Assembly (NCBI GenBank): GCA_014801525.1
Contig: JAAVEB010000014.1
Coordinates: forward strand, 89,143-153,142
Origin: Bacteroides sp.
GTDB lineage: Bacteria; Bacteroidota; Bacteroidia; Bacteroidales; Muribaculaceae
DNA length: 64,000 nucleotides
Direction: 5' to 3'
This document shows, one piece after another, positions 1 through 64,000 of the stretch. Each line of letters begins with the position of its first letter. Position 1 is the stretch's first letter. The notes under the pieces were generated by a model. The model was given only the letters and a program-made list of their open reading frames with translations, was not told the origin of the DNA and ran no database searches. Both the position numbers and the translations under genes were made by a program.

Positions 1-1182
1 CTCGATGGCGATGCGGCATGCTTCGAAAGCCATGGTGAAGCAGTCGGTGGGCGATGCGGGAGCTACTACTGCAACGGGACATTCGCCGTTTCTGCCATAG
101 AGTGCCTGCATCAAGTCGGTCTGCTCGGTTTTAGTGGGTAGTCCGGTCGAAGGACCTCCGCGCTGCACGTCGATCACCACCAGCGGCAGCTCAGCCATGA
201 CAGCAAGTCCGATCGCTTCGCTTTTGAGAGCGAGACCGGGCCCTGAAGTGGATGTCACGGCGAGATTTCCGGCAAATGATGCTCCGATAGCCGAACAAAC
301 GCCTGCGATTTCGTCTTCCATCTGCACCGCTTTCACGCCCAGATCCTTGCGCTTTGCAAGTTCGTGGAGAATGTCGGTTGCGGGAGTGATGGGGTAGCTC
401 CCCAGGAACAGGGGACGACCTGATTTTTCAGATGCCATGATGAGTCCCCATGCGGTTGCCGTGTTGCCGTTGATATCGGTATAGTATCCGGGGCGTATCG
501 ATTCTGACTCGATGCGGTAGGTCGATACTGAGGCATGGATGTTTTCGCCGTAATTGTAGCCGGCAAGGAGCACTTTTGAATTAGCCTCATAGACGGCGGG
601 TTTCTTGGCAAATTTATTTTTGAGATGATGAAGCACCGCTTCAACGGGGCGGTCAAACAGCCAGCAAACAAGCCCGAGGGCGAAGATGTTGCGGCATTTC
701 ATCACTGCTTTATTGTCGAGTCCTGAGTCGGCAAGCGCCGCTTTGGTCATCGATGTGATGGGAACTTCAACCACCTGGGCGTTGATGTTGAGCTCCTTGA
801 ACGGTTCCATGGTTTCAAACAGGGCTTTCTTGAGATCGGCTTCCTTGAAAGAGTCGATGTCGACGATTGCCACGCCGCCCGCTTTGAGATGCTGCACGTT
901 CTGCTTTAGCGCTGCGGGGTTCATAGCCACGAGCACATCGGCTTTATCACCGGGGGTGTGGACTCCCACGCCCACGCTCACCTGGAATCCCGATACTCCG
1001 CTCAGCGATCCCTGAGGAGCGCGGATTTCAGCCGGATAGTCGGGAAATGTTGATACCTGGTTGCCCACTCCTGCCGATACATTTGTGAAAATGTTACCGG
1101 CAAGCTGCATTCCGTCGCCGGAGTCGCCGGAGAATCGGATTACAACCTTGTCTAAGCACTTTACATCAGCTTTTTCTAACAT
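1..1182 (-). CDS. 2-oxoacid:ferredoxin oxidoreductase subunit alpha (KorA-like), 3' end outside window
   Basis: Minus-strand reading from ATG at 1180-1182 gives MLEKADVKCLDKVVIRFSGDSGDGMQLAGNIFTN...; typical gamma/alpha fused 2-oxoglutarate oxidoreductase (GDSGDGM, SGPG motifs). Open to the window edge, so absent from the ORF track. Confidence 0.88.
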   Translation of the reverse strand, partial: MLEKADVKCLDKVVIRFSGDSGDGMQLAGNIFTNVSAGVGNQVSTFPDYPAEIRAPQGSLSGVSGFQVSVGVGVHTPGDKADVLVAMNPAALKQNVQHLKAGGVAIVDIDSFKEADLKKALFETMEPFKELNINAQVVEVPITSMTKAALADSGLDNKAVMKCRNIFALGLVCWLFDRPVEAVLHHLKNKFAKKPAVYEANSKVLLAGYNYGENIHASVSTYRIESESIRPGYYTDINGNTATAWGLIMASEKSGRPLFLGSYPITPATDILHELAKRKDLGVKAVQMEDEIAGVCSAIGASFAGNLAVTSTSGPGLALKSEAIGLAVMAELPLVVIDVQRGGPSTGLPTKTEQTDLMQALYGRNGECPVAVVAPASPTDCFTMAFEACRIAIE

Positions 1183-1244
1183 AATGTATGCACGGTTTTT
1201 GGTTTGTTATAGCGCGACACGAGCGGTGTCATGCATTTTATTTA

Positions 1245-2597
1245 TTAGTTTTTTCGGTTATATGCTAATTCTTTGCCCCTTACGTCGGGGTTTACAGCGC
1301 CGTTTGAGTAGACCTCTCTGCCGTTGACGAGGGTCATGATCACGCGGTTGTGGAGAGTGGTGCCGTCAAGCGGAGTCCAGCCACATCGGCTCAACGCCAT
1401 GTCGTCGGTCACCTTATAGGGGCTGTCGGGCTTGACAATGGCGATGTCGGCGTAGTAGCCTTCACGCAGATAGCCTCGACGGTCAATTGAATATAAATCG
1501 GCTGGGGCATGACACATTTTTTCAATCACCATTTCCCGGGTGAACACGCCTCTGTCGGCAAGTTCGAGCATCACGGGCAGAGAGAACTGAACCATGGGAG
1601 CTCCTGAAGCGGCGGTAAGCGCGTTGCCCTCTTTCTCGGAAAGAAGATGAGGGGCGTGGTCAGTGGCTACGATATCGAGCCTTCCGTCGCGCAGACCTTT
1701 GCGCAACGCGTCGCGGTCGGCATCGGTTTTTACCGCCGGATTCATTTTCACGCGTGTGCCGAGGGTTTCATAGTCGGCGTCGGAAAACCATAAATGGTGG
1801 GCGCAAACTTCCGACGTGATCAGCTTCTTGTCGAGCGGTTCAGCCGAGAACATCTCCACCTCTTCGGCGGTCGACACGTGGAGCACGTGCAGGCGGCTGC
1901 CGAATTTTTTTGCCCGGTCGATGGCGCGGCGCGTTGAGATGACACACGCTTCGCGGCTGCGTATCTCGAGATGGAATTTCACTGGGATGTCTTCGCCGAG
2001 TTCATCCGTGAGGCGTTGACGGTTGGCTTTTATCGTTGCTTCGTCTTCAGAGTGGATGGCTATTATGGCGGGAACTTCGCTGAAGATGCGGTTGAGCGCC
2101 GTTTCGTTGTCGACAAGCATATTGCCGGTCGATGAGCCGAGGAAAAGTTTCACTCCCGGCACCCGTGAGTAGTCACATTTGAGAAGCTCGTCGATGTTGT
2201 CGTTGGTGGCTCCGATGAAGAAGCTGTAGTTAACTGCCGACTGGGCGGCGGCATGGTTCAGTTTCCACTCTGCATCTGCCACTGTGACTGTGGGCGGTTT
2301 TGTGTTGGGCATGTCCATGAACGAAGTGACCCCTCCTGCGGCAGCGGCTCTCGATTCGGTGAATATGTCGCCTTTGTGGGTGAGTCCGGGATCACGGAAA
2401 TGCACTTGGTCGTCGATTACTCCGGGAATGATGTAGGCGCCTTCGGCGTCAATCCTTCTGGTTGCGTCGAGCGTCGCTTCGGCGGGGTCGCCTTCGCCTA
2501 CTTCGGTTATCATGTCGCCGTCGACTGCGACATAGCCCCTGAAGCTGCGCTTTTCGTTTATTATAATTCCGTTGAAGAGAATAATATCATGTTTCAT
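1245..2597 (-). CDS. pyrC: dihydroorotase
   Basis: 450 aa; amidohydrolase signatures GVIDDQVHFRDPG, ATDHAPH. Confidence 0.93.
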   Translation of the reverse strand: MKHDIILFNGIIINEKRSFRGYVAVDGDMITEVGEGDPAEATLDATRRIDAEGAYIIPGVIDDQVHFRDPGLTHKGDIFTESRAAAAGGVTSFMDMPNTKPPTVTVADAEWKLNHAAAQSAVNYSFFIGATNDNIDELLKCDYSRVPGVKLFLGSSTGNMLVDNETALNRIFSEVPAIIAIHSEDEATIKANRQRLTDELGEDIPVKFHLEIRSREACVISTRRAIDRAKKFGSRLHVLHVSTAEEVEMFSAEPLDKKLITSEVCAHHLWFSDADYETLGTRVKMNPAVKTDADRDALRKGLRDGRLDIVATDHAPHLLSEKEGNALTAASGAPMVQFSLPVMLELADRGVFTREMVIEKMCHAPADLYSIDRRGYLREGYYADIAIVKPDSPYKVTDDMALSRCGWTPLDGTTLHNRVIMTLVNGREVYSNGAVNPDVRGKELAYNRKN

Positions 2598-2612
2598 GGC
2601 ATAAGCGATGGT

Positions 2613-3368
2613 TTAAGAGGGTTTACCCTTCTTTTTGAACATGCTTGAAAGTTTCAGCTTTATCACTCCAAATACCGCTTCAGAGAAAATGCCGCTATTC
2701 ATTTTGCTCTCTCCGAGCACTCGGTTGGTGAATATGATGGGTACTTCCACCACTTTGAATCCAAGCATCGATGCCGTGAATTTCATTTCGATCTGGAATG
2801 CGTAGCCTTTGAACCTTATTTTGTCAAGTTCGATAGTTTCAAGAACTTTTCTGCGGTAGCACACGAATCCCGCCGTGGTGTCATGAATAGGCAATCGGGT
2901 GATGAACTGCACATATTTTGAGGCGAAGTAGGACATCAGCACTCGGCTCATGGGCCAGTTGACCACGTTCACCCCCGAGATGTAGCGCGAGCCTATCGCC
3001 ACGTCGGCTCCCTGGTTGCTGCACGCGTCATAGAGCCTGAGCAGGTCCTGGGGATTATGGGAGAAGTCGGCGTCCATTTCGAAGATATAGTCATATCCAC
3101 GTTCTATAGCCCATTTGAAACCGGCTATATAGGCGGTGCCGAGTCCCAGTTTGCCTTTGCGCTCGATGATGTGTACGCGTCCGGGATTTTCAGCTATTTT
3201 CTTGTGGACGATTGCCGCAGTCCCGTCGGGTGAACCGTCGTCGACAATGAGCACGTCCATATTATGAGGCAGCGAGAGCACGGCGTCGATTATCGCCGCC
3301 GCGTTCTCTGCTTCATTATAGGTGGGAATGATTACTACCGAATCAGATTTCACTGTTATTTCTGACAT
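2613..3368 (-). CDS. polyprenol monophosphomannose synthase-like family 2 glycosyltransferase
   Basis: 251 aa; IIPTYNEAENA, VDDGSPDGTA, DADFSHNP motifs (DPM1-like). Confidence 0.9.
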   Translation of the reverse strand: MSEITVKSDSVVIIPTYNEAENAAAIIDAVLSLPHNMDVLIVDDGSPDGTAAIVHKKIAENPGRVHIIERKGKLGLGTAYIAGFKWAIERGYDYIFEMDADFSHNPQDLLRLYDACSNQGADVAIGSRYISGVNVVNWPMSRVLMSYFASKYVQFITRLPIHDTTAGFVCYRRKVLETIELDKIRFKGYAFQIEMKFTASMLGFKVVEVPIIFTNRVLGESKMNSGIFSEAVFGVIKLKLSSMFKKKGKPS

Positions 3369-3392
3369 TTCGGAATCTTTGTCGCAAATCGG

Positions 3393-4586
3393 TTAAATGA
3401 GTTTTGCAAGAGTTTCAGCGATGCGTCTCATGGCTTCGCGGATGTTATCGTCGCTGGTGGCGTAGCTCATGCGGATATATCCGGGGCAAGCGAATGCCGA
3501 GCCGGCAACGGTAGCTACGTGTCCCTCTTCGAGAAGGAACATAGCGAGGTCAGAGTCGTCGTTGATCACACGGTCGCCGCATCTTTTTCCGAAATAGCTT
3601 GACACTTCGGGGAAGAGATAGAACGCTCCGTCGGGGTTGTTGACTTTCCATCCCGGAATCGTGCGCGCGAGCCCTACGATCAGATCGCGGCGGCGTTCAA
3701 ACGCTTTGCGCATCTCTTCGACGCAATCCTGCGAGCCGGTGTAAGCTGCTTCGGCGGCTTTTTGGGCGATTGAGGAGGCGTTTGAGGTGTATTGGCTTTG
3801 CAGTTTGTTGGTTGCCTTGGCAAGCCACAGCGGAGCTGCGAGGAATCCGATACGCCATCCTGTCATGGCATAAGCTTTTGAAACACCGTTCACCACACAG
3901 GTGCGGTCGGCGATTTCGGGGAATGACGCAAGCGAAGTGAAGCTTCCGGTGAAGTTGATGTGCTCATAGATTTCGTCGGAAAGAATCAACACGTCGGGAT
4001 AGTCGGCGAGAACATCTACGAGCGCCTGCAATTCGCTGCGGCTGTACACGCTTCCGGTGGGATTGCTCGGAGAGCAGAAGAAGATGAGGCGGGTCTTGTC
4101 GGTGAGGGCGTCGCGCAACTGTTGGGGAGTGATTTTGAAATCAGTCTCGATGGTTGCGGGAACAAGCACGTTTTTGCCTTGAGCAAGATTGACCATCTCC
4201 ATGTAGCTCACCCATGCCGGGGTGGGGATGATGACTTCATCGCCCGGATTTATCACCGAGAGGATGACGTTGCAAAGCGACTGCTTCGCGCCGTTTGAAA
4301 CCACGATTTGCTCGGGAGCGAAATCAATGCCGTTTTCTTCTTTAAGTTTATTAGAGATAGCTTTACGAAGCGACATGTAACCGGGAACCGGTGTATAGAA
4401 CGAGAAGTTTTCATCGATAGCCTTCTTGGCTGCGTCCTTGATGTGGGCGGGGGTGGGAAAATCGGGTTCACCCACCGAAAGGTTGATCACGTCGACTCCT
4501 TGAGCCTTAAGCTCCTGGCTTTTTTGTGACATCGCGAGAGTTTGCGATGGTGCAAGCGATTGCACGCGTTGAGAAATCTGCTCCAT
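3393..4586 (-). CDS. pyridoxal-phosphate-dependent aminotransferase (aspartate aminotransferase family)
   Basis: 397 aa; class I aminotransferase, SNPTGSVYS, SKAYAMTGWRIGF lysine motif. Confidence 0.92.
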   Translation of the reverse strand: MEQISQRVQSLAPSQTLAMSQKSQELKAQGVDVINLSVGEPDFPTPAHIKDAAKKAIDENFSFYTPVPGYMSLRKAISNKLKEENGIDFAPEQIVVSNGAKQSLCNVILSVINPGDEVIIPTPAWVSYMEMVNLAQGKNVLVPATIETDFKITPQQLRDALTDKTRLIFFCSPSNPTGSVYSRSELQALVDVLADYPDVLILSDEIYEHINFTGSFTSLASFPEIADRTCVVNGVSKAYAMTGWRIGFLAAPLWLAKATNKLQSQYTSNASSIAQKAAEAAYTGSQDCVEEMRKAFERRRDLIVGLARTIPGWKVNNPDGAFYLFPEVSSYFGKRCGDRVINDDSDLAMFLLEEGHVATVAGSAFACPGYIRMSYATSDDNIREAMRRIAETLAKLI

Positions 4587-4627
4587 TATATATTATCTCT
4601 ATTATTTATTGTACTGAGTTATTTTTG

Positions 4628-4635
4628 CAAATATA
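4628..4635 (-). promoter_or_regulatory. Bacteroidetes -7 box (TATATTTG on minus) upstream of the aminotransferase gene
   Basis: CAAATATA on +, matches TAnnTTTG on minus, about 40 bp upstream of the start codon. Confidence 0.5.
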
Positions 4636-4659
4636 TATCAATTTTGCGACACCGATTGC

Positions 4660-4699
4660 ATAAAATGACACATAATGTATAAAATATGTGTCATTTTAT
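4660..4699 (-). terminator. AT-rich terminator hairpin downstream of the tricorn-like protease gene
   Basis: Perfect 15-bp inverted repeat ATAAAATGACACATA/TATGTGTCATTTTAT around a 10-nt loop, just past the stop at 4732. Confidence 0.6.
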
Positions 4700-4731
4700 T
4701 GTTTGCAGTTCGGTAGCGCTTTAACGCAAAT

Positions 4732-7700
4732 CTATTTCTTGGGGAGTTCTTTCATTAGCTCCTCGACAGCCTTTTTCAGCTGAAGATCCTCGCCTTTCAC
4801 TATTGTCGCCGGGTCGTTTGCCACAAGAATGTCGGGTTCAAGCTGGGAGTTTTCAAGATAGTTGCCCTGGGCGGTGCGATATCCGATTACCGGTACGCCG
4901 AAAAGCAGGGTGGGATCCTGAAGCCCTATCCAGTTCACGCTGGTCATTGTTCCCGGCACGGGCATACCTACAAGCTTGCCGAGTCCCATGGTCTTGTAGA
5001 CCCAGGGGGTGCCGTGGGCGTTGCTGTAGTTAGCCTCGCATTGCAGCATGATGCTCGGTTTGTTCCAGCGTCGGCTCGGCATGTCGCACACGTCGACTCC
5101 TCTTATCACCTGAGTGAGATATTTTTTGCCGCTGAAGAGCACCTCGATATCTTCGTGCAAGCGTCCGCCGCCGTTCCAACGAGTGTCTATCACGATACCG
5201 TCCTTGTTTACATATTTGCCGAATAGATCGGTGTAGATGTTGCGGTAGCTTGCATCGTCCATCGATTTGATGTGGACATATCCGAGTCTGCCGCCTGAGA
5301 GACGGTCCACGTCGGCAGCGCGCTGTTTGATCCAGCGCTCGTAGAGCAGGTTGTTCATATCGGCATTCGATATCGGTAGCGCCACCTCTTCCCAGCGTTT
5401 TCCATTAGCCGGGTCATAGAAGGAAATCAGCGTTTTCTTGCCTGCGAGATTATTGAACAAGGTGGTGTAATCGGCATTGTCGTCGATTGCTTTGCCTCCG
5501 ATTTTTTCAATTACTACGCCGGGCTTAACGCTTGTGTTGGCGTGGTCAAACGGACCTTTCTCTACGACTTCAGCCACTTTCAGCCCTTTTCCGTTGTAGG
5601 TCCAGTCATATAGAAGTCCCAGCGAAGCTGTAGGTTCCATACCGCCATAAGGGGAGTAGCGCGAGCCTGTGTGGGAGGCGTTGAGCTCTCCGAGAAGTTC
5701 GCTGAGCATCTCGGCGAAGTCATAGTTATTGTTGATGTGAGGCAGGAATTTGCGGTAAGCCTTGGTCATGGCGTTCCAATCTACGCCATGATATTTCTTT
5801 TCATAGAAGCGGTTTGCCACCTCCTGCTGAACATAGTTGAACATGTATTCGCGTTCAGCCGCCGGGTCGATGAACTGCTGAGCCGAGAAGGTGATGGGGG
5901 TGAGCTTTTCTGAGCTTACAGCCATTTTTCTCAATATTCTCGGTCCGAGCACGAAGATGTTGGCGCCTTTCGCATCGGGCTGGAAGCCTGCCGCCGACGG
6001 GAGTGTGGCTACCTGGTTGAGGTCATGCTTGTAGAGGTCTACTTTCCAGATGGCGTTCTGTCCGTTGCCGCGTGCTATATAGTAGAGTTTGTCGCCGTCT
6101 TTGTTGATGATGGCGTCGGCGATATCGGTTGAAGCAGGGGTGAGTCTCACGATGCGGTCTCTGATTCCGTCAAGTTCAACCTTGATATCTTTGTCGGCTG
6201 AGTCGGCAGCTTCTTTATTCTGCTTTTTGTCGGCTTTCTTATCCGATTTTTTGTCGTCGGTTTTCTCCTTGTCTTTTTTCTGTTGCTTTTCAAGCTCTTT
6301 GCGAAGCTCGTAGTCTTCTTTCGACAGGCGGAATTTGTCGTAAGCGTCCTGATTCATGAATACAAGCATCGCATCAAGCTGCGAGCCCCATGATGCCTGG
6401 CTTCTCATGCCGTAGCGGTCAGAGAGGAACAGAATGGCGTTGCCGTCCATCACCCACACGGGGTTTTCGTCGAAATAAGATGACTGGGTGATATTGGTGA
6501 CAACGGGGGTGCCGGTTGTGTTTACGATAGCTACGTCGCTATAGGGTTCGTGTCCGTTTCCGGTGTGTTCGAGAGTGATCCACTTTCCGTCGGGCGACCA
6601 TGAGTAGGAGAATCCGCCTCCGCTTTCAGGATGGGTTGAGCCGTCGGTAATCTGACGAGTTTTTTTCGACTCGAGATTCATAACCATCAACTTGCGGCGG
6701 TCCTGCACGAATGCGATTTCTTTACCGTCGGGAGAATACTCGGGATAAGAACGCTCGATACCGTCCTTGCTGTCAAACAGCGGCTTCTCTTCGATTACTG
6801 TCGCATTGGGGAAGTTGAGGTCCTCTTTGCGGGAAATTGTGGCTGTATAAATGTTGGCGTGTCCGTCGCGCTCGCTGGTGTAGGCAATCGTGCGGTTGTC
6901 GGGTGCCCATGATATCTGGCTTTCAGCAGCGGGGGTGTCGGTGATTTGCTTGGTGGTGTTATATTCAACTGAGGTTACGAAGATGTTTCCGCGGTTGGTG
7001 AAAGCCACCATCTTTCCGTCGGGCGATGCGGTAGCGCCCTGTGAGGTTGCCACATTAAGCGCCTTGAGTGGATTCTCATCGTCCATCGTGATGTTCACGT
7101 TGACCTTTACGGGCTTTTGTCCCGGAGTCTGGGTATATAATTCACCGTCGTAGGTGTAGGCAAGGAGCCCGTTTTTGCTTTGAGAAAGAAATCTCACCGG
7201 GTGGGTTGTGAATTGTGATTCCTGTTTCGCCGCCGAGGGATTGTCGATGGGGAATGAATATACGTTGAAAGTCTTGCCGTCACGCTCGCTCAGGATGTAG
7301 ACGGTCTTCCCGTCGGGACTCAGAACCGGGTCGCGGTCTTCGCCGGGACGGGCTGTGAGATTTTTGTGGGAGCCGTTCTTGGCATTGTACATCCAGATGT
7401 CGCGGGTCACTGATGAGGTGTGGTGTTTGCGCCACTCGTCCTCAAATCCTTTGAGGTCCTGATAGAGGAACGAGCCGTCGTTGCCGATGAAATTGATTTT
7501 TTGAGCCGGAGTCCCGAGCACTTGTTCGATTCTACCCCCTTCTACCGGAACTTTATATACTTCGGTAAGGCGAGCTGTCGGGAATGCGGCGCTTGTAGCC
7601 GGGTCCTGAATCGCAGCCGAGAAATACACATATTTTCCATCGGGCGAGAAAGCCTCGACAGTTTCTTTAACCGAGTTGAACGTGAGTCGCTTTGCAGCTC

Positions 7701-7986
7701 CGCCGTCAGCCGACATTACGTAAATGTCCTGTCCGCCGTTGCGGTCGCTTGAGAAAGCGATCATTTTACCGTCGGGCGACCATTTCGGTTCGGTTTCATA
7801 GGATGGTTGAGCGGTGAGTCGTTTAGCTTCGCCGCCTTTTGGACTCACTGTGTAGATGTCGCCTTTATAGGTGAAGGCGATTTTGCTCCCGTCGGGCGAG
7901 ATTGTGGCGTCGCGCAACCATAGCGGGGCGCCCCACGCCGAATAGCTTATAAATAATGTAGCTAATGAAAATATTGTTTTTTTCAT
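4732..7986 (-). CDS. tricorn-like S41 family peptidase with TolB-type beta-propeller and PDZ domains, secreted
   Basis: 1084 aa; signal peptide, repeated SPDGKxIAF propeller motifs, tricorn-core/S41 C-terminal region (DTRWNGGG). Confidence 0.9.
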   Translation of the reverse strand: MKKTIFSLATLFISYSAWGAPLWLRDATISPDGSKIAFTYKGDIYTVSPKGGEAKRLTAQPSYETEPKWSPDGKMIAFSSDRNGGQDIYVMSADGGAAKRLTFNSVKETVEAFSPDGKYVYFSAAIQDPATSAAFPTARLTEVYKVPVEGGRIEQVLGTPAQKINFIGNDGSFLYQDLKGFEDEWRKHHTSSVTRDIWMYNAKNGSHKNLTARPGEDRDPVLSPDGKTVYILSERDGKTFNVYSFPIDNPSAAKQESQFTTHPVRFLSQSKNGLLAYTYDGELYTQTPGQKPVKVNVNITMDDENPLKALNVATSQGATASPDGKMVAFTNRGNIFVTSVEYNTTKQITDTPAAESQISWAPDNRTIAYTSERDGHANIYTATISRKEDLNFPNATVIEEKPLFDSKDGIERSYPEYSPDGKEIAFVQDRRKLMVMNLESKKTRQITDGSTHPESGGGFSYSWSPDGKWITLEHTGNGHEPYSDVAIVNTTGTPVVTNITQSSYFDENPVWVMDGNAILFLSDRYGMRSQASWGSQLDAMLVFMNQDAYDKFRLSKEDYELRKELEKQQKKDKEKTDDKKSDKKADKKQNKEAADSADKDIKVELDGIRDRIVRLTPASTDIADAIINKDGDKLYYIARGNGQNAIWKVDLYKHDLNQVATLPSAAGFQPDAKGANIFVLGPRILRKMAVSSEKLTPITFSAQQFIDPAAEREYMFNYVQQEVANRFYEKKYHGVDWNAMTKAYRKFLPHINNNYDFAEMLSELLGELNASHTGSRYSPYGGMEPTASLGLLYDWTYNGKGLKVAEVVEKGPFDHANTSVKPGVVIEKIGGKAIDDNADYTTLFNNLAGKKTLISFYDPANGKRWEEVALPISNADMNNLLYERWIKQRAADVDRLSGGRLGYVHIKSMDDASYRNIYTDLFGKYVNKDGIVIDTRWNGGGRLHEDIEVLFSGKKYLTQVIRGVDVCDMPSRRWNKPSIMLQCEANYSNAHGTPWVYKTMGLGKLVGMPVPGTMTSVNWIGLQDPTLLFGVPVIGYRTAQGNYLENSQLEPDILVANDPATIVKGEDLQLKKAVEELMKELPKK

Positions 7987-8009
7987 TGTTGATTGGTTTT
8001 ATGCTTGAT

Positions 8010-9674
8010 TTAGTTACGGGGTATTTTCAGTTTTTGACCTACCTGCAGGTCGTTGTTTTTAAGTCCGTTGAGCTTCTTGATGTCATCGACAGTCACGCCT
8101 TTGTACATTTTTGAGATGCGGTAAAGGTTATCGCCCTTTTTCACGGTGTGGATTCTCGTCCTCTGAGCGGGGGCTTTCTTGGCGGGGGCAGGTTTCGCCT
8201 TTTCGGCTTTCTTGACCGGAGCGGCGGGCTTTTCGGGCTCAACCTGAGCTATTTCCTGTATGGCTGGCTCTCCGATGGAGTCATTGCAAACGGTGATAGA
8301 GTCGGGTTGAACGGCGGGGGTGCTTTCAGCCACTACCGGAGCAGCCTTTTTCTTGCCGGTGGCGACGCGTTCATAGGTGAAGATTTTCAACTTCTTCCCT
8401 TTGGCGATCGAGTTTCGTTTAAGCTTGTTCCATTTCTTGATGTCGGCTACGCTCACGCCATAAGCCGAGGCGATTTTTGACAAGGTTTCGCCGCGTTTCA
8501 CCACATGGGTCTTGGTCACGCGCTTGGTGGTGTACTCCATGCCGGGGTCTTCGGCAGGGTTGAGGGTAGGCTCCACGAGGTCGCGGCGTGCATAAAGCTT
8601 GGCGTTGTGGTTGACGATGCTGTCCTCGCTCATTAGATAGGAATACACCTGCATCGAGGGCAATACGAGCGAGTAGGGGCGGCTGTTGCCCGGGATAATG
8701 TCTTTGCGGAACTGGGGGTTCAGCACTCGGAGTTCTTCGATGGGAATGTCGAGCACATCGGAAATTTGCTGGAGATGCACGCGCTTAGTCACGTGGACCG
8801 AGTCGGTTATGATGGGGCGTCGAGCCAACGCCGGGCTTATGTTGTGCTCGTTATAATAGGTCATGACATAGTTGGCTGCAATGAACGCCGGCACATATCC
8901 GCGGGTTTCCTGGGGGAGTAGGTAGTAGATTGACCAGAAGTCTTTGCCGTCTTTGTTTTCCTTGTTGTTTTCTACACCGGCGCGGCGCAGTGCCTTGTTC
9001 ACGTTGCCCGGACCGCAGTTATAGGCAGCGATGGCAAGCGACCAGTCATTATACATTTCATAGAGCTGTTTCAGATAGGACGCGGCAGCTTCCGATGAAG
9101 CATAGGGGTCGCGGCGCTCGTCGACAAGCGTGTTCACTTCCAGACCCAGCCCTCTTGCCGTGGGCAGCATGAATTGCCACAATCCGGTGGCGCCGGCGCG
9201 CGACACGGCGTCGGGATTCAGAGCCGACTCGATTACCGGCAGGTAGCGCAGTTCAAGAGGGAGCCCTTTGCGTTCAAGCGCCTCTTCGAAGATGGGCATA
9301 TAGTACAGGCTCATGCCGAGCATGTTTTCCACAAGCTGTCGGCGGCGCTGGGTGTACATATTGATGTAGGATCTTACAACCTGATTGTAGGGCATCTCGA
9401 TGTCGGTGGGCATTTTGCTGAGACGCTGTATGTAGACTTCGTCGGGCACATTGACGTCAGGGGTGCTTGACATGTTTTCGTTCAACACCGCATAGTTGCG
9501 CAGATACCAGTTCTGAAGCATCTTGTGGGTGTCGGTTTCAAAACTCTCGGGATACTGGATTGAATTGTCGGTTATCGAGTTCTTTAGAGTCAGGATGGAG
9601 GGTGCCGCCGATGTTATCAGCATCGTTCCTCCGAGTAAGATTGTAGATATTAATTTTTTCATTGCTGGAGACAT
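8010..9674 (-). CDS. mltD: membrane-bound lytic murein transglycosylase D with C-terminal LysM domains
   Basis: 554 aa; ESALNPDAVSRAGATGLWQFMLPTARGLGL SLT motif; two LysM motifs (VKRGETLSKIA, VKKGDNLYRIS). Confidence 0.92.
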   Translation of the reverse strand: MSPAMKKLISTILLGGTMLITSAAPSILTLKNSITDNSIQYPESFETDTHKMLQNWYLRNYAVLNENMSSTPDVNVPDEVYIQRLSKMPTDIEMPYNQVVRSYINMYTQRRRQLVENMLGMSLYYMPIFEEALERKGLPLELRYLPVIESALNPDAVSRAGATGLWQFMLPTARGLGLEVNTLVDERRDPYASSEAAASYLKQLYEMYNDWSLAIAAYNCGPGNVNKALRRAGVENNKENKDGKDFWSIYYLLPQETRGYVPAFIAANYVMTYYNEHNISPALARRPIITDSVHVTKRVHLQQISDVLDIPIEELRVLNPQFRKDIIPGNSRPYSLVLPSMQVYSYLMSEDSIVNHNAKLYARRDLVEPTLNPAEDPGMEYTTKRVTKTHVVKRGETLSKIASAYGVSVADIKKWNKLKRNSIAKGKKLKIFTYERVATGKKKAAPVVAESTPAVQPDSITVCNDSIGEPAIQEIAQVEPEKPAAPVKKAEKAKPAPAKKAPAQRTRIHTVKKGDNLYRISKMYKGVTVDDIKKLNGLKNNDLQVGQKLKIPRN

Positions 9675-9689
9675 GTTAGGGCTTATTGG

Positions 9690-10676
9690 TTAGAAATTGA
9701 ATGCCCATTGCATTCCGATTCCGGGCGATGATGATGACGGCGATTGTATGACCGCCGGATGCATGTCCATCGACAGGTTGTCGGATATATCGAAATGGGC
9801 GAGTGAGGCGTCGACATACGCATCGACCATTGCTACCAGATAGACGCCTATCATTGATATTATGCAGAGGTCGCGCTGTCGGCGGAACTTATCTTTCTTA
9901 TTCTTTAAAACTTTTTCAAGCCATGTTTTATTGAGCGATGCTTCATCGGTGTTTGGCGGATAAAAATCCATGTAGCTTTTTGTCGACGGATCGTTGTCGG
10001 TTATGTCGCGGTAAGCTTGGGTGTAGTCCCGGAGCATACGGTTGTTCCAGTTTGTGGCATAGCCGAGTCCCACATAGGCTCCGACCACGATGGGCAGTTT
10101 CCAGTAGCGGCGGTTGTAAAGCTGACCCAGTCCCGGACATAGCGCCGACATCCACAGTGCCCTGTTGGGGTCGGGATTAAATTCTCTGACTCGATAGTCG
10201 GGATCTATCGGCTTGCCTGTCGAGGGGTCGATTGTGGCGATGCTGTCAACCGGAACCGCTCCCACGGGGGTGACTTCAAGACTGTCGCCCGACAGTTCTA
10301 TTGAATCGCCTTCGATGAGAACGCGCTCGTGGCGGGGTATTGAAAGGTAGATTGAATCGGGGAATGCGCCGGGCATGGAGTCGGCTGAAACGACACGCAG
10401 TGAATCAGTGGCTGGGGGAGCCAGCGGAACCGGGCGGACGGCTCTTTTCGGAGCGGCGGAATCGGGCTCCTGAGATAAAGATAAATTTGCTGAAAAAATA
10501 TTAAAAGATGTTGCCGCCGCTAAAATCAACGTCATTGTCAATAATCGCGGGGCGAGTGTAAAAAGGGATAATATTTTAATCAAACACTCTTTTTTCATTG
10601 CGTATATTCCTGATGTACAGGAATGTGTGGGGTGAATTGACGCACTTTTCCCGTGGATTGGGCAATGGAGCCTCAA
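9690..10676 (-). CDS. DUF5683 domain-containing protein
   Basis: 328 aa ORF; ALWMSALCPGLGQLYNRRYWKLPIV is typical of the DUF5683 family. The true start may be the internal ATG at about 10598 (MKKECLIKIL..., signal-peptide-like). Confidence 0.8.
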   Translation of the reverse strand: MRLHCPIHGKSASIHPTHSCTSGIYAMKKECLIKILSLFTLAPRLLTMTLILAAATSFNIFSANLSLSQEPDSAAPKRAVRPVPLAPPATDSLRVVSADSMPGAFPDSIYLSIPRHERVLIEGDSIELSGDSLEVTPVGAVPVDSIATIDPSTGKPIDPDYRVREFNPDPNRALWMSALCPGLGQLYNRRYWKLPIVVGAYVGLGYATNWNNRMLRDYTQAYRDITDNDPSTKSYMDFYPPNTDEASLNKTWLEKVLKNKKDKFRRQRDLCIISMIGVYLVAMVDAYVDASLAHFDISDNLSMDMHPAVIQSPSSSSPGIGMQWAFNF

Positions 10677-11569
10677 CCCTCGGAATGCTTTATTGTGTCA
10701 AAGATAGCAATTAATTGCTCAAGTTCCGCTTCATTGCTGAACGGAAATGTGATTTTTCCTTTTCCCTGCTTGTTGCAAGTGAACTGGACGGGGGTGCGGA
10801 AAGACGCGCTCAAATGCTTTTTCAAAATGTCGAAATCATGGTTGGGCGTACGCTCGGCAGCCGGAACTTTAGCTGGCATTTCTCCATTTTCAGCCGCTTT
10901 CTGATAGGACTTGGCAAGCTCTTCCACTTTTCTCACCGAGAGACCATGCTTCACGATTTCATTATAAAGTTTCAGTTGGAGCGATGGGTCGTTGATGGTG
11001 AGGAGAGCTCGCGCATGTCCCATGTCAACGCGTTTGTCGCGGAGTCCCAGCTGAACTTCGGCGGGAAGTTTCAGCAAGCGCAGGAAATTGGCTATCGTCG
11101 CTCTCTTTTTTCCTATTCTCTCGCTCAAACGTTCCTGAGTAAGGTTGTACTGGTCAATCAGCTTCTTGAAGGTGAGGGCGATTTCTATGGCGTTCAGATC
11201 CTCGCGCTGGATATTTTCAATCAACGCCATTTCCGTCAGCTCGCTGTCATTGGCGGTGCGGATGTAGGCTGGCACCGATGTGAGCCCGGCTTTGAGCGCC
11301 GCCCTGTATCGGCGTTCTCCGGCGATTATCTGATAGGTGTTGTCGCCGGTTTTTCTGAGTGAGAGGGGCTGGATGATTCCGAGCTCGCGAATGGAGGAGG
11401 CGAGTTCGTCAAGCGCCTCTTCGTCAAATGTGGTTCGAGGCTGTTCGGGATTGGGTGAGATTAATTCGAGCTTGATGTCGTTGATTGCCGTTGAGCCGCG
11501 CGCAGGCACGTCGTCCATTTGAATCAGCGAGTCCAATCCTCGTCCGAGAGCGTTTCTTTTTAGTGCCAT
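10673..11569 (-). CDS. parB: ParB/RepB/Spo0J family partition protein
   Basis: 298 aa; ALGRGLDSLI N-terminus, GERRYRAA motif. Confidence 0.95.
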   Translation of the reverse strand: MALKRNALGRGLDSLIQMDDVPARGSTAINDIKLELISPNPEQPRTTFDEEALDELASSIRELGIIQPLSLRKTGDNTYQIIAGERRYRAALKAGLTSVPAYIRTANDSELTEMALIENIQREDLNAIEIALTFKKLIDQYNLTQERLSERIGKKRATIANFLRLLKLPAEVQLGLRDKRVDMGHARALLTINDPSLQLKLYNEIVKHGLSVRKVEELAKSYQKAAENGEMPAKVPAAERTPNHDFDILKKHLSASFRTPVQFTCNKQGKGKITFPFSNEAELEQLIAIFDTIKHSEG

Positions 11570-11583
11570 GGTCGAGAGGGGGA

Positions 11584-12372
11584 TTAGTTAGATGCCGCTG
11601 CGGGCTGTTTGCGATGTTTTGATATAAGCTCTTTCGCCAGCATGGTGTGGCTTGTGGCTCCACGGCTTTCCGGGTCATAGACAAGGGCGGGGAGTCCGTG
11701 GGAGGGGGCTTCGCTGAGGCGTATGTTTCGCGGAATCACGGTGTTGAACACCATGTCGCCGAAATGACCTTTTAACTCCTCGTAGATTTGATTGGCGAGG
11801 CGAAGGCGCGCGTCATACATGGTGAGCAGGAATCCCTCGATTTCAAGCTCGGGATTGAGCTTTGATTTTATGATTCTGATTGTGTTCAGAAGCTTGCTGA
11901 TGCCTTCAAGCGCGAAATATTCGGCTTGGACCGGGATGATGACCGAGTCGGCTGCGGTGAGCGCGTTGACGGTTATGAGCCCCAGCGAAGGGGAGCAGTC
12001 GATGAGGATATAATCATATTTATCCACAATGGGGCTGAGCACGTTTAGAAGCACTCGCTCCCTGTTGTCTTTGTTGACGAGCTCGAGTTCGGCTCCGGCG
12101 AGATCTATTCTTGAGCCCACCAGGTCGAGCCCTTCGATGCAGGTGGGGACTTGCGAGCCGTCGATGGGATAGTCGTCGACAAGACATTCATATATAGATG
12201 ATGACATCGACTTGGGGTCAATGCCGTAGCCCGAAGTCGCGTTTGCCTGCGGGTCTGCGTCAATTATGAGAACTTTTTTCCCTTGATTGGCGAGTGACGC
12301 CGCAAGGTTGATTGTTGTGGTTGTTTTGCCCACGCCGCCTTTTTGGTTGGCTATTGCAATGATTTTACCCAT
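11584..12372 (-). CDS. parA: ParA family ATPase (Soj)
   Basis: 262 aa; deviant Walker [20 protein letters not shown]. Confidence 0.95.
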
Positions 12373-12393
12373 AATCAGTTATTAATGATAACG

Positions 12394-12401
12394 CAAAGAT
12401 A
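12394..12401 (-). promoter_or_regulatory. -7 box TATCTTTG for parAB operon
   Basis: CAAAGATA on +, 22 bp upstream of parA ATG. Confidence 0.5.
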
Positions 12402-12512
12402 AGTATTTATCTCCGAAACTATCCAAAAATCAAGGCGGCAAATTGAGTTAAATGTTTATAACTGACCCTTTATGTTGATAAGCCCGAGGGGTTGGGCGGC
12501 GGATTTTGAAGA

Positions 12513-12545
12513 AACAGGCGGCCTTCGTGAAGAGGACCGCCTGTT
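12513..12545 (-). terminator. terminator after carB
   Basis: AACAGGCGG...CCGCCTGTT perfect 9-bp stem with paired internal CCTT/AAGAGG bases. Confidence 0.6.
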
Positions 12546-12577
12546 GGATTTGTGTCGATTGATTGACTCCCCGGTGA

Positions 12578-15500
12578 TTAATACTCCTGCCAGGGGGTGA
12601 TGCCGATGTTGTCAATCGGCTTGTTGATGAATGCCTTGACGTAGGCTCCGGCAAGACGGGCGTTGGTCAGTAACGGAATGTTGTGGTCGATTGCCCATCG
12701 GCGAATGCGGTAGCCGTTGGTGAGCTCACGCTTGGTGTGGTTCTTCGGGATGTTGATCACGAGGTCCACGGCATGGCTTGAGATGAGGTCGAGGATGTTT
12801 TCTCCCTCTTCGTCGGGCCAGCATACGGGGGTAGCTTCGATTCCGTTTGAGTCAAGGAATCGCGCGGTTCCCTCGGTGGCATAGATCTTGTAGCCGTTTT
12901 CGTTGAGCAGACGGCAAGCGTCGAGCATGTCCACCTTGCCGCGCACGTCGCCCGAGCTTACAAGAACGGCACCCTGAGGTACATGGTGTCCCACTGAGAT
13001 CATGGCGTTCAGCAGGGCTTCGTCAAAGTCCTTGCCGAGACAGCCCACTTCGCCGGTCGACGACATGTCTACGCCGAGAACCGGGTCTGCCTTGTGAAGG
13101 CGCGCAAATGAGAATTGCGACGCTTTGATGCCGATGTAGTCAATGTCGAATGTCGAGGTGTCGACTTTCTCAACTTTTTCGCCAAGCATGATGCGGGTGG
13201 CGGTTTCGATGAAGTTTTTCTTCAGCACCTTGCTCACGAAGGGGAATGAGCGTGACGCGCGCAGGTTGCACTCGATCACTTTCACATCGTTGTCCTTGGC
13301 GAGATACTGGATGTTGAATGGACCTGAAATATTGAGCTCTTTGGCAATCTTGGCGCTGATGCGCTTGATGCGACGCGCGGTTGCCATGTAGATTTTCTGA
13401 GCGGGGAACACGAGGGTTGCGTCGCCTGAGTGAACGCCTGCAAATTCGATGTGTTCCGAGATAGCATATTCTACAATCTCGCCGTTGCGAGCCACTGCGT
13501 CAAATTCTATTTCCTTTGCGTTCTGAAGGAATTCAGAAACTACCACGGGGTATTCCTTTGACACCTTTGCAGCCTGGGCGAGGAAGCGGTGCATTTGGTC
13601 ATAATCGTAGCAAACGTTCATCGCCGCGCCTGAAAGCACGTAGCTGGGGCGGATGAGGACGGGGAAGCCTACCTCCTTGATGAAGCTGTCGATCTCCTCG
13701 GTGGTGGTCATCTCTTTCCAGCGGGGCTGATCGATACCGAGCTGATCGAGCATTGCCGAGAATTTGTGGCGGTTCTCGGCGCGGTCGATTGAAATCGGCG
13801 ATGTTCCGAGAATGGGAACGTGACGGCGATAGAGCTTCATGGCGAGATTGTTGGGAATCTGACCGCCAACGCTCACTATCACGCCGCGGGGAGCTTCAAG
13901 GTCGATGATGTCCATTACGCGCTCGAAACTCAATTCGTCGAAATAGAGTCGGTCACACATGTCATAGTCGGTCGACACTGTTTCGGGGTTGTAGTTGATC
14001 ATGATGGACTTGTATCCGAGCTTGCGGCAAGTGTTTGCTGCGTTCACCGAGCACCAGTCAAACTCAACCGAGCTTCCGATGCGATATGCTCCTGAGCCGA
14101 GCACCACGATGTTGTTGCCGGCGTTCATGTCGTAGGGTATCGCGTTTTCGTCGGCGCCGTAGGTCACGTATAGGTAGTTGGTGAGATCGGGATATTCCGA
14201 AGCGACGGTGTTGATGCGGCGCACGTGGGGCACGATGTCGAGCGACTTGCGATGGGCGCGGGCACGGAGTATTTCCTGCTCCATGTTTCCGTCGGGATTT
14301 TCCACGAAGCGGGCAATCTGGAAGTCGGAGAATCCAAGGCGTTTCGCTTCTTTGAGCACGTCCTTGGGAAGATCTTCGATTTTATTGTATCCCGAGAGCA
14401 CATTTTTGTACTTGACGATATTGTTAAGACGCTCAATGAACCAGCGGTCTATTTTGGTGAGCTCTTCGATGCGTTCAACCGAGTAGCCCTCTTCAAGAGC
14501 CTGGGCGATTGCGAATATGCGCATATCGGTCGGGTGAGACAGCGCGGTGTCAAGGTCGTCGAAATGAATGTCGTTGTTGCCCACGAATCCGTGCATGCCC
14601 TGTCCGATCATGCGGAGCCCCTTCTGGATAATTTCTTCAAATGACTTGCCGATCGACATGATTTCGCCCACCGACTTCATTGAAGATCCGATTTCGCGGT
14701 CTACGCCGACGAATTTTGTGAGGTCCCAGCGCGGAATCTTCACAATCATGTAGTCGACCGACGGAGCCACATAGGCTGAGTTGGGAGTGCCCATTTCGCC
14801 TATCTGGTCAAGAGTGTAGCCGAGCGCAAGTTTCGCTGCCACAAATGCGAGGGGATAGCCCGACGCCTTCGAGGCGAGTGCCGACGAACGGCTCAGGCGG
14901 GCGTTTATCTCGATGATTCGGTAGTCGTTGGTTTCAGCGTTGAAGGCATACTGGATGTTGCACTCGCCCACGATGCCGATGTGGCGCACGACGCGGATGG
15001 CGATATCTTCCAGCATCTTTATCTGCTCCTTGGAGAGCGACACGATTGGCGCTACCACGATTGACTCGCCGGTGTGGATGCCGAGCGGGTCGAAGTTTTC
15101 CATCGGCACGACGGTGAAGCAATGGTCGTTGGCGTCGCGAATCACTTCGAACTCTATTTCTTTCCATCCTTTGAGCGATTCTTCAACAAGAATCTGCTTA
15201 GAATAGGCGAGCGCGCTTTCGCAATGGGTTTTGAACTCTTCGTCGTTTGTGCATATTCCTGAACCGAGACCTCCGAGGGCGTATCCTGAGCGCACCATTA
15301 CCGGAAATCCGATGCGGTGAGCCACTTTCACAGCGTCTTCAATCGATTCCACTGCCTGTGACACGGGGGTCTTCACGTCGATTTCGTTGAGCTTCTTCAC
15401 GAAGAGATCGCGGTCTTCGGTGATCATGATCGCTTCAACCGAGGTTCCCAGAACCTTGACGCCATATTTTTCAAGCGTGCCGTTAAGATACAATTCCGTT

Positions 15501-15778
15501 CCGCAGTTCAGAGCTGTCTGTCCGCCGAAAGCGAGGAGTATTCCGTCGGGGCGTTCTTTTTTGATTACTTCCTCAACAAAATAGGGCGTGATCGGTAGGA
15601 AATAAACCTTGTCCGCCACACCCTCAGAAGTCTGAATTGTTGCAATGTTGGGATTGATTAGCACCGTCGAGATACCCTCTTCGCGCATAGCTTTCAGAGC
15701 TTGCGAGCCGGAGTAGTCAAATTCGCCCGCCTGCCCGATTTTGAGGGCGCCGGATCCAAGAAGGAGAACCTTTTTCAT
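12578..15778 (-). CDS. carB: carbamoyl-phosphate synthase large subunit
   Basis: 1066 aa; duplicated ATP-grasp halves, GSGALKIGQAGEFDYSGSQA, GSGAYRIGSSVEFDWC. Confidence 0.96.
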   Translation of the reverse strand: MKKVLLLGSGALKIGQAGEFDYSGSQALKAMREEGISTVLINPNIATIQTSEGVADKVYFLPITPYFVEEVIKKERPDGILLAFGGQTALNCGTELYLNGTLEKYGVKVLGTSVEAIMITEDRDLFVKKLNEIDVKTPVSQAVESIEDAVKVAHRIGFPVMVRSGYALGGLGSGICTNDEEFKTHCESALAYSKQILVEESLKGWKEIEFEVIRDANDHCFTVVPMENFDPLGIHTGESIVVAPIVSLSKEQIKMLEDIAIRVVRHIGIVGECNIQYAFNAETNDYRIIEINARLSRSSALASKASGYPLAFVAAKLALGYTLDQIGEMGTPNSAYVAPSVDYMIVKIPRWDLTKFVGVDREIGSSMKSVGEIMSIGKSFEEIIQKGLRMIGQGMHGFVGNNDIHFDDLDTALSHPTDMRIFAIAQALEEGYSVERIEELTKIDRWFIERLNNIVKYKNVLSGYNKIEDLPKDVLKEAKRLGFSDFQIARFVENPDGNMEQEILRARAHRKSLDIVPHVRRINTVASEYPDLTNYLYVTYGADENAIPYDMNAGNNIVVLGSGAYRIGSSVEFDWCSVNAANTCRKLGYKSIMINYNPETVSTDYDMCDRLYFDELSFERVMDIIDLEAPRGVIVSVGGQIPNNLAMKLYRRHVPILGTSPISIDRAENRHKFSAMLDQLGIDQPRWKEMTTTEEIDSFIKEVGFPVLIRPSYVLSGAAMNVCYDYDQMHRFLAQAAKVSKEYPVVVSEFLQNAKEIEFDAVARNGEIVEYAISEHIEFAGVHSGDATLVFPAQKIYMATARRIKRISAKIAKELNISGPFNIQYLAKDNDVKVIECNLRASRSFPFVSKVLKKNFIETATRIMLGEKVEKVDTSTFDIDYIGIKASQFSFARLHKADPVLGVDMSSTGEVGCLGKDFDEALLNAMISVGHHVPQGAVLVSSGDVRGKVDMLDACRLLNENGYKIYATEGTARFLDSNGIEATPVCWPDEEGENILDLISSHAVDLVINIPKNHTKRELTNGYRIRRWAIDHNIPLLTNARLAGAYVKAFINKPIDNIGITPWQEY

Positions 15779-15811
15779 ATATTCTATTCAGTAGATGGTT
15801 TATTCGTTTTG

Positions 15812-15819
15812 CAAAATTA
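15812..15819 (-). promoter_or_regulatory. -7 box TAATTTTG for carB
   Basis: CAAAATTA on + upstream of carB ATG. Confidence 0.45.
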
Positions 15820-15853
15820 CTTCTTTTCCCGCTCCTTTACAAATTTTGGAAAG

Positions 15854-17551
15854 CTAATCAACTGTGCGGGGCTTGAATTTGAGGAGTAGCACCTCTTTGC
15901 GCAGGTCGCAACTGCGGGTGCGGAAATGCTTCAGCAGATAAAAGTCATATTTGCCGGCATTTTCAGGCAGATATGTTTTGCCGTCGTCGACGGTTATTAT
16001 CATGTAGCCTTCAGCGCCTTCGGGAGCGTCGGCTATACTCTTAAGCCGATCGTTTAGATAATAATCCACGCCGAAGAAGCGGGTGTTGTAGTCTTGAGTG
16101 TAGGCATAGACGTTGCGTTCGGGCTCAAGCTCGTTGAGGGCGGTGGCTATGCGTTTGTCGCTTTTTGTGTTGAGTATCGCCGGCTGGAATACTCCGGCGA
16201 AAGCCCAGTATAATGTCACGGTCAAGGCGATGCTGCCTGCGAGCGCTCCATAGCCCGACAGCTTGCGGAGTTTTATGATGAGCAGCAGCGCTACCAGCGC
16301 CGGTATTTCGGCAAGAATCCATCGGAACCATGAGAAGTGTTGTGTCATGGCGGTGACATACAGCGAATTTTCCAACGCGTGTTTCCCTTTCAGCATTCCA
16401 TAGGGGAAGTCGCCGCATTGGAGAAACAGGAATGCTCCGAAAACGATGATAGCCAACCCGCTCAAAACCGATGCGTAGACCTTTATAGTTCTTTTCGACA
16501 CCTTGGCAAGACTTTGAAGGTATCCGGCGATGAGGAAGGCGACAAACGGATACATTGGCAGCAGATAGACGCTGCGTTTGCTCGCCGGGATGCAGTAGAA
16601 GACGAATATTGTGATCGATGCCACTGCCGATAGTAGCGTTTCAGGCTCCATGGCGCGTATTGCGTTCCACAACCCATCGGCGGGCTTGTGTAGCCGATAG
16701 TGGCGGAAGAGGGCGACGAGCGAGAAGAGGAGCAGCAGGGTGTAAGGCAGAAATCCGCTGACGAGGGTGATTACGTTATAATACCACGGGTTGAGGTGAG
16801 AGTCATAGCTCATTGTGCCCGTCATGCGTCCTATGTTTTCTTCAAGCATAAGCTCACGGAACTGTTCGCCGCCCTGATTGAACGCGGCGACATACCATAG
16901 TGCTGGGATGACGCACGCCGCAATAGCCCAGATGAACAGCAGACCGAACACCTTCCAGAAGCGTTCGCCTTTCAGAAGCATGAAAAGCCCGGCGACTGCG
17001 CAAGGGATAACCACGCCAACGGGTCCCTTGGTGAGACACGCCCCCGACATCATTAATATTGCCATTAAGGGCACGCCTTTCAAGCCGCGTCGCCAATAGG
17101 AGTAGAGGGAGTAGATCGCTCCCACGGTGAAAAACGTCAGCAGCATGTCTACGCGGCAAGCGACCCCCGCGCGATAAACTTCAAATGAAGTGAGCAGGAG
17201 AAATGCCGTCAGCAGGGCTCTGCCCTTGCCTCCCTTTTTAACATAGAATACATAGGTCCACAGAATCAGCCATATAAGCGCCAATGCCGACGGCAAGCGT
17301 GACAGATATTCGGTGACGTGTCCCCATGGGAGGGAAAAGAGCGCAATGCACCAAGCCATGAATGGGGGTTTGTAGGGAATCATGTCGCCGTTGCTCACCG
17401 GCAGAATCCAATTTCCCGACTGGAGCATTGAGACCGCAACAATAGCCTCGCGCGGTTCTCCTTTCGAATAAAAAAGCGCTTCGCCTAAGAATGGAAGCAA
17501 TGTCAGAGAGGAGACTATGAGCAGTAGCAGAAATGCGTATTTGGTTTTCAT
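15854..17551 (-). CDS. ArnT-like glycosyltransferase (GT39/PMT-type integral membrane protein)
   Basis: 565 aa; N-terminal DE-like GEPREAIVAVSMLQSGNW motif, multiple TM segments. Confidence 0.85.
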   Translation of the reverse strand: MKTKYAFLLLLIVSSLTLLPFLGEALFYSKGEPREAIVAVSMLQSGNWILPVSNGDMIPYKPPFMAWCIALFSLPWGHVTEYLSRLPSALALIWLILWTYVFYVKKGGKGRALLTAFLLLTSFEVYRAGVACRVDMLLTFFTVGAIYSLYSYWRRGLKGVPLMAILMMSGACLTKGPVGVVIPCAVAGLFMLLKGERFWKVFGLLFIWAIAACVIPALWYVAAFNQGGEQFRELMLEENIGRMTGTMSYDSHLNPWYYNVITLVSGFLPYTLLLLFSLVALFRHYRLHKPADGLWNAIRAMEPETLLSAVASITIFVFYCIPASKRSVYLLPMYPFVAFLIAGYLQSLAKVSKRTIKVYASVLSGLAIIVFGAFLFLQCGDFPYGMLKGKHALENSLYVTAMTQHFSWFRWILAEIPALVALLLIIKLRKLSGYGALAGSIALTVTLYWAFAGVFQPAILNTKSDKRIATALNELEPERNVYAYTQDYNTRFFGVDYYLNDRLKSIADAPEGAEGYMIITVDDGKTYLPENAGKYDFYLLKHFRTRSCDLRKEVLLLKFKPRTVD

Positions 17552-17579
17552 CGCGTCAAGGTTTTCATTGTTGTAACTG

Positions 17580-17587
17580 CAAATTTA
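17580..17587 (-). promoter_or_regulatory. -7 box TAAATTTG for the GT39 gene
   Basis: CAAATTTA on +, about 30 bp upstream of the start codon. Confidence 0.45.
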
Positions 17588-17632
17588 AGCGATTTGCGGG
17601 TGTCGCTCCAACGATAAATCAAGTTTTTTGTG

Positions 17633-17640
17633 TAAGTTTG
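17633..17640 (+). promoter_or_regulatory. -7 box TAAGTTTG for the GH106-like gene
   Basis: TAnnTTTG match about 35 bp upstream of the start; no clear -33 element. Confidence 0.45.
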
Positions 17641-17674
17641 CAGAAAACTTACTAATCTTTTACCTAAAATAGCA

Positions 17675-20206
17675 GTGAAAAAAACAGCTCTCATTTCGTT
17701 ATTGTGTCTCTCTTCGTTGACGGCTGCCGCCCAGCAGTGGCCGGTTGTGAATCCCGAGGCTCGTCCCGGAACCCGCTGGTGGTGGATGGGGTCGGCGGTC
17801 GACTCGGCAAATCTGCGATATAATATCGGCGAGTATGCCAAAGCCGGCATCGGCTCGGTGGAGATTACGCCTATTTATGGCGTGAAGGGAAATGACGCTA
17901 ACGAAATCCCTTATCTGTCGGATGAATGGATGAATGCGCTGAGGATCACTCAGGCTGAAGCAGCCGCCAATGGCGTTCTTGTCGACATGAACCAGGGAAC
18001 CGGCTGGCCTTTCGGCGGACCTGAAGTGCCGATAGAGGATGCGGCTTGCAAGGCTATATTTCTGGTCGACACTGTGGCTCCCGGAGCTGAGCCGATAAAA
18101 ACGGTCGGTCCCAAAGAGGAGGATATCGCAAAACTCATAGCAACGTCACGCCGCGCGTTGCCAACCGGCGACGAGGAGGTGATAAGAGTCTATGAGAGCC
18201 GCACCCGTCAGGCGGTGAAGCGCGCCGCTCCCGGAGGAGAGGGCTTTGTTATCGACCATTTTGACCGTGACGTGGTGAAAAAATATCTTGATAAGTTTGG
18301 AGCGGCGTTTGACTCGCGCCATGCCGCCTATCCGCATAATTTTTTCAATGACAGTTATGAAGTCTACGGCGCCAACTGGACTCCCACGCTTTTTGATGAG
18401 TTTGAGCGTCGCCGCGGGTATAGACTTCAGGACAAGCTCCCTGAACTGCTCGGATTTGTCGACGACTGCAATGCCGTGTTGAGCGACTATCGCGAGACTC
18501 TCGGCGACATGCTTCTTGAAAACTTCACTGAGCAGTGGACTCAGTGGGCTAACGAGCGCGGCGTGGAGACACGCAATCAGGCTCATGGGTCGCCCGCCAA
18601 CCTTATCGATATTTATGCCGCTGTCGACGTGCCTGAGATAGAGGGGTTCGGATTGTCGGATTTTGGAATTAAAGGTCTGCGCACAGATCCGGGATTCACC
18701 CGCAAGAACGACAGCGACGTCTCGATGTTGAAATATGCGTCGTCAGCCGCCCATATCGCCGGCAAGCCGCTTGCGTCGAGTGAGACTTTCACTTGGCTTA
18801 CCGAGCATTTCCGCACAGCGCTTTCCCAGATGAAGCCTGATATCGACCTGATGTTCACCTGCGGCGTGAACCACATGTTCTATCACGGCACCACCTACTC
18901 TCCGCGCGAGTACGCATGGCCGGGATGGAAATTCTATGCCTCGGTCGACATGAGCCCCACAAATACTATATGGCGTGACGCGTCCGCGCTTAATGAGTAC
19001 ATAACCCGTTGCCAGAGCTTCCTCCAGATGGGAAACCCCGACAATGACTATCTGGTTTATCTGCCTGTGCGCGACATGTGGCGCGAGCGCCTTTCTCCTG
19101 CCGCCAAAGGAATTTTCTTGACTTTCGACATCCACGGGATGAAGAAGAAGGCGCCCGGATTCATAAAGAGCATTCTTGAAATTGACAGCCTCGGCTTTGA
19201 CTGCGATTACATAAGCGACAAGTACTTGATGACGACTGAGTTTAAGGATGGCATGCTCACCACGGCGGCAGGAACCCGCTATCGCGGGCTGATAATACCG
19301 GGAAGCGGCAATCTTACTCCGCAATTGCAGGCACATCTCGATTCGCTGAAGGCTCAGGGTGCCACTATAATAATGGGCGTTGACGAGGCAGCTATCAAGG
19401 CGGGAGCAAAATCAGAGGCGATGAGGACTGACCTTAAGCTTCGCGCCATACGTCGCAGCAATCCCGAGGGGCATCATTATTTTATAGCCAATCTCACTCC
19501 TGAGGATGTGAATGACGCAGTTCCCCTGGCGGTTGAATTTGTCGATGCCGCATGGTTTGACCCCATGACGGGAGAAATCTACAAGGCTGAGGTTGCCGAC
19601 GGAAAGGTGGTGATGAATTTCCGCTCGGGCGAGTCGCGCATTTTGCAGACTTATGACCACAAACTTGATGTGCCTGTACGCAGCCGCGACGCAGTGAATC
19701 CCGACACAATCAATCTCACTGACCGTGAATGGAAGCTGTCGTTCATCGAATCGGTTCCTGAAGTGAAGCGTCAGTTTAAACTCTCATCCCTCAAGCCGTG
19801 GACCGAACTCGGCGACAGTGAGCTGAATGATCTTGCCGGCACGGGAGTCTACACCACCACGTTCAATATGGATAAAAAGGAGCTTGCCGGCGACTGGAGC
19901 ATAGACCTCGGCGACGTGAGAGAGAGCGCAAGGGTTTACCTGAACGGTAAGTATATTGGTTGCGCATGGGCGGTTCCGTTCACTTTAAGCTGTGGCGACG
20001 CGTTGAAGAGGGGGAAGAACGAGCTTCGCATAGAGGTGACCAACCTGCCGGCAAACCGCATTGCCGCCCTTGACCGCCAAGGCGAGCAGTGGCGAATATT
20101 CAAGGAGATAAACATTGTTGACATAGCCTATAAAAAGACCACCTATGAGGGCTGGGAAACAGTGCCGGGTGGACTTAATTCAACCGTCAAGCTGATACGC
20201 CGTTAA
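17675..20206 (+). CDS. GH106-like glycoside hydrolase (alpha-L-rhamnosidase-type), secreted
   Basis: 843 aa; signal peptide; RPGTRWWWMGSAVD...GIGSVEITPIYGVKG...NQGTGWPFGGP; C-terminal sugar-binding beta-sandwich. GTG start. Confidence 0.82.
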   Translation: MKKTALISLLCLSSLTAAAQQWPVVNPEARPGTRWWWMGSAVDSANLRYNIGEYAKAGIGSVEITPIYGVKGNDANEIPYLSDEWMNALRITQAEAAANGVLVDMNQGTGWPFGGPEVPIEDAACKAIFLVDTVAPGAEPIKTVGPKEEDIAKLIATSRRALPTGDEEVIRVYESRTRQAVKRAAPGGEGFVIDHFDRDVVKKYLDKFGAAFDSRHAAYPHNFFNDSYEVYGANWTPTLFDEFERRRGYRLQDKLPELLGFVDDCNAVLSDYRETLGDMLLENFTEQWTQWANERGVETRNQAHGSPANLIDIYAAVDVPEIEGFGLSDFGIKGLRTDPGFTRKNDSDVSMLKYASSAAHIAGKPLASSETFTWLTEHFRTALSQMKPDIDLMFTCGVNHMFYHGTTYSPREYAWPGWKFYASVDMSPTNTIWRDASALNEYITRCQSFLQMGNPDNDYLVYLPVRDMWRERLSPAAKGIFLTFDIHGMKKKAPGFIKSILEIDSLGFDCDYISDKYLMTTEFKDGMLTTAAGTRYRGLIIPGSGNLTPQLQAHLDSLKAQGATIIMGVDEAAIKAGAKSEAMRTDLKLRAIRRSNPEGHHYFIANLTPEDVNDAVPLAVEFVDAAWFDPMTGEIYKAEVADGKVVMNFRSGESRILQTYDHKLDVPVRSRDAVNPDTINLTDREWKLSFIESVPEVKRQFKLSSLKPWTELGDSELNDLAGTGVYTTTFNMDKKELAGDWSIDLGDVRESARVYLNGKYIGCAWAVPFTLSCGDALKRGKNELRIEVTNLPANRIAALDRQGEQWRIFKEINIVDIAYKKTTYEGWETVPGGLNSTVKLIRR

Positions 20207-20240
20207 TTATCCGATATATTCTATATATTTATATATTAAG

Positions 20241-20277
20241 GAACCGTCGCTGAAAAATGGCGATGGTTCTTTTTTTT
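20241..20277 (+). terminator. rho-independent terminator after the GH106-like gene
   Basis: GAACCGTCGC-tgaaaaatg-GCGATGGTTC followed by T8. Confidence 0.85.
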
Positions 20278-20326
20278 CGTCGCGGGCGGGAAATGGATGG
20301 CGGAAACATTGGGCTGATGAAAGTTG

Positions 20327-20359
20327 TTTTTGTAAAGTAAAGGCTTCTTTGTATCTTTG
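20327..20359 (+). promoter_or_regulatory. promoter of fumarase gene: -33 TTTTTG and -7 TATCTTTG, 19-bp spacing
   Basis: Good match to Bacteroidetes -33/-7 consensus. Confidence 0.65.
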
Positions 20360-20389
20360 CGTTAATGAAAATTTTTTAAATGATTTCTT

Positions 20390-22039
20390 ATGGCACAAAA
20401 ACCGTTTGTATATCAAGAGATGTTCCCGATGTCGCCCGACACGACGGAATATTATCACTTGACTTCCGATTATGTGAAAGTTGAGAACTGGAACGGCAAC
20501 GAGATGCTTGTTGTCGAGCCCGAAGCGCTTCGTGTGCTTGCCCGTCAAGCCACTCATGACAACGCCTTCATGCTGCGTCGCGAGCACAACGCTATGGTTG
20601 CTAAAATACTCCATGACCCCGAGGCGAGTGAAAATGACAAATTTGTGGCGTTGACCATGCTCCGCAATGCCGAGATTGCCGCTAAAGGTCAGTTGCCCTT
20701 CTGCCAGGACACCGGTACTGCGATTGTAATCGGCAAGAAGGGACAAAACGTGTTTACAGGCGGTGGCGATGAGAAAGAAATTTATCACGGCGTATATGAC
20801 ACCTACACCGAGAATAACCTCCGCTACTCACAGAATGCTCCGCTGAACATGTATGACGAGGTTAACACCGGATGCAATCTGCCGGCTCAGGTTGACCTTT
20901 ATGCCGTGGACGGAAACGAATATAAGTTCCTCTTCGTGGCAAAAGGCGGCGGCTCGGCTAACAAGACCTACCTCTATCAGGAGACCAAGGCTCTTCTCAA
21001 TCCCGAGAAGCTGGTGCCTTTCCTTGTCGAGAAGATGAAATCGCTTGGAACAGCCGCTTGTCCTCCTTATCACATCGCATTCGTTATCGGCGGCACATCT
21101 GCTGAGATGAATCTTGCCACTGTCAAGAAGGCGTCGGTAAAATATTATGACAATCTTCCCACTACCGGAAATGAGTATGGAAGAGCGTTCCGCGACGTTG
21201 AACTGGAGCAGACTCTCTTGAAAGAGGCTCAGAAGATTGGTCTCGGCGCTCAGTTCGGCGGTAAATATTTCGCTCATGACATCCGTGTCATCCGCTTGCC
21301 GCGTCACGGTGCTTCATGCCCTGTGGGACTTGGCGTGAGCTGTTCAGCCGACCGCAATGTCAAGGCTAAAATTAACAAGGATGGTCTTTGGATTGAGAAA
21401 CTCGACACTAATCCCGGTGAATTGATTCCTGAAGAATTCCGCAACCAGGGCGAGGGCGACGTGGTGAAAATCGACTTGAACCGTCCAATGCCCGAAATTC
21501 TTGCCGAGTTGACTAAATATCCAGTGTCGACACGCTTGTCGCTTAACGGAACTATTATCGTGGGCCGTGACATCGCTCACGCCAAGATCAAAGAGCGTCT
21601 TGACGCCGGCGAACCGATGCCCGATTATCTGAAGGATCACCCCATTTACTATGCAGGACCTGCAAAGACTCCTGAAGGAATGCCTTCGGGTTCATTCGGT
21701 CCCACCACCGCAGGACGCATGGACTCTTACGTGGATCAGTTCCAGGCAGCCGGCGGCTCGATGGTGATGATCGCCAAGGGTAACCGCAGCAAGCAGGTGA
21801 CCGACGCGTGCCACAAGCATGGCGGTTTCTATCTCGGAAGTATCGGCGGACCTGCCGCAATTCTTGCAGCCAACAGCATCAAGAAAGTGGAATGCCTCGA
21901 ATATCCCGAGCTCGGAATGGAAGCTATATGGAAGATCGAAGTTGAGGATTTCCCCGCATTTATCCTTGTAGATGATAAGGGTAATGACTTCTTCACTCAG
22001 ATAGCTGAGCGTTGCCAGGGTTGCCCCATCGCAAAATAA
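20390..22039 (+). CDS. class I (Fe-S dependent) fumarate hydratase
   Basis: 549 aa; [39 protein letters not shown] motifs. Confidence 0.94.
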
Positions 22040-22058
22040 TAACGGCAACTAATTATAT

Positions 22059-22098
22059 AAGCCGGGCAGAGCGCGAAATGCGACCTCTGCCCGGCTTT
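22059..22098. terminator. bidirectional terminator between fumarase gene and convergent glycosidase cluster
   Basis: Perfect 13-bp stem AAGCCGGGCAGAG/CTCTGCCCGGCTT between convergent genes. Confidence 0.85.
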
Positions 22099-22124
22099 AT
22101 TTTGAATCAGCTTAGTGACGACGA

Positions 22125-23495
22125 TCAGAATTCTCTCACGGTAGGACGGTTTTCAAGCCATGCGAGCATATTGAGGACGAGATAGTTCCAGTTCTGAAAT
22201 CCCTTGTTCATAATGGGATTTCCTGAATCGGGATCATAATACTCATGGAGAGCGCCCTCTTTCTCGAGATCTGCCCCGAATAGAGCCACAGTTTTCTCGG
22301 CAAGCTCGCGCGCCTCGGCGTCGAATCCGTAGTCGGCAAGTCCGCGAAACACCATGTAATTTGATATTCCCCACACGGGACCCTGCCAGTTCGACGGATT
22401 GTGGGTGGCGTTGAGATTATACATCTTTTCCTGTTTCGAGAGGGTGCGCACTCCGTAAGGCGCCCAGAATGAGCGTTCGTCGGTGAGATTCTCTTTCACC
22501 ATGCGTTGAGCCTGCTCGGGAGTGGCGATACCTGCCCATAGAGCCATGAAGCCCGACCAGCACCCCAAGCGCTGTATGAGGCATGGATAGGCTCTTGGCG
22601 CCCCTTCATGGAGCACCATCTGCTTGCCGAATATGTATTTCGGTTCGAGAGTGACCGGGCGGAGGGCTATGTCGACGGAGTAATACATGCCGTCCTTTTC
22701 ATCCCAGCAGTGTTCGCGCACGGCATCGCGCAGGGCGTCGGCTTCTGCCTCATATTCGGCTTTTGCTTCATTTAGTCCGAGTCGTTCAGCGAGGTAAGCC
22801 ATGGCGCGGAGCTCTTTGTACATAAGACAATTCAGATAGATTGAGGCTGAACTTCCGGTAGGGCGATAGAAAGTCGAGGGGTCATTGTCTACTCCGATGG
22901 CGAGGTCATCCTGCCAGTAATATAGCCCCGTGTCGGCGTGACGGTGATGGTCATGGTAATTCTTGATGAACGCCTGCATTCTCGGGAATCCCTCGGCAAG
23001 CCATGAGGCGTCGTCTCCGTTCTGGCGGGTGATGAACGCTGCGTGCTGAGCCAGCACTGGCTTGTGCATATTGGTTGAATAGATATCGGCGGGTTTGATT
23101 TTCATCGGGTCGGTTTCGGCATCGACAACCATAGGCATATACCCGTCCTCTTCCGACGTGTAGGCGAGATAGTTGAGCACGCACCCTTGCTCATAACGCA
23201 GGGCATCGACATGGTCGGCTGCGCTTCCCGCATCGAGGAGAGTCTGGCGGAGAGCCACGTCTGACAGCCATGAGTCCCAGTCCCAAAGCACGTTGGCATA
23301 CTGCTTGCTGCCGGGGGTAATGTAGGGGTAGATCAGCGCCGTGCCCGATGGCTCGCGATACATGTCGTGGAAATCGGCGTAAATATGATGTTTTATCAGC
23401 TCGCTGTGGTTCGCCCCCGGAACGGTTTCGGCATAGCCGTTGAAGCAGAGCGCCATCAGGGACAGAAGTCCGGAGATTCGGAGATTCTTTTTCAT
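22125..23495 (-). CDS. GH63/trehalase-like (alpha/alpha)6-barrel glycoside hydrolase, secreted
   Basis: 456 aa; WDWDSWLSDVALRQ, NPSNWQGPVWGISNYMVFRGL, LHEYYDPDSGNP motifs typical of MGH1-like/GH63-type glycosidases. Confidence 0.8.
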   Translation of the reverse strand: MKKNLRISGLLSLMALCFNGYAETVPGANHSELIKHHIYADFHDMYREPSGTALIYPYITPGSKQYANVLWDWDSWLSDVALRQTLLDAGSAADHVDALRYEQGCVLNYLAYTSEEDGYMPMVVDAETDPMKIKPADIYSTNMHKPVLAQHAAFITRQNGDDASWLAEGFPRMQAFIKNYHDHHRHADTGLYYWQDDLAIGVDNDPSTFYRPTGSSASIYLNCLMYKELRAMAYLAERLGLNEAKAEYEAEADALRDAVREHCWDEKDGMYYSVDIALRPVTLEPKYIFGKQMVLHEGAPRAYPCLIQRLGCWSGFMALWAGIATPEQAQRMVKENLTDERSFWAPYGVRTLSKQEKMYNLNATHNPSNWQGPVWGISNYMVFRGLADYGFDAEARELAEKTVALFGADLEKEGALHEYYDPDSGNPIMNKGFQNWNYLVLNMLAWLENRPTVREF

Positions 23496-23618
23496 GGTTG
23501 GGAAAAATTACGGATAGATTTTAATGTCGTGCGCGGCGTGGGCACACAATTTCAAGGTAAATTTCGCAAGAATCCCCGTGAAATGCAAAAATTTCGGCTT
23601 AAAACGTGATTAGCGGCG

Positions 23619-25349
23619 TCAAAACATATTCCGGTACTTGTCCACCCCGGCTCCCATGCCGTCGGCAAACTCGATTTTGTTTCTCACCCCTCCGGCGTTG
23701 AACGTCACGTAGCGATCGTGGTATAGGGTGGCGCAGTCGGAGTTTTCCTCCTTGAGCCGGCGATAGTCGCTCCATGCCCGGTCATAGCTGTCGATGGCGG
23801 CTTTTATAAAAGCTACATCATAGTTCCCGGTTCGGTCGCCGATGTAGCCTTTAAGCATTATGGCGAACCCGTCGCGCATTATCCTGTGGAGCAGCAGTCC
23901 GTAGCGCGCCGAGGTGCGGATGTAGCTTTCAGTTGCCGTGTCGGCGCATTTTACGAGTCGGGCAAGGGAATCGATCTCCTCCCATATCGCAGTCGATTGT
24001 TTCATCTCGGCGAGAGCCTCGTCGACAATGTTCCGTTCATAAATGTCGCGAAACGCCCTTTGCAGCTGCTTCTCGCCGCCAAGATAGTGGTCGCGGGTCC
24101 ATGTCACGCTCACGTCGTGAATGAGCGAACCTCTGCCTCGAATGATGGCGTCGGGTGTCAACAGGCACATTCGGCGGAAATGAGGGCGAGTGTCGGGAGT
24201 GATGCCTATTGCCGTTGAATATTCTTCAAAAATTTCGGCTTCGCTGCGCTGAGGATTGTGTCCCCACTGCGACAGCACATAGGCGTTGAGGTCACACCAC
24301 AGCTCGTTTTGAAGATAGGGTCCATACCATCCTCCGCCCCTTGACCATGTCCATATCCCGGCATATAGGGGATGGTCTTTGATGTCATTGAGGCAGCGCG
24401 GAGCCGGGTCGCCCTGCGTTTCTTCAAATCCGTTTATAACCGCTTCGGCGATGTAGTTAGGGTATGCGCCTTTGCCCTCATATTCACGTTGGCACTGCAC
24501 TTCGACAAGCTGCTTGTGGTTGCCGAGCGTCAGGGTTTTGTTAAACGGGAATGTCCTGAAATAATCTCCCTGGGTGTGCTTCACCGACAGATAAAGTCCG
24601 GGATGAGGGGCGACTTGGGAGGTGACTGCCATGTAATATTCGGGGCGGGTGTGGAAGTATCCGAAATCCCATGTGCGATACACCACCTTTTTGCGGCGCT
24701 TGACGCACACCTCTTCGCGCAGCAGGTTGAGCAGTCCTGCGTGAACGTCGATGCTGCCGTCATAGTCGTTTTTGTAGTCAACGGGACCGTTGCCGCAGTG
24801 ATAAGGGATATTGTGGGTGTAGGTTTCGCCTGTCCTTATCACGAGTCCGTCCATTTCGGGAAACAGTTCAAACAGCTCGTCGAGCATCATTTTGTGTACT
24901 GTCCATGTGAATGGCTGCTTGAAGGAAATGTTTCCCTGCTCGTCACAAATGTCGTCGCGGTATAATTCCACAAGGCGTTTCGGGAGCACTATTATGTCGG
25001 TGAAGAAGAGCGCTTCCAATCCGTTTTTGTGACACTCCTCTATGCGGCTGTTTATCTCGTTGGCGAGAGCTTCAGCCCAACGGCGTTCGTCGCTTCCGGG
25101 GGGACATATATTCTTGTCGAGCGAGTCAAAGGTGACCGCGCAGTGGGGAAACTTGAATTCGTTTATCACAATTGCGTTCATCCCCAGGGAGGCGAGTTTT
25201 GACGGCTGGCAGAACGCGCTTTTGAAAGGCTCGTCCATGGGATTGTGATGTACCATGTCCATTACCCAGAGGGAGTCGCGGGCAACGCCCTGTGCCGACA
25301 TTGTTATTGCCGAAGCTGCTATCAGGGAAGCTATTTGTTTTAGTTTCAT
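23619..25349 (-). CDS. secreted protein of unclear family, possible TIM-barrel glycosidase
   Basis: 576 aa; signal peptide; alternating strand/helix pattern, MDGLVIRTGETYTHNIPYHCGN, GIWTWSRGGGWYGPY; 1-bp overlap with GH29 gene. Confidence 0.6.
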   Translation of the reverse strand: MKLKQIASLIAASAITMSAQGVARDSLWVMDMVHHNPMDEPFKSAFCQPSKLASLGMNAIVINEFKFPHCAVTFDSLDKNICPPGSDERRWAEALANEINSRIEECHKNGLEALFFTDIIVLPKRLVELYRDDICDEQGNISFKQPFTWTVHKMMLDELFELFPEMDGLVIRTGETYTHNIPYHCGNGPVDYKNDYDGSIDVHAGLLNLLREEVCVKRRKKVVYRTWDFGYFHTRPEYYMAVTSQVAPHPGLYLSVKHTQGDYFRTFPFNKTLTLGNHKQLVEVQCQREYEGKGAYPNYIAEAVINGFEETQGDPAPRCLNDIKDHPLYAGIWTWSRGGGWYGPYLQNELWCDLNAYVLSQWGHNPQRSEAEIFEEYSTAIGITPDTRPHFRRMCLLTPDAIIRGRGSLIHDVSVTWTRDHYLGGEKQLQRAFRDIYERNIVDEALAEMKQSTAIWEEIDSLARLVKCADTATESYIRTSARYGLLLHRIMRDGFAIMLKGYIGDRTGNYDVAFIKAAIDSYDRAWSDYRRLKEENSDCATLYHDRYVTFNAGGVRNKIEFADGMGAGVDKYRNMF

Positions 25350-27157
25350 TATTTCACGGGCGATAGGCGGATGGAACGTAGTGCGGTAATGTCACGGTTA
25401 CCTTCGACGAGGCTTACCGACAATGATTGTCGTCCGGCGGGGAGATATATCCAGCCTATGGGTTTGAACATGTAGGCGGGGAGGGCTCCCTGCTGGTTCT
25501 GTATGAATGAGCTGTCGGCATCGTTGTCGAGTGTCACTCGCCACACCACGCGCTTTTCACCTGAATATTCAAGCTCCACCTGATAGTAACCCGGTTCCAT
25601 TACCTCCACTTCCCACGTGCTTTTGCCGTTTTCGCCCCACTTGTTGATGAAGTGGGCGTGTTTCCACTCGCCAAATTTTTCTTTCCAGTTGTGGTAGCCC
25701 GGATGGCTGTCGGAAGCGGTGGCGAACTCCACGCCATATTTTACCGGCGAATTGGGCGAAAGAAACAGCGCAGTGTCGGCTTTAGCCTCGTTGCCGTCAA
25801 GTTCCACTTTTATCACGTTGACATAGTCATCACCCTGCGCTGCTGCCGGCACGTTTACCTTCAGCCAATCGCCATTGTTTTCCCATGTCACCGGGGTAGC
25901 CATGTCGCCGTTAAGCAGATTCATGCTTTCGACCCTGTTTTTCAGTCCATGCAAGTATAGCGTGTTGTCGACCGGCATGTCAAACACGAGAAGATACAGT
26001 GAGCTGTCGGCAACCACCGCGTCGCCCCACGGCAACGCCTTTCCCCACGGAGAGGCGCCTGACCCATACACCACCTGAGGATAGCGTTTTATCCATTCAC
26101 CCGCTTTTTCAAGAGAATAGACCGCCTCGCGGGGCATTGATCCGTCGCCTGCAGGTCCCACATTTAGTAGGTAGGTTCCGCCGCGCGCCACAGTGGACAG
26201 CAGATTGGTGACGACCTCCTTAGGCGTTTTCCAGTTTTTGTCAAACCAGTTGTAGCCCCATGTATCGTTTATCACGTCGCAAGCTTCCCACAGCCCCTCG
26301 GCGTTTGCCGATGGAATCTCCATGTCGCCGAGGGTGCGATAGTCGCCCATGTTGTGCCCTATTCTGCCTGAAATAAGCGCGTCGGGCTGATATTTTTTGA
26401 CCGTGTTGTAGAGTTCGAGCACTTGATCCATGCTTATATTTCCGGGAGTGTCAAACCAGATGAGGCTTATCGGACCATACTTCGTGCATAGTTCGGTGAC
26501 CTGTGGCAGGCATTTGCGATAGAAATAGTCGTCGAAGCTCACCTCGTTGCCGTTTTTGTCGGTTTTGGGTCCTTTGATGGCTCCCGGGGCGGTCCAGTCC
26601 TGCGACTGGGAGTAGTAGAATCCGAGCCCTATGCCCTGACGCTGACATTCCCGACTCAATTCAAGCAGCGGGTCGCGGTCAAATGGCGTGGCGTCGACAA
26701 TGTTGAAAGAGTCGGCTTCTGAATGAAACATGGCGAATCCCTCGTGGTGCTTGGCTGTGAGGATGATGTATTTCATGCCGGCGTCGCAGGCGAGTTTCAC
26801 AATCTTTTCAGCGTCAAAGTTGACCGGATTGAAATTAGCGGCGCTTGCCATGTAGTCGTCGACCGGAATCCCTGCCATCGACGGGTGCATTATCCATTCG
26901 CCTATGCCATAATATGTTTTTCCATTCCATTTCCCTTCAAGGTGGGAGTAGAGTCCCCAGTGAAGGAACAATCCGTAGTTGCCGTCGCGAAAAAGTTTTA
27001 CCGACTCACTTTCTTTAGATGCTAACCGGGTTTTGTTGCTTTGCTTGCCCCACATTTCGTTCATTTCTTGAGCTGAGACGGGGTTGCTTAACACTGAGAT
27101 AAGTAAAATCGTAAACAGTAAAATACGCTGTGACAAATTTGATTTGATGTGATCCAT
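25349..27157 (-). CDS. alpha-L-fucosidase (GH29)
   Basis: 602 aa; NYGLFLHWGLYSHLEGKW, YIILTAKHHEGFAMFHS, LIWFDTPG, LLNVGPAGDG. Confidence 0.93.
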   Translation of the reverse strand: MDHIKSNLSQRILLFTILLISVLSNPVSAQEMNEMWGKQSNKTRLASKESESVKLFRDGNYGLFLHWGLYSHLEGKWNGKTYYGIGEWIMHPSMAGIPVDDYMASAANFNPVNFDAEKIVKLACDAGMKYIILTAKHHEGFAMFHSEADSFNIVDATPFDRDPLLELSRECQRQGIGLGFYYSQSQDWTAPGAIKGPKTDKNGNEVSFDDYFYRKCLPQVTELCTKYGPISLIWFDTPGNISMDQVLELYNTVKKYQPDALISGRIGHNMGDYRTLGDMEIPSANAEGLWEACDVINDTWGYNWFDKNWKTPKEVVTNLLSTVARGGTYLLNVGPAGDGSMPREAVYSLEKAGEWIKRYPQVVYGSGASPWGKALPWGDAVVADSSLYLLVFDMPVDNTLYLHGLKNRVESMNLLNGDMATPVTWENNGDWLKVNVPAAAQGDDYVNVIKVELDGNEAKADTALFLSPNSPVKYGVEFATASDSHPGYHNWKEKFGEWKHAHFINKWGENGKSTWEVEVMEPGYYQVELEYSGEKRVVWRVTLDNDADSSFIQNQQGALPAYMFKPIGWIYLPAGRQSLSVSLVEGNRDITALRSIRLSPVK

Positions 27158-27181
27158 GATTGCGATTTATGATTGAACGCC

Positions 27182-27189
27182 CAAATTTA
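27182..27189 (-). promoter_or_regulatory. -7 box TAAATTTG for the GH29-led operon
   Basis: CAAATTTA on +, 25 bp upstream of the start. Confidence 0.45.
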
Positions 27190-27349
27190 TGCCAACTTCA
27201 GTGGGAAATGTATAATTATTGTGTCAAAGGCTATAAGAATAATAATTTGCAATGCAAAAAGAGGGATGATATAGATTTAGCTACGTTAAAGGATTGTTTG
27301 GCGGTGACCCTGTTTGTGGATTTGGGCATGGGGATGGGTGAGGGGCGGG

Positions 27350-27379
27350 TAAAAAATAAGGGCTTCATTAGAAGCCCTT
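27350..27379 (-). terminator. rho-independent terminator
   Basis: Perfect 9-bp stem, 4-nt loop, T-rich tract on minus strand. Confidence 0.75.
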
Positions 27380-27586
27380 TTCTCAAAATAATATGTTTTC
27401 TGTGGTAACGGTTTATATCATCTCGATGTTCACCAACTCTTTCCGAGAAATCGGCGCCTCGCTTGTCAGAAAGGCTGAGCCCACATATATTATTCAAAAT
27501 TACTATAAACTTTGCAAGTTCTGCGTTTTCTGTGATATTGATTGTGATATCTTCAACTAACCCTTTGGTTAATTATGCAGTGCAAA
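27350..27586 (-). ncRNA. putative small RNA / orphan transcript, about 235 nt
   Basis: -7 box TATCTTTG (CAAAGATA at 27593-27600 on +) and a minus-oriented terminator AAGGGCTTC-taat-GAAGCCCTT + TATTTTTT (27350-27379); local stems CCGA-tttc-TCGG and TAACC-aaa-GGTTA; no ATG-initiated ORF of useful length. Confidence 0.35.
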
Positions 27587-27642
27587 GATAATATATAATT
27601 ATTTCAAAATGGTTACACCGGAGTGCCAATTTTGATAAAAAA

Positions 27643-29136
27643 TTACACGCTTGTGAATTTTGCCGCTTCTTCGGTCCATTTCAGGAGGGTGAAGCGGAAT
27701 TCGAGACCCCCTTCGGGGCGATTTGAAACGGTTATGGCTCCTCCCATTACGTTGATCGTGTTCTTGACGATGGGGAGTCCGAGACCGGTGCCACCCACTT
27801 TTCTTGAGCGACCCTTGTCGATGCGATAGAAGCGCTCGAAGAGGTGGGTAAGGTGTTCTTCGCCTACGCCTGTGCCGTTGTCATAGAACGAGAATCGATA
27901 CTCGCGCTTGTTTTCGGAGATGAGTTTTACTCCGCATTCGGTTCCGTGGCTGTGGAAGTCGGCGTTACGCACGAGATTCATTATCATTGCGTAAAGGAGA
28001 TTGTAGTTTCCGACCACGAAACAATGGGGCGGCAGCTCGTAGACAAACCGAATATTGTTGTTGAGATTAAGCGTGCTCAGTTCCGATGCCGTGTTCTGAA
28101 CCAGTTCGCTGAAGTCGATTCGTTCTCTCATCACTCCGGCGCCGCCGTCTTCAAGGCGTGTCATTGACGAGAGGTCGTTTAGCATGGAGCAGAGGCGGTC
28201 CATGTGTTCGCGGGCTTTTCCGAGGAAGCGCTCGCGCGCGGCAGGATCCATCTCGGGGTGTTCGGCGAGAGTGTCAAGATAGCCCTTCACGACGCCAACC
28301 GGGGTTTTAAGCTCATGGTTGATGTTGTTGGTGAGCTGCTTGGTCATTCTCATTTTTTCCTCGTTGATTTTGATGGCGAGTCGGTGTTCCCGGTCGGAGC
28401 GTTCGTTGGCTTCGGCTTTGTCTTGATATAGCGCCACGATTTTGCGCGACACGTCGCCAAGCTCGTCTTTTGAGAATGTGACCGATTCGTCGATTTCCTC
28501 TCCGCTTGCCGCCTTGATGGCAAATGAGTGAAGCAATTGCACGTTTCGCGCCAGATAGCGGGTGAAGAAGAATATGAACAACGAAGCGACTATGCCGATC
28601 GCTATCACGATATACCACATTTTTTTGTCAACGGTGATTGACTTGACCAAAACGTCGGTATAAGGCATGGCGGTGTGGGAAAAGATTTTGCCGTCAGAGC
28701 TGCGGCGCACGTCGAAGAAGTAAAACGGATTGTCTTTAACTGACGTGCTGTGGCGCAACGCTGTTCCGTGACCGCTTTCCACCGCCTCGGCAAATTCGGG
28801 CACAATATCAGTGTCGATATTTAGCTGGATGGGAACGCCGCTGTTAAACAACAGGCTGTCTTCATCATTATATATTGATATGCGCACTCCGTGTAGCTCC
28901 GTTTCATCATAGTAGTCTTCGATAAAACGGATGAACGGCTCGAGATCTACGTCGTTCTCATAGGCGTCGATGATGCGGGCGTTGATAAGCTCGAGGTCGT
29001 TAGCCAACTGCTGGGTGCGAAAATCCTTTTCGCTCTTATAACTTGCATAGGCTTGAATGCCTATGATAGCCCAAAGAGCGGTTATGAGCGGAAGGAAAAG
29101 ACGCCACCAATAACTAAACTGTTTCTTTAAAACCAT
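27643..29136 (-). CDS. HAMP-domain sensor histidine kinase
   Basis: 497 aa; two TM segments, NHELKTPVGVVKGYLDTL H-box, GTGLGLPIVKN. Confidence 0.93.
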   Translation of the reverse strand: MVLKKQFSYWWRLFLPLITALWAIIGIQAYASYKSEKDFRTQQLANDLELINARIIDAYENDVDLEPFIRFIEDYYDETELHGVRISIYNDEDSLLFNSGVPIQLNIDTDIVPEFAEAVESGHGTALRHSTSVKDNPFYFFDVRRSSDGKIFSHTAMPYTDVLVKSITVDKKMWYIVIAIGIVASLFIFFFTRYLARNVQLLHSFAIKAASGEEIDESVTFSKDELGDVSRKIVALYQDKAEANERSDREHRLAIKINEEKMRMTKQLTNNINHELKTPVGVVKGYLDTLAEHPEMDPAARERFLGKAREHMDRLCSMLNDLSSMTRLEDGGAGVMRERIDFSELVQNTASELSTLNLNNNIRFVYELPPHCFVVGNYNLLYAMIMNLVRNADFHSHGTECGVKLISENKREYRFSFYDNGTGVGEEHLTHLFERFYRIDKGRSRKVGGTGLGLPIVKNTINVMGGAITVSNRPEGGLEFRFTLLKWTEEAAKFTSV

Positions 29137-29824
29137 ATCCGAAGCCTAACCGAGTGATGATGTTGTTTCCGTAGGGCTCGATTTTCTTGCGAAGTCGGGT
29201 GATATTGGTGTCGATGGTGCGGTTGGAGACCACGACATCTTCGGGCCACACTTCGCGGATGATCTCTTCACGCGAGTATATGCGGTTGCGGTGAGTGAGG
29301 AAGAACATCAATATCTCGAATTCAGTTTTTGTCAGAGTCACCGGCTCTCCGTTGAGATAACATGTTTTCTCGTTGCGGTCCACGCGGAGGGTCTTGAAAA
29401 CGATATCCGGTTCCTGAATTCCTTTCGACAGATTGTAGGCATATTGCTGTGAAACGTGGCTGCGGCGCAACACTGCGCGCACACGAGCGAGCACTTCGCT
29501 TATCACGAAAGGCTTGGTGATATAGTCGTCGCCGCCGAGGTTGAGACCCATGACGGTGTCGTCTTCTCCGGTGAGCGCGGAGCAGAAAATTATAGGTGTG
29601 TTTTCGGTAGCCGCATTGTTTTTCAACTGCTTTGCAAAATCGAAGCCGCTCAGCTGATCCATCATTATGTCAAGAATGAATAGCGAATAGCTTGACAAGT
29701 CCATAGTGAGGGCTTCTTCAGCCGAAAGGGCGGTATCAACTTCATAGCCGTCAAGTTCAAGGTTGTATTTTAAGATTTCTCCCAATGCTTCCTCATCGTC
29801 TACGACCAATATTTTTATTCTCAT
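29114..29824 (-). CDS. OmpR/PhoB-family response regulator
   Basis: 236 aa; receiver domain (VVDDEEALGEIL, LDIMMDQ, KPF) + winged helix DNA-binding domain; overlaps kinase gene. Confidence 0.94.
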   Translation of the reverse strand: MRIKILVVDDEEALGEILKYNLELDGYEVDTALSAEEALTMDLSSYSLFILDIMMDQLSGFDFAKQLKNNAATENTPIIFCSALTGEDDTVMGLNLGGDDYITKPFVISEVLARVRAVLRRSHVSQQYAYNLSKGIQEPDIVFKTLRVDRNEKTCYLNGEPVTLTKTEFEILMFFLTHRNRIYSREEIIREVWPEDVVVSNRTIDTNITRLRKKIEPYGNNIITRLGFGYGFKETV

Positions 29825-29950
29825 TTAATCAGTTTTTTTAATTCGGGAGTAAAATTACTCAGAAAGGATGATACTTTGTGTTAACTAATGTTAAAATATA
29901 AACAGGGATTAAACCATTCGCCCCTACAGATGTTCTAAAGGTATAATTAC

Positions 29951-29958
29951 TATATTTG
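29951..29958 (+). promoter_or_regulatory. -7 box TATATTTG
   Basis: TAnnTTTG match upstream of a short interval ending in a terminator. Confidence 0.5.
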
Positions 29959-29965
29959 CACTGTG

Positions 29966-30034
29966 TTTTTCATGGTATTAGATTTAAGGTTAATTACTAC
30001 GGGTGGGTCGGGAGACTCGCCCGTAGTAATTTTA
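29966..30034 (+). ncRNA. putative short RNA or attenuated leader upstream of era, about 70 nt
   Basis: -7 box at 29951 followed about 35 nt later by AATTACTACGGG-tgggtcgggagactcg-CCCGTAGTAATT + TTTAT; no ORF. Confidence 0.4.
29992..30034 (+). terminator. terminator-like hairpin upstream of era
   Basis: Perfect 12-bp stem followed by T-rich tract. Confidence 0.7.
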
Positions 30035-30106
30035 TAGGGTAGCAATATTTTTCCGAGTTATATTGTTATACATATATAATTATAATCGAAAACAAAATTC
30101 AAGTAT

Positions 30107-30997
30107 ATGAACGAAAATCATAAATCAGGGTTTGTCAACATCGTTGGCAATCCAAATGTGGGAAAGTCGACTTTGATGAACGACTTAGTGGGAGAACGCA
30201 TAAGTATCATAACTTCAAAGGCGCAGACCACGCGCCATCGCATCACCGGTATAGTGAACACCGACGATTATCAGATAGTGTTTTCCGACACCCCGGGAGT
30301 GCTTAAGCCTAACTATAAGATGCAGGAGGCTATGCGCGAATTTTCGGAGGGGGCTTTGACCGACGCCGACGTTCTTGTGTATGTGACCGACGTTGTCGAG
30401 GATCCTACCAAAAATGCCGATTTCTTGGAGAAGGTAGCCAAGGAGACGGTTCCGGTGCTTCTGGTAATCAACAAAGTTGACTTGCTGAAGGGCGATGAGG
30501 AGCTCAACCAGATCGTGGACCGCTGGCGCAAGCTTCTTCCTAACGCCGAGATTCTGCCCACTTCGGCTAAGCTCGGGTTCAATGTCAACGTGCTGATGAA
30601 CCGCATTATCGAGCTTCTGCCGGTGGCGCCCCCTTATTTCGGAAAAGACGCTTTGACCGACAAGCCGGCGCGATTCTTTGTCACTGAAATCATTCGCGAG
30701 AAATTGCTTCTCCACCTCGACAAGGAGGTGCCCTATTCGGTTGAAGTGGTGGTTGAGAAGTTTGACGAGAAGGATGACAGCATCCACATCATGACCGTCA
30801 TCTATGTTGAACGCGACTCTCAGAAGGGCATCATCATCGGCAAGGGCGGAAGCATGTTGAAGCGCATCGGAACTGAAGCGCGCAAGGATATCGAGAAGTT
30901 CTTTGACAAGCACGTTTATCTTGAACTTTTCGTTAAGGTTGAAAAAGACTGGCGCAACCGTGAGAACAAGTTGCGTTCATTCGGCTATATAGAATAG
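30107..30997 (+). CDS. era: GTPase Era
   Basis: 296 aa; GNPNVGKSTLMNDLVGERISIITSKAQTTRHRI, KH domain GIIIGKGGSMLKRIG. Confidence 0.97.
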   Translation: MNENHKSGFVNIVGNPNVGKSTLMNDLVGERISIITSKAQTTRHRITGIVNTDDYQIVFSDTPGVLKPNYKMQEAMREFSEGALTDADVLVYVTDVVEDPTKNADFLEKVAKETVPVLLVINKVDLLKGDEELNQIVDRWRKLLPNAEILPTSAKLGFNVNVLMNRIIELLPVAPPYFGKDALTDKPARFFVTEIIREKLLLHLDKEVPYSVEVVVEKFDEKDDSIHIMTVIYVERDSQKGIIIGKGGSMLKRIGTEARKDIEKFFDKHVYLELFVKVEKDWRNRENKLRSFGYIE

Positions 30998-31012
30998 AGA
31001 AGGTGCTGTTGT

Positions 31013-31513
31013 TTATCGGCGTACAAGGTCGATGAACCTATACGTGACGCCTGAGCGTGGATCGGTCATCGGGGATGATTCCTCGGCGACGGTCCACGTT
31101 TCTTTTTCAAACGGCTCCAGGAACGTGTCGGCGTCGTCGACCTCGGCGTCAATGAGGGTCAGGTAGACTTTTCCGGCTTTTTCACGCGCAAGGCGGTATA
31201 TTTCGGCGCCGCCTATGATCATAGCCTCTTCGGCGTTTTCGGCGGCTATTTCGAGCGCTTGGTCAAGCGACTCGGCAATGTTGATGCCCTCGGCGGGATA
31301 GTCGGCGCGGCGTGTCACCACTATGTTTTGGCGCCCCGGGAGCGGTCCTGACGGCAGCGATTCAAATGTCTTGCGTCCCATTATCACGGGTTTTCCCATT
31401 GTCAGCGCCTTGAACCGCTTGAGGTCGGCGCTGATGTGATAAAGCAGGTCGCCTTTTCTTCCGATGGCTCCCGAGGGGGTCATCGCCACGATTATCGATA
31501 CTTCCATGCTCAT
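31013..31513 (-). CDS. folA: dihydrofolate reductase
   Basis: 166 aa; [37 protein letters not shown]. Confidence 0.95.
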
Positions 31514-32304
31514 ACCGACACTTTGCCTTTGATGTGGGGGTGGGGGTCATAGTCCTCGAGCGTGAAATCCTCATATTTGAAATCGAAAATCGATTTTACG
31601 TCAGGATTGAGAACCATCCGCGGCAGGTGGCGCGGCTCGCGGGTGAGTTGCAGATCGACTTGCTCGATGTGGTCATTATAGATGTGGGCGTCGCCGAGGG
31701 TATGGATGAAGTCGCCGGCTTTCAGCCCGGTGACCTGCGCTACCATCATTAGCAGCAGGGCGTAGGAGGCGATGTTGAAGGGGACACCGAGGAATGTGTC
31801 GGCAGAGCGCTGATACAGTTGCAGGCTGAGTCGTCCGTCGGCGACATAGAACTGAAACAGCAGGTGGCAAGGAGGTAGATTCATGTTGCCGAGGTCGGCT
31901 ACGTTCCAGGCGCTCACGATGATGCGTCGCGAGTCGGGGTTTTCTTTTATCGTTTTTATGACTTCGGCTATCTGGTCGATGTGTCCGCCGTTGTAGTCGG
32001 GCCATGAACGCCACTGGTATCCGTAGATGTGTCCCACTGAGCCGTCGGGGTCAGCCCATTCGTTCCATATTCTCACTCCGTTTTCCTGGAGGTAGTGGAC
32101 GTTGGTGTCGCCTTTGAGGAACCACAGGAGCTCGTAGATGATTGATTTCAAATGGAGCTTTTTGGTGGTCAGCAACGGGAACCCATCTTCGAGGTTGAAT
32201 CGCATCTGATAGCCAAACACGCTTCGGGTGCCTGTGCCGGTGCGGTCGCTTTTTTGCACGCCGTTTTCTTTTACGTGGCGCAGCAGGTCAAGATATTGTT
32301 TCAT
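31510..32304 (-). CDS. thyA: thymidylate synthase
   Basis: 264 aa; [47 protein letters not shown]. Confidence 0.97.
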
Positions 32305-33266
32305 TTTTCTTCGGGTTTATTCGTTTTATATGGCTCGCTTGCCGTCGCGCCTGCGGGCGAGGCGCATGATGCCGCCGTGTTTACACCCGGGGGAGTGACG
32401 CGCTGCATCATTGGTAGCGATAGCTGTTTGCGGTTTATTCGGTAAAATATGGCGTTGTCGGGGCATGAGGCGATGCAGTTGAAACACGTCACGCACCTTG
32501 ATCCGTCGACAACGTGGTCATTGAGGTTTATGCACGAAGCCTTGCACACGTGCTCGCACTTGCGGCAGTTGGTACACAGGTCGGTGTCGATGTCGATGTG
32601 CCACAGGGATTGGCGGCTGCACATTCCGAGCACTGTCCCTATGGGGCAAATCGAGTTGCAGTAAGTGCGTCCGTAGAACCATGCCGGGATGCTCACGGCA
32701 AGGAGAAGCATCCCCGACAGAGTGGTGTAGAACACTCCGGCGGTGATTATCCTCACATGGCGGTAGTCCCATAGCCCGGTCGATTCGCCCAGGGCGGAGA
32801 TGAGGTTGCAAGCTTCGCCCCAGCACGGTTTCAGCAGATTGACCACCGCTTGCCCGTAGATGCTGTAGGGGTCGACGAGCGCCGGCACCACCGAGATTTC
32901 TCCGATGAAGCAGGCAAGAATCACAATGAGCGATCCGTAGCGCCATCGGTTCAGTGGGGGCGAGTAGTGGTAGTCGCGCAAAGAGCCTTTGCGGCTTTTT
33001 CGCCCGAGCGCCCCGATGATGTCAAGCCATGTTCCGAGCGGGCATACCGAGGAGCAGTAGATTCTGCCAAACAGCCATGCGGCAAGCACCCAAAACGCTC
33101 CCATGGTCACTGACAGAGCCATCGCCATGGGGAATATCTGGATTTTGGTCGCCCACGCCATGTAGCGCGCCACTTCGGGTCCGTAGCAGACCCACAGCAG
33201 AGTGACTGCAAAGAACACAGCCGACGACACTGTGACACGGATAATTTTTAGACCGTTTCTTTTCAT
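32301..33266 (-). CDS. 4Fe-4S binding membrane protein (NapH/MauN-like)
   Basis: 321 aa; TM segments, [11 protein letters not shown], paired CxxCxxxCP-type clusters ([27 protein letters not shown]). Confidence 0.85.
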
Positions 33267-33360
33267 CAGATTTTACCGAACATGACAAAGTTACGAAAAA
33301 ACTTCGCATCAATATAAAGAATTGTGGCATTATGATTGCATGGAGCTTTAGTAAAATTGC

Positions 33361-33368
33361 TAATTTTG
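33361..33368 (+). promoter_or_regulatory. -7 box TAATTTTG for ABC exporter gene
   Basis: TAnnTTTG, about 85 bp upstream of ATG. Confidence 0.4.
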
Positions 33369-33452
33369 TAGCCGGATTAAATTTCGCCATCATCAGCCTT
33401 TGCTACGGATTGCTGACTGTTGGCGTGTCGAAGAATATAAACCAACATTGTT

Positions 33453-35279
33453 ATGAAAGAATTTTTCAAGATTATCAAGCGCTTCGTCCCTCCTTATAAG
33501 AAGAATCTTGCGCTCAACATAATCTTCAACATACTTGCCGCTTTTCTGACGTTGTTTTCGTTTGCGGTGATTATCCCCATCCTTGAGATGCTTTTCGGAA
33601 TCCATGAAGGGCATTATGAATTTATGCCTATGGATGCGGGTTCGCTCAAGGAGGTCGCGATAAATAACTTCTACTATTACACCCAGGTGATGATTGCCGA
33701 CTGGGGTCCCTCGGGGGCGCTTGCCGGGCTTGCCGCATTGCTCGTGGTGATGACGGGATTGAAAACGGGGGTAACCTATCTGAGCTCCTATTTCATCATC
33801 CCCATGCGCTCGGGCATAGTGCGTGACATACGCAACTATATGTATGACAAGATTCTGAATCTTCCAATCTCGTTTTTCACCGAGGCGCGCAAAGGCGACG
33901 TGATGGCTCGAATGACAGGCGACGTCGCCGAGATAGAAAACTCCATCATGTCGTCGCTCGACATGTTTTTCAAAAATCCCATCATGATTATAGTGTGTCT
34001 TGTGATGATGGTGGTGATTTCATGGCAGCTCACCGTGTTTGTGCTCATTCTGCTGCCGCTTGCGGGAGTCGTGATGGGACGCATCGGAAAACGGTTGAAG
34101 CGCAAGTCGCTTGAGGGGCAGAATCAGTGGGGCGTACTCATGTCGAATATCGAAGAGACCCTTGGCGGACTCCGCATCATCAAGGCATTTAATGCCGAGG
34201 GCAAAGTGAGGGCGCGTTTCCGCCGTGAAAATCAGGTGTTCTATAACATCAGCAACCGCATAGCCCGCAGGCAGTCGCTCGCCCACCCGATGAGCGAGTT
34301 TCTCGGCACGTTGACGATAGCCATTGTCCTGTGGTTTGGAGGGACGCTCATTATCATGGGCACCTCTTCGATCACGGCGCCGTCGTTCATCTACTACATG
34401 GTCATTTTTTACAGCATCATAAATCCGGCGAAAGACTTGTCGAAGGCGGTCTACGCCATTCAGAAGGGACTCGCCTCGATGGAGCGTGTGGATAAAATCC
34501 TGAACACCGACAACCCCATAAAAGACCCGTCGGAACCGAAACATATAGCGAAACTGCGCGGCGATATCGAGTATCGCGACGTGACTTTCGCCTATGCCGA
34601 GAAGCCTGTCGTCGACAATGTTTCGCTGAAGATACCTGCCGGCTCGACGGTGGCTATCGTGGGGCAGAGCGGTTCGGGCAAATCGACACTTGCCGACCTG
34701 CTTCCGCGCTTTTACGACATTGACCGGGGGCAGATTCTCGTGGACGGAATCGACATCAGGGATTTGAAAGTGCATGAACTCAGGAGCTTCATGGGCAATG
34801 TGAACCAGGAGGCGATTCTGTTCAATGACACATTCTATAATAATATCACTTTCGGAGTCAACAACGCCACGCCCGAGCAGGTGGAAGAGGCGGCGAAGAT
34901 AGCCAATGCCCATGACTTCATCATGGAATCGGAACACGGGTATGAAACCTGCATCGGCGACCGTGGGTGCCGCTTGTCGGGCGGTCAGCGCCAGCGCCTG
35001 TCGATTGCGCGCGCCATCCTGAAGAATCCGCCCATATTGATTCTCGACGAAGCTACTTCGGCGCTTGACAGCCAGAACGAGAAGCTGGTGCAGACGGCTC
35101 TCGATCGCCTGATGAAGGACCGCACCACCATAGTCATCGCCCACCGCCTGTCGACAATCAAGAATGCCGACATGATATGCGTGATGAACGAGGGCAAGAT
35201 TGTGGAAGCCGGAAGTCACGACGAACTTATCGCCAAAAACGGCTACTATAAGCGACTCGTCGATATGCAGAAATTTTAA
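33453..35279 (+). CDS. MsbA-like ABC transporter, fused TM and ATPase domains
   Basis: 608 aa; GQSGSGKSTLADLLPRFYD, LSGGQRQRLSIARA, LILDEATSALD. Confidence 0.93.
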   Translation: MKEFFKIIKRFVPPYKKNLALNIIFNILAAFLTLFSFAVIIPILEMLFGIHEGHYEFMPMDAGSLKEVAINNFYYYTQVMIADWGPSGALAGLAALLVVMTGLKTGVTYLSSYFIIPMRSGIVRDIRNYMYDKILNLPISFFTEARKGDVMARMTGDVAEIENSIMSSLDMFFKNPIMIIVCLVMMVVISWQLTVFVLILLPLAGVVMGRIGKRLKRKSLEGQNQWGVLMSNIEETLGGLRIIKAFNAEGKVRARFRRENQVFYNISNRIARRQSLAHPMSEFLGTLTIAIVLWFGGTLIIMGTSSITAPSFIYYMVIFYSIINPAKDLSKAVYAIQKGLASMERVDKILNTDNPIKDPSEPKHIAKLRGDIEYRDVTFAYAEKPVVDNVSLKIPAGSTVAIVGQSGSGKSTLADLLPRFYDIDRGQILVDGIDIRDLKVHELRSFMGNVNQEAILFNDTFYNNITFGVNNATPEQVEEAAKIANAHDFIMESEHGYETCIGDRGCRLSGGQRQRLSIARAILKNPPILILDEATSALDSQNEKLVQTALDRLMKDRTTIVIAHRLSTIKNADMICVMNEGKIVEAGSHDELIAKNGYYKRLVDMQKF

Positions 35280-35307
35280 TGAATCACCATACTAATACCT
35301 ATTTGAC

Positions 35308-35766
35308 ATGTCTATAGTTGAAAAAGGAAAGAAAATCGCCATTTGCAGCGATCATGCTGGATATGAGCTGAAAGGGATGATTGAGGGTTATCTACTGTCC
35401 CAGGATATAGAATGTGAAGACTTCGGCACCTATAGCGCCGACAGCTGCGACTATGCCGACTTCGCCCACCCCTGCGCCGAGGCGGTGGAGAGCGGAGCCG
35501 ACTACCCCGGCATCGCTATATGCGGCAGCGGAAACGGCATCGGCATGACGCTTAACAAGCATCAGGGCATCCGCGCGGCTCTGTGCTGGAATGTGGAGCT
35601 CGCGCGCCTTGCCCGCGCTCACAATGACGCTAACATTCTCGTGCTTCCGGCACGTTTTATAGAGCCGACTCTCGCGCTGGCGATTGTCGACGAGTTTCTC
35701 AACACTCCTTTTGAAGGCGGACGTCATGAGAACCGCATAAAGAAAATCCCCTGCCGGGGCAAGTAA
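35308..35766 (+). CDS. rpiB: ribose 5-phosphate isomerase B
   Basis: 152 aa; ICSDHAGYELK, CGSGNGIGMTLNKHQGIRAALC. Confidence 0.95.
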   Translation: MSIVEKGKKIAICSDHAGYELKGMIEGYLLSQDIECEDFGTYSADSCDYADFAHPCAEAVESGADYPGIAICGSGNGIGMTLNKHQGIRAALCWNVELARLARAHNDANILVLPARFIEPTLALAIVDEFLNTPFEGGRHENRIKKIPCRGK

Positions 35767-35782
35767 AGACGGTTATAACGGA

Positions 35783-35827
35783 AAACAACAATGGCTGCAA
35801 AGAATTTCTTTACAGCCATTATTGTTT
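35783..35827. terminator. terminator between convergent rpiB and rubrerythrin genes
   Basis: AAACAAcAATGGCTG / CAGCCATTATTGTTT (one mismatch) with paired AAAGAA/TTT inner region. Confidence 0.75.
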
Positions 35828-35850
35828 TATTATATTTCCAACCGGATTGA

Positions 35851-36432
35851 TTACTTGTCATCCATAGCCATGTAGTGCTGGTAGGGATGGTCACATCCGG
35901 GGCACTTTGTTGGGGGCTCTGTGCCGTAGTGTACGTAGCCGCATACAAGGCACTGCCAGTTGATAGGAGTGTCGCGCTTCCAAACGGTTCCGTCCTGAAC
36001 CTGCATCAAGTAGCGCTGGAAGCGGTCATGGTGATATTTTTCAACCTCTGCGATTGCGAGGAAGTGGCTTGCGATTTCGTCAAATCCTTCTTCGGTAGCG
36101 ACTTTGGCGGCTTCCTGATAGTATTCATATCCGTCGGTTGCTTCCTCCTTGATGGCGATGGCGAGGTTTGAAGCTGTGTCGCCGAGATATCCTGCGTCAA
36201 CGCCTCCGGTGCATGTAGCCTCCTCGTTAGGGAGGAATTTCAAGAACACCTTTGCGTGGCGAAGTTCATTGTCAGCTGTTTCACGGAAAATCACGCCGAT
36301 AGGGAAGTAAAGCTCTTTGTCAGCTATCTGCGCATAGAATGTATAACGTGCATAAGCCTGAGTTTCGGCTGCGAAAGAATTGACCAGATACTGTTCGGTC
36401 TTTGTACCTTTTACACTTTTTGTTGTACTCAT
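35851..36432 (-). CDS. rubrerythrin
   Basis: 193 aa; ferritin-like diiron domain and C-terminal rubredoxin-like CLVCGYVHYG...CPGCDHP. Confidence 0.95.
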   Translation of the reverse strand: MSTTKSVKGTKTEQYLVNSFAAETQAYARYTFYAQIADKELYFPIGVIFRETADNELRHAKVFLKFLPNEEATCTGGVDAGYLGDTASNLAIAIKEEATDGYEYYQEAAKVATEEGFDEIASHFLAIAEVEKYHHDRFQRYLMQVQDGTVWKRDTPINWQCLVCGYVHYGTEPPTKCPGCDHPYQHYMAMDDK

Positions 36433-36596
36433 AACCTTTATATTTTTGAATTTTGATTTCTGGTATTAAAACATATCTGCCGGGAATAAAGTTTTGAGAA
36501 CGCCTCAAATTATTCCATGTTTTTCACCTCCCCGTGCTTGAAATGATGTTGTGCGGCGAGAAATTGATGTCGATGTTTTAAAGATTGGGGCGGTTG

Positions 36597-36628
36597 CTTG
36601 CAGGGGCGTTTTTTTTTCCGTAAGTTTG
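36597..36628 (+). promoter_or_regulatory. promoter -33 CTTG / -7 TAAGTTTG, 20-bp spacing, for TPR gene
   Basis: Consensus-like, about 20 bp upstream of ATG. Confidence 0.55.
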
Positions 36629-36648
36629 CAATTAATAAATTGTAACAA

Positions 36649-39621
36649 ATGAGGAAGCTGATTATATTGCCCGCTGCCATGTTGACGGCATTGTCGGGAA
36701 TGTCGCAGATCAACTCTCCCAAGCCTGACGGAAGTCTGCTGCGCGGGGAGCTGATGCTTCGTGACAAGACCTATTACGGAACTATCGATCAAATCTCCAA
36801 CGTGGCTCCCGGCTCTTTTTCGGGAAGCGAGCAGGAGCGTGCCGCTATCGCTCTGGCTGCCGCTCAACTTTTTGCCGGCAATCTTCAGGATGCACGCAGT
36901 TTGTTTGAGGATTTTGTGGTTGACTATCCCATTTCTCCGGCTTGCATAACCGCGCGCATGGGAATTGCCGATTGCGATTTCTATGATGGGAATTACCGCA
37001 GGGCGTTGAACGAATATCGTGCGATAGACCGTGCCGCCCTTAATCTTTCGGCGGGTGAGGACTACACTTACCGCACTTCATTTTGCCACTTGATGCTGGG
37101 CGATATGGATGAAGCCGAGTCGGGATTTGACTCGCTTGCGGGCACGGCGCGTTACCGCAGCGCGGCATTGTTTTATAAAGGCTACATAGAGTATGCCAAC
37201 GGAGCGTATGCCAAAGCTAAAACTCTGTTCAGCGACGTTGATCAAAGCTGTCCTCCCGGCGACATGGCTCCTTATTATCTCGCGCAGATCGCTTATATTG
37301 ACGGAGATTATCAGCACGCTTTGTCGATGGCGCGTCAACATATGGGTGATATAAAGGCGTTTGAGCCTGAGCTGAGACGCATAGCCGGCGAATCGCTGTA
37401 TAATCTCGGCGACGAGTCGCAAGCCATCGAATACTTGACTAAATATGTTTCGGAAACATCCGATCCTCAATTGTCGGCTTTATATATTCTCGGTGTGAGT
37501 CACTATAAAGAGGGACAGTATGCCAAGGCAATCGAGACGCTCGACAAGGTGACCGGCTCGGACGACGCCATGGGACAGTCGGCATACCTTTATATAGGAC
37601 AGAGCTATCTGAAGGAGGGGAATGCCAATGCCGCTATCCTCGCGCTTGAAAAGGCTTATCGCATGGACTATGACAAGGGCGTGAGCGAAACGGCGTTCTA
37701 CAATTATGCCGTGGCTCGAAGCCAGGGAGGCAGAACGCCCTTTGGCAGCTCGGTAGACATGTTTGAATACTTCCTCAAAGAGTATCCCAACTCGCATTAT
37801 GCCGACGAGGTGCAGGAGTATCTCGTCACCGGCTACATGACCGATAATAATTATGAGAAGGCGCTTGCGTCGATCCAGAAGATACGCCGCCCGTCTCAGT
37901 CGATACTCAACGCCAAGCAAAGGGTGCTCTACACGCTCGGAACACGCGACCTTGCGTCGGGCAATGCGTCGTTGGCGCTTGAACGATTTAAAGAAGCCCG
38001 TGCCATTTCGGGAGCCGACCGCTCGATAGCTGCCGAGTGCAACCTGTGGATGGGCGATTGCTATTACCGTCTGGGAAAATATGCCGATGCGTCAAAGGCG
38101 TATAATGACTATCTTAAAGCGGCGGGATCGACGTCGCCCAACAAGGCGCTTGCTTATTATGATTTGGGGTATAGCCGATTTGCCGAGAAGAAATATGATG
38201 CCGCCCGCAAAGATTTCGAGCGCGTGATTGCGTCGCCCGGCGATCTCGGCACGGTGATGATAGCCGATGCCTACAACCGAGTGGGCGACTGCTATTATTA
38301 CGGAATGCAATTCGGAAAGGCTGAGCAGAATTATGAGCAATCCTATTCGCTTAATCCTTCTACCGGCGACTATGCCATCTATCAGAAAGCGATGATGAAG
38401 GGGTTGACAAGAGACTACAACGGGAAGATAAAATTGCTCGACGAGATGACGGAGTCCTACCCATCTTCGGGATTGTTGCCGTCGGCTTTGCTTGAAAAAG
38501 CGGAAAGCTACGTGGCTCTTGGAAGAACGGGTGACGCTGTGTCGCTCTATCGTGAGCTTGTGAAGAAATATCCCACCACGTCACAGGGGCGTAATGCCTA
38601 CATTCAGCTTGCCGTCACTCTCCAGAGTCAGGGAAAAACCGGCGAGGCGATCGACACTTACAAGAAAGTCATCAGTTCTTATCCGACGAGCGAAGAGGCT
38701 CGCGTTGCCTCAGACGACCTCAAGAGAATACTTGCCGACGCGGGACGTCTCAACGAGTACACATCGTTTATCGCTTCGGTGCCCAATGCTCCTAAGTTTG
38801 AAATTTCCGAGCTTGACGGCTTGACCTTCCAGGCTGCTGAAAAGGCTTATCTGCTCGACAATTCAAGCGTAAGCAGGCTGAAGGATTATCTTGACCAATA
38901 CCCGGGCGGACGTCACGAAGCCCAGGCGTTGAACTACCTGTGTGAAGCGTCGATGGCGTCGGGCAATGAAGCCGAGGCATTGAAATATGCCGCCATGATA
39001 GTTGAAAAATATCCTGACAGTGACGCGGCTGAAGATGCGCTTGCAGTGAAAGGCGCTGTCGAGTATAATTCAGGCGACGGCGAGCAGGCTCTTGCCACTT
39101 TCCGTCAGCTTGAGAAACGCGCGTCGGTGTCACGCAACATCGTTGCCGCGCGTCTCGGAATAATGAGAGTGTCGAGAGACCTCGGCAAATATTCCGATGT
39201 GGTCAAAGCCGCCGACGGTCTCCTCGCGTCAGAGTCGTTGCCGTCGTCGAGCCGCTCGGAAGTCGTTTACTCACGCGCGCTTGCCTTGGCAAACACCGGT
39301 CATGGAGCCGACGCCGCTAAGGAGTGGGAAGGACTTGCCAAGAACACCGACGACCTCTATGGGGCGAAGTCGGCTTACTATCTGGGTCAATATTATCTTG
39401 ACGGAGGACAGGTGAAGAAGGCGCGCAGCGTAGCCGAGAAGTTGATTGACTCCAACACGCCTCACTCCTACTGGCTTGCCCGCGGCTATATCTTGCTGAG
39501 CGACATTTGCAAAAAGCAGGGTGATGACTTTGAGGCGCGCGAGTATCTGAAGAGCCTCAAGGAGAACTATCCCGGAACTGAGAGCGACATTTTCATGATG
39601 ATTGACGAGCGTCTTAAATAA
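36649..39621 (+). CDS. large periplasmic tetratricopeptide-repeat protein
   Basis: 990 aa; signal peptide; many TPR motifs (GDYQHALSMA, GQYAKAIETLDKV, GKTGEAIDTYKKVISSYPTSEEA). Confidence 0.88.
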   Translation: MRKLIILPAAMLTALSGMSQINSPKPDGSLLRGELMLRDKTYYGTIDQISNVAPGSFSGSEQERAAIALAAAQLFAGNLQDARSLFEDFVVDYPISPACITARMGIADCDFYDGNYRRALNEYRAIDRAALNLSAGEDYTYRTSFCHLMLGDMDEAESGFDSLAGTARYRSAALFYKGYIEYANGAYAKAKTLFSDVDQSCPPGDMAPYYLAQIAYIDGDYQHALSMARQHMGDIKAFEPELRRIAGESLYNLGDESQAIEYLTKYVSETSDPQLSALYILGVSHYKEGQYAKAIETLDKVTGSDDAMGQSAYLYIGQSYLKEGNANAAILALEKAYRMDYDKGVSETAFYNYAVARSQGGRTPFGSSVDMFEYFLKEYPNSHYADEVQEYLVTGYMTDNNYEKALASIQKIRRPSQSILNAKQRVLYTLGTRDLASGNASLALERFKEARAISGADRSIAAECNLWMGDCYYRLGKYADASKAYNDYLKAAGSTSPNKALAYYDLGYSRFAEKKYDAARKDFERVIASPGDLGTVMIADAYNRVGDCYYYGMQFGKAEQNYEQSYSLNPSTGDYAIYQKAMMKGLTRDYNGKIKLLDEMTESYPSSGLLPSALLEKAESYVALGRTGDAVSLYRELVKKYPTTSQGRNAYIQLAVTLQSQGKTGEAIDTYKKVISSYPTSEEARVASDDLKRILADAGRLNEYTSFIASVPNAPKFEISELDGLTFQAAEKAYLLDNSSVSRLKDYLDQYPGGRHEAQALNYLCEASMASGNEAEALKYAAMIVEKYPDSDAAEDALAVKGAVEYNSGDGEQALATFRQLEKRASVSRNIVAARLGIMRVSRDLGKYSDVVKAADGLLASESLPSSSRSEVVYSRALALANTGHGADAAKEWEGLAKNTDDLYGAKSAYYLGQYYLDGGQVKKARSVAEKLIDSNTPHSYWLARGYILLSDICKKQGDDFEAREYLKSLKENYPGTESDIFMMIDERLK

Positions 39622-39633
39622 GAAAAACAGAAG

Positions 39634-41313
39634 ATGATGAAAATTATAAAATATACATTGGCTTCATTGATGCTGTCGGTTGCCGGCAACGCGGCGGCTC
39701 AGGATTTGACCAAGGAGATTACTGTTGAAAAGGATATTGTTCCGATTGAACGCGAAGCATCGCGTATCGATATGTTGCCTCAGCTTCGGCTTCCGGCTGT
39801 GGCGATGAAAAAATTGTCGTGGAGCGACCGCGCGGTGTCGGCGCCGGTCACTGCGTCAATCTCGACTCTTGCCCCCGCTTCTTATCTTGCCACGATGGAT
39901 AAGCCCGAATACCGCGGCTATGTTTATGCCGGATACTTCCCTTCGCTTCAGGCTGACTTGTCGGCGGGATATCGTTTTGTCGACGACGAAACTACCGTTG
40001 CCGGAGCGTGGTTGCAATATGACGGCAGCCAGTACAAGCAGCGCAACATCGCCGATAACAAACTTGAATATCGCGATCACACGGCGAAGATAGGTTTTGA
40101 CGCGCGCCATCGGTTTGAATCGGCGGGAACTCTGTCGGGACACGTCGGCTATATGTTCTCATCGTTCAACTATCCGACCCTCGTCGACAAAGGATTGTCG
40201 CAGAGTGCCAATAACTTCGGTCTTGGGCTTGCGTGGAACTCGCTGCCCGGAAATTTTGAATATCACGCATCGCTTGATTATGGATTCTTTAAGTTTGGCA
40301 AGCCTGATGCCGGGATTGAAAAAGCGTTGTCAGAAAATTATGGCGATTTCTCGCTTGGCGGCGTATTCCGCTTCGGGGAGTCATATAAAGCGGGCGCCGA
40401 TGTGAGACTGTCGTTTGTGAATGACTCGCAAGCCGAGGCGCTGGGGCTCGAATCAACGGCGTCAAACTTGAGCATAGCTCCTTATTTCGCCGCATCGGGC
40501 GATCATTATAATATTAGGCTTGGTCTTAACGCCGGACGCGCGTTCAATCGCGGTAGCGCCACCTATGTTGCCCCCGATGTCAAGCTCGAATGGATGCCGG
40601 CATCGCAGTTCACTGTCTTTGTGGGCGCCGACGGCGGAGCCTTCCTTAACGGCGCCGCATCTCTTTTTGCTGAAAACCATCTGATAAATCCCTCTCAATC
40701 TTATGTCACCACCCGCAAGAAAATCGGAATCGACGGTGGCTTCCTTATCGGGCCGTTTGCCGGAGCGTCGATAAAGGTGTGGGGTTCTTACGGCAGTTTC
40801 GCTCGTCAGCTTATGCCTGAATTGTATGAAACCGATTTTGGCGACTATGACGGAGTCTACATGGCGGCTTATGATTTCAAAAGCATCAACTATGGAATCT
40901 TGTTCAGCTATCAGTATCGTGACATCGCATCAGTCTATGCCGGCTACGAAGGAGCTCCGCAGGACTATGACGAAGGATATGCCGCTTGGCGCGACAGGGC
41001 TAAGAGCGTGTTTAGCGCCGGGGTGAGAGTGACTCCGATGAGCTCGCTTGACATCTCGCTTGATTATCGCCTGCGCTCAGGCAGAGCTATCTACACTTGC
41101 GGCGAGTCGATTGTAGGTCCCTTTGAAAGCGCTTATCAGGCTATAAAACTCGGAAAAGTGAATTCGCTCGATCTTGAGGCGTCTTATCGCTTTAATGACC
41201 GCTTCAACGTGTGGGCGCGTGGCGAAAATCTGCTGGGTTCGCGCTGGCAGGAGAATTTCCTGTTGCCGTGCAAGGGTGTTACCGGGCTGGTTGGCATCGG
41301 ATATAAGTTTTAA
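39634..41313 (+). CDS. outer-membrane beta-barrel protein, TonB-dependent-receptor-like barrel
   Basis: 559 aa; signal peptide, alternating aromatic beta-strand pattern, C-terminal FNVWARGENLLGSRWQENFLLPCKGVTGLVGIGYKF. Confidence 0.7.
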   Translation: MMKIIKYTLASLMLSVAGNAAAQDLTKEITVEKDIVPIEREASRIDMLPQLRLPAVAMKKLSWSDRAVSAPVTASISTLAPASYLATMDKPEYRGYVYAGYFPSLQADLSAGYRFVDDETTVAGAWLQYDGSQYKQRNIADNKLEYRDHTAKIGFDARHRFESAGTLSGHVGYMFSSFNYPTLVDKGLSQSANNFGLGLAWNSLPGNFEYHASLDYGFFKFGKPDAGIEKALSENYGDFSLGGVFRFGESYKAGADVRLSFVNDSQAEALGLESTASNLSIAPYFAASGDHYNIRLGLNAGRAFNRGSATYVAPDVKLEWMPASQFTVFVGADGGAFLNGAASLFAENHLINPSQSYVTTRKKIGIDGGFLIGPFAGASIKVWGSYGSFARQLMPELYETDFGDYDGVYMAAYDFKSINYGILFSYQYRDIASVYAGYEGAPQDYDEGYAAWRDRAKSVFSAGVRVTPMSSLDISLDYRLRSGRAIYTCGESIVGPFESAYQAIKLGKVNSLDLEASYRFNDRFNVWARGENLLGSRWQENFLLPCKGVTGLVGIGYKF

Positions 41314-41371
41314 TCGCCGGGAAGAGAGTTGGAAATAAACGAAATACCATAATTCAAGAAAAAACACAAAG

Positions 41372-43699
41372 ATGAAGTTAGCCTTATTGATTGCCGGAAT
41401 ATTTCTTGCCCGGGGCGCCGCCGATGCGGTCAATCCTGTCATTCCTCGTGACGAAGCGATGGAGGCGCGCATAGCCGACATGGTTAAGAGGATGACGGTT
41501 GAGGAGAAAATAGGTCAGATGACACAGCTCGAAGTCGTGACGCTGGGATGCGATTATACCGAAAAGAATCCCAATCTTAAGCTTTCGGCTGAGCGGCTCG
41601 ACGATGTGATAGGGACCCATAAGGTGGGCTCTATTCTGAATGTGCCGAAAATTGCGCTTACCGCGGCGCAGTGGTGTGAGGTTGTTAGCCAGATTCAGGA
41701 CTACTCGATGAAGACAATCAAGATTCCCTGCATATACGGGCTTGACATGAACCATGGCGCAAGCTATGTGCTCGACGCCACCCTGTTTCCGCAGAACATA
41801 AATATGGGCGCCACGTTCAACCGCGAGCTTGTGAAGCGGGGAGGTGAAATCACCGCTTATGAGACGAGAGCGAGCGACGTGCCCTGGACGTTCAATCCGA
41901 CGGTCGACTTGAGCCGCGATCCACGCTGGCCGCGTGTATGGGAAAATTTCGGAGAGGACGCTTTTCTCAACAGCGAACTCGGCACCGCTGCCGTGCTCGG
42001 ACTCCAGGGCGACGATCCAAACAGAATAGACCGCTACCACATAGCCGCCAATCTGAAGCATTTCATGGGCTATGGCGCGCCCGTGAGCGGACGTGACCGC
42101 ACCCACTCCTCAATTGGCGAGCAAGAGATGCGCGAGAAGCATTTCGCTCCTTATCTTGCGGGCATCAAGAACGGGCATGCGCTTTCAATCATGGTCAATT
42201 CGACGACCAACAACGGGGTGCCGTTTCATGCCAACGCAAAATATCTCACAACTTGGCTTAAGGAACAGCTCAACTGGGACGGGCTTATCGTCACCGACTG
42301 GTCAGACATCAACAATCTCTATACCCGCGAAGGAGTTGCAGCCAATAAAAAAGAGGCTATCAAGCTTGCTATCAATGCCGGCATCGACATGGCGATGGAG
42401 CCTTATAAAACCGACTACTGCACCTTGCTGAAGGAGCTTGTCGATGAGGGTGAAGTCCCGATGAGCCGCATTGACGACGCATGCACGCGCGTGCTTCGCA
42501 TGAAGATGCGTCTCGGGCTGTTTGAAACTCCCGATACCTATTATAAAGATTATCCGCTGTTTGCTTCCGAGGAGTTTGCCAAGGCATCGCGCGAAGCCGC
42601 CACTCAATCGATGGTATTGCTGAAAAACGACGACAATATATTGCCGTTGCGCAAAGGCGCCCGCATCCTTCTCGCCGGACCCAATGCCAATTCAATGCGC
42701 ACGCTCAACGGAGGATGGACCTACACCTGGCAAGGACACTTGACCGATCGCCTCGGGGCGCAGTACAACACCATCTACGAGTCGCTGTGTGACAAATTCG
42801 GAAAAAATAATGTGGTATATGAACCGGGTGTCACTTATATGCCTGACCGCGACTGGCAGTTTGACACGATTGTGGGAATCGACAAAGCTGTTGCCGCGGC
42901 AAGCGATGTCGACGTGATTGTTGCCTGCATCGGTGAAAACAGCTATTGCGAGACTCCTGGCAATATAAACGACCTCGCCCTGTCGGGGAATCAGATAAAA
43001 CTCGTGGAGGAGCTCAGCGCAACGGGTAAGCCGGTGGTGCTTATTCTCAACGAGGGGCGTCCGCGCATCATTAGCGGCATTGTCGACGGCGCCAAGGCTA
43101 TTGTCGATATCATGCTGCCGTCCAATTATGGCGGCGACGCGCTTGCCGATCTTCTTGCAGGCGACGCCAATTTCAGCGGAAAGTTGCCGTTCACCTATCC
43201 CAAGCATAGCGCGTCGCTTAAAACCTATGACTACAAGAAGGGCGAGAGCGCCAAGACAATGGAGGGAGCTTACAATTATAATGCGGTAGTAGATCTTCAG
43301 TGGCTGTTTGGCTACGGATTGAGCTACACCACATTCGAGTATTCCAACCTTAGGGTTGACAAGCCCGAGTTCAAGTCGGGCGATATGCTGAACTTTGAAG
43401 TCGACGTGACAAACACAGGCAAGGTTGCCGGAATGGAGAGCGTGCTGCTCTTCTCGACCGACGTTGTCGCTTCGACCTCGCCCGACATACGCCGGTTGCG
43501 TCAGTTTGACAAGATTTCGCTTAATCCCGGCGAAACCCGCACGGTGAAACTTTCTGTTCCCGCCGACGATCTCGCCTTTGTGGGCTATGACGAAAAATGG
43601 ATTCTTGAAAAAGGCGACTTCATTATCCAGGTGGGAGATAAAACGCTTAATATCACCGCAGCCGAGACAAAAAAGTGGGATAGCCCCAATAGAGACTGA
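41372..43699 (+). CDS. beta-glucosidase-type GH3 glycoside hydrolase
   Basis: 775 aa; [26 protein letters not shown] nucleophile motif, C-terminal FnIII-like domain. Confidence 0.93.
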
Positions 43700-43737
43700 T
43701 TCCTCATCATGTGTATCTAAACAAAAAATAAATAACT

Positions 43738-45750
43738 ATGGCAACACTATCCATTATCAAGAACGACCCGTGGCTTGAACCTTATGCCGACGCTATCGAA
43801 GGCAGGCACCGTGACGCAATCAATAAAGAGAAGGAGCTGACGGCTGTCGACGGTTCATTGAAAGCATTTGCCAATGCATATAACTATTTCGGGCTTCACC
43901 GAACTTCTACAGGATGGGTGTTTCGAGAGTGGGCGCCTAACGCTATAGGCATCACTCTTGTGGGCGATTTTTCCAAATGGAAAGAGTATCGCAAATATGC
44001 TCTGAAGCCTATAGGAAACGGAGTGTGGGAAATAAAGCTTAAGCCCGACGCCATTCGCCACGGCGATCTTTACAAGATGATTGTAAGTTGGGAAGGCGGA
44101 GGCGGAATGCGCATTCCCGCTTATGCCACCAGAGTTGTGCAGGATGAGGAGACCAAAATATTCTCAGCCCAGGTGTGGGCGCCTGAGACCCCCTATAAAT
44201 GGAAAGTGAAACGCTTTGTCCCTGACACGAAGCCGCTGCTGATTTATGAGTGTCACATCGGCATGGCTCAGGAAAAGGAGGGTGTGGGCACCTACACCGA
44301 GTTTAAGGACAATGTGTTGCCGCGCATCAAAGCCGACGGTTATAACGCCATTCAGATTATGGCTATCCAGGAGCACCCCTATTATGGTTCGTTTGGCTAC
44401 CATGTCTCGAGTTTCTATGCTGCGTCAAGCCGATTCGGAACTCCCGAGGAGCTGAAAGCGCTTATCGATGCCGCCCATGAAATGGGGATCGCCGTAATCA
44501 TGGATATAGTCCACTCCCATGCCGTGAAGAATGAGGTGGAGGGATTGGGTCGTCTTGACGGAAGCTATGACCAGTATTTCTATGGCGACGGCAGGCGCGA
44601 GCATCCGGCTTGGGACTCCCTCTGCTTCGACTATGGAAAGAACCAGGTGCTCCACTTCCTTCTGTCCAATTGCAAATATTGGCTTGACGAGTATAAGTTT
44701 GACGGATTCCGTTTTGACGGCGTGACATCGATGCTCTATTACAATCATGGGCTTGGACAGGCTTTCGGCTCCTATGGCGACTACTACAACGGCGGTCAGG
44801 ACACGAATGCCATCACTTATCTCACTCTTGCCAACAAGCTGATTCACGAAGTGAACCGCAAGGCTATCACTATTGCCGAGGAAATGAGCGGCATGCCCGG
44901 ACTGGCGGCGCCGTTTAAAGCGGGTGGCATCGGGTTTGACTATCGAATGGCGATGGGCGTGCCCGACTATTGGATAAAGATGCTCAAAGAGAAGAAAGAT
45001 GAGGACTGGCATCCCACATCGATATATTGGGAATTGACCAATCGTCGCGCCGACGAGAAGACAATCAGCTACGTCGAGAGCCACGACCAGGCTCTTGTGG
45101 GCGACAAGACAGTCATATTCCGCCTGATTGACGACCAGATGTATTGGCACATGACCAAGGGCGACGATAATGCCGCCGTGAACCGAGGAATCGCTATGCA
45201 CAAAATGATACGTCTCGTTACTCTCGCCACCATCAACGGCGGATATCTCAACTTCATGGGCAATGAGTTCGGACATCCCGAGTGGATCGATTTTCCGCGC
45301 GAAGGCAACGGCTGGAGCTATAAGTATGCCCGCCGCCAGTGGGATCTTGTCGACCGCAAGGAGTTGCGCTACGGCGAGCTCAACGCCTTTGACAACGCCA
45401 TGATCGAGCTTGTGAGCGATGTATATGACTTCCAGTCGCTTCCGGTGGTGAAACTATGGGACAAGGATTCCGACCAGGTTCTTGCGTTCATGCGCGGCGA
45501 TCTGATATTCGTGTTCAACTGGGCGCCGTTTGAGAGCTATCAGGACTATGGTTTCCTCGCTCCGGCGGGAGAATATGAGGTAGTGTTGTCAAGCGACGAT
45601 GCCGAGTATGGCGGTTTCGGAAACATCGACGACTCGGTTCATCATTTCACGATTGGCGATCCTCTCTACGATGATCAGGGCAAAGGCTGGTTGAAGCTCT
45701 ATCTGCCGGCTCGCACCTGTCAGGTGCTCCGCTATGTCCGCAAGAAATAA
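43738..45750 (+). CDS. glgB: 1,4-alpha-glucan branching enzyme (GH13)
   Basis: 670 aa; DIVHSHAVKNE, DGFRFDGVTSMLY, YVESHDQALVGDKT, NFMGNEFGHPEWIDFPR. Confidence 0.94.
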   Translation: MATLSIIKNDPWLEPYADAIEGRHRDAINKEKELTAVDGSLKAFANAYNYFGLHRTSTGWVFREWAPNAIGITLVGDFSKWKEYRKYALKPIGNGVWEIKLKPDAIRHGDLYKMIVSWEGGGGMRIPAYATRVVQDEETKIFSAQVWAPETPYKWKVKRFVPDTKPLLIYECHIGMAQEKEGVGTYTEFKDNVLPRIKADGYNAIQIMAIQEHPYYGSFGYHVSSFYAASSRFGTPEELKALIDAAHEMGIAVIMDIVHSHAVKNEVEGLGRLDGSYDQYFYGDGRREHPAWDSLCFDYGKNQVLHFLLSNCKYWLDEYKFDGFRFDGVTSMLYYNHGLGQAFGSYGDYYNGGQDTNAITYLTLANKLIHEVNRKAITIAEEMSGMPGLAAPFKAGGIGFDYRMAMGVPDYWIKMLKEKKDEDWHPTSIYWELTNRRADEKTISYVESHDQALVGDKTVIFRLIDDQMYWHMTKGDDNAAVNRGIAMHKMIRLVTLATINGGYLNFMGNEFGHPEWIDFPREGNGWSYKYARRQWDLVDRKELRYGELNAFDNAMIELVSDVYDFQSLPVVKLWDKDSDQVLAFMRGDLIFVFNWAPFESYQDYGFLAPAGEYEVVLSSDDAEYGGFGNIDDSVHHFTIGDPLYDDQGKGWLKLYLPARTCQVLRYVRKK

Positions 45751-45797
45751 GCGGGGAGAATAGACCAATGAGACTGTGCCAACCTGCACAGCTAATT

Positions 45798-45814
45798 CAA
45801 CATCTCCGATGTTG
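45798..45814. repeat. 7-3-7 palindrome CAACATC-TCC-GATGTTG
   Basis: Perfect 7-bp arms, 3-nt loop. Confidence 0.6.
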
Positions 45815-45836
45815 CAGATTGATTCCGCACCATATA

Positions 45837-45867
45837 CCCCATGCTGATTTAATCAGCATGGGGTTTT
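45837..45867 (+). terminator. terminator after glgB
   Basis: CCCCATGCTGATT/AATCAGCATGGGG hairpin followed by TTTT. Confidence 0.85.
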
Positions 45868-45875
45868 GCATATTT

Positions 45876-45892
45876 CGACATCTCCGATGTCG
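45876..45892. repeat. 7-3-7 palindrome CGACATC-TCC-GATGTCG
   Basis: Perfect 7-bp arms, same TCC loop as 45798-45814. Confidence 0.6.
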
Positions 45893-45984
45893 TGGGCGGT
45901 AGCAGCGGCATCTTTTTGGTGTTTGGAGGAGATGGTCCGTGCGTTTTTTGTGGTAGGAGGACGAGAATTGTCGTTGTGCGGGAA

Positions 45985-45992
45985 TAAATTTG
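45985..45992 (+). promoter_or_regulatory. -7 box TAAATTTG for lipoprotein gene
   Basis: TAnnTTTG, 24 bp upstream of ATG. Confidence 0.45.
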
Positions 45993-46015
45993 CGGCAGAT
46001 ATAAAATAATGGAAA

Positions 46016-46822
46016 ATGAAAAATTACAGATTTTTGTTTGTGGCAGTTGTTTCGTGCTGCCTCGGTGGCGTGTTCTCGGCGTGTGATGAAAATGACGGCG
46101 ACAAGCCGGACAATAACGAGGAAATTTCAATGCCTAACGCCCTTCAGGTATTTACCGATGGTATCCCTTCGAAGGTGGGGGACGCAAAAATAATGGTCAA
46201 TGGCGACGGTCAGGTGACATCTATTGCGGGCAAATGGTCGACAGCAACGTTTTCATACACCCCTGTTTCCCACATTGTTGATTATGACATGACGATGACA
46301 ATAAAATATTTCGACGAGCCTGGGACCGACGTGTTCTACATTAGGCTCAACGACTTGAATTTTATTGAATATGCCCTTCAGATCAGCGATGACGGCGAGG
46401 AGGAATGGTGGTTTGACTACGACAAAGACAGCCGGCTCAACTACATGAAGCGCACAGAGGGCGACAATGAGGTGACCCGCATTTCATATCGCGACGGCGA
46501 CATAACAGGCATCTCCATGACCTCGGACAATCCCGAAAATGAATATAGCGCTACGATTGTTTACACGAATGCCTCCGTCGCTTCGCCGATTCCCAACAAG
46601 GGGTGTGTGATGCTTTTCGATGAAACTTTCGGAATAGACATGGATGAAATGGCAGTTGCTTATTATGCAGGGCTGCTCGGCAAGTCGACTATACACCTTC
46701 CCGCCGGGTTGAAAGACCGATGGTATGACATGACGTTTGAGTGGACACTGAATGCCGCCGGTTTTCCGGTGGCGTTTGAAGACAAGCCATACGGCGACGG
46801 CTCAACAACATTTGCGTGGTAA
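46016..46822 (+). CDS. putative lipoprotein (DUF4595-like beta-rich domain)
   Basis: 268 aa; lipobox FSAC; acidic low-complexity linker; YxDG/FxYDxxxR repeats. Confidence 0.65.
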   Translation: MKNYRFLFVAVVSCCLGGVFSACDENDGDKPDNNEEISMPNALQVFTDGIPSKVGDAKIMVNGDGQVTSIAGKWSTATFSYTPVSHIVDYDMTMTIKYFDEPGTDVFYIRLNDLNFIEYALQISDDGEEEWWFDYDKDSRLNYMKRTEGDNEVTRISYRDGDITGISMTSDNPENEYSATIVYTNASVASPIPNKGCVMLFDETFGIDMDEMAVAYYAGLLGKSTIHLPAGLKDRWYDMTFEWTLNAAGFPVAFEDKPYGDGSTTFAW

Positions 46823-46894
46823 AAACTTGTTGGCTACTGAGCCAAGATGGAAAAACCACATAAATGGCGCATCCAATTCAACATGAATCACTCC

Positions 46895-47450
46895 GAAGCC
46901 TGAAAAGGCTTCCTCCTACGGATAGCCGGGTAGAGTGAGCGAAAGTGCGCTCTACCCGGTATAAGTCGACAATAAGTCGCGCTCTGCAAGGAGCGCCCCC
47001 TGAATCAAGGAGGCTGACGAATAGAGAAATTGCAGGGGAGTAGCGAGTGGGAGTTTTAGGGGGCACTCTTCCAGAGTGCGATTCGTATGATACGCATATC
47101 CCGGGCACGGCTCATTTCATTCACCGTACCCGGCTATCCATAGGGCAAGCCTTTGCAGGCTTGATTTGGATGAATATTCATTCCGTGTTGCGGATACGTC
47201 GGGGTTGTGTCGCCGTAGGCGGCATTCATGTTAGCCCACCGGGGCGGAGATTTCGTAGAGGGCGCCGTCCCGGGGAGATTGCAAGGGAAGACCGACCGCT
47301 CCCTGTAAGGTGGCTTTATGTTGTGATTTGTGCGCGTATTCAAGTCCACCTACGGGGAACGTAGGGAGATGCCATACGGCAACTCCGGGGCGATGCCACC
47401 TGACGGCGACATCGCCCCGGATCTACCCGTTAATGTCGCCTACGGCGACA
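46895..47450. repeat. cluster of at least 11 short, mostly perfect, non-identical palindromes
   Basis: GAAGCC-6-GGCTTC (46895); CCGGGTAGAG-14-CTCTACCCGG (46926); GCGCTC-6-GAGCGC (46979); GCACTCT-TCC-AGAGTGC (47063); CCGGGcACGG-13-CCGTaCCCGG (47101); CAAGCCT-4-AGGCTTG (47146); GTCGCC-GTA-GGCGGC (47209); CCGGGGCGG-17-CCGTCCCGG (47239); CCTACG-5-CGTAGG (47349); TCCGGGGCGATG-14-CATCGCCCCGGA (47384); TGTCGCC-TAC-GGCGACA (47434). Confidence 0.7.
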
Positions 47451-47497
47451 ATCTCCGATGTCGTTGCCGGAGTGGGGTGCCGTCTAATCACACAACA

Positions 47498-47528
47498 TAG
47501 TGACATTGCGTGCGATGTACTCATCGCA
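47498..47528. repeat. dispersed repeat TAGTGACATTGCGTGCGATGT, overlapping a 7-bp hairpin
   Basis: Near-identical to 50005-50026 (TAGTGGCATTGCGTGCGATGT); TGCGATG-tact-CATCGCA hairpin. Confidence 0.5.
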
Positions 47529-47674
47529 TACCTCTGTCAATTTTTATTTTGCAATGTTGACACTGTAGCACGCTATATCCCTACTTTCTTACTAAAACCG
47601 ATCTAATTGGAAGGAACTTCAAGCGGTGTTTTCAAGTCTTGATGTATACAATTATTAAAAATCTAATTGTATAT

Positions 47675-49498
47675 CTAAGGAATCACGACTTTAACCGATT
47701 TACTTCCTGATGTAACGACATAGACTCCCGATGGCAGGTTGTCAATCTCTTGGTCGTCTCCGAAATATACGCATTTACCCGTTATCGAATAAATCGCTAC
47801 TTCCTGACCGCCTTTAATAAAGATTGCTCCATTAACAACCTCTACATTTATCTCCGGCTCCTTAATCTTATCAACTTCACTGAAAGCCATCTCTTCGATA
47901 TTCTTGAAATTAAGCCATGGAGACACTTTTTCGTATTCGCTTTTGCAGCCTGATGGAATATATAGAATTGCTTCGTCAAATATCTCCTCGCTGAATAAAT
48001 TTTCACCTTCAACCGGTGTTGTCCATTGGCAATATATCGATTTAATGTGATTTGATCTTACAAATGCGAATTCGCCAATGTAAGAAACGGAACTTGGTAT
48101 AGTTATGTTTGTCATTTTAGTACACCAGCTGAACGCATGCCGGTCTATTTTAGTAACAGAATTTGGAATAAGGACGTCAGTCAACTCATAACACATACTA
48201 AATGCATGATCACCGATTTCAATCACTGAGTTGGGTATCACAATGTCTCTTAGTTCAGTGCATTGGTTGAAGGCGCTCGTCTCTATGGTGATTACTGAAT
48301 TAGGAATGGTTACGTTTGTCAGGCTCCAAGCACGGTCAAATGCATGAGGACTTACGGCAGTCATTGAATTCGGAAGAATCACATTTTTAAGTTTCGAGTC
48401 ATAGAAAGCGTCAGTTGCAATTGTTGTTACAAAATCAGGGATTGAAAATGATTCTTCCAGTTTACCGTTGGGATATTGAATCAATGTAGTTCTATCCTTG
48501 GAGTATAGGATACCGTTGTCTGAAGAATAATATAGGTTATTATTGTCTACGTTTATATTAACAAGACTATTACATAAACCGAAAGCTTGAAATTCTATGT
48601 TGGTCACAGAGGCGGGAACTGTGATTGTTTTAATTTTAGTGCTGTCTCCACTAAAAGCCAATGACGTAATATTCATTACTGAAGATGGAATTGAAAATGA
48701 TTCTTCCGGCTTTCCGTTAGGGTATTGAATCAAAGTTGTTCCATCTTTACTGTACAATACCCCGCTTTCGGAAGAATAATGTTCATTTTCGCTATCAACA
48801 TTAATGTTTGTAAGGTTTTGGCAGCCCGAAAATGCTCCCTCTCCGATTGATGTTACTGAATTGGAGATAGTTATATTTGTAAGGTTTAAACAGTTATAAA
48901 ATGCTTGTTCTCCGATAGATGTTACCGAATTTGGAATAGATATGTTTGTAAGGCTCCAACAGTTATAAAATGCTTGTTCTCCGATAGATGTTACCGAATT
49001 AGGTATGGCTATATTGGTAAGACTTACACATCCATAAAGCATGTATTTTCCTATTGATGTTATTGAACTTGGAAGAATGATGTCTTGTAATGAAAAACAA
49101 GAGGCAAATGCGTCCCCGATTTCGGTTACTGAATTCGGTATGGTGAGATATAGTATTCCTGAAAACCAAAATGCTCTGTCGTTAATTGATGTTATTGTAT
49201 TTGGTAAAGTAACTGATATCAAGTCTTTACAATAATGAAATGCATATTCGCCTAATGAAATTACGGTGTATCTTGTGTCGTTATGAGTTATTGTTTCCGG
49301 TATTTCTAAAACTCCGGTTGCATATTCATAACAGGCAAGGGGATTTAGATATTCCAAATACGTTACTTCAACAGTTTTATTTTCTTCCGACAATACGTTA
49401 TAACACAACCCGTCGACAATAAAATCGTAGGCGTCGGCATGGAAAGAAGCTGTCAGTAATATAACCAACAATAGGATTTTCTGATAAATAGGTCTCAT
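47675..49498 (-). CDS. BspA-like leucine-rich-repeat (LRR_5) surface protein with T9SS-type C-terminal sorting domain
   Basis: 607 aa; signal peptide; repeated (L)TNITIPNSVTSIGEQAFYNCxS units; C-terminus EVAIYSITGKCVYFGDDQEIDNLPSGVYVVTSGSKSVKVVIP. Confidence 0.9.
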   Translation of the reverse strand: MRPIYQKILLLVILLTASFHADAYDFIVDGLCYNVLSEENKTVEVTYLEYLNPLACYEYATGVLEIPETITHNDTRYTVISLGEYAFHYCKDLISVTLPNTITSINDRAFWFSGILYLTIPNSVTEIGDAFASCFSLQDIILPSSITSIGKYMLYGCVSLTNIAIPNSVTSIGEQAFYNCWSLTNISIPNSVTSIGEQAFYNCLNLTNITISNSVTSIGEGAFSGCQNLTNINVDSENEHYSSESGVLYSKDGTTLIQYPNGKPEESFSIPSSVMNITSLAFSGDSTKIKTITVPASVTNIEFQAFGLCNSLVNINVDNNNLYYSSDNGILYSKDRTTLIQYPNGKLEESFSIPDFVTTIATDAFYDSKLKNVILPNSMTAVSPHAFDRAWSLTNVTIPNSVITIETSAFNQCTELRDIVIPNSVIEIGDHAFSMCYELTDVLIPNSVTKIDRHAFSWCTKMTNITIPSSVSYIGEFAFVRSNHIKSIYCQWTTPVEGENLFSEEIFDEAILYIPSGCKSEYEKVSPWLNFKNIEEMAFSEVDKIKEPEINVEVVNGAIFIKGGQEVAIYSITGKCVYFGDDQEIDNLPSGVYVVTSGSKSVKVVIP

Positions 49499-49552
49499 TT
49501 TTGTTTTTTTTGCGCTTCGGGACCTTCTCGTTAGCAGTTAGTGTAATTGCAC

Positions 49553-49650
49553 AAAAAAAGCGTAAGGTCAGTACCCGTTGCTCGTCCCACAACTTGAGGC
49601 TCTGGTTTGCCCATCTCAGTTGAACGAGCAACGATGCAGAGGCCTCACGC
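49553..49650 (-). terminator. long nested stem-loop ending in a U7 tract on the minus strand, upstream of the LRR gene
   Basis: Minus RNA: GCGUGAGG / CCUUACGC (8 bp including G-U), GUUGCUCGU / ACGAGCAAC (9 bp), AACUGAG / CUCAAGUU inner stem, then UUUUUUU. Confidence 0.5.
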
Positions 49651-49873
49651 TGAATATGAATACATGACAACAATGGCAATGCTTATTCACATTGTCAATT
49701 TGCAGAATATACATATCCGCTAAAGGCATCTACCGCTGCTGCATTCTTGACTGAGATTAGAAATTTACCAGATTTCAAGTTGTCAAGAAAGAGCGTTGAG
49801 TAAACGCTTTTCAATCATAGTTTTATTCCCATACCCACATTTGCCCTTAATAGGGCCTCTGCAATACGGTCAT
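49553..49873 (-). ncRNA. putative structured leader or independent RNA, about 320 nt, upstream of the LRR gene
   Basis: -7 box TAATTTTG on minus (CAAAATTA 49880-49887), several local stems, terminal stem + U7; no long ORF. Confidence 0.4.
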
Positions 49874-50004
49874 TAATTGCAAAATTACATAAATTTTATA
49901 AACCCCACACTTTTTACACAATAATTCCTCTCCGAAATATCAGGTCACTCTTTTTTGAGAGAATCCTCTCCCGGAATCTATCCCCCTCCAAATCCAAATA
50001 GAAA

Positions 50005-50026
50005 GTAGTGGCATTGCGTGCGATGT
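50005..50026. repeat. second copy of TAGTG(A/G)CATTGCGTGCGATGT repeat
   Basis: One substitution relative to 47498-47518 over the shared core. Confidence 0.5.
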
Positions 50027-50089
50027 CGTAGGGAGGAAGGGGTTCGTGTTGGGACAAACGGGATTGTTGAACAAATTTCGGCAATCGAA

Positions 50090-50157
50090 GAACCCATGCC
50101 GCTGTTATCACGTTAAATTAATATAACGGCGGGTTCCGGCGTCGGGACCCCGATAAC
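50090..50157 (+). promoter_or_regulatory. leader with alternative stem-loops upstream of transporter gene
   Basis: GAACCC..GCC..GTTAT / ATAACGGCGGGTTC versus GGGTTCCG-gcgt-CGGGACCC; GTTATC can also pair with GATAAC. Confidence 0.35.
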
Positions 50158-50159
50158 AA

Positions 50160-51872
50160 GTGGAGGGAATGGTAGATTATATTGTAGGTATATTGAGGGA
50201 ATATCCGGCGGTGGCGCTTTTTCTTACCGTCGGCGCAGGCTTCTTCTTGGGCAAGTTGAGATATAAGAGCTTCACACTCGGGAGCGTTACGGCTGTCTTG
50301 CTTGTGGGGGTACTTGTGGGTCAGTTGAGAATTCCCATGTCGGGACCGCTTAAAACAGTGTTTTTCATGATGTTCCTGTTTGCCGTGGGCTATAGTGTGG
50401 GTCCACAGTTTTTCAAGTCGTTGAAAGGCTCGGGACTGAAGCAGGCGCTGTTTGCGGTTTTGATGAGCGGCTGTTGTTTCGCCGTTACGCTTGCCATCTC
50501 CTATATAATGGCTTATTCATCGGGCGAGGCGACCGGGCTTTTCTCAGGTTCCCAAACCTGCTCGGCTGTTCTTGGTCTCGGAAGCGAGGCAATCTCCAAG
50601 CTTCCGCTGCCTGAAGTGGTGAAACAGCGTGAGCTCAACATGATACCGCTGTGCTATGCGGTGACATATATATTCGGCACTTTCGGCACGGTGGTGATAC
50701 TCGGCACTTTCGGTCCCAGGCTTCTCGGGGGACTGGATAAAGTGAAGCACGCGGCTAAGATTCTGGAGAAGCAGATGAACGACACGGCGTGGGAAAACGA
50801 CCCCGCCAATATCACCGCCCTCCGCCCTGTCACTTACAGGGCATATCGGGTGGAGAATGATTTTTTCCGTCCGGGCAAGCCTGTTCATGAAATCGAGGCA
50901 TATCTTGCCAACGCCGGCGTTCCTGTGTTTGTCGATCGAGTGAGAAGCCGAGGCAAGATATATAACGCGCTGCCGCATAGAGTAGTGAATATAGGCGATG
51001 TAATAGTGTTGTGCGGGCGCAGGGAATTTATCGTTAATGACGGCGGATTGATAGGTCCGGAGGTTGCCGACGCCAAGCTGCTGAATTATCCGGTGAAGCG
51101 CGTGCCGGTGCTGGTGAGCAAGGAGGAGGTGATCGGGATGAGGCTTTCTCAACTGTTTGAGATGAAGTATATGCACGCTGTCAACATAAGAAACATCAGG
51201 CGCGACGGCAAGGACGTGAATCCTGTCGACGACCCTGTGCTGATGAAGGGCGACGTGGTGACGCTTGTCGGCTCGCAGACGGCGCTGAACAATGCGTCGT
51301 CCCACATAGGGCACATGGACACCCCTACCGTTGCAAGCGACTTGATGTTTGTGGGGCTCGCCATATTCGTAGGGGGAGTGTTCGGAGCCATGACATGGAT
51401 GATAGGCAGCATTCCGTTGAGTTTCGGAACCAGCGGAGGCTCGCTGATAGCGGGCTTGGTGTTTGGCTGGCTCAGGTCGAAACGCCCCACCTACGGACAT
51501 ATTCCCGACTCGGCTATATGGCTCATGAATAACTTGGGGCTCAACGTGTTTGTTGCTATTATCGGTATAGAGGCGGGACCTACATTTGTCGACGGCATAA
51601 AGGCTGTGGGACCGATGATTTTCGTAGCCGGCATGGTTGCTACGACGCTTCCGGTGCTTTTCGGGCTGTGGCTTGGCAAGAGAGTGTTCAAGTTCAATCC
51701 GGCGATAACGCTAGGATGCTGCGCCGGAGCGCGAACGAGCACGGCTTCTTTAGGAGCGGTGCAGAATGCTCTTGGGAGCACCGTTCCGGCTATAGGCTAC
51801 ACGGTGACTTATGCCGTGAGCAATCTGATGCTTGTGGTGTGGGGAGTGGCTTTAGTGACGATTTTAACATAG
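50160..51872 (+). CDS. AspT/YidE/YbjL-family putative transporter with TrkA-C domains
   Basis: 570 aa; duplicated AspT-type membrane halves (GFFLGKLRYKSFTLGSVTAVLLVGVLVGQ; GGLIAGLVFGWLRSKRP), CCAGARTSTASLGA. GTG at 50160; ATG at 50169 is an alternative start. Confidence 0.88.
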   Translation: MEGMVDYIVGILREYPAVALFLTVGAGFFLGKLRYKSFTLGSVTAVLLVGVLVGQLRIPMSGPLKTVFFMMFLFAVGYSVGPQFFKSLKGSGLKQALFAVLMSGCCFAVTLAISYIMAYSSGEATGLFSGSQTCSAVLGLGSEAISKLPLPEVVKQRELNMIPLCYAVTYIFGTFGTVVILGTFGPRLLGGLDKVKHAAKILEKQMNDTAWENDPANITALRPVTYRAYRVENDFFRPGKPVHEIEAYLANAGVPVFVDRVRSRGKIYNALPHRVVNIGDVIVLCGRREFIVNDGGLIGPEVADAKLLNYPVKRVPVLVSKEEVIGMRLSQLFEMKYMHAVNIRNIRRDGKDVNPVDDPVLMKGDVVTLVGSQTALNNASSHIGHMDTPTVASDLMFVGLAIFVGGVFGAMTWMIGSIPLSFGTSGGSLIAGLVFGWLRSKRPTYGHIPDSAIWLMNNLGLNVFVAIIGIEAGPTFVDGIKAVGPMIFVAGMVATTLPVLFGLWLGKRVFKFNPAITLGCCAGARTSTASLGAVQNALGSTVPAIGYTVTYAVSNLMLVVWGVALVTILT

Positions 51873-51886
51873 GGGCGTAATCTGAT

Positions 51887-51918
51887 TTTTGCGATTACGT
51901 GGAAATGTTGTATTTTTG
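51887..51918 (+). promoter_or_regulatory. phoH promoter: -33 TTTTG, -7 TATTTTTG, 19-bp spacing
   Basis: Consensus-like, directly upstream of ATG 51937. Confidence 0.6.
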
Positions 51919-51936
51919 CATTCAACTCAATTGCTG

Positions 51937-52920
51937 ATGATAGAAAGAATAATTATCATAGAAAATGTGGACCCCGTGAGTTTCTACGGAGTCAATAACT
52001 GCAATATGCAGCTTATACGCAATCTCTTCCCGAAGCTGCGTATGGCGGCGCGCGGTCAAATCATAAAGGTGATCGGCGACCAGGAAGAGACTGCCCTGTT
52101 TGAAAAGAAAATCAAGGAACTGGAGGAGTATTGCTCCAAATACAATAAGCTCACCGAGGATGTGATTCTCGACATCGTAAAGGGGAAGGCGCCCAAGGAG
52201 ATGCCCAAAGACAGCGTGATTATCTATGGCGTGAACGGCAAGCCTATCTCGGCGCGGTCGGCAAATCAGCAGCTCCTGGTCGACTCGGTGACTAAAAATG
52301 ACCTCACTTTCGCTCTCGGTCCTGCCGGAACCGGAAAAACGTATATAGCGATTGCTCTGGCTGTAAGGGCGTTGAAAAATCGTGAAGTCAGGAAAATAAT
52401 CCTTTCGCGCCCTGCCGTCGAGGCGGGCGAAAAGCTCGGTTTCCTGCCGGGCGACATGAAGGACAAGATCGACCCCTATCTGCAACCGCTTTATGACGCG
52501 CTTGAGGACATGGTGCCGGCGGTGAAGCTGAAAGAGTATATGGAAACCAACGTGATTCAGATAGCGCCGCTCGCTTTCATGCGCGGACGAACTCTGAACG
52601 ACGCCGTTATTGTGCTTGACGAGGCGCAAAACACCACCACCCATCAAATCAAGATGTTCCTCACCCGTCTCGGCATGAACGCCAAGATGATTATCACGGG
52701 CGATATCACCCAGATTGACCTTCCGCGCAGCACCGTGTCGGGGCTTGTGCAGGCATTGAAGGTGCTCAAGGATGTGCCCGGAGTGGGAATGGTGGAATTT
52801 GGCAAGAAGGACATCGTGCGCCATCAGCTCGTGCAGCGCATAGTGGAGGCTTACCAGCAGTGGGATGACCGGCATAAATTGACAGAAAACCAAAATAACA
52901 AGAATAACGAGAATGATTAA
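51937..52920 (+). CDS. PhoH family protein (predicted ATPase)
   Basis: ORF track begins at TTG 51889, inside the promoter; ATG 51937 ([19 protein letters not shown]) preferred; [29 protein letters not shown]. Confidence 0.93.
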
Positions 52921-53860
52921 AACTCTGACAAAAACCGATTTTAATTTTCCGGGACAGAAAAGTGTATATCACGGAAAAGTGCGTGACGTTTATGACATAA
53001 ACGATGATCTTATGGTGATGGTCGCTACTGACCGTATATCGGCATTTGACGTGATATTGCCCAAGGGCATACCCTACAAGGGACAGGTGCTGAACCAGAT
53101 TGCCGCAAAGTTCCTCGACGCTACCGCCGACATCGTTCCCAACTGGAAGCTCGCCACTCCCGACCCGATGGTGACCGTGGGATTGAAATGCGAAGGATTC
53201 CGCGTGGAGATGATCATACGCGGATACCTCACCGGAAGCGCATGGCGTGACTATCAGAACGGTGTGCGTGAGATATGCGGAGTCAAGCTCCCCGAGGGGA
53301 TGAAGGAGAACGAGCGTTTCCCCGAGCCGATCATCACTCCTACCACCAAGGCTGAGGCAGGACATGACGAGAATATCTCGCGTGAAGAGATTATAGCACA
53401 GGGCATTGTGGACAAAGACGACTATGAGACCATGGAGCGTTACACCCGCATGCTGTTTAAGCGCGGTTCGGAGATTGCCGCCGAGAAGGGACTCATTCTT
53501 GTTGACACCAAGTATGAGTTTGGAAAACGTGACGGAAAGGTCTATCTCATTGACGAAATCCACACTCCCGACTCGTCGCGCTATTTCTATGCCGACGGAT
53601 ATGAGGAGCGTTTCGCTAAGGGTGAGCCCCAGCGTCAGTTGTCGAAGGAATTTGTGCGTCAGTGGCTTATCGAACATGATTTCATGGGAAAAGCCGGTCA
53701 GACTGTTCCTGAAATGACCGATGAATTCTGTGAGTCAGTGAGCGAGCGCTATATTGAGCTTTACGAGCATATCACCGGCGAGAAGTTTGTGAGAGGCGAT
53801 GAAAGCAATCTCGCTGAGCGCATCGAGGACAACGTGACACGCTATCTTGAATCACGCTGA
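52913..53860 (+). CDS. purC: phosphoribosylaminoimidazolesuccinocarboxamide synthase
   Basis: 315 aa; [34 protein letters not shown]. Confidence 0.95.
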
Positions 53861-54597
53861 TGGAAGTAAAGGCCGAAAAGGTTAATCCTTACGAAGACGG
53901 CAGGCGCAAGACCGAGCAGGTCAGAGACATGTTTGACTCGATTGCTCCCGCCTATGACTTCATGAACAGGATGATGACTTTCGGCATCGATAAACTGTGG
54001 AGGCTGCGCGCGGTCAATATGCTGAAGCGCAAGCCTCCACAGCATATTTTGGATGTTGCCACCGGCACCGGCGATCTTGCTATGCTCATGTTCAAGAAGC
54101 TTCATCCCGGACGCATAACCGGCATTGATCTCAGCCCCGGCATGATTTCGATTGCCGAGAAAAAGGTTGAGGCGGCGGGACTGGAGGGCGCCATCCGTTT
54201 CATGAACGAAGATTGCCTCGACTTACCGTTTCCCCCGGAAGTGTTCGACTGCATAACGGTGGCTTACGGTGTGCGCAACTTCGAGCATCTTGACAAAGGG
54301 TATGCCGAGATGTACAGGGTGATGCAGCGCGGCGGAACTCTGTGTGTCATCGAGCTGTCAACGCCGAGGTCGCCAATAGTGAAGCCTTTCTACAATCTGT
54401 ACACGCGCCACGTCATTCCACTGGTGGGCAGGATGGTGTCACATGATGTGAGAGCCTATTCTTATTTGCCTGAAAGCATTGCGGCGGTTCCGCAGGGCGA
54501 GGATATGCTTCAGCTTATGCGCGAAGCCGGGTTCAAAAACTGCCGTTGCCGCAGACTCACTTTCGGCACATGCTCCATTTACACGGCTGAGAAATGA
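53860..54597 (+). CDS. ubiE: bifunctional demethylmenaquinone/ubiquinone methyltransferase
   Basis: 245 aa; VRDMFDSIAPAYDFMNRMMTFGIDKLWR, DVATGTGDLA, TVAYGVRNF. Confidence 0.94.
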   Translation: MEVKAEKVNPYEDGRRKTEQVRDMFDSIAPAYDFMNRMMTFGIDKLWRLRAVNMLKRKPPQHILDVATGTGDLAMLMFKKLHPGRITGIDLSPGMISIAEKKVEAAGLEGAIRFMNEDCLDLPFPPEVFDCITVAYGVRNFEHLDKGYAEMYRVMQRGGTLCVIELSTPRSPIVKPFYNLYTRHVIPLVGRMVSHDVRAYSYLPESIAAVPQGEDMLQLMREAGFKNCRCRRLTFGTCSIYTAEK

Positions 54598-54652
54598 CTT
54601 TCGGCACTTTCTAAAAAGTAATGAACGCGGTGGTGAATCGCGTTTTTTTGTT

Positions 54653-54660
54653 TATCTTTG
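54653..54660 (+). promoter_or_regulatory. -7 box TATCTTTG
   Basis: TAnnTTTG, 24 bp upstream of ATG 54684. Confidence 0.45.
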
Positions 54661-54683
54661 TGTCGGATAATAAATCAATCGCT

Positions 54684-56114
54684 ATGTCTTTTGCTCGAAT
54701 AATATCATTTCTGATAGTGTCGTTGGGTGTTTTCAATTCAAGTGTGTCCCGCGCTCAGACTCCTGAAAACGGCAACACGGCTGACACTAAGCTGCTGGAT
54801 TTGCTGAATGGAGCCGTTACCGCTCCGGCGAATGACGATGAACCCGAAGAGTTGAGCCGCAAGAACAATCCGTTTTTTGATTTTATAGGAGATGACGTTG
54901 AGGCGATCGATTCGATTGCCGACTCGCTGAGCGTGGCGTTTATCAAGCCGAGAACCCTGCCGAAGGTGGCGTTTATGCCCATGGTGTTTGACCGTGTGGT
55001 TTATCTTGATTCGGTCGACGTGACCGACGGCGACGATATTTTTGCCGGGGAGATCGCCGGCACCGACTGGCTGAAGGAGGTAGCTGAAAGCAACAGGCGT
55101 TACCGCTATTTGAAGCAGACCTACATGATGGCTTATCCTGAAAGAGTGCGTTATAATATAAACACGCTGCCCGTGCCGCCGAAAACTTATAAAGCTACTG
55201 TCGACCCCTCTACATCGAGAATCACTCTCGACGAGGTGATTGTCAATGTCTCTGAATCAGACCTGAAATCAGAGGTGGCTCCGGTCGAGGTGATTCAGAA
55301 ACACTGGCTGCATGTGTTTAACGCCTCGGCTCAATTTTCTCAGGCTTACGTGAGCCCCAACTGGTATCAGGGTGGCGACAACAATATAAACGCTATCGCC
55401 AACATTAAGTGGAACGTGAAGCTCAATCCTAAATTCCACCCTAATTTCATTGCCGAGGCGACGACGCAGTATAAGCTCGGTATAGCCAGCGCCCCTAATG
55501 ACTCCATCCACAATTATGCCATCAGCCAGGATATGTTCCAGTTCAACGGAACCCTCGGGCTGCGTGCTGTCAACAACTGGTACTACTCGATGAACGCCAC
55601 GTTTAAAACGCAGTTCTTCAATAACTATAAGCCTAACAGCCACACGATGAAAGCGGCGTTCATGTCGCCGGGCGAATTGAACGTGGGTCTCGGTATGACA
55701 TATAATTACAAGAACAAACCGCGGCATTTTGCGATGGACATGTCGATAGCTCCGCTTTCATATAACCTGAAGGTGTCATCGAGCCATCGCATCCCGGTGA
55801 CCAATTTCGGTATAGACGAAGGACACCGCACGGCGAGCGAGGTTGGTAGCAACGCCGAGATTAAGGTGAACTGGGACATCATGTGGAACATCAACTACAC
55901 GTCGCGCCTATTCGTGTTCACCGACTACGATTATCTCCAGGGTGATTGGGAGAACACGCTCAACTTCTCGATAAACCGCTATCTGTCTACGCAGATTTTC
56001 GTGCATCTCCGCTATGATTCAAGCACGCCAAAGGATTCGCGGGGCACATGGCGCTGCTGGCAGTTGAAGGAGATTTTGAGCTTCGGACTCCAATATCAGT
56101 TCAAGACTATCTAA
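54684..56114 (+). CDS. DUF3078 domain-containing protein, predicted exported beta-barrel
   Basis: ORF track starts at 54621, which contains the -7 box; MSFARIISFLIVSLGVFNSSVSRAQ signal peptide at 54684; NWYQGGDNNINAIANIKWNVKLN. Confidence 0.8.
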   Translation: MSFARIISFLIVSLGVFNSSVSRAQTPENGNTADTKLLDLLNGAVTAPANDDEPEELSRKNNPFFDFIGDDVEAIDSIADSLSVAFIKPRTLPKVAFMPMVFDRVVYLDSVDVTDGDDIFAGEIAGTDWLKEVAESNRRYRYLKQTYMMAYPERVRYNINTLPVPPKTYKATVDPSTSRITLDEVIVNVSESDLKSEVAPVEVIQKHWLHVFNASAQFSQAYVSPNWYQGGDNNINAIANIKWNVKLNPKFHPNFIAEATTQYKLGIASAPNDSIHNYAISQDMFQFNGTLGLRAVNNWYYSMNATFKTQFFNNYKPNSHTMKAAFMSPGELNVGLGMTYNYKNKPRHFAMDMSIAPLSYNLKVSSSHRIPVTNFGIDEGHRTASEVGSNAEIKVNWDIMWNINYTSRLFVFTDYDYLQGDWENTLNFSINRYLSTQIFVHLRYDSSTPKDSRGTWRCWQLKEILSFGLQYQFKTI

Positions 56115-56144
56115 AATTCCGCTATTGTTTTCCATCTCTCCGCC

Positions 56145-56723
56145 ATGTTTCGCGTTGCCGTTATTTTGTCGCTGTTGCTGATTTCCGCCGTTCAAGTGGC
56201 GTTGGCTCAATCGGCTGATGTCGTGAAATATGCCGACATTCAAGGGGTTAAGGCGGAACTGTCGTCTCGCCCGCTTCACAAGGTGGAGGGTATATGGCGT
56301 TTTCCTTGCAATGGCGCGATGGTGCTGATCGAGCGTGTCGCTGACAAGCCTCATTTTGACGAAGCCGACGCTTATCGCATGGTGATTTTGAGGTCGCCCT
56401 CGCGGTCGCTTCTTCCCGGCACTGTGATGGGCACTTTTTCGGCTACTTCCTCCAAAGGGGTTTATTCTGCGGAGCTGTTTACCGATTCCGACGGCGGCTC
56501 GCGGCTCATGAAGTCGAAAAAATTCACCTTGACGCTCTCGGGCGACAGCCGCCTTGTGTTTAAAAGCCGCGGCAAAAAACTTAGTGTTCAAGTGTGGCGC
56601 ATGATTCCTTATCTGTCACGTCTTTACATTCGTTCCACCGGGAGCGATGCCGCTAACGATGACGGGTGTGTTAAAGTCTTTCCGCTCCCTTCCGACGGAC
56701 CCTTAGAACCTGTTTATTTATGA
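56145..56723 (+). CDS. hypothetical secreted protein
   Basis: 192 aa; signal peptide (MFRVAVILSLLLISAVQVALAQ). Confidence 0.6.
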   Translation: MFRVAVILSLLLISAVQVALAQSADVVKYADIQGVKAELSSRPLHKVEGIWRFPCNGAMVLIERVADKPHFDEADAYRMVILRSPSRSLLPGTVMGTFSATSSKGVYSAELFTDSDGGSRLMKSKKFTLTLSGDSRLVFKSRGKKLSVQVWRMIPYLSRLYIRSTGSDAANDDGCVKVFPLPSDGPLEPVYL

Positions 56724-57214
56724 TGCGAGCGGCTATAATTTTATTTGCGATTGTTGCTTTGGGGGTAGTTTCGGGGTTTGCCGACACGAGAACCACAAGG
56801 GGAAAACTTAAGGCTGCGAAGGCTGAAACGGAGCTCCAATATGACGAGACCGCATCAGCTGAGGGGTTGCCGCCCGACAGTATCGCCGTTGAGGGATACG
56901 ACAAGGCATTACGCTCGATGAAGGAGAGCGCCCGTGTGACGAACCGCTACAGCAGCCCATTGGATTTCATTGTCTTGAATATCGTTTATCGCACTGTCGG
57001 CGAGGGGAAAATGCTTCATGCGCGCAGCGTAAGAGTGGATTGCGACATCCCTCCCGGCGAAACTCGTCAGCTTGAGTGGAGGGCATGGGACCGTCAGCAA
57101 CGCTATTATTATCACGACACCAGGGTGGTGCCGCGCTCGGCGAAGGCGGTGCCTTATGCTGTGGAAATCATTCCTGTGGATTGCGGATTTGTGGGTGGAG
57201 CCACAGGGTATTGA
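56720..57214 (+). CDS. hypothetical secreted protein
   Basis: 164 aa; signal peptide; 4-bp overlap with preceding ORF suggests translational coupling. Confidence 0.6.
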   Translation: MMRAAIILFAIVALGVVSGFADTRTTRGKLKAAKAETELQYDETASAEGLPPDSIAVEGYDKALRSMKESARVTNRYSSPLDFIVLNIVYRTVGEGKMLHARSVRVDCDIPPGETRQLEWRAWDRQQRYYYHDTRVVPRSAKAVPYAVEIIPVDCGFVGGATGY

Positions 57215-57322
57215 CCTTTTTCCGGGGCATATTGTCCGTAGGATGATAAGCCGGGCGACTTCATGTAAAATGGATGAAAACTATCTTTAACGCAAACAAT
57301 GTTTTATAACATTAAAATCTTT

Positions 57323-57354
57323 TTTGTTTTTTAAGGAAAGATGGATTATATTTG
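57323..57354 (+). promoter_or_regulatory. promoter of NUDIX regulator/xyl operon: -33 TTTG, -7 TATATTTG, 20-bp spacing
   Basis: Consensus-like spacing and position relative to ATG 57382. Confidence 0.6.
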
Positions 57355-57381
57355 CATCGCAAAACGATTCTGATTTTCACC

Positions 57382-58113
57382 ATGGAACCAACCGAAACTC
57401 TATACCGCCTTGCAAATAACCATATATCAGTGGACTGTGTCGTGGTCGGCTTTGACGGCGACGGCTTGTGTGTGCTGTTGGTGAAGCGTGACGGTGTTGA
57501 CGACGGAGGCGAATTTCATGGCATGAAATTGCCCGGAAGCCTCATTTATGAGGATGAGGATCTGGATGAAGCCGCCGCCAGGGTACTTTTTGAACTCACA
57601 GGGCTTAAAAATGTGAATCTCATGCAGTTCAAGGCTTTCGGCTCGAAAAACAGGACCAATGATTCTCGTGACGTGCTGTGGCTCGAACGCGCGCAGAAAG
57701 TGCATGTCGACAGGATTGTCACCGTGGGCTATGTGGCGCTTGTCAAGCTTGACCGCGCCAATGAGAAGCAGCTTGTAAGCTCGAGCGCGTTCTGGACGCC
57801 GGTGGCTGAAATCGGCACTCTTGCATTTGACCATAATCAGATTGTTTCCGAAGCGCTATTGAATCTTCGCGGCGTCACCGACATGAACCCCTCGGTGCTG
57901 TTTGAATTGCTGCCCCGCAAATTTACGGCGGCTCAGTTCAGGTCGCTCTACGAGATACTGCTCAATCACAAGGTGGATGCCCGCAACTTTCATAAAAAGA
58001 TAGCATTGATGGACTATGTGGTGCCTCTTGAGGAGCGGCAGCAGGGCGTGGCTCATCGTGCGGCGAGATATTATAAGTTTGACCGCAAAAAATACAACCG
58101 CAGTCGACGTTAA
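57382..58113 (+). CDS. NUDIX-domain transcriptional regulator (NrtR/AraR-like), probable xylose regulator
   Basis: ORF track starts at TTG 57352 inside the -7 box; ATG 57382 (MEPTETLYRLANNHISVDCVVVGFDG) preferred; NUDIX-like domain + winged-helix C-terminus (RKFTAAQFRSLYEILLNHKVDARNFHKK); adjacent xylBAE. Confidence 0.88.
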   Translation: MEPTETLYRLANNHISVDCVVVGFDGDGLCVLLVKRDGVDDGGEFHGMKLPGSLIYEDEDLDEAAARVLFELTGLKNVNLMQFKAFGSKNRTNDSRDVLWLERAQKVHVDRIVTVGYVALVKLDRANEKQLVSSSAFWTPVAEIGTLAFDHNQIVSEALLNLRGVTDMNPSVLFELLPRKFTAAQFRSLYEILLNHKVDARNFHKKIALMDYVVPLEERQQGVAHRAARYYKFDRKKYNRSRR

Positions 58114-58144
58114 AAAAATTGCTAATCAGTAAACACAGTGAAAT

Positions 58145-59632
58145 ATGTATCTATTAGGTTATGACATAGGAAGCTCGTCGGTAAAGGCGAGTCTTGTGGA
58201 TGTTGAGACAGGCAAGTGCGTGTCATCGGCATTTTTCCCGAAAGTGGAGGCAGAGATTCTGTCGGTGAAACAAGGATGGGCTGAGCAGCGCCCCGAGCAG
58301 TGGTGGGAACACCTCCGCCAGTCCACTCAGTCGATTCTTGCCAAGGCTCAGATTGAGCCATCTGACATCAAGGCTATCGGCATCTCTTATCAGATGCATG
58401 GATTGGTGTGCATCGACAAGGATCGCAACGTGCTCCGTCCTGCTATTATTTGGTGCGACTCGCGCGGAGTTCCCTATGGAGAAAAGGCGTTCAACGAGAT
58501 TGGCGAAGAGCAGTGTCTCAGCACTATCCTTAACTCTCCCGGCAATTTTACAGCCACCAAACTTGCTTGGGTTAAGGAAAATGAGCCCGAGCTGTTTGCG
58601 AAAATAGATAAAATTCTTCTGCCCGGCGATTATATCGCTATGAGGCTCACCGACCGTGTCTGCACAACAATCTCAGGATTGTCTGAGGCGATGTTGTGGG
58701 ACTTCAAAAACGAGCGCCTTTCCGACGCGGTGATGGCATATTTCGGCTACAATCCCTCAATTATCCCCGAAATCGTTCCTACATTCTCGGTTCAGGGACA
58801 TGTGACCGCCGAGGCTGCTGCCGAACTGGGACTCGTGGAGGGTATTCCGGTAGCCTACCGTGCCGGCGACCAGCCCAACAATGCGCTGTCACTTAACGTG
58901 TTCAACCCCGGCGAAATCGCTTCGACCGCAGGGACTTCGGGTGTGGTCTATGGTGTGAACGGAGAAGTGAACTATGATAAAAAATCGCGTGTCAACACTT
59001 TTGCCCATGTGAATCATGGCGCCGGTCAGACCCGTCTCGGCGTGATGGCTTGCATCAGCGGCACCGGTATCCTCAATTCATGGATGAAGCGCAACGTGGC
59101 TCCCGAAGGCATCAGCTATCCCGGCATGAACGATCTTGCCGCCCGGGTGCCCATCGGCAGCGAGGGCGTGACAATTCTACCCTTTGGAAACGGCGCTGAG
59201 CGCGTGCTTCAGAACCGTGAGATAGGAAGCTCTATTCATGGTGTCAACTTCCTGCGCCATGGAAAAGAGCATCTTGTGAGAGCAGCCCAGGAGGGTATCG
59301 TGTTCTCCTTCCAATATGGCATCGAAATCATGGAATCGCTTGGAATGGACGTGAAAAAGATTCATGCCGGCCACGCCAATATGTTCCTTAGCCCCATCTT
59401 CCGCGAAACTCTTGCAGGAGTGAGCGGCGCTACTATCGAACTGTTTGACACCGACGGATCAGTGGGCGCGGCAAAAGGTGCCGGAATAGGCGTGGGAATT
59501 TATGCCGACAATAACGAGGCTTTCTCTACGCTTGACCGCATCGAGATTATCGAGCCGAAGGCTTCTGACCGTCAGGCTTATGCCGACGCCTACGGACGAT
59601 GGAAAGAAATTCTTGAAACTGAACTGAAATAA
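58145..59632 (+). CDS. xylB: xylulokinase
   Basis: 495 aa FGGY kinase; GYDIGSSSVKASLVD, GISYQMHGLVCID, gene context. Confidence 0.92.
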   Translation: MYLLGYDIGSSSVKASLVDVETGKCVSSAFFPKVEAEILSVKQGWAEQRPEQWWEHLRQSTQSILAKAQIEPSDIKAIGISYQMHGLVCIDKDRNVLRPAIIWCDSRGVPYGEKAFNEIGEEQCLSTILNSPGNFTATKLAWVKENEPELFAKIDKILLPGDYIAMRLTDRVCTTISGLSEAMLWDFKNERLSDAVMAYFGYNPSIIPEIVPTFSVQGHVTAEAAAELGLVEGIPVAYRAGDQPNNALSLNVFNPGEIASTAGTSGVVYGVNGEVNYDKKSRVNTFAHVNHGAGQTRLGVMACISGTGILNSWMKRNVAPEGISYPGMNDLAARVPIGSEGVTILPFGNGAERVLQNREIGSSIHGVNFLRHGKEHLVRAAQEGIVFSFQYGIEIMESLGMDVKKIHAGHANMFLSPIFRETLAGVSGATIELFDTDGSVGAAKGAGIGVGIYADNNEAFSTLDRIEIIEPKASDRQAYADAYGRWKEILETELK

Positions 59633-59668
59633 TAAGACAAAATATTAACCTATAACAAAACAACAATT

Positions 59669-60985
59669 ATGGCAACTAAAGAGTATTTTCCCGGGATAGG
59701 AAAAATCAAGTTTGAAGGCAAGGATAGCAAGAATCCCCTGGCTTATCGTTACTATGACGCTGAAAAGGTGATTCTTGGCAAAAAAATGAAAGACTGGTTG
59801 AAGTTCGCTATGGCTTGGTGGCACACACTTTGTGCTGAAGGAAGCGACCAGTTTGGCGGCGGCACAAAGAAATTCCCCTGGAACGAGGGTACTGACGCTG
59901 TGCAGATTGCAAAGCAGAAAGCTGACGCAGGTTTCGAATTCATGCAGAAGATGGGTATCGAATATTTCTGCTTCCACGATGTTGACCTCGTGAGCGAAGG
60001 CAACTCTGTTGAGGAATATGAAAGCAATCTTAAGGAAATCGTTGCTTACCTTAAGGAAAAGATGGCTGAAACCGGCATCAAGAACCTTTGGGGAACAGCT
60101 AACGTGTTTGGCAACGGTCGTTATATGAACGGAGCCGCTACCAACCCTGACTTTGACGTTGTGGCTCGCGCTGCCGTTCAGATCAAGAACGCTATCGACG
60201 CTACTATCGCCCTCGGCGGTACCAACTATGTGTTCTGGGGCGGTCGTGAAGGTTACATGAGCCTTCTCAACACTGACCAGAAGCGCGAAAAAGAGCACTT
60301 GGCTATGATGCTTAAGCTTGCTCGCGACTACGCTCGCTCAAAAGGCTTTACCGGAACATTCCTTATCGAGCCCAAACCGATGGAACCCTCAAAGCATCAG
60401 TATGATGTGGATAGCGAAACCGTTATCGGCTTCCTCAAGGCTCACGGTCTTGAAAATGATTTCAAGTTGAATATCGAGGTTAACCACGCTACTCTCGCCG
60501 GCCACACTTTCGAACACGAACTTGCTGTTGCCGTTGACAACAACATGCTTGGTTCAATCGACGCTAACCGCGGCGACTACCAGAACGGCTGGGATACCGA
60601 CCAGTTCCCCATCGACAACTTTGAGCTCACTCAGGCTATGATGCAGATCATCCGCAACGGCGGTCTCGGCAACGGCGGTACCAACTTCGACGCTAAAACC
60701 CGTCGCAACTCTACCGACCTCGAAGACATCTTCATTGCCCACATCGCAGGTATGGACGCTATGGCTCGCGCTCTTGAAAGCGCGGCAGCTATTCTTGAGG
60801 AGTCACCCTACAAGAAGATGCTCGAAGAACGCTATGCTTCGTTTGACGCAGGCAAGGGTAAGGACTTCGAAGACGGCAAGATGACTCTTGAGGAAGTTGC
60901 TGCCTACGGTAAGGAAGTTAATGAACCCAAGCAGACCAGCGGCAAGCAGGAACTTTATGAGGCAATCGTTGCCATGTACTGCTAA
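59669..60985 (+). CDS. xylA: xylose isomerase
   Basis: 438 aa; [50 protein letters not shown]. Confidence 0.97.
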
Positions 60986-61020
60986 TGTCACTGCGACAAA
61001 TTTTATATTGATAATTACAG

Positions 61021-61055
61021 CTATGACGGGGTTCGGAGTCCGAATCCTGTCATAG
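61021..61055 (+). other. intercistronic stem-loop between xylA and xylE
   Basis: CTATGACGGG-g-TTCGG-agt-CCGAA-t-CCTGTCATAG; no following U tract. Confidence 0.55.
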
Positions 61056-61102
61056 TCGTATATTTCATAACCTTGAATACTAACCTATAAATCTTTACAA
61101 AT

Positions 61103-62584
61103 ATGGATTATCCTGAAAAGGGGAGTAAAGGCTATCTTTTCTCAATCGTCCTCGTGGCGGTGCTCGGCGGTTTGCTCTTCGGATATGATACAGCGGTTAT
61201 CTCGGGCGCCGAGAAGGGACTGCAGGCGTTCTTCCTTGGAGCCAAGGATTTTGTTTACACTGATGTCATTCATGGCATAACTTCTTCAAGCGCCCTTTTG
61301 GGCTGCATCTTGGGTAGCGCCCTGTCGGGATTCTGCGCCCAGAACTACGGTCGTAAAAAATCATTGATTTTGGCGGGAGTCTTCTTCTTCCTGTCGGCTC
61401 TCGGGTCATATTATCCCGAGTTCCTTTTCTTTGAACACGGCAAGCCCACCTACAGCTTGTTGTGGATGTTTAATCTCTACCGCATTATCGGTGGTATCGG
61501 CGTGGGTCTTGCGTCAGCTATCTGCCCCATGTATATCGCCGAGGTCGCTCCTTCCAATATCCGCGGCACGCTTGTGTCATGGAACCAGTTTGCTATTATT
61601 TTCGGACAGCTTGTTGTCTACTTCGTTAACTTCCTTATTCTTGGCGACCACACTAACCCCATCATCGAGAAAACAGCCGAAAACATCTATATCGTTGTGT
61701 CGGGTTCTGATGCATGGACCATTATGACCGGCTGGCGCTACATGTTCGGTAGCGAAGCGTTTGTTGCCGGCGCGTTTACTATCCTTGTGTGTCTTGTGCC
61801 CGAGTCTCCCCGTTATCTTGCTCTCGTTGGCAAGGACGAGTCGGCTCTCAGCGTGCTTGCTCGCATCAACGGCATTCAGAAGGCTCGTGAAATTCTTGCC
61901 GACATCAAGTCGACTGTCGATGTCAAGAGCGAACGTCTCTTCTCATTCGGCGTTATGGTTATTTTCGTCGGAATCATGCTGTCAGTGTTCCAGCAGGCTG
62001 TCGGTATCAACGCCGTGCTCTACTATGCTCCGCGCATATTTGAGTCTATGAATATGGGCAACCCGATGGTGCAGACCATTATCATGGGTATCGTCAATAT
62101 TTCATTCACTCTCGTTGCAATCTTCACCGTTGAGAAGCTCGGTCGCAAACCGTTGCTCATCTGGGGTTCTATCGGTATGGCTATCGGTGCTATCGGCGTT
62201 GCCGTGTCCAACATTATTACCGTGGCTCCCATCGTGCCGGTTGTGTGCATCATGATCTACTCTGCGTCGTTCATGTTCTCTTGGGGTCCCATCTGCTGGG
62301 TGCTTATTTCCGAGATTTTCCCCAACACTATCCGTGGCGCCGCCGTGGCTATCGCTGTCGCTTTCCAGTGGATTTTCAACTTTATCGTTTCGAGCACATT
62401 CGTGCCGATGTACAACATGGAGTTGGGAGAAATGGGCAGCCGCTTCGGCCACATGTTTGCCTACGCGCTCTATGGCGTGATATGCGTTATCGCCGCTGTG
62501 TTCGTTTACAAGCTCGTTCCTGAAACCAAGGGCAAGACTCTTGAGGACATGACCGCTTTGTGGCGCAACCGCAGCGCTAAATAA
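61103..62584 (+). CDS. xylE: D-xylose:H+ symporter-like MFS sugar transporter
   Basis: 493 aa; GGLLFGYDTAVISGAEKGLQ, RIIGGIGVGLASAICPMYIAEVAPSNIRG, PESPRYL, PETKGKTLED. Confidence 0.93.
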   Translation: MDYPEKGSKGYLFSIVLVAVLGGLLFGYDTAVISGAEKGLQAFFLGAKDFVYTDVIHGITSSSALLGCILGSALSGFCAQNYGRKKSLILAGVFFFLSALGSYYPEFLFFEHGKPTYSLLWMFNLYRIIGGIGVGLASAICPMYIAEVAPSNIRGTLVSWNQFAIIFGQLVVYFVNFLILGDHTNPIIEKTAENIYIVVSGSDAWTIMTGWRYMFGSEAFVAGAFTILVCLVPESPRYLALVGKDESALSVLARINGIQKAREILADIKSTVDVKSERLFSFGVMVIFVGIMLSVFQQAVGINAVLYYAPRIFESMNMGNPMVQTIIMGIVNISFTLVAIFTVEKLGRKPLLIWGSIGMAIGAIGVAVSNIITVAPIVPVVCIMIYSASFMFSWGPICWVLISEIFPNTIRGAAVAIAVAFQWIFNFIVSSTFVPMYNMELGEMGSRFGHMFAYALYGVICVIAAVFVYKLVPETKGKTLEDMTALWRNRSAK

Positions 62585-62601
62585 TACTCACTATTCAGCT
62601 T

Positions 62602-64000
62602 ATGATGAAAAAATCTTTTATTGTTGCCTCGCTTGCGGCGTTTGCTTTAACGGCAAACGCTGAAGGCGAGATGACCGTTGACTTGAAAAGCAACCGCACG
62701 TGTACGATGTCAAACGGCATCATCACGCTCTCGATTGAAGGTAGCGGACTTGCCAAGACAATGAAGCATCCTGATAACGGAACTGACAACATTCTCGCAA
62801 GCAACGGTATATATTTTGACTACACTACTAACAAGAACCGCACTCTCGGTGCCGGGAAGGCTGAAATCGTCAAGCAAACCGATGATTATATCGAGGTGCT
62901 TTACACGGCGTCGGCAAACAGCGCGCTCCCGCTTTATCAGCAAGGCTATATCCTGCGCAAGGGCGAGAGCGGTGTCTACACCTATGTTATCGTTAACGGC
63001 AATAGCAAGAGTGGCGACACGTCGAAAGGCGGAGTGGGTCCCGTGAAAGAAACTCGTGTGTGCACCAGGCTCGCGTCGACTTTCCTCGACGGTTATGTCG
63101 ACGACGTGATGCAGGGCGCCATCCCCTCCAACTCGGAGATGAGCGTTGCCGAGAAGTCAGAGAACACCATTCAAGATGCCACTTATAAAATGGCTGACGG
63201 CTCGATCTACACCAAATATAATTGGGCTCAGTTTATCGACAGCGACGATTTCCACGGGCTGATGAACGGGAAAGTCGGAGTGTGGAACATCCCCGTGAGC
63301 TACGAGTGGATCAACGGCGGTCCCATGCGTCAGGAACTGACGGTGCATGCCACAAGCAAGTCGCCCATCACGATTCAGATGCTTCAGGGCGAACATCTCG
63401 GTGCGTCATCTCAGACTTATGACGATGACGAACATCAGCTGTTCGGTCCATTCTTCATCTATGTCAACTCAGGCGACAGCCGCGACGCCATGATTGCCGA
63501 CGCCCGCGCGAAGGCTAAGGAGCTTCAGGCTGAATGGCCTTTCAAGTGGTTTGAAAATCAATATTATCCCTTGGACCGCGCTACGGTCAGCGGTAAAATC
63601 AATGTTACTACCGGACAGACTTGCGGCGACATCCAGGTGGTGCTTGCCGAGCCTGATGTCGATCTTCTCGCTCAGGGTGGCAAATATATTTTCTGGGCAA
63701 AGACCGATGCCGATGGCAATTTCGCTATTAAGAATGTACGCAAGGGCGATTACGCCCTGTTTGCCTATGCCACTACAGGAACCGTCACCGACGAGTTGCG
63801 CATTAAGGACATTTCGGTCGATGCCGAATCAATTGACCTCGGCACCATCGACTGGACTCCTGAAACCTATTCCAATCTTCTGTGGAATATCGGTGAAAAC
63901 AACCGCCGCGCCGATGGCTTCAACGGCAGCGACAAGCCTCGCGCTTATGAGTGCTGGCAGGGAATCCCGGCAAATATCGAGTATGTGGTAGGGGCGAGCG
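62602..64000 (+). CDS. PL4-like rhamnogalacturonan lyase, 3' end outside window
   Basis: ATG 62602, MMKKSFIVASLAAFALTANAEGEMTVDLKSNRTCTMSNGIITLSIEGSG...; FnIII-like region VSGKINVTTGQ; open to window edge. Confidence 0.82.
   Translation, partial: MMKKSFIVASLAAFALTANAEGEMTVDLKSNRTCTMSNGIITLSIEGSGLAKTMKHPDNGTDNILASNGIYFDYTTNKNRTLGAGKAEIVKQTDDYIEVLYTASANSALPLYQQGYILRKGESGVYTYVIVNGNSKSGDTSKGGVGPVKETRVCTRLASTFLDGYVDDVMQGAIPSNSEMSVAEKSENTIQDATYKMADGSIYTKYNWAQFIDSDDFHGLMNGKVGVWNIPVSYEWINGGPMRQELTVHATSKSPITIQMLQGEHLGASSQTYDDDEHQLFGPFFIYVNSGDSRDAMIADARAKAKELQAEWPFKWFENQYYPLDRATVSGKINVTTGQTCGDIQVVLAEPDVDLLAQGGKYIFWAKTDADGNFAIKNVRKGDYALFAYATTGTVTDELRIKDISVDAESIDLGTIDWTPETYSNLLWNIGENNRRADGFNGSDKPRAYECWQGIPANIEYVVGAS

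Follow-up and report, generated by a model that had tools for sequence, protein, structure and literature searches.

The non-coding block at positions 46895-47450 of the window (the whole stretch of 64 kb of DNA that was analysed) is made up of two composite elements, unit A and unit B, which lie side by side and belong to a dispersed family. We consider, with a probability of about 80%, that these are two adjacent gene-less copies of REPIN-like mobile elements that have been spread by an enzyme of the TnpA-Y1 subclass 1.2 type. Judged from their sequence, they would be the non-autonomous elements of a transposase lineage that falls outside the RAYT class, and they would act like REPINs.

Composite hairpin units, their covariation and their copies

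The dense array of palindromes that the initial annotation had described here is real. Under strict rules (perfect arms of at least 6, loops of 3-17, no overlap) the segment 46895-47450 contains 8 non-overlapping perfect hairpins with a summed arm length of 62, against 1.6 ± 1.2 hairpins (maximum 7) and a summed arm of 10 ± 7.6 in 300 dinucleotide shuffles of the same segment, the highest of which reaches 45. The figure of at least 11 hairpins that had been proposed is attained only if imperfect hairpins containing G.T pairs or mismatched bases are admitted, for instance hp2 in A's right half and both hp2 and hp3 in B's left half. When half-overlapping segments of 556 bases are ranked by arm length over the entire 64 kb, the top two (starts 47261 and 46983) both overlap the block. 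Its folding is equally distinct from that of shuffles (z = -10.6 with RNA parameters and -7.3 with DNA parameters), and the predicted fold of the block strand is two large imperfect hairpins of ~275 and ~300 nt. The Pfam search of the open reading frames inside the block gave zero matches, in keeping with the earlier view that no credible one exists there, and the Rfam covariance-model search also gave none in the block. The place originally indicated is right and the limits slightly narrow; the elements reach from ~46893 to ~47480, and further members lie outside.

Side-by-side comparison of copies reveals a fixed order of parts. Each half-unit carries a first hairpin (hp1), a TAG/TAA-type tag, the long main hairpin (hp2) and a third hairpin (hp3); the second half is inverted, and each element has six small hairpins in mirror order. 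The palindromes are not independent members: each has a fixed place and order within one of two composite, inverted elements. In the halves of unit A an hp1 of the CAAGCCTgaaAGGCTTG type is followed by a stretch ending in RTAG/RTAA, an hp2 of the CCGGGTAGAG..CTCTGCCCGG type and an hp3 of the GCGCTCTGCAAAGAGCGC type, and then, after a short pivot, by the inverted set.

Unit A (46895-47163) is a gene-less composite of a left half, a pivot and an inverted right half, with the layout of the gene-carrying locus L061 described below. Its left half-unit (46896-47005, forward strand) scores 96.7 bits with the covariance model R1, in whose training alignment this copy is included. It comprises hp1, GAAGCCT/GAAA/AGGCTTC (46895-46912, forward), which is a perfect hairpin and covariation helix 1; the tag ATAG (46922-46925, forward), which abuts the foot of hp2; hp2 itself, CCGGGTAGAG...CTCTACCCGG (46926-46959, forward), which is covariation helix 2 and contains an internal tandem G.A mismatch kept in the family; and hp3, GCGCTC/TGCAAG/GAGCGC (46979-46996, forward), again a perfect hairpin and covariation helix 3. 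The pivot between the halves (47006-47053) is, by comparison of the loci, the place that the transposase gene occupies in L061. The right half-unit (47054-47162, reverse strand; 96.1 bits, likewise a member of the training alignment) contains hp3' (47063-47079), hp2' (47101-47133), the reverse-complemented tag (47134-47137) and hp1' (47146-47163).

Unit B (47208-47451) belongs to a different sequence family with the same layout and is supported by covariation. Both of its halves were placed in a second alignment (A2). The left one (47208-47318, forward) has hp1 at 47209-47223, the tag GTTAG at 47230-47234, hp2 at ~47239-47274 and hp3 at 47298-47314. The right one (47337-47451, reverse) has hp3' at 47344-47360, hp2' at 47384-47421, the tag GTAG as the reverse complement of 47423-47426, and hp1' at 47434-47450.

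Other structured sequences occur elsewhere in the window. A third family, unit C (45795-45892), reads CAACATC TCC GATGTTG / CCCCATGCTGA..TCAGCATGGGG / CGACATC TCC GATGTCG; it sits between a glycogen-branching-enzyme-like gene and a DUF4595 gene, and about 10 related sequences are found in G010, a close relative of the window's own genome. A partner enzyme for unit C is only suggested, by the resemblance to the eye of the tag and the TCC/GGA loops in the loci L064, L072 and L115. A unit D-like hairpin, GACATTGCGTGCGATGT (47494-47518, forward), and a second one (50002-50027, forward) together bracket a BspA-type gene. A lone hp2-like hairpin, GCCGGGCAGAGCGCGAAATGCGACCTCTGCCCGGC followed by TTTATTTT, at 22060-22096 could represent either a terminator or a solitary copy, and positions 29963-30036 match the Rfam family BTncRNA_FopS (paralogous Bacteroidetes sRNAs) with 58.4 bits at a cut-off of 56.

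The initial remark that the arms differ and the pairing is kept proves to reflect true covariation in both units. In an alignment of 66 half-units A from four genomes 96.1% of the cells are paired, against 83.7 ± 0.5% in shuffles, and among 21 sequences of unit B 96.6%, against 89.5 ± 0.7%, comparisons whose significance is overstated since many of the aligned sequences are close copies. Structures slid along the unit A alignment pair at most 45.7% of the cells, a control that somewhat favours our structures, which were written by hand from the same alignments. The stronger part of this evidence is the two-sided changes, which in unit A are present at 16 of 27 pairs and spread across three helices. 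In unit B further pair types are no more numerous than in the shuffles, and for this reason the covariation, which supports all three hairpins, does so more weakly for B than for A.

Two features of the units, the tag and the G.A mismatch, are confined to one of the strands, which fits recognition of a single strand. The tandem mismatch within hp2 is retained in 63 and 60 of 66 copies. The four bases preceding hp2 are ATAG (30), GTAG (17), ATAA (15) or TTAG (2) in 64 of the 66 half-units A, RTAG/RTAA thus accounting for 62. Persistent G.T/G.U pairs are also found at fixed positions in units A and B. As a general strand marker the G.T pairs were rejected, unit A having an excess at one position only (51/67) and elsewhere 16 G.T against 13 A.C; that one position and the G.A mismatch are the only strand-specific pairing features that we use.

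The window's own genome (G000) is a metagenome-assembled genome (MAG) of 1.54 Mb, 66% complete. Searching it and its relatives with the block, as had been advised, proved fruitful: BLAST finds 63 matching places in G000, many of them at contig ends, the covariance model of half-unit A has 22 matches there, and members of the family occur in related genomes. At the family level, half-unit A matches occur in 23 of 119 genomes, which represent 11 of 30 genera. The training set of the model came from G000, G010, G007 and G004 (the last of the same genus as the window), where its matches are partly by construction, and those in G043, G125, G072 and others are independent. The copies are dispersed intergenic palindromes in inverted pairs, among which half-units and scars also occur. 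Among named records the exact unit A motif was found only in the MAG 'Bacteroides sp. Mgla_MAG_15-bin_4', a search in which records of the own genome were possibly left out, and one 21-base pattern, a weak test, had zero exact matches in viral contigs.

Some loci are crowded or interrupted. About 1 kb of one own-genome locus (L008, 985-1990, on G000:C15) is filled with successive A, B and C units between two divergent open reading frames, and in L080 (1-750, on G007:C225) a different repeat separates the two halves of a unit A, with a D-like hairpin just outside, which we read as nesting. Six contigs of G000 (C2, C6, C9, C11, C15 and C20) terminate in or beside elements, which suggests that the elements break short-read assemblies.

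Gene-carrying form and its pairing with gene-less copies

That no transposase is near the block agrees with a search for the Y1 transposase domain (PF01797), which gave zero matches in G000 and in G010 (also a MAG, 59% complete) and many in their relatives. At locus L061 of G004, a left half-unit A is followed by a gene for a 148-aa HUH-Y1 transposase and then by an inverted half-unit. We collected 46 Y1 loci from the genus and family, 44 of them distinct (two pairs represent one gene each), and compared each upstream flank with the reverse complement of the downstream one. The median score is 85, the mismatched loci that served as control (n = 2070) give 18, and 33 of the 46 exceed the 99th percentile of this control; the other 13 fail the flank test, some of them showing the layout by eye. 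Matches to the half-unit A model directly adjoin Y1 genes at G004:C11 and G043:C10 (on both sides), G074:C281, G125:C43 and G078:C516. At the foot of the main hairpin the triplet TAA/TAG is found in 26 of 51 Y1-gene flanks, where 1.4 are expected from flank composition, and on the opposite strand in 1 of 51; this count, which demands a perfect stem and is set against the background and the antisense strand, replaced one on folded flanks (34/85) that was blurred by foot placement. A blastn search of the B halves against the collected Y1 loci found no transposase for unit B.

The enzymes encoded at these loci have a median length of 148 aa. All 43 carry HUH, 41 of the 43 carry Y---Q--HH, and none of the 43 has Y...NP. 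They score 61-73 bits with the IS200/IS605 model of NCBIfam (NF033573, cut-off 55) and resemble the TnpA proteins of ISDra2 and IS608 in the PDB; the REP-transposase model NF047646 (REP_Tyr_transpos) was below its cut-off or absent in six of six tested enzymes. They are diverged, the eight other Y1 genes of G004 being at most 51% identical to that of L061. By motifs and length, rather than by a tree, they would belong to TnpA-Y1 subclass 1.2, an assignment that concerns the enzymes of relatives and not the window's own genome. Given these motifs, the complete lack of Y...NP and the scores below the REP-transposase cut-off, we do not file the system as a class-2 RAYT. The kind of enzyme that the initial annotation had thought worth seeking, RAYT/IS200-like, is present in relatives, with subclass-1.2 TnpA-Y1 motifs and not as a class-2 RAYT.

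The gene-less copies can be matched to particular transposases. When 30 such copies from seven genomes were compared with 49 Y1 flank sets, the best-matching flank came from the copy's own genome in 21 cases, where 2.4 were expected. One single gene was the best match for 7 of 7 copies in G004, 6 of 6 in G125 and 7 of 8 in G043, and in these three genomes there is a matching of one transposase to one family. The own-genome flank was the best match in 0 of 5 copies in G072, 0 of 2 in G096 and 0 of 1 in G140; the G072 copies match no Y1 flank of their own genome, and in G096 and G140 the flank of another genome scores higher.

Enzymes of the TnpA_REP and TnpA_IS200 type recognise single-stranded DNA in its folded form, together with a tetranucleotide tag and a stem mismatch (PMC8266576). 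The anatomy of the units matches this established recognition, and from it we propose a mechanism. The autonomous form would be a gene for a HUH single-tyrosine transposase of ~148 aa, whose motifs are those of the IS200-like TnpA-Y1 subclass 1.2, between two halves. The tag-bearing strand would fold once it becomes single-stranded, such as on the template of the lagging strand; the cognate TnpA would recognise it by the tag and by the main hairpin with the conserved G.A mismatch inside, and would then cut and rejoin the strand, presumably by single-strand transposition, spreading gene-less copies across intergenic regions. Unit B would be served by a similar enzyme. It counts against this model that the cognate enzyme is seen solely in more distant relatives, and in neither G000 nor G010.

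Site differences between relatives and other readings of the block

Presence or absence of the units varies among relatives. The G007 ortholog of the window locus has neither unit A nor unit B in its short intergenic stretch, and a second empty site in G007, taken from direct reading of the sequence, corresponds to a locus on contig C4 of G000; these empty sites may be compatible with either ancestral state. G010 is 98.9% identical to window positions 45801-47190, which include unit A. It is without ~132 bp that contain the left half of B and lie between GTTG repeats, and separately without ~2.7 kb that comprise the remainder of B and the BspA-type gene. The segment 47360-50050, with this leucine-rich-repeat gene and unit D-like hairpins on either side, is missing from the G010 locus. 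G010 is likewise without the inner part of a unit B that is present in L008 of G000. Junctions of these G000/G010 indels carry GTTG or GGG, and slippage deletion at hairpins could explain them as well as excision. The empty-site comparisons gave no clear target-site duplication or cut site; a classical MITE combines such a duplication with terminal inverted repeats, and inverted halves are present here.

Such micro-repeat junctions, together with the half-units and scars and the lack of a transposase in G000 and G010, are what would be expected if the elements were inert remains, formerly mobile and now dead, with strains differing only through deletion or recombination at repeats. We give this reading a small chance. 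Compensatory change keeps the pairing in divergent copies, which is hard to understand without ongoing use; gene-less copies match a single intact transposase in each of G004, G043 and G125; and both MAGs are incomplete, with elements at contig ends.

Somewhat less probable is that the block acts mainly as RNA, be it a 3'-end stabiliser, an attenuator or a non-coding RNA, and that RNA structure is what has been selected. The very stable fold, the covariation, the G.T/G.U pairs that persist at fixed positions and the location of the window copy between two convergent genes could all be so understood. The copies, however, have gene neighbours in every orientation (11 codirectional, 6 convergent and 3 divergent by rough calls of open reading frames), with no convergent-only rule, and on each strand one half is sense and the other antisense. 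The block is also without an Rfam match, and its mirrored layout flanks Y1 genes, the copies following a transposase and not a host gene.

A binding or recombination array of some other enzyme (integron attC-like sites, or those of a site-specific recombinase or a nucleoid protein) seems to us very improbable. Imperfect strand-specific hairpins do recall attC sites, and copies of unit D stand on both sides of a BspA-type gene that G010 does not have, but the matching enzyme, which was sought through the Y1 domain, is a transposase of that type and not a tyrosine recombinase, and the layout is a fixed, mirrored one of three hairpins instead of repeated cassettes. Palindromes arisen by chance, or the decay of a gene, are readings for which only the missing annotation speaks and which can be dismissed: shuffles of equal composition, which had been named as the test that could overturn the observation, stay below the real palindrome density, dispersed homologs and covariation exist, and no open reading frame in the block has a Pfam match. 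Among the three explanations first offered, that of REP/BIME-like elements was right in architecture and probably in mechanism, and we do not favour the structured RNA or the recombinase array.

There is also a broader proposal, towards which we lean with some reserve. Subclass 1.2 would be the engine of a REPIN-like system, undescribed and widespread among gut Bacteroidales; every transposase lineage would read a tagged three-hairpin code of its own and spread gene-less copies, with several systems coexisting and nesting in one genome. The subclass, described in print as an orphan that lacks REPs, would have probable substrates in the elements, and a lifestyle like that of REP/RAYT would extend to another branch of HUH-Y1 enzymes. 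The many natural pairs of enzyme and hairpin could serve as a test bed for how single-strand DNA transposases choose their hairpins, and the elements, in which several own-genome contigs end, may help to explain why these gut genomes assemble poorly.

Comparison with known systems

The closest architectural parallel is the REPIN/BIME-RAYT system, exemplified by the E. coli REPtron (PMC8266576, PMC3116915). Shared with it are the dispersed intergenic palindromes in inverted pairs; a tetranucleotide tag at the 5' foot, GTAG in E. coli and RTAG/RTAA here; a conserved mismatch in mid-stem, AA-GC in E. coli and a tandem G.A here; and the gene of a cognate single-tyrosine HUH transposase lying between matching palindromes. 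The GTAG/GTGG of that system appears here in a relaxed form, GTAG itself preceding hp2 in 17 of 66 half-units. The two systems differ in that each half has three ordered hairpins here and one there, and the enzymes differ from class 2 RAYTs (TnpA_REP) in their motifs and in their low scores with the REP-transposase model.

Like IS200/IS605 elements (subclass 1.1), the system has a TnpA above the cut-off of the family model, hairpins at both ends and gene-less derivatives (palindrome-associated elements). The ends of IS200/IS605 are subterminal hairpins on one strand, whereas here the halves are mirror images in inverted orientation, and its copies are near-identical within a genome, whereas the Y1 genes here are ~50% identical or less. 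BrickBuilt and other MITEs of Porphyromonas gingivalis are also composite structured intergenic repeats in Bacteroidales. As far as the part of the published description available to us goes (PMC4596501), BrickBuilt has a tandem 23-nt repeat and short terminal inverted repeats similar to ISPg, with neither multi-hairpin halves nor a Y1 transposase, and on that description we rejected an identity with it.

The enzymes themselves fit TnpA-Y1 subclass 1.2, for which a search limited to open papers found one source alone (PMC6006769). The likeness extends to the 148-aa median length, HUH, Y---Q--HH, occurrence in Bacteroidetes and diverged genes in low copy. That subclass was published with the entry 'REP: no' and without IS-like end structures; many of the members examined here lie between mirrored flanks of multiple hairpins, and for several of them there are gene-less copies dispersed in the genome. 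These flanks and copies contradict the published description of subclass 1.2, and not membership in it.
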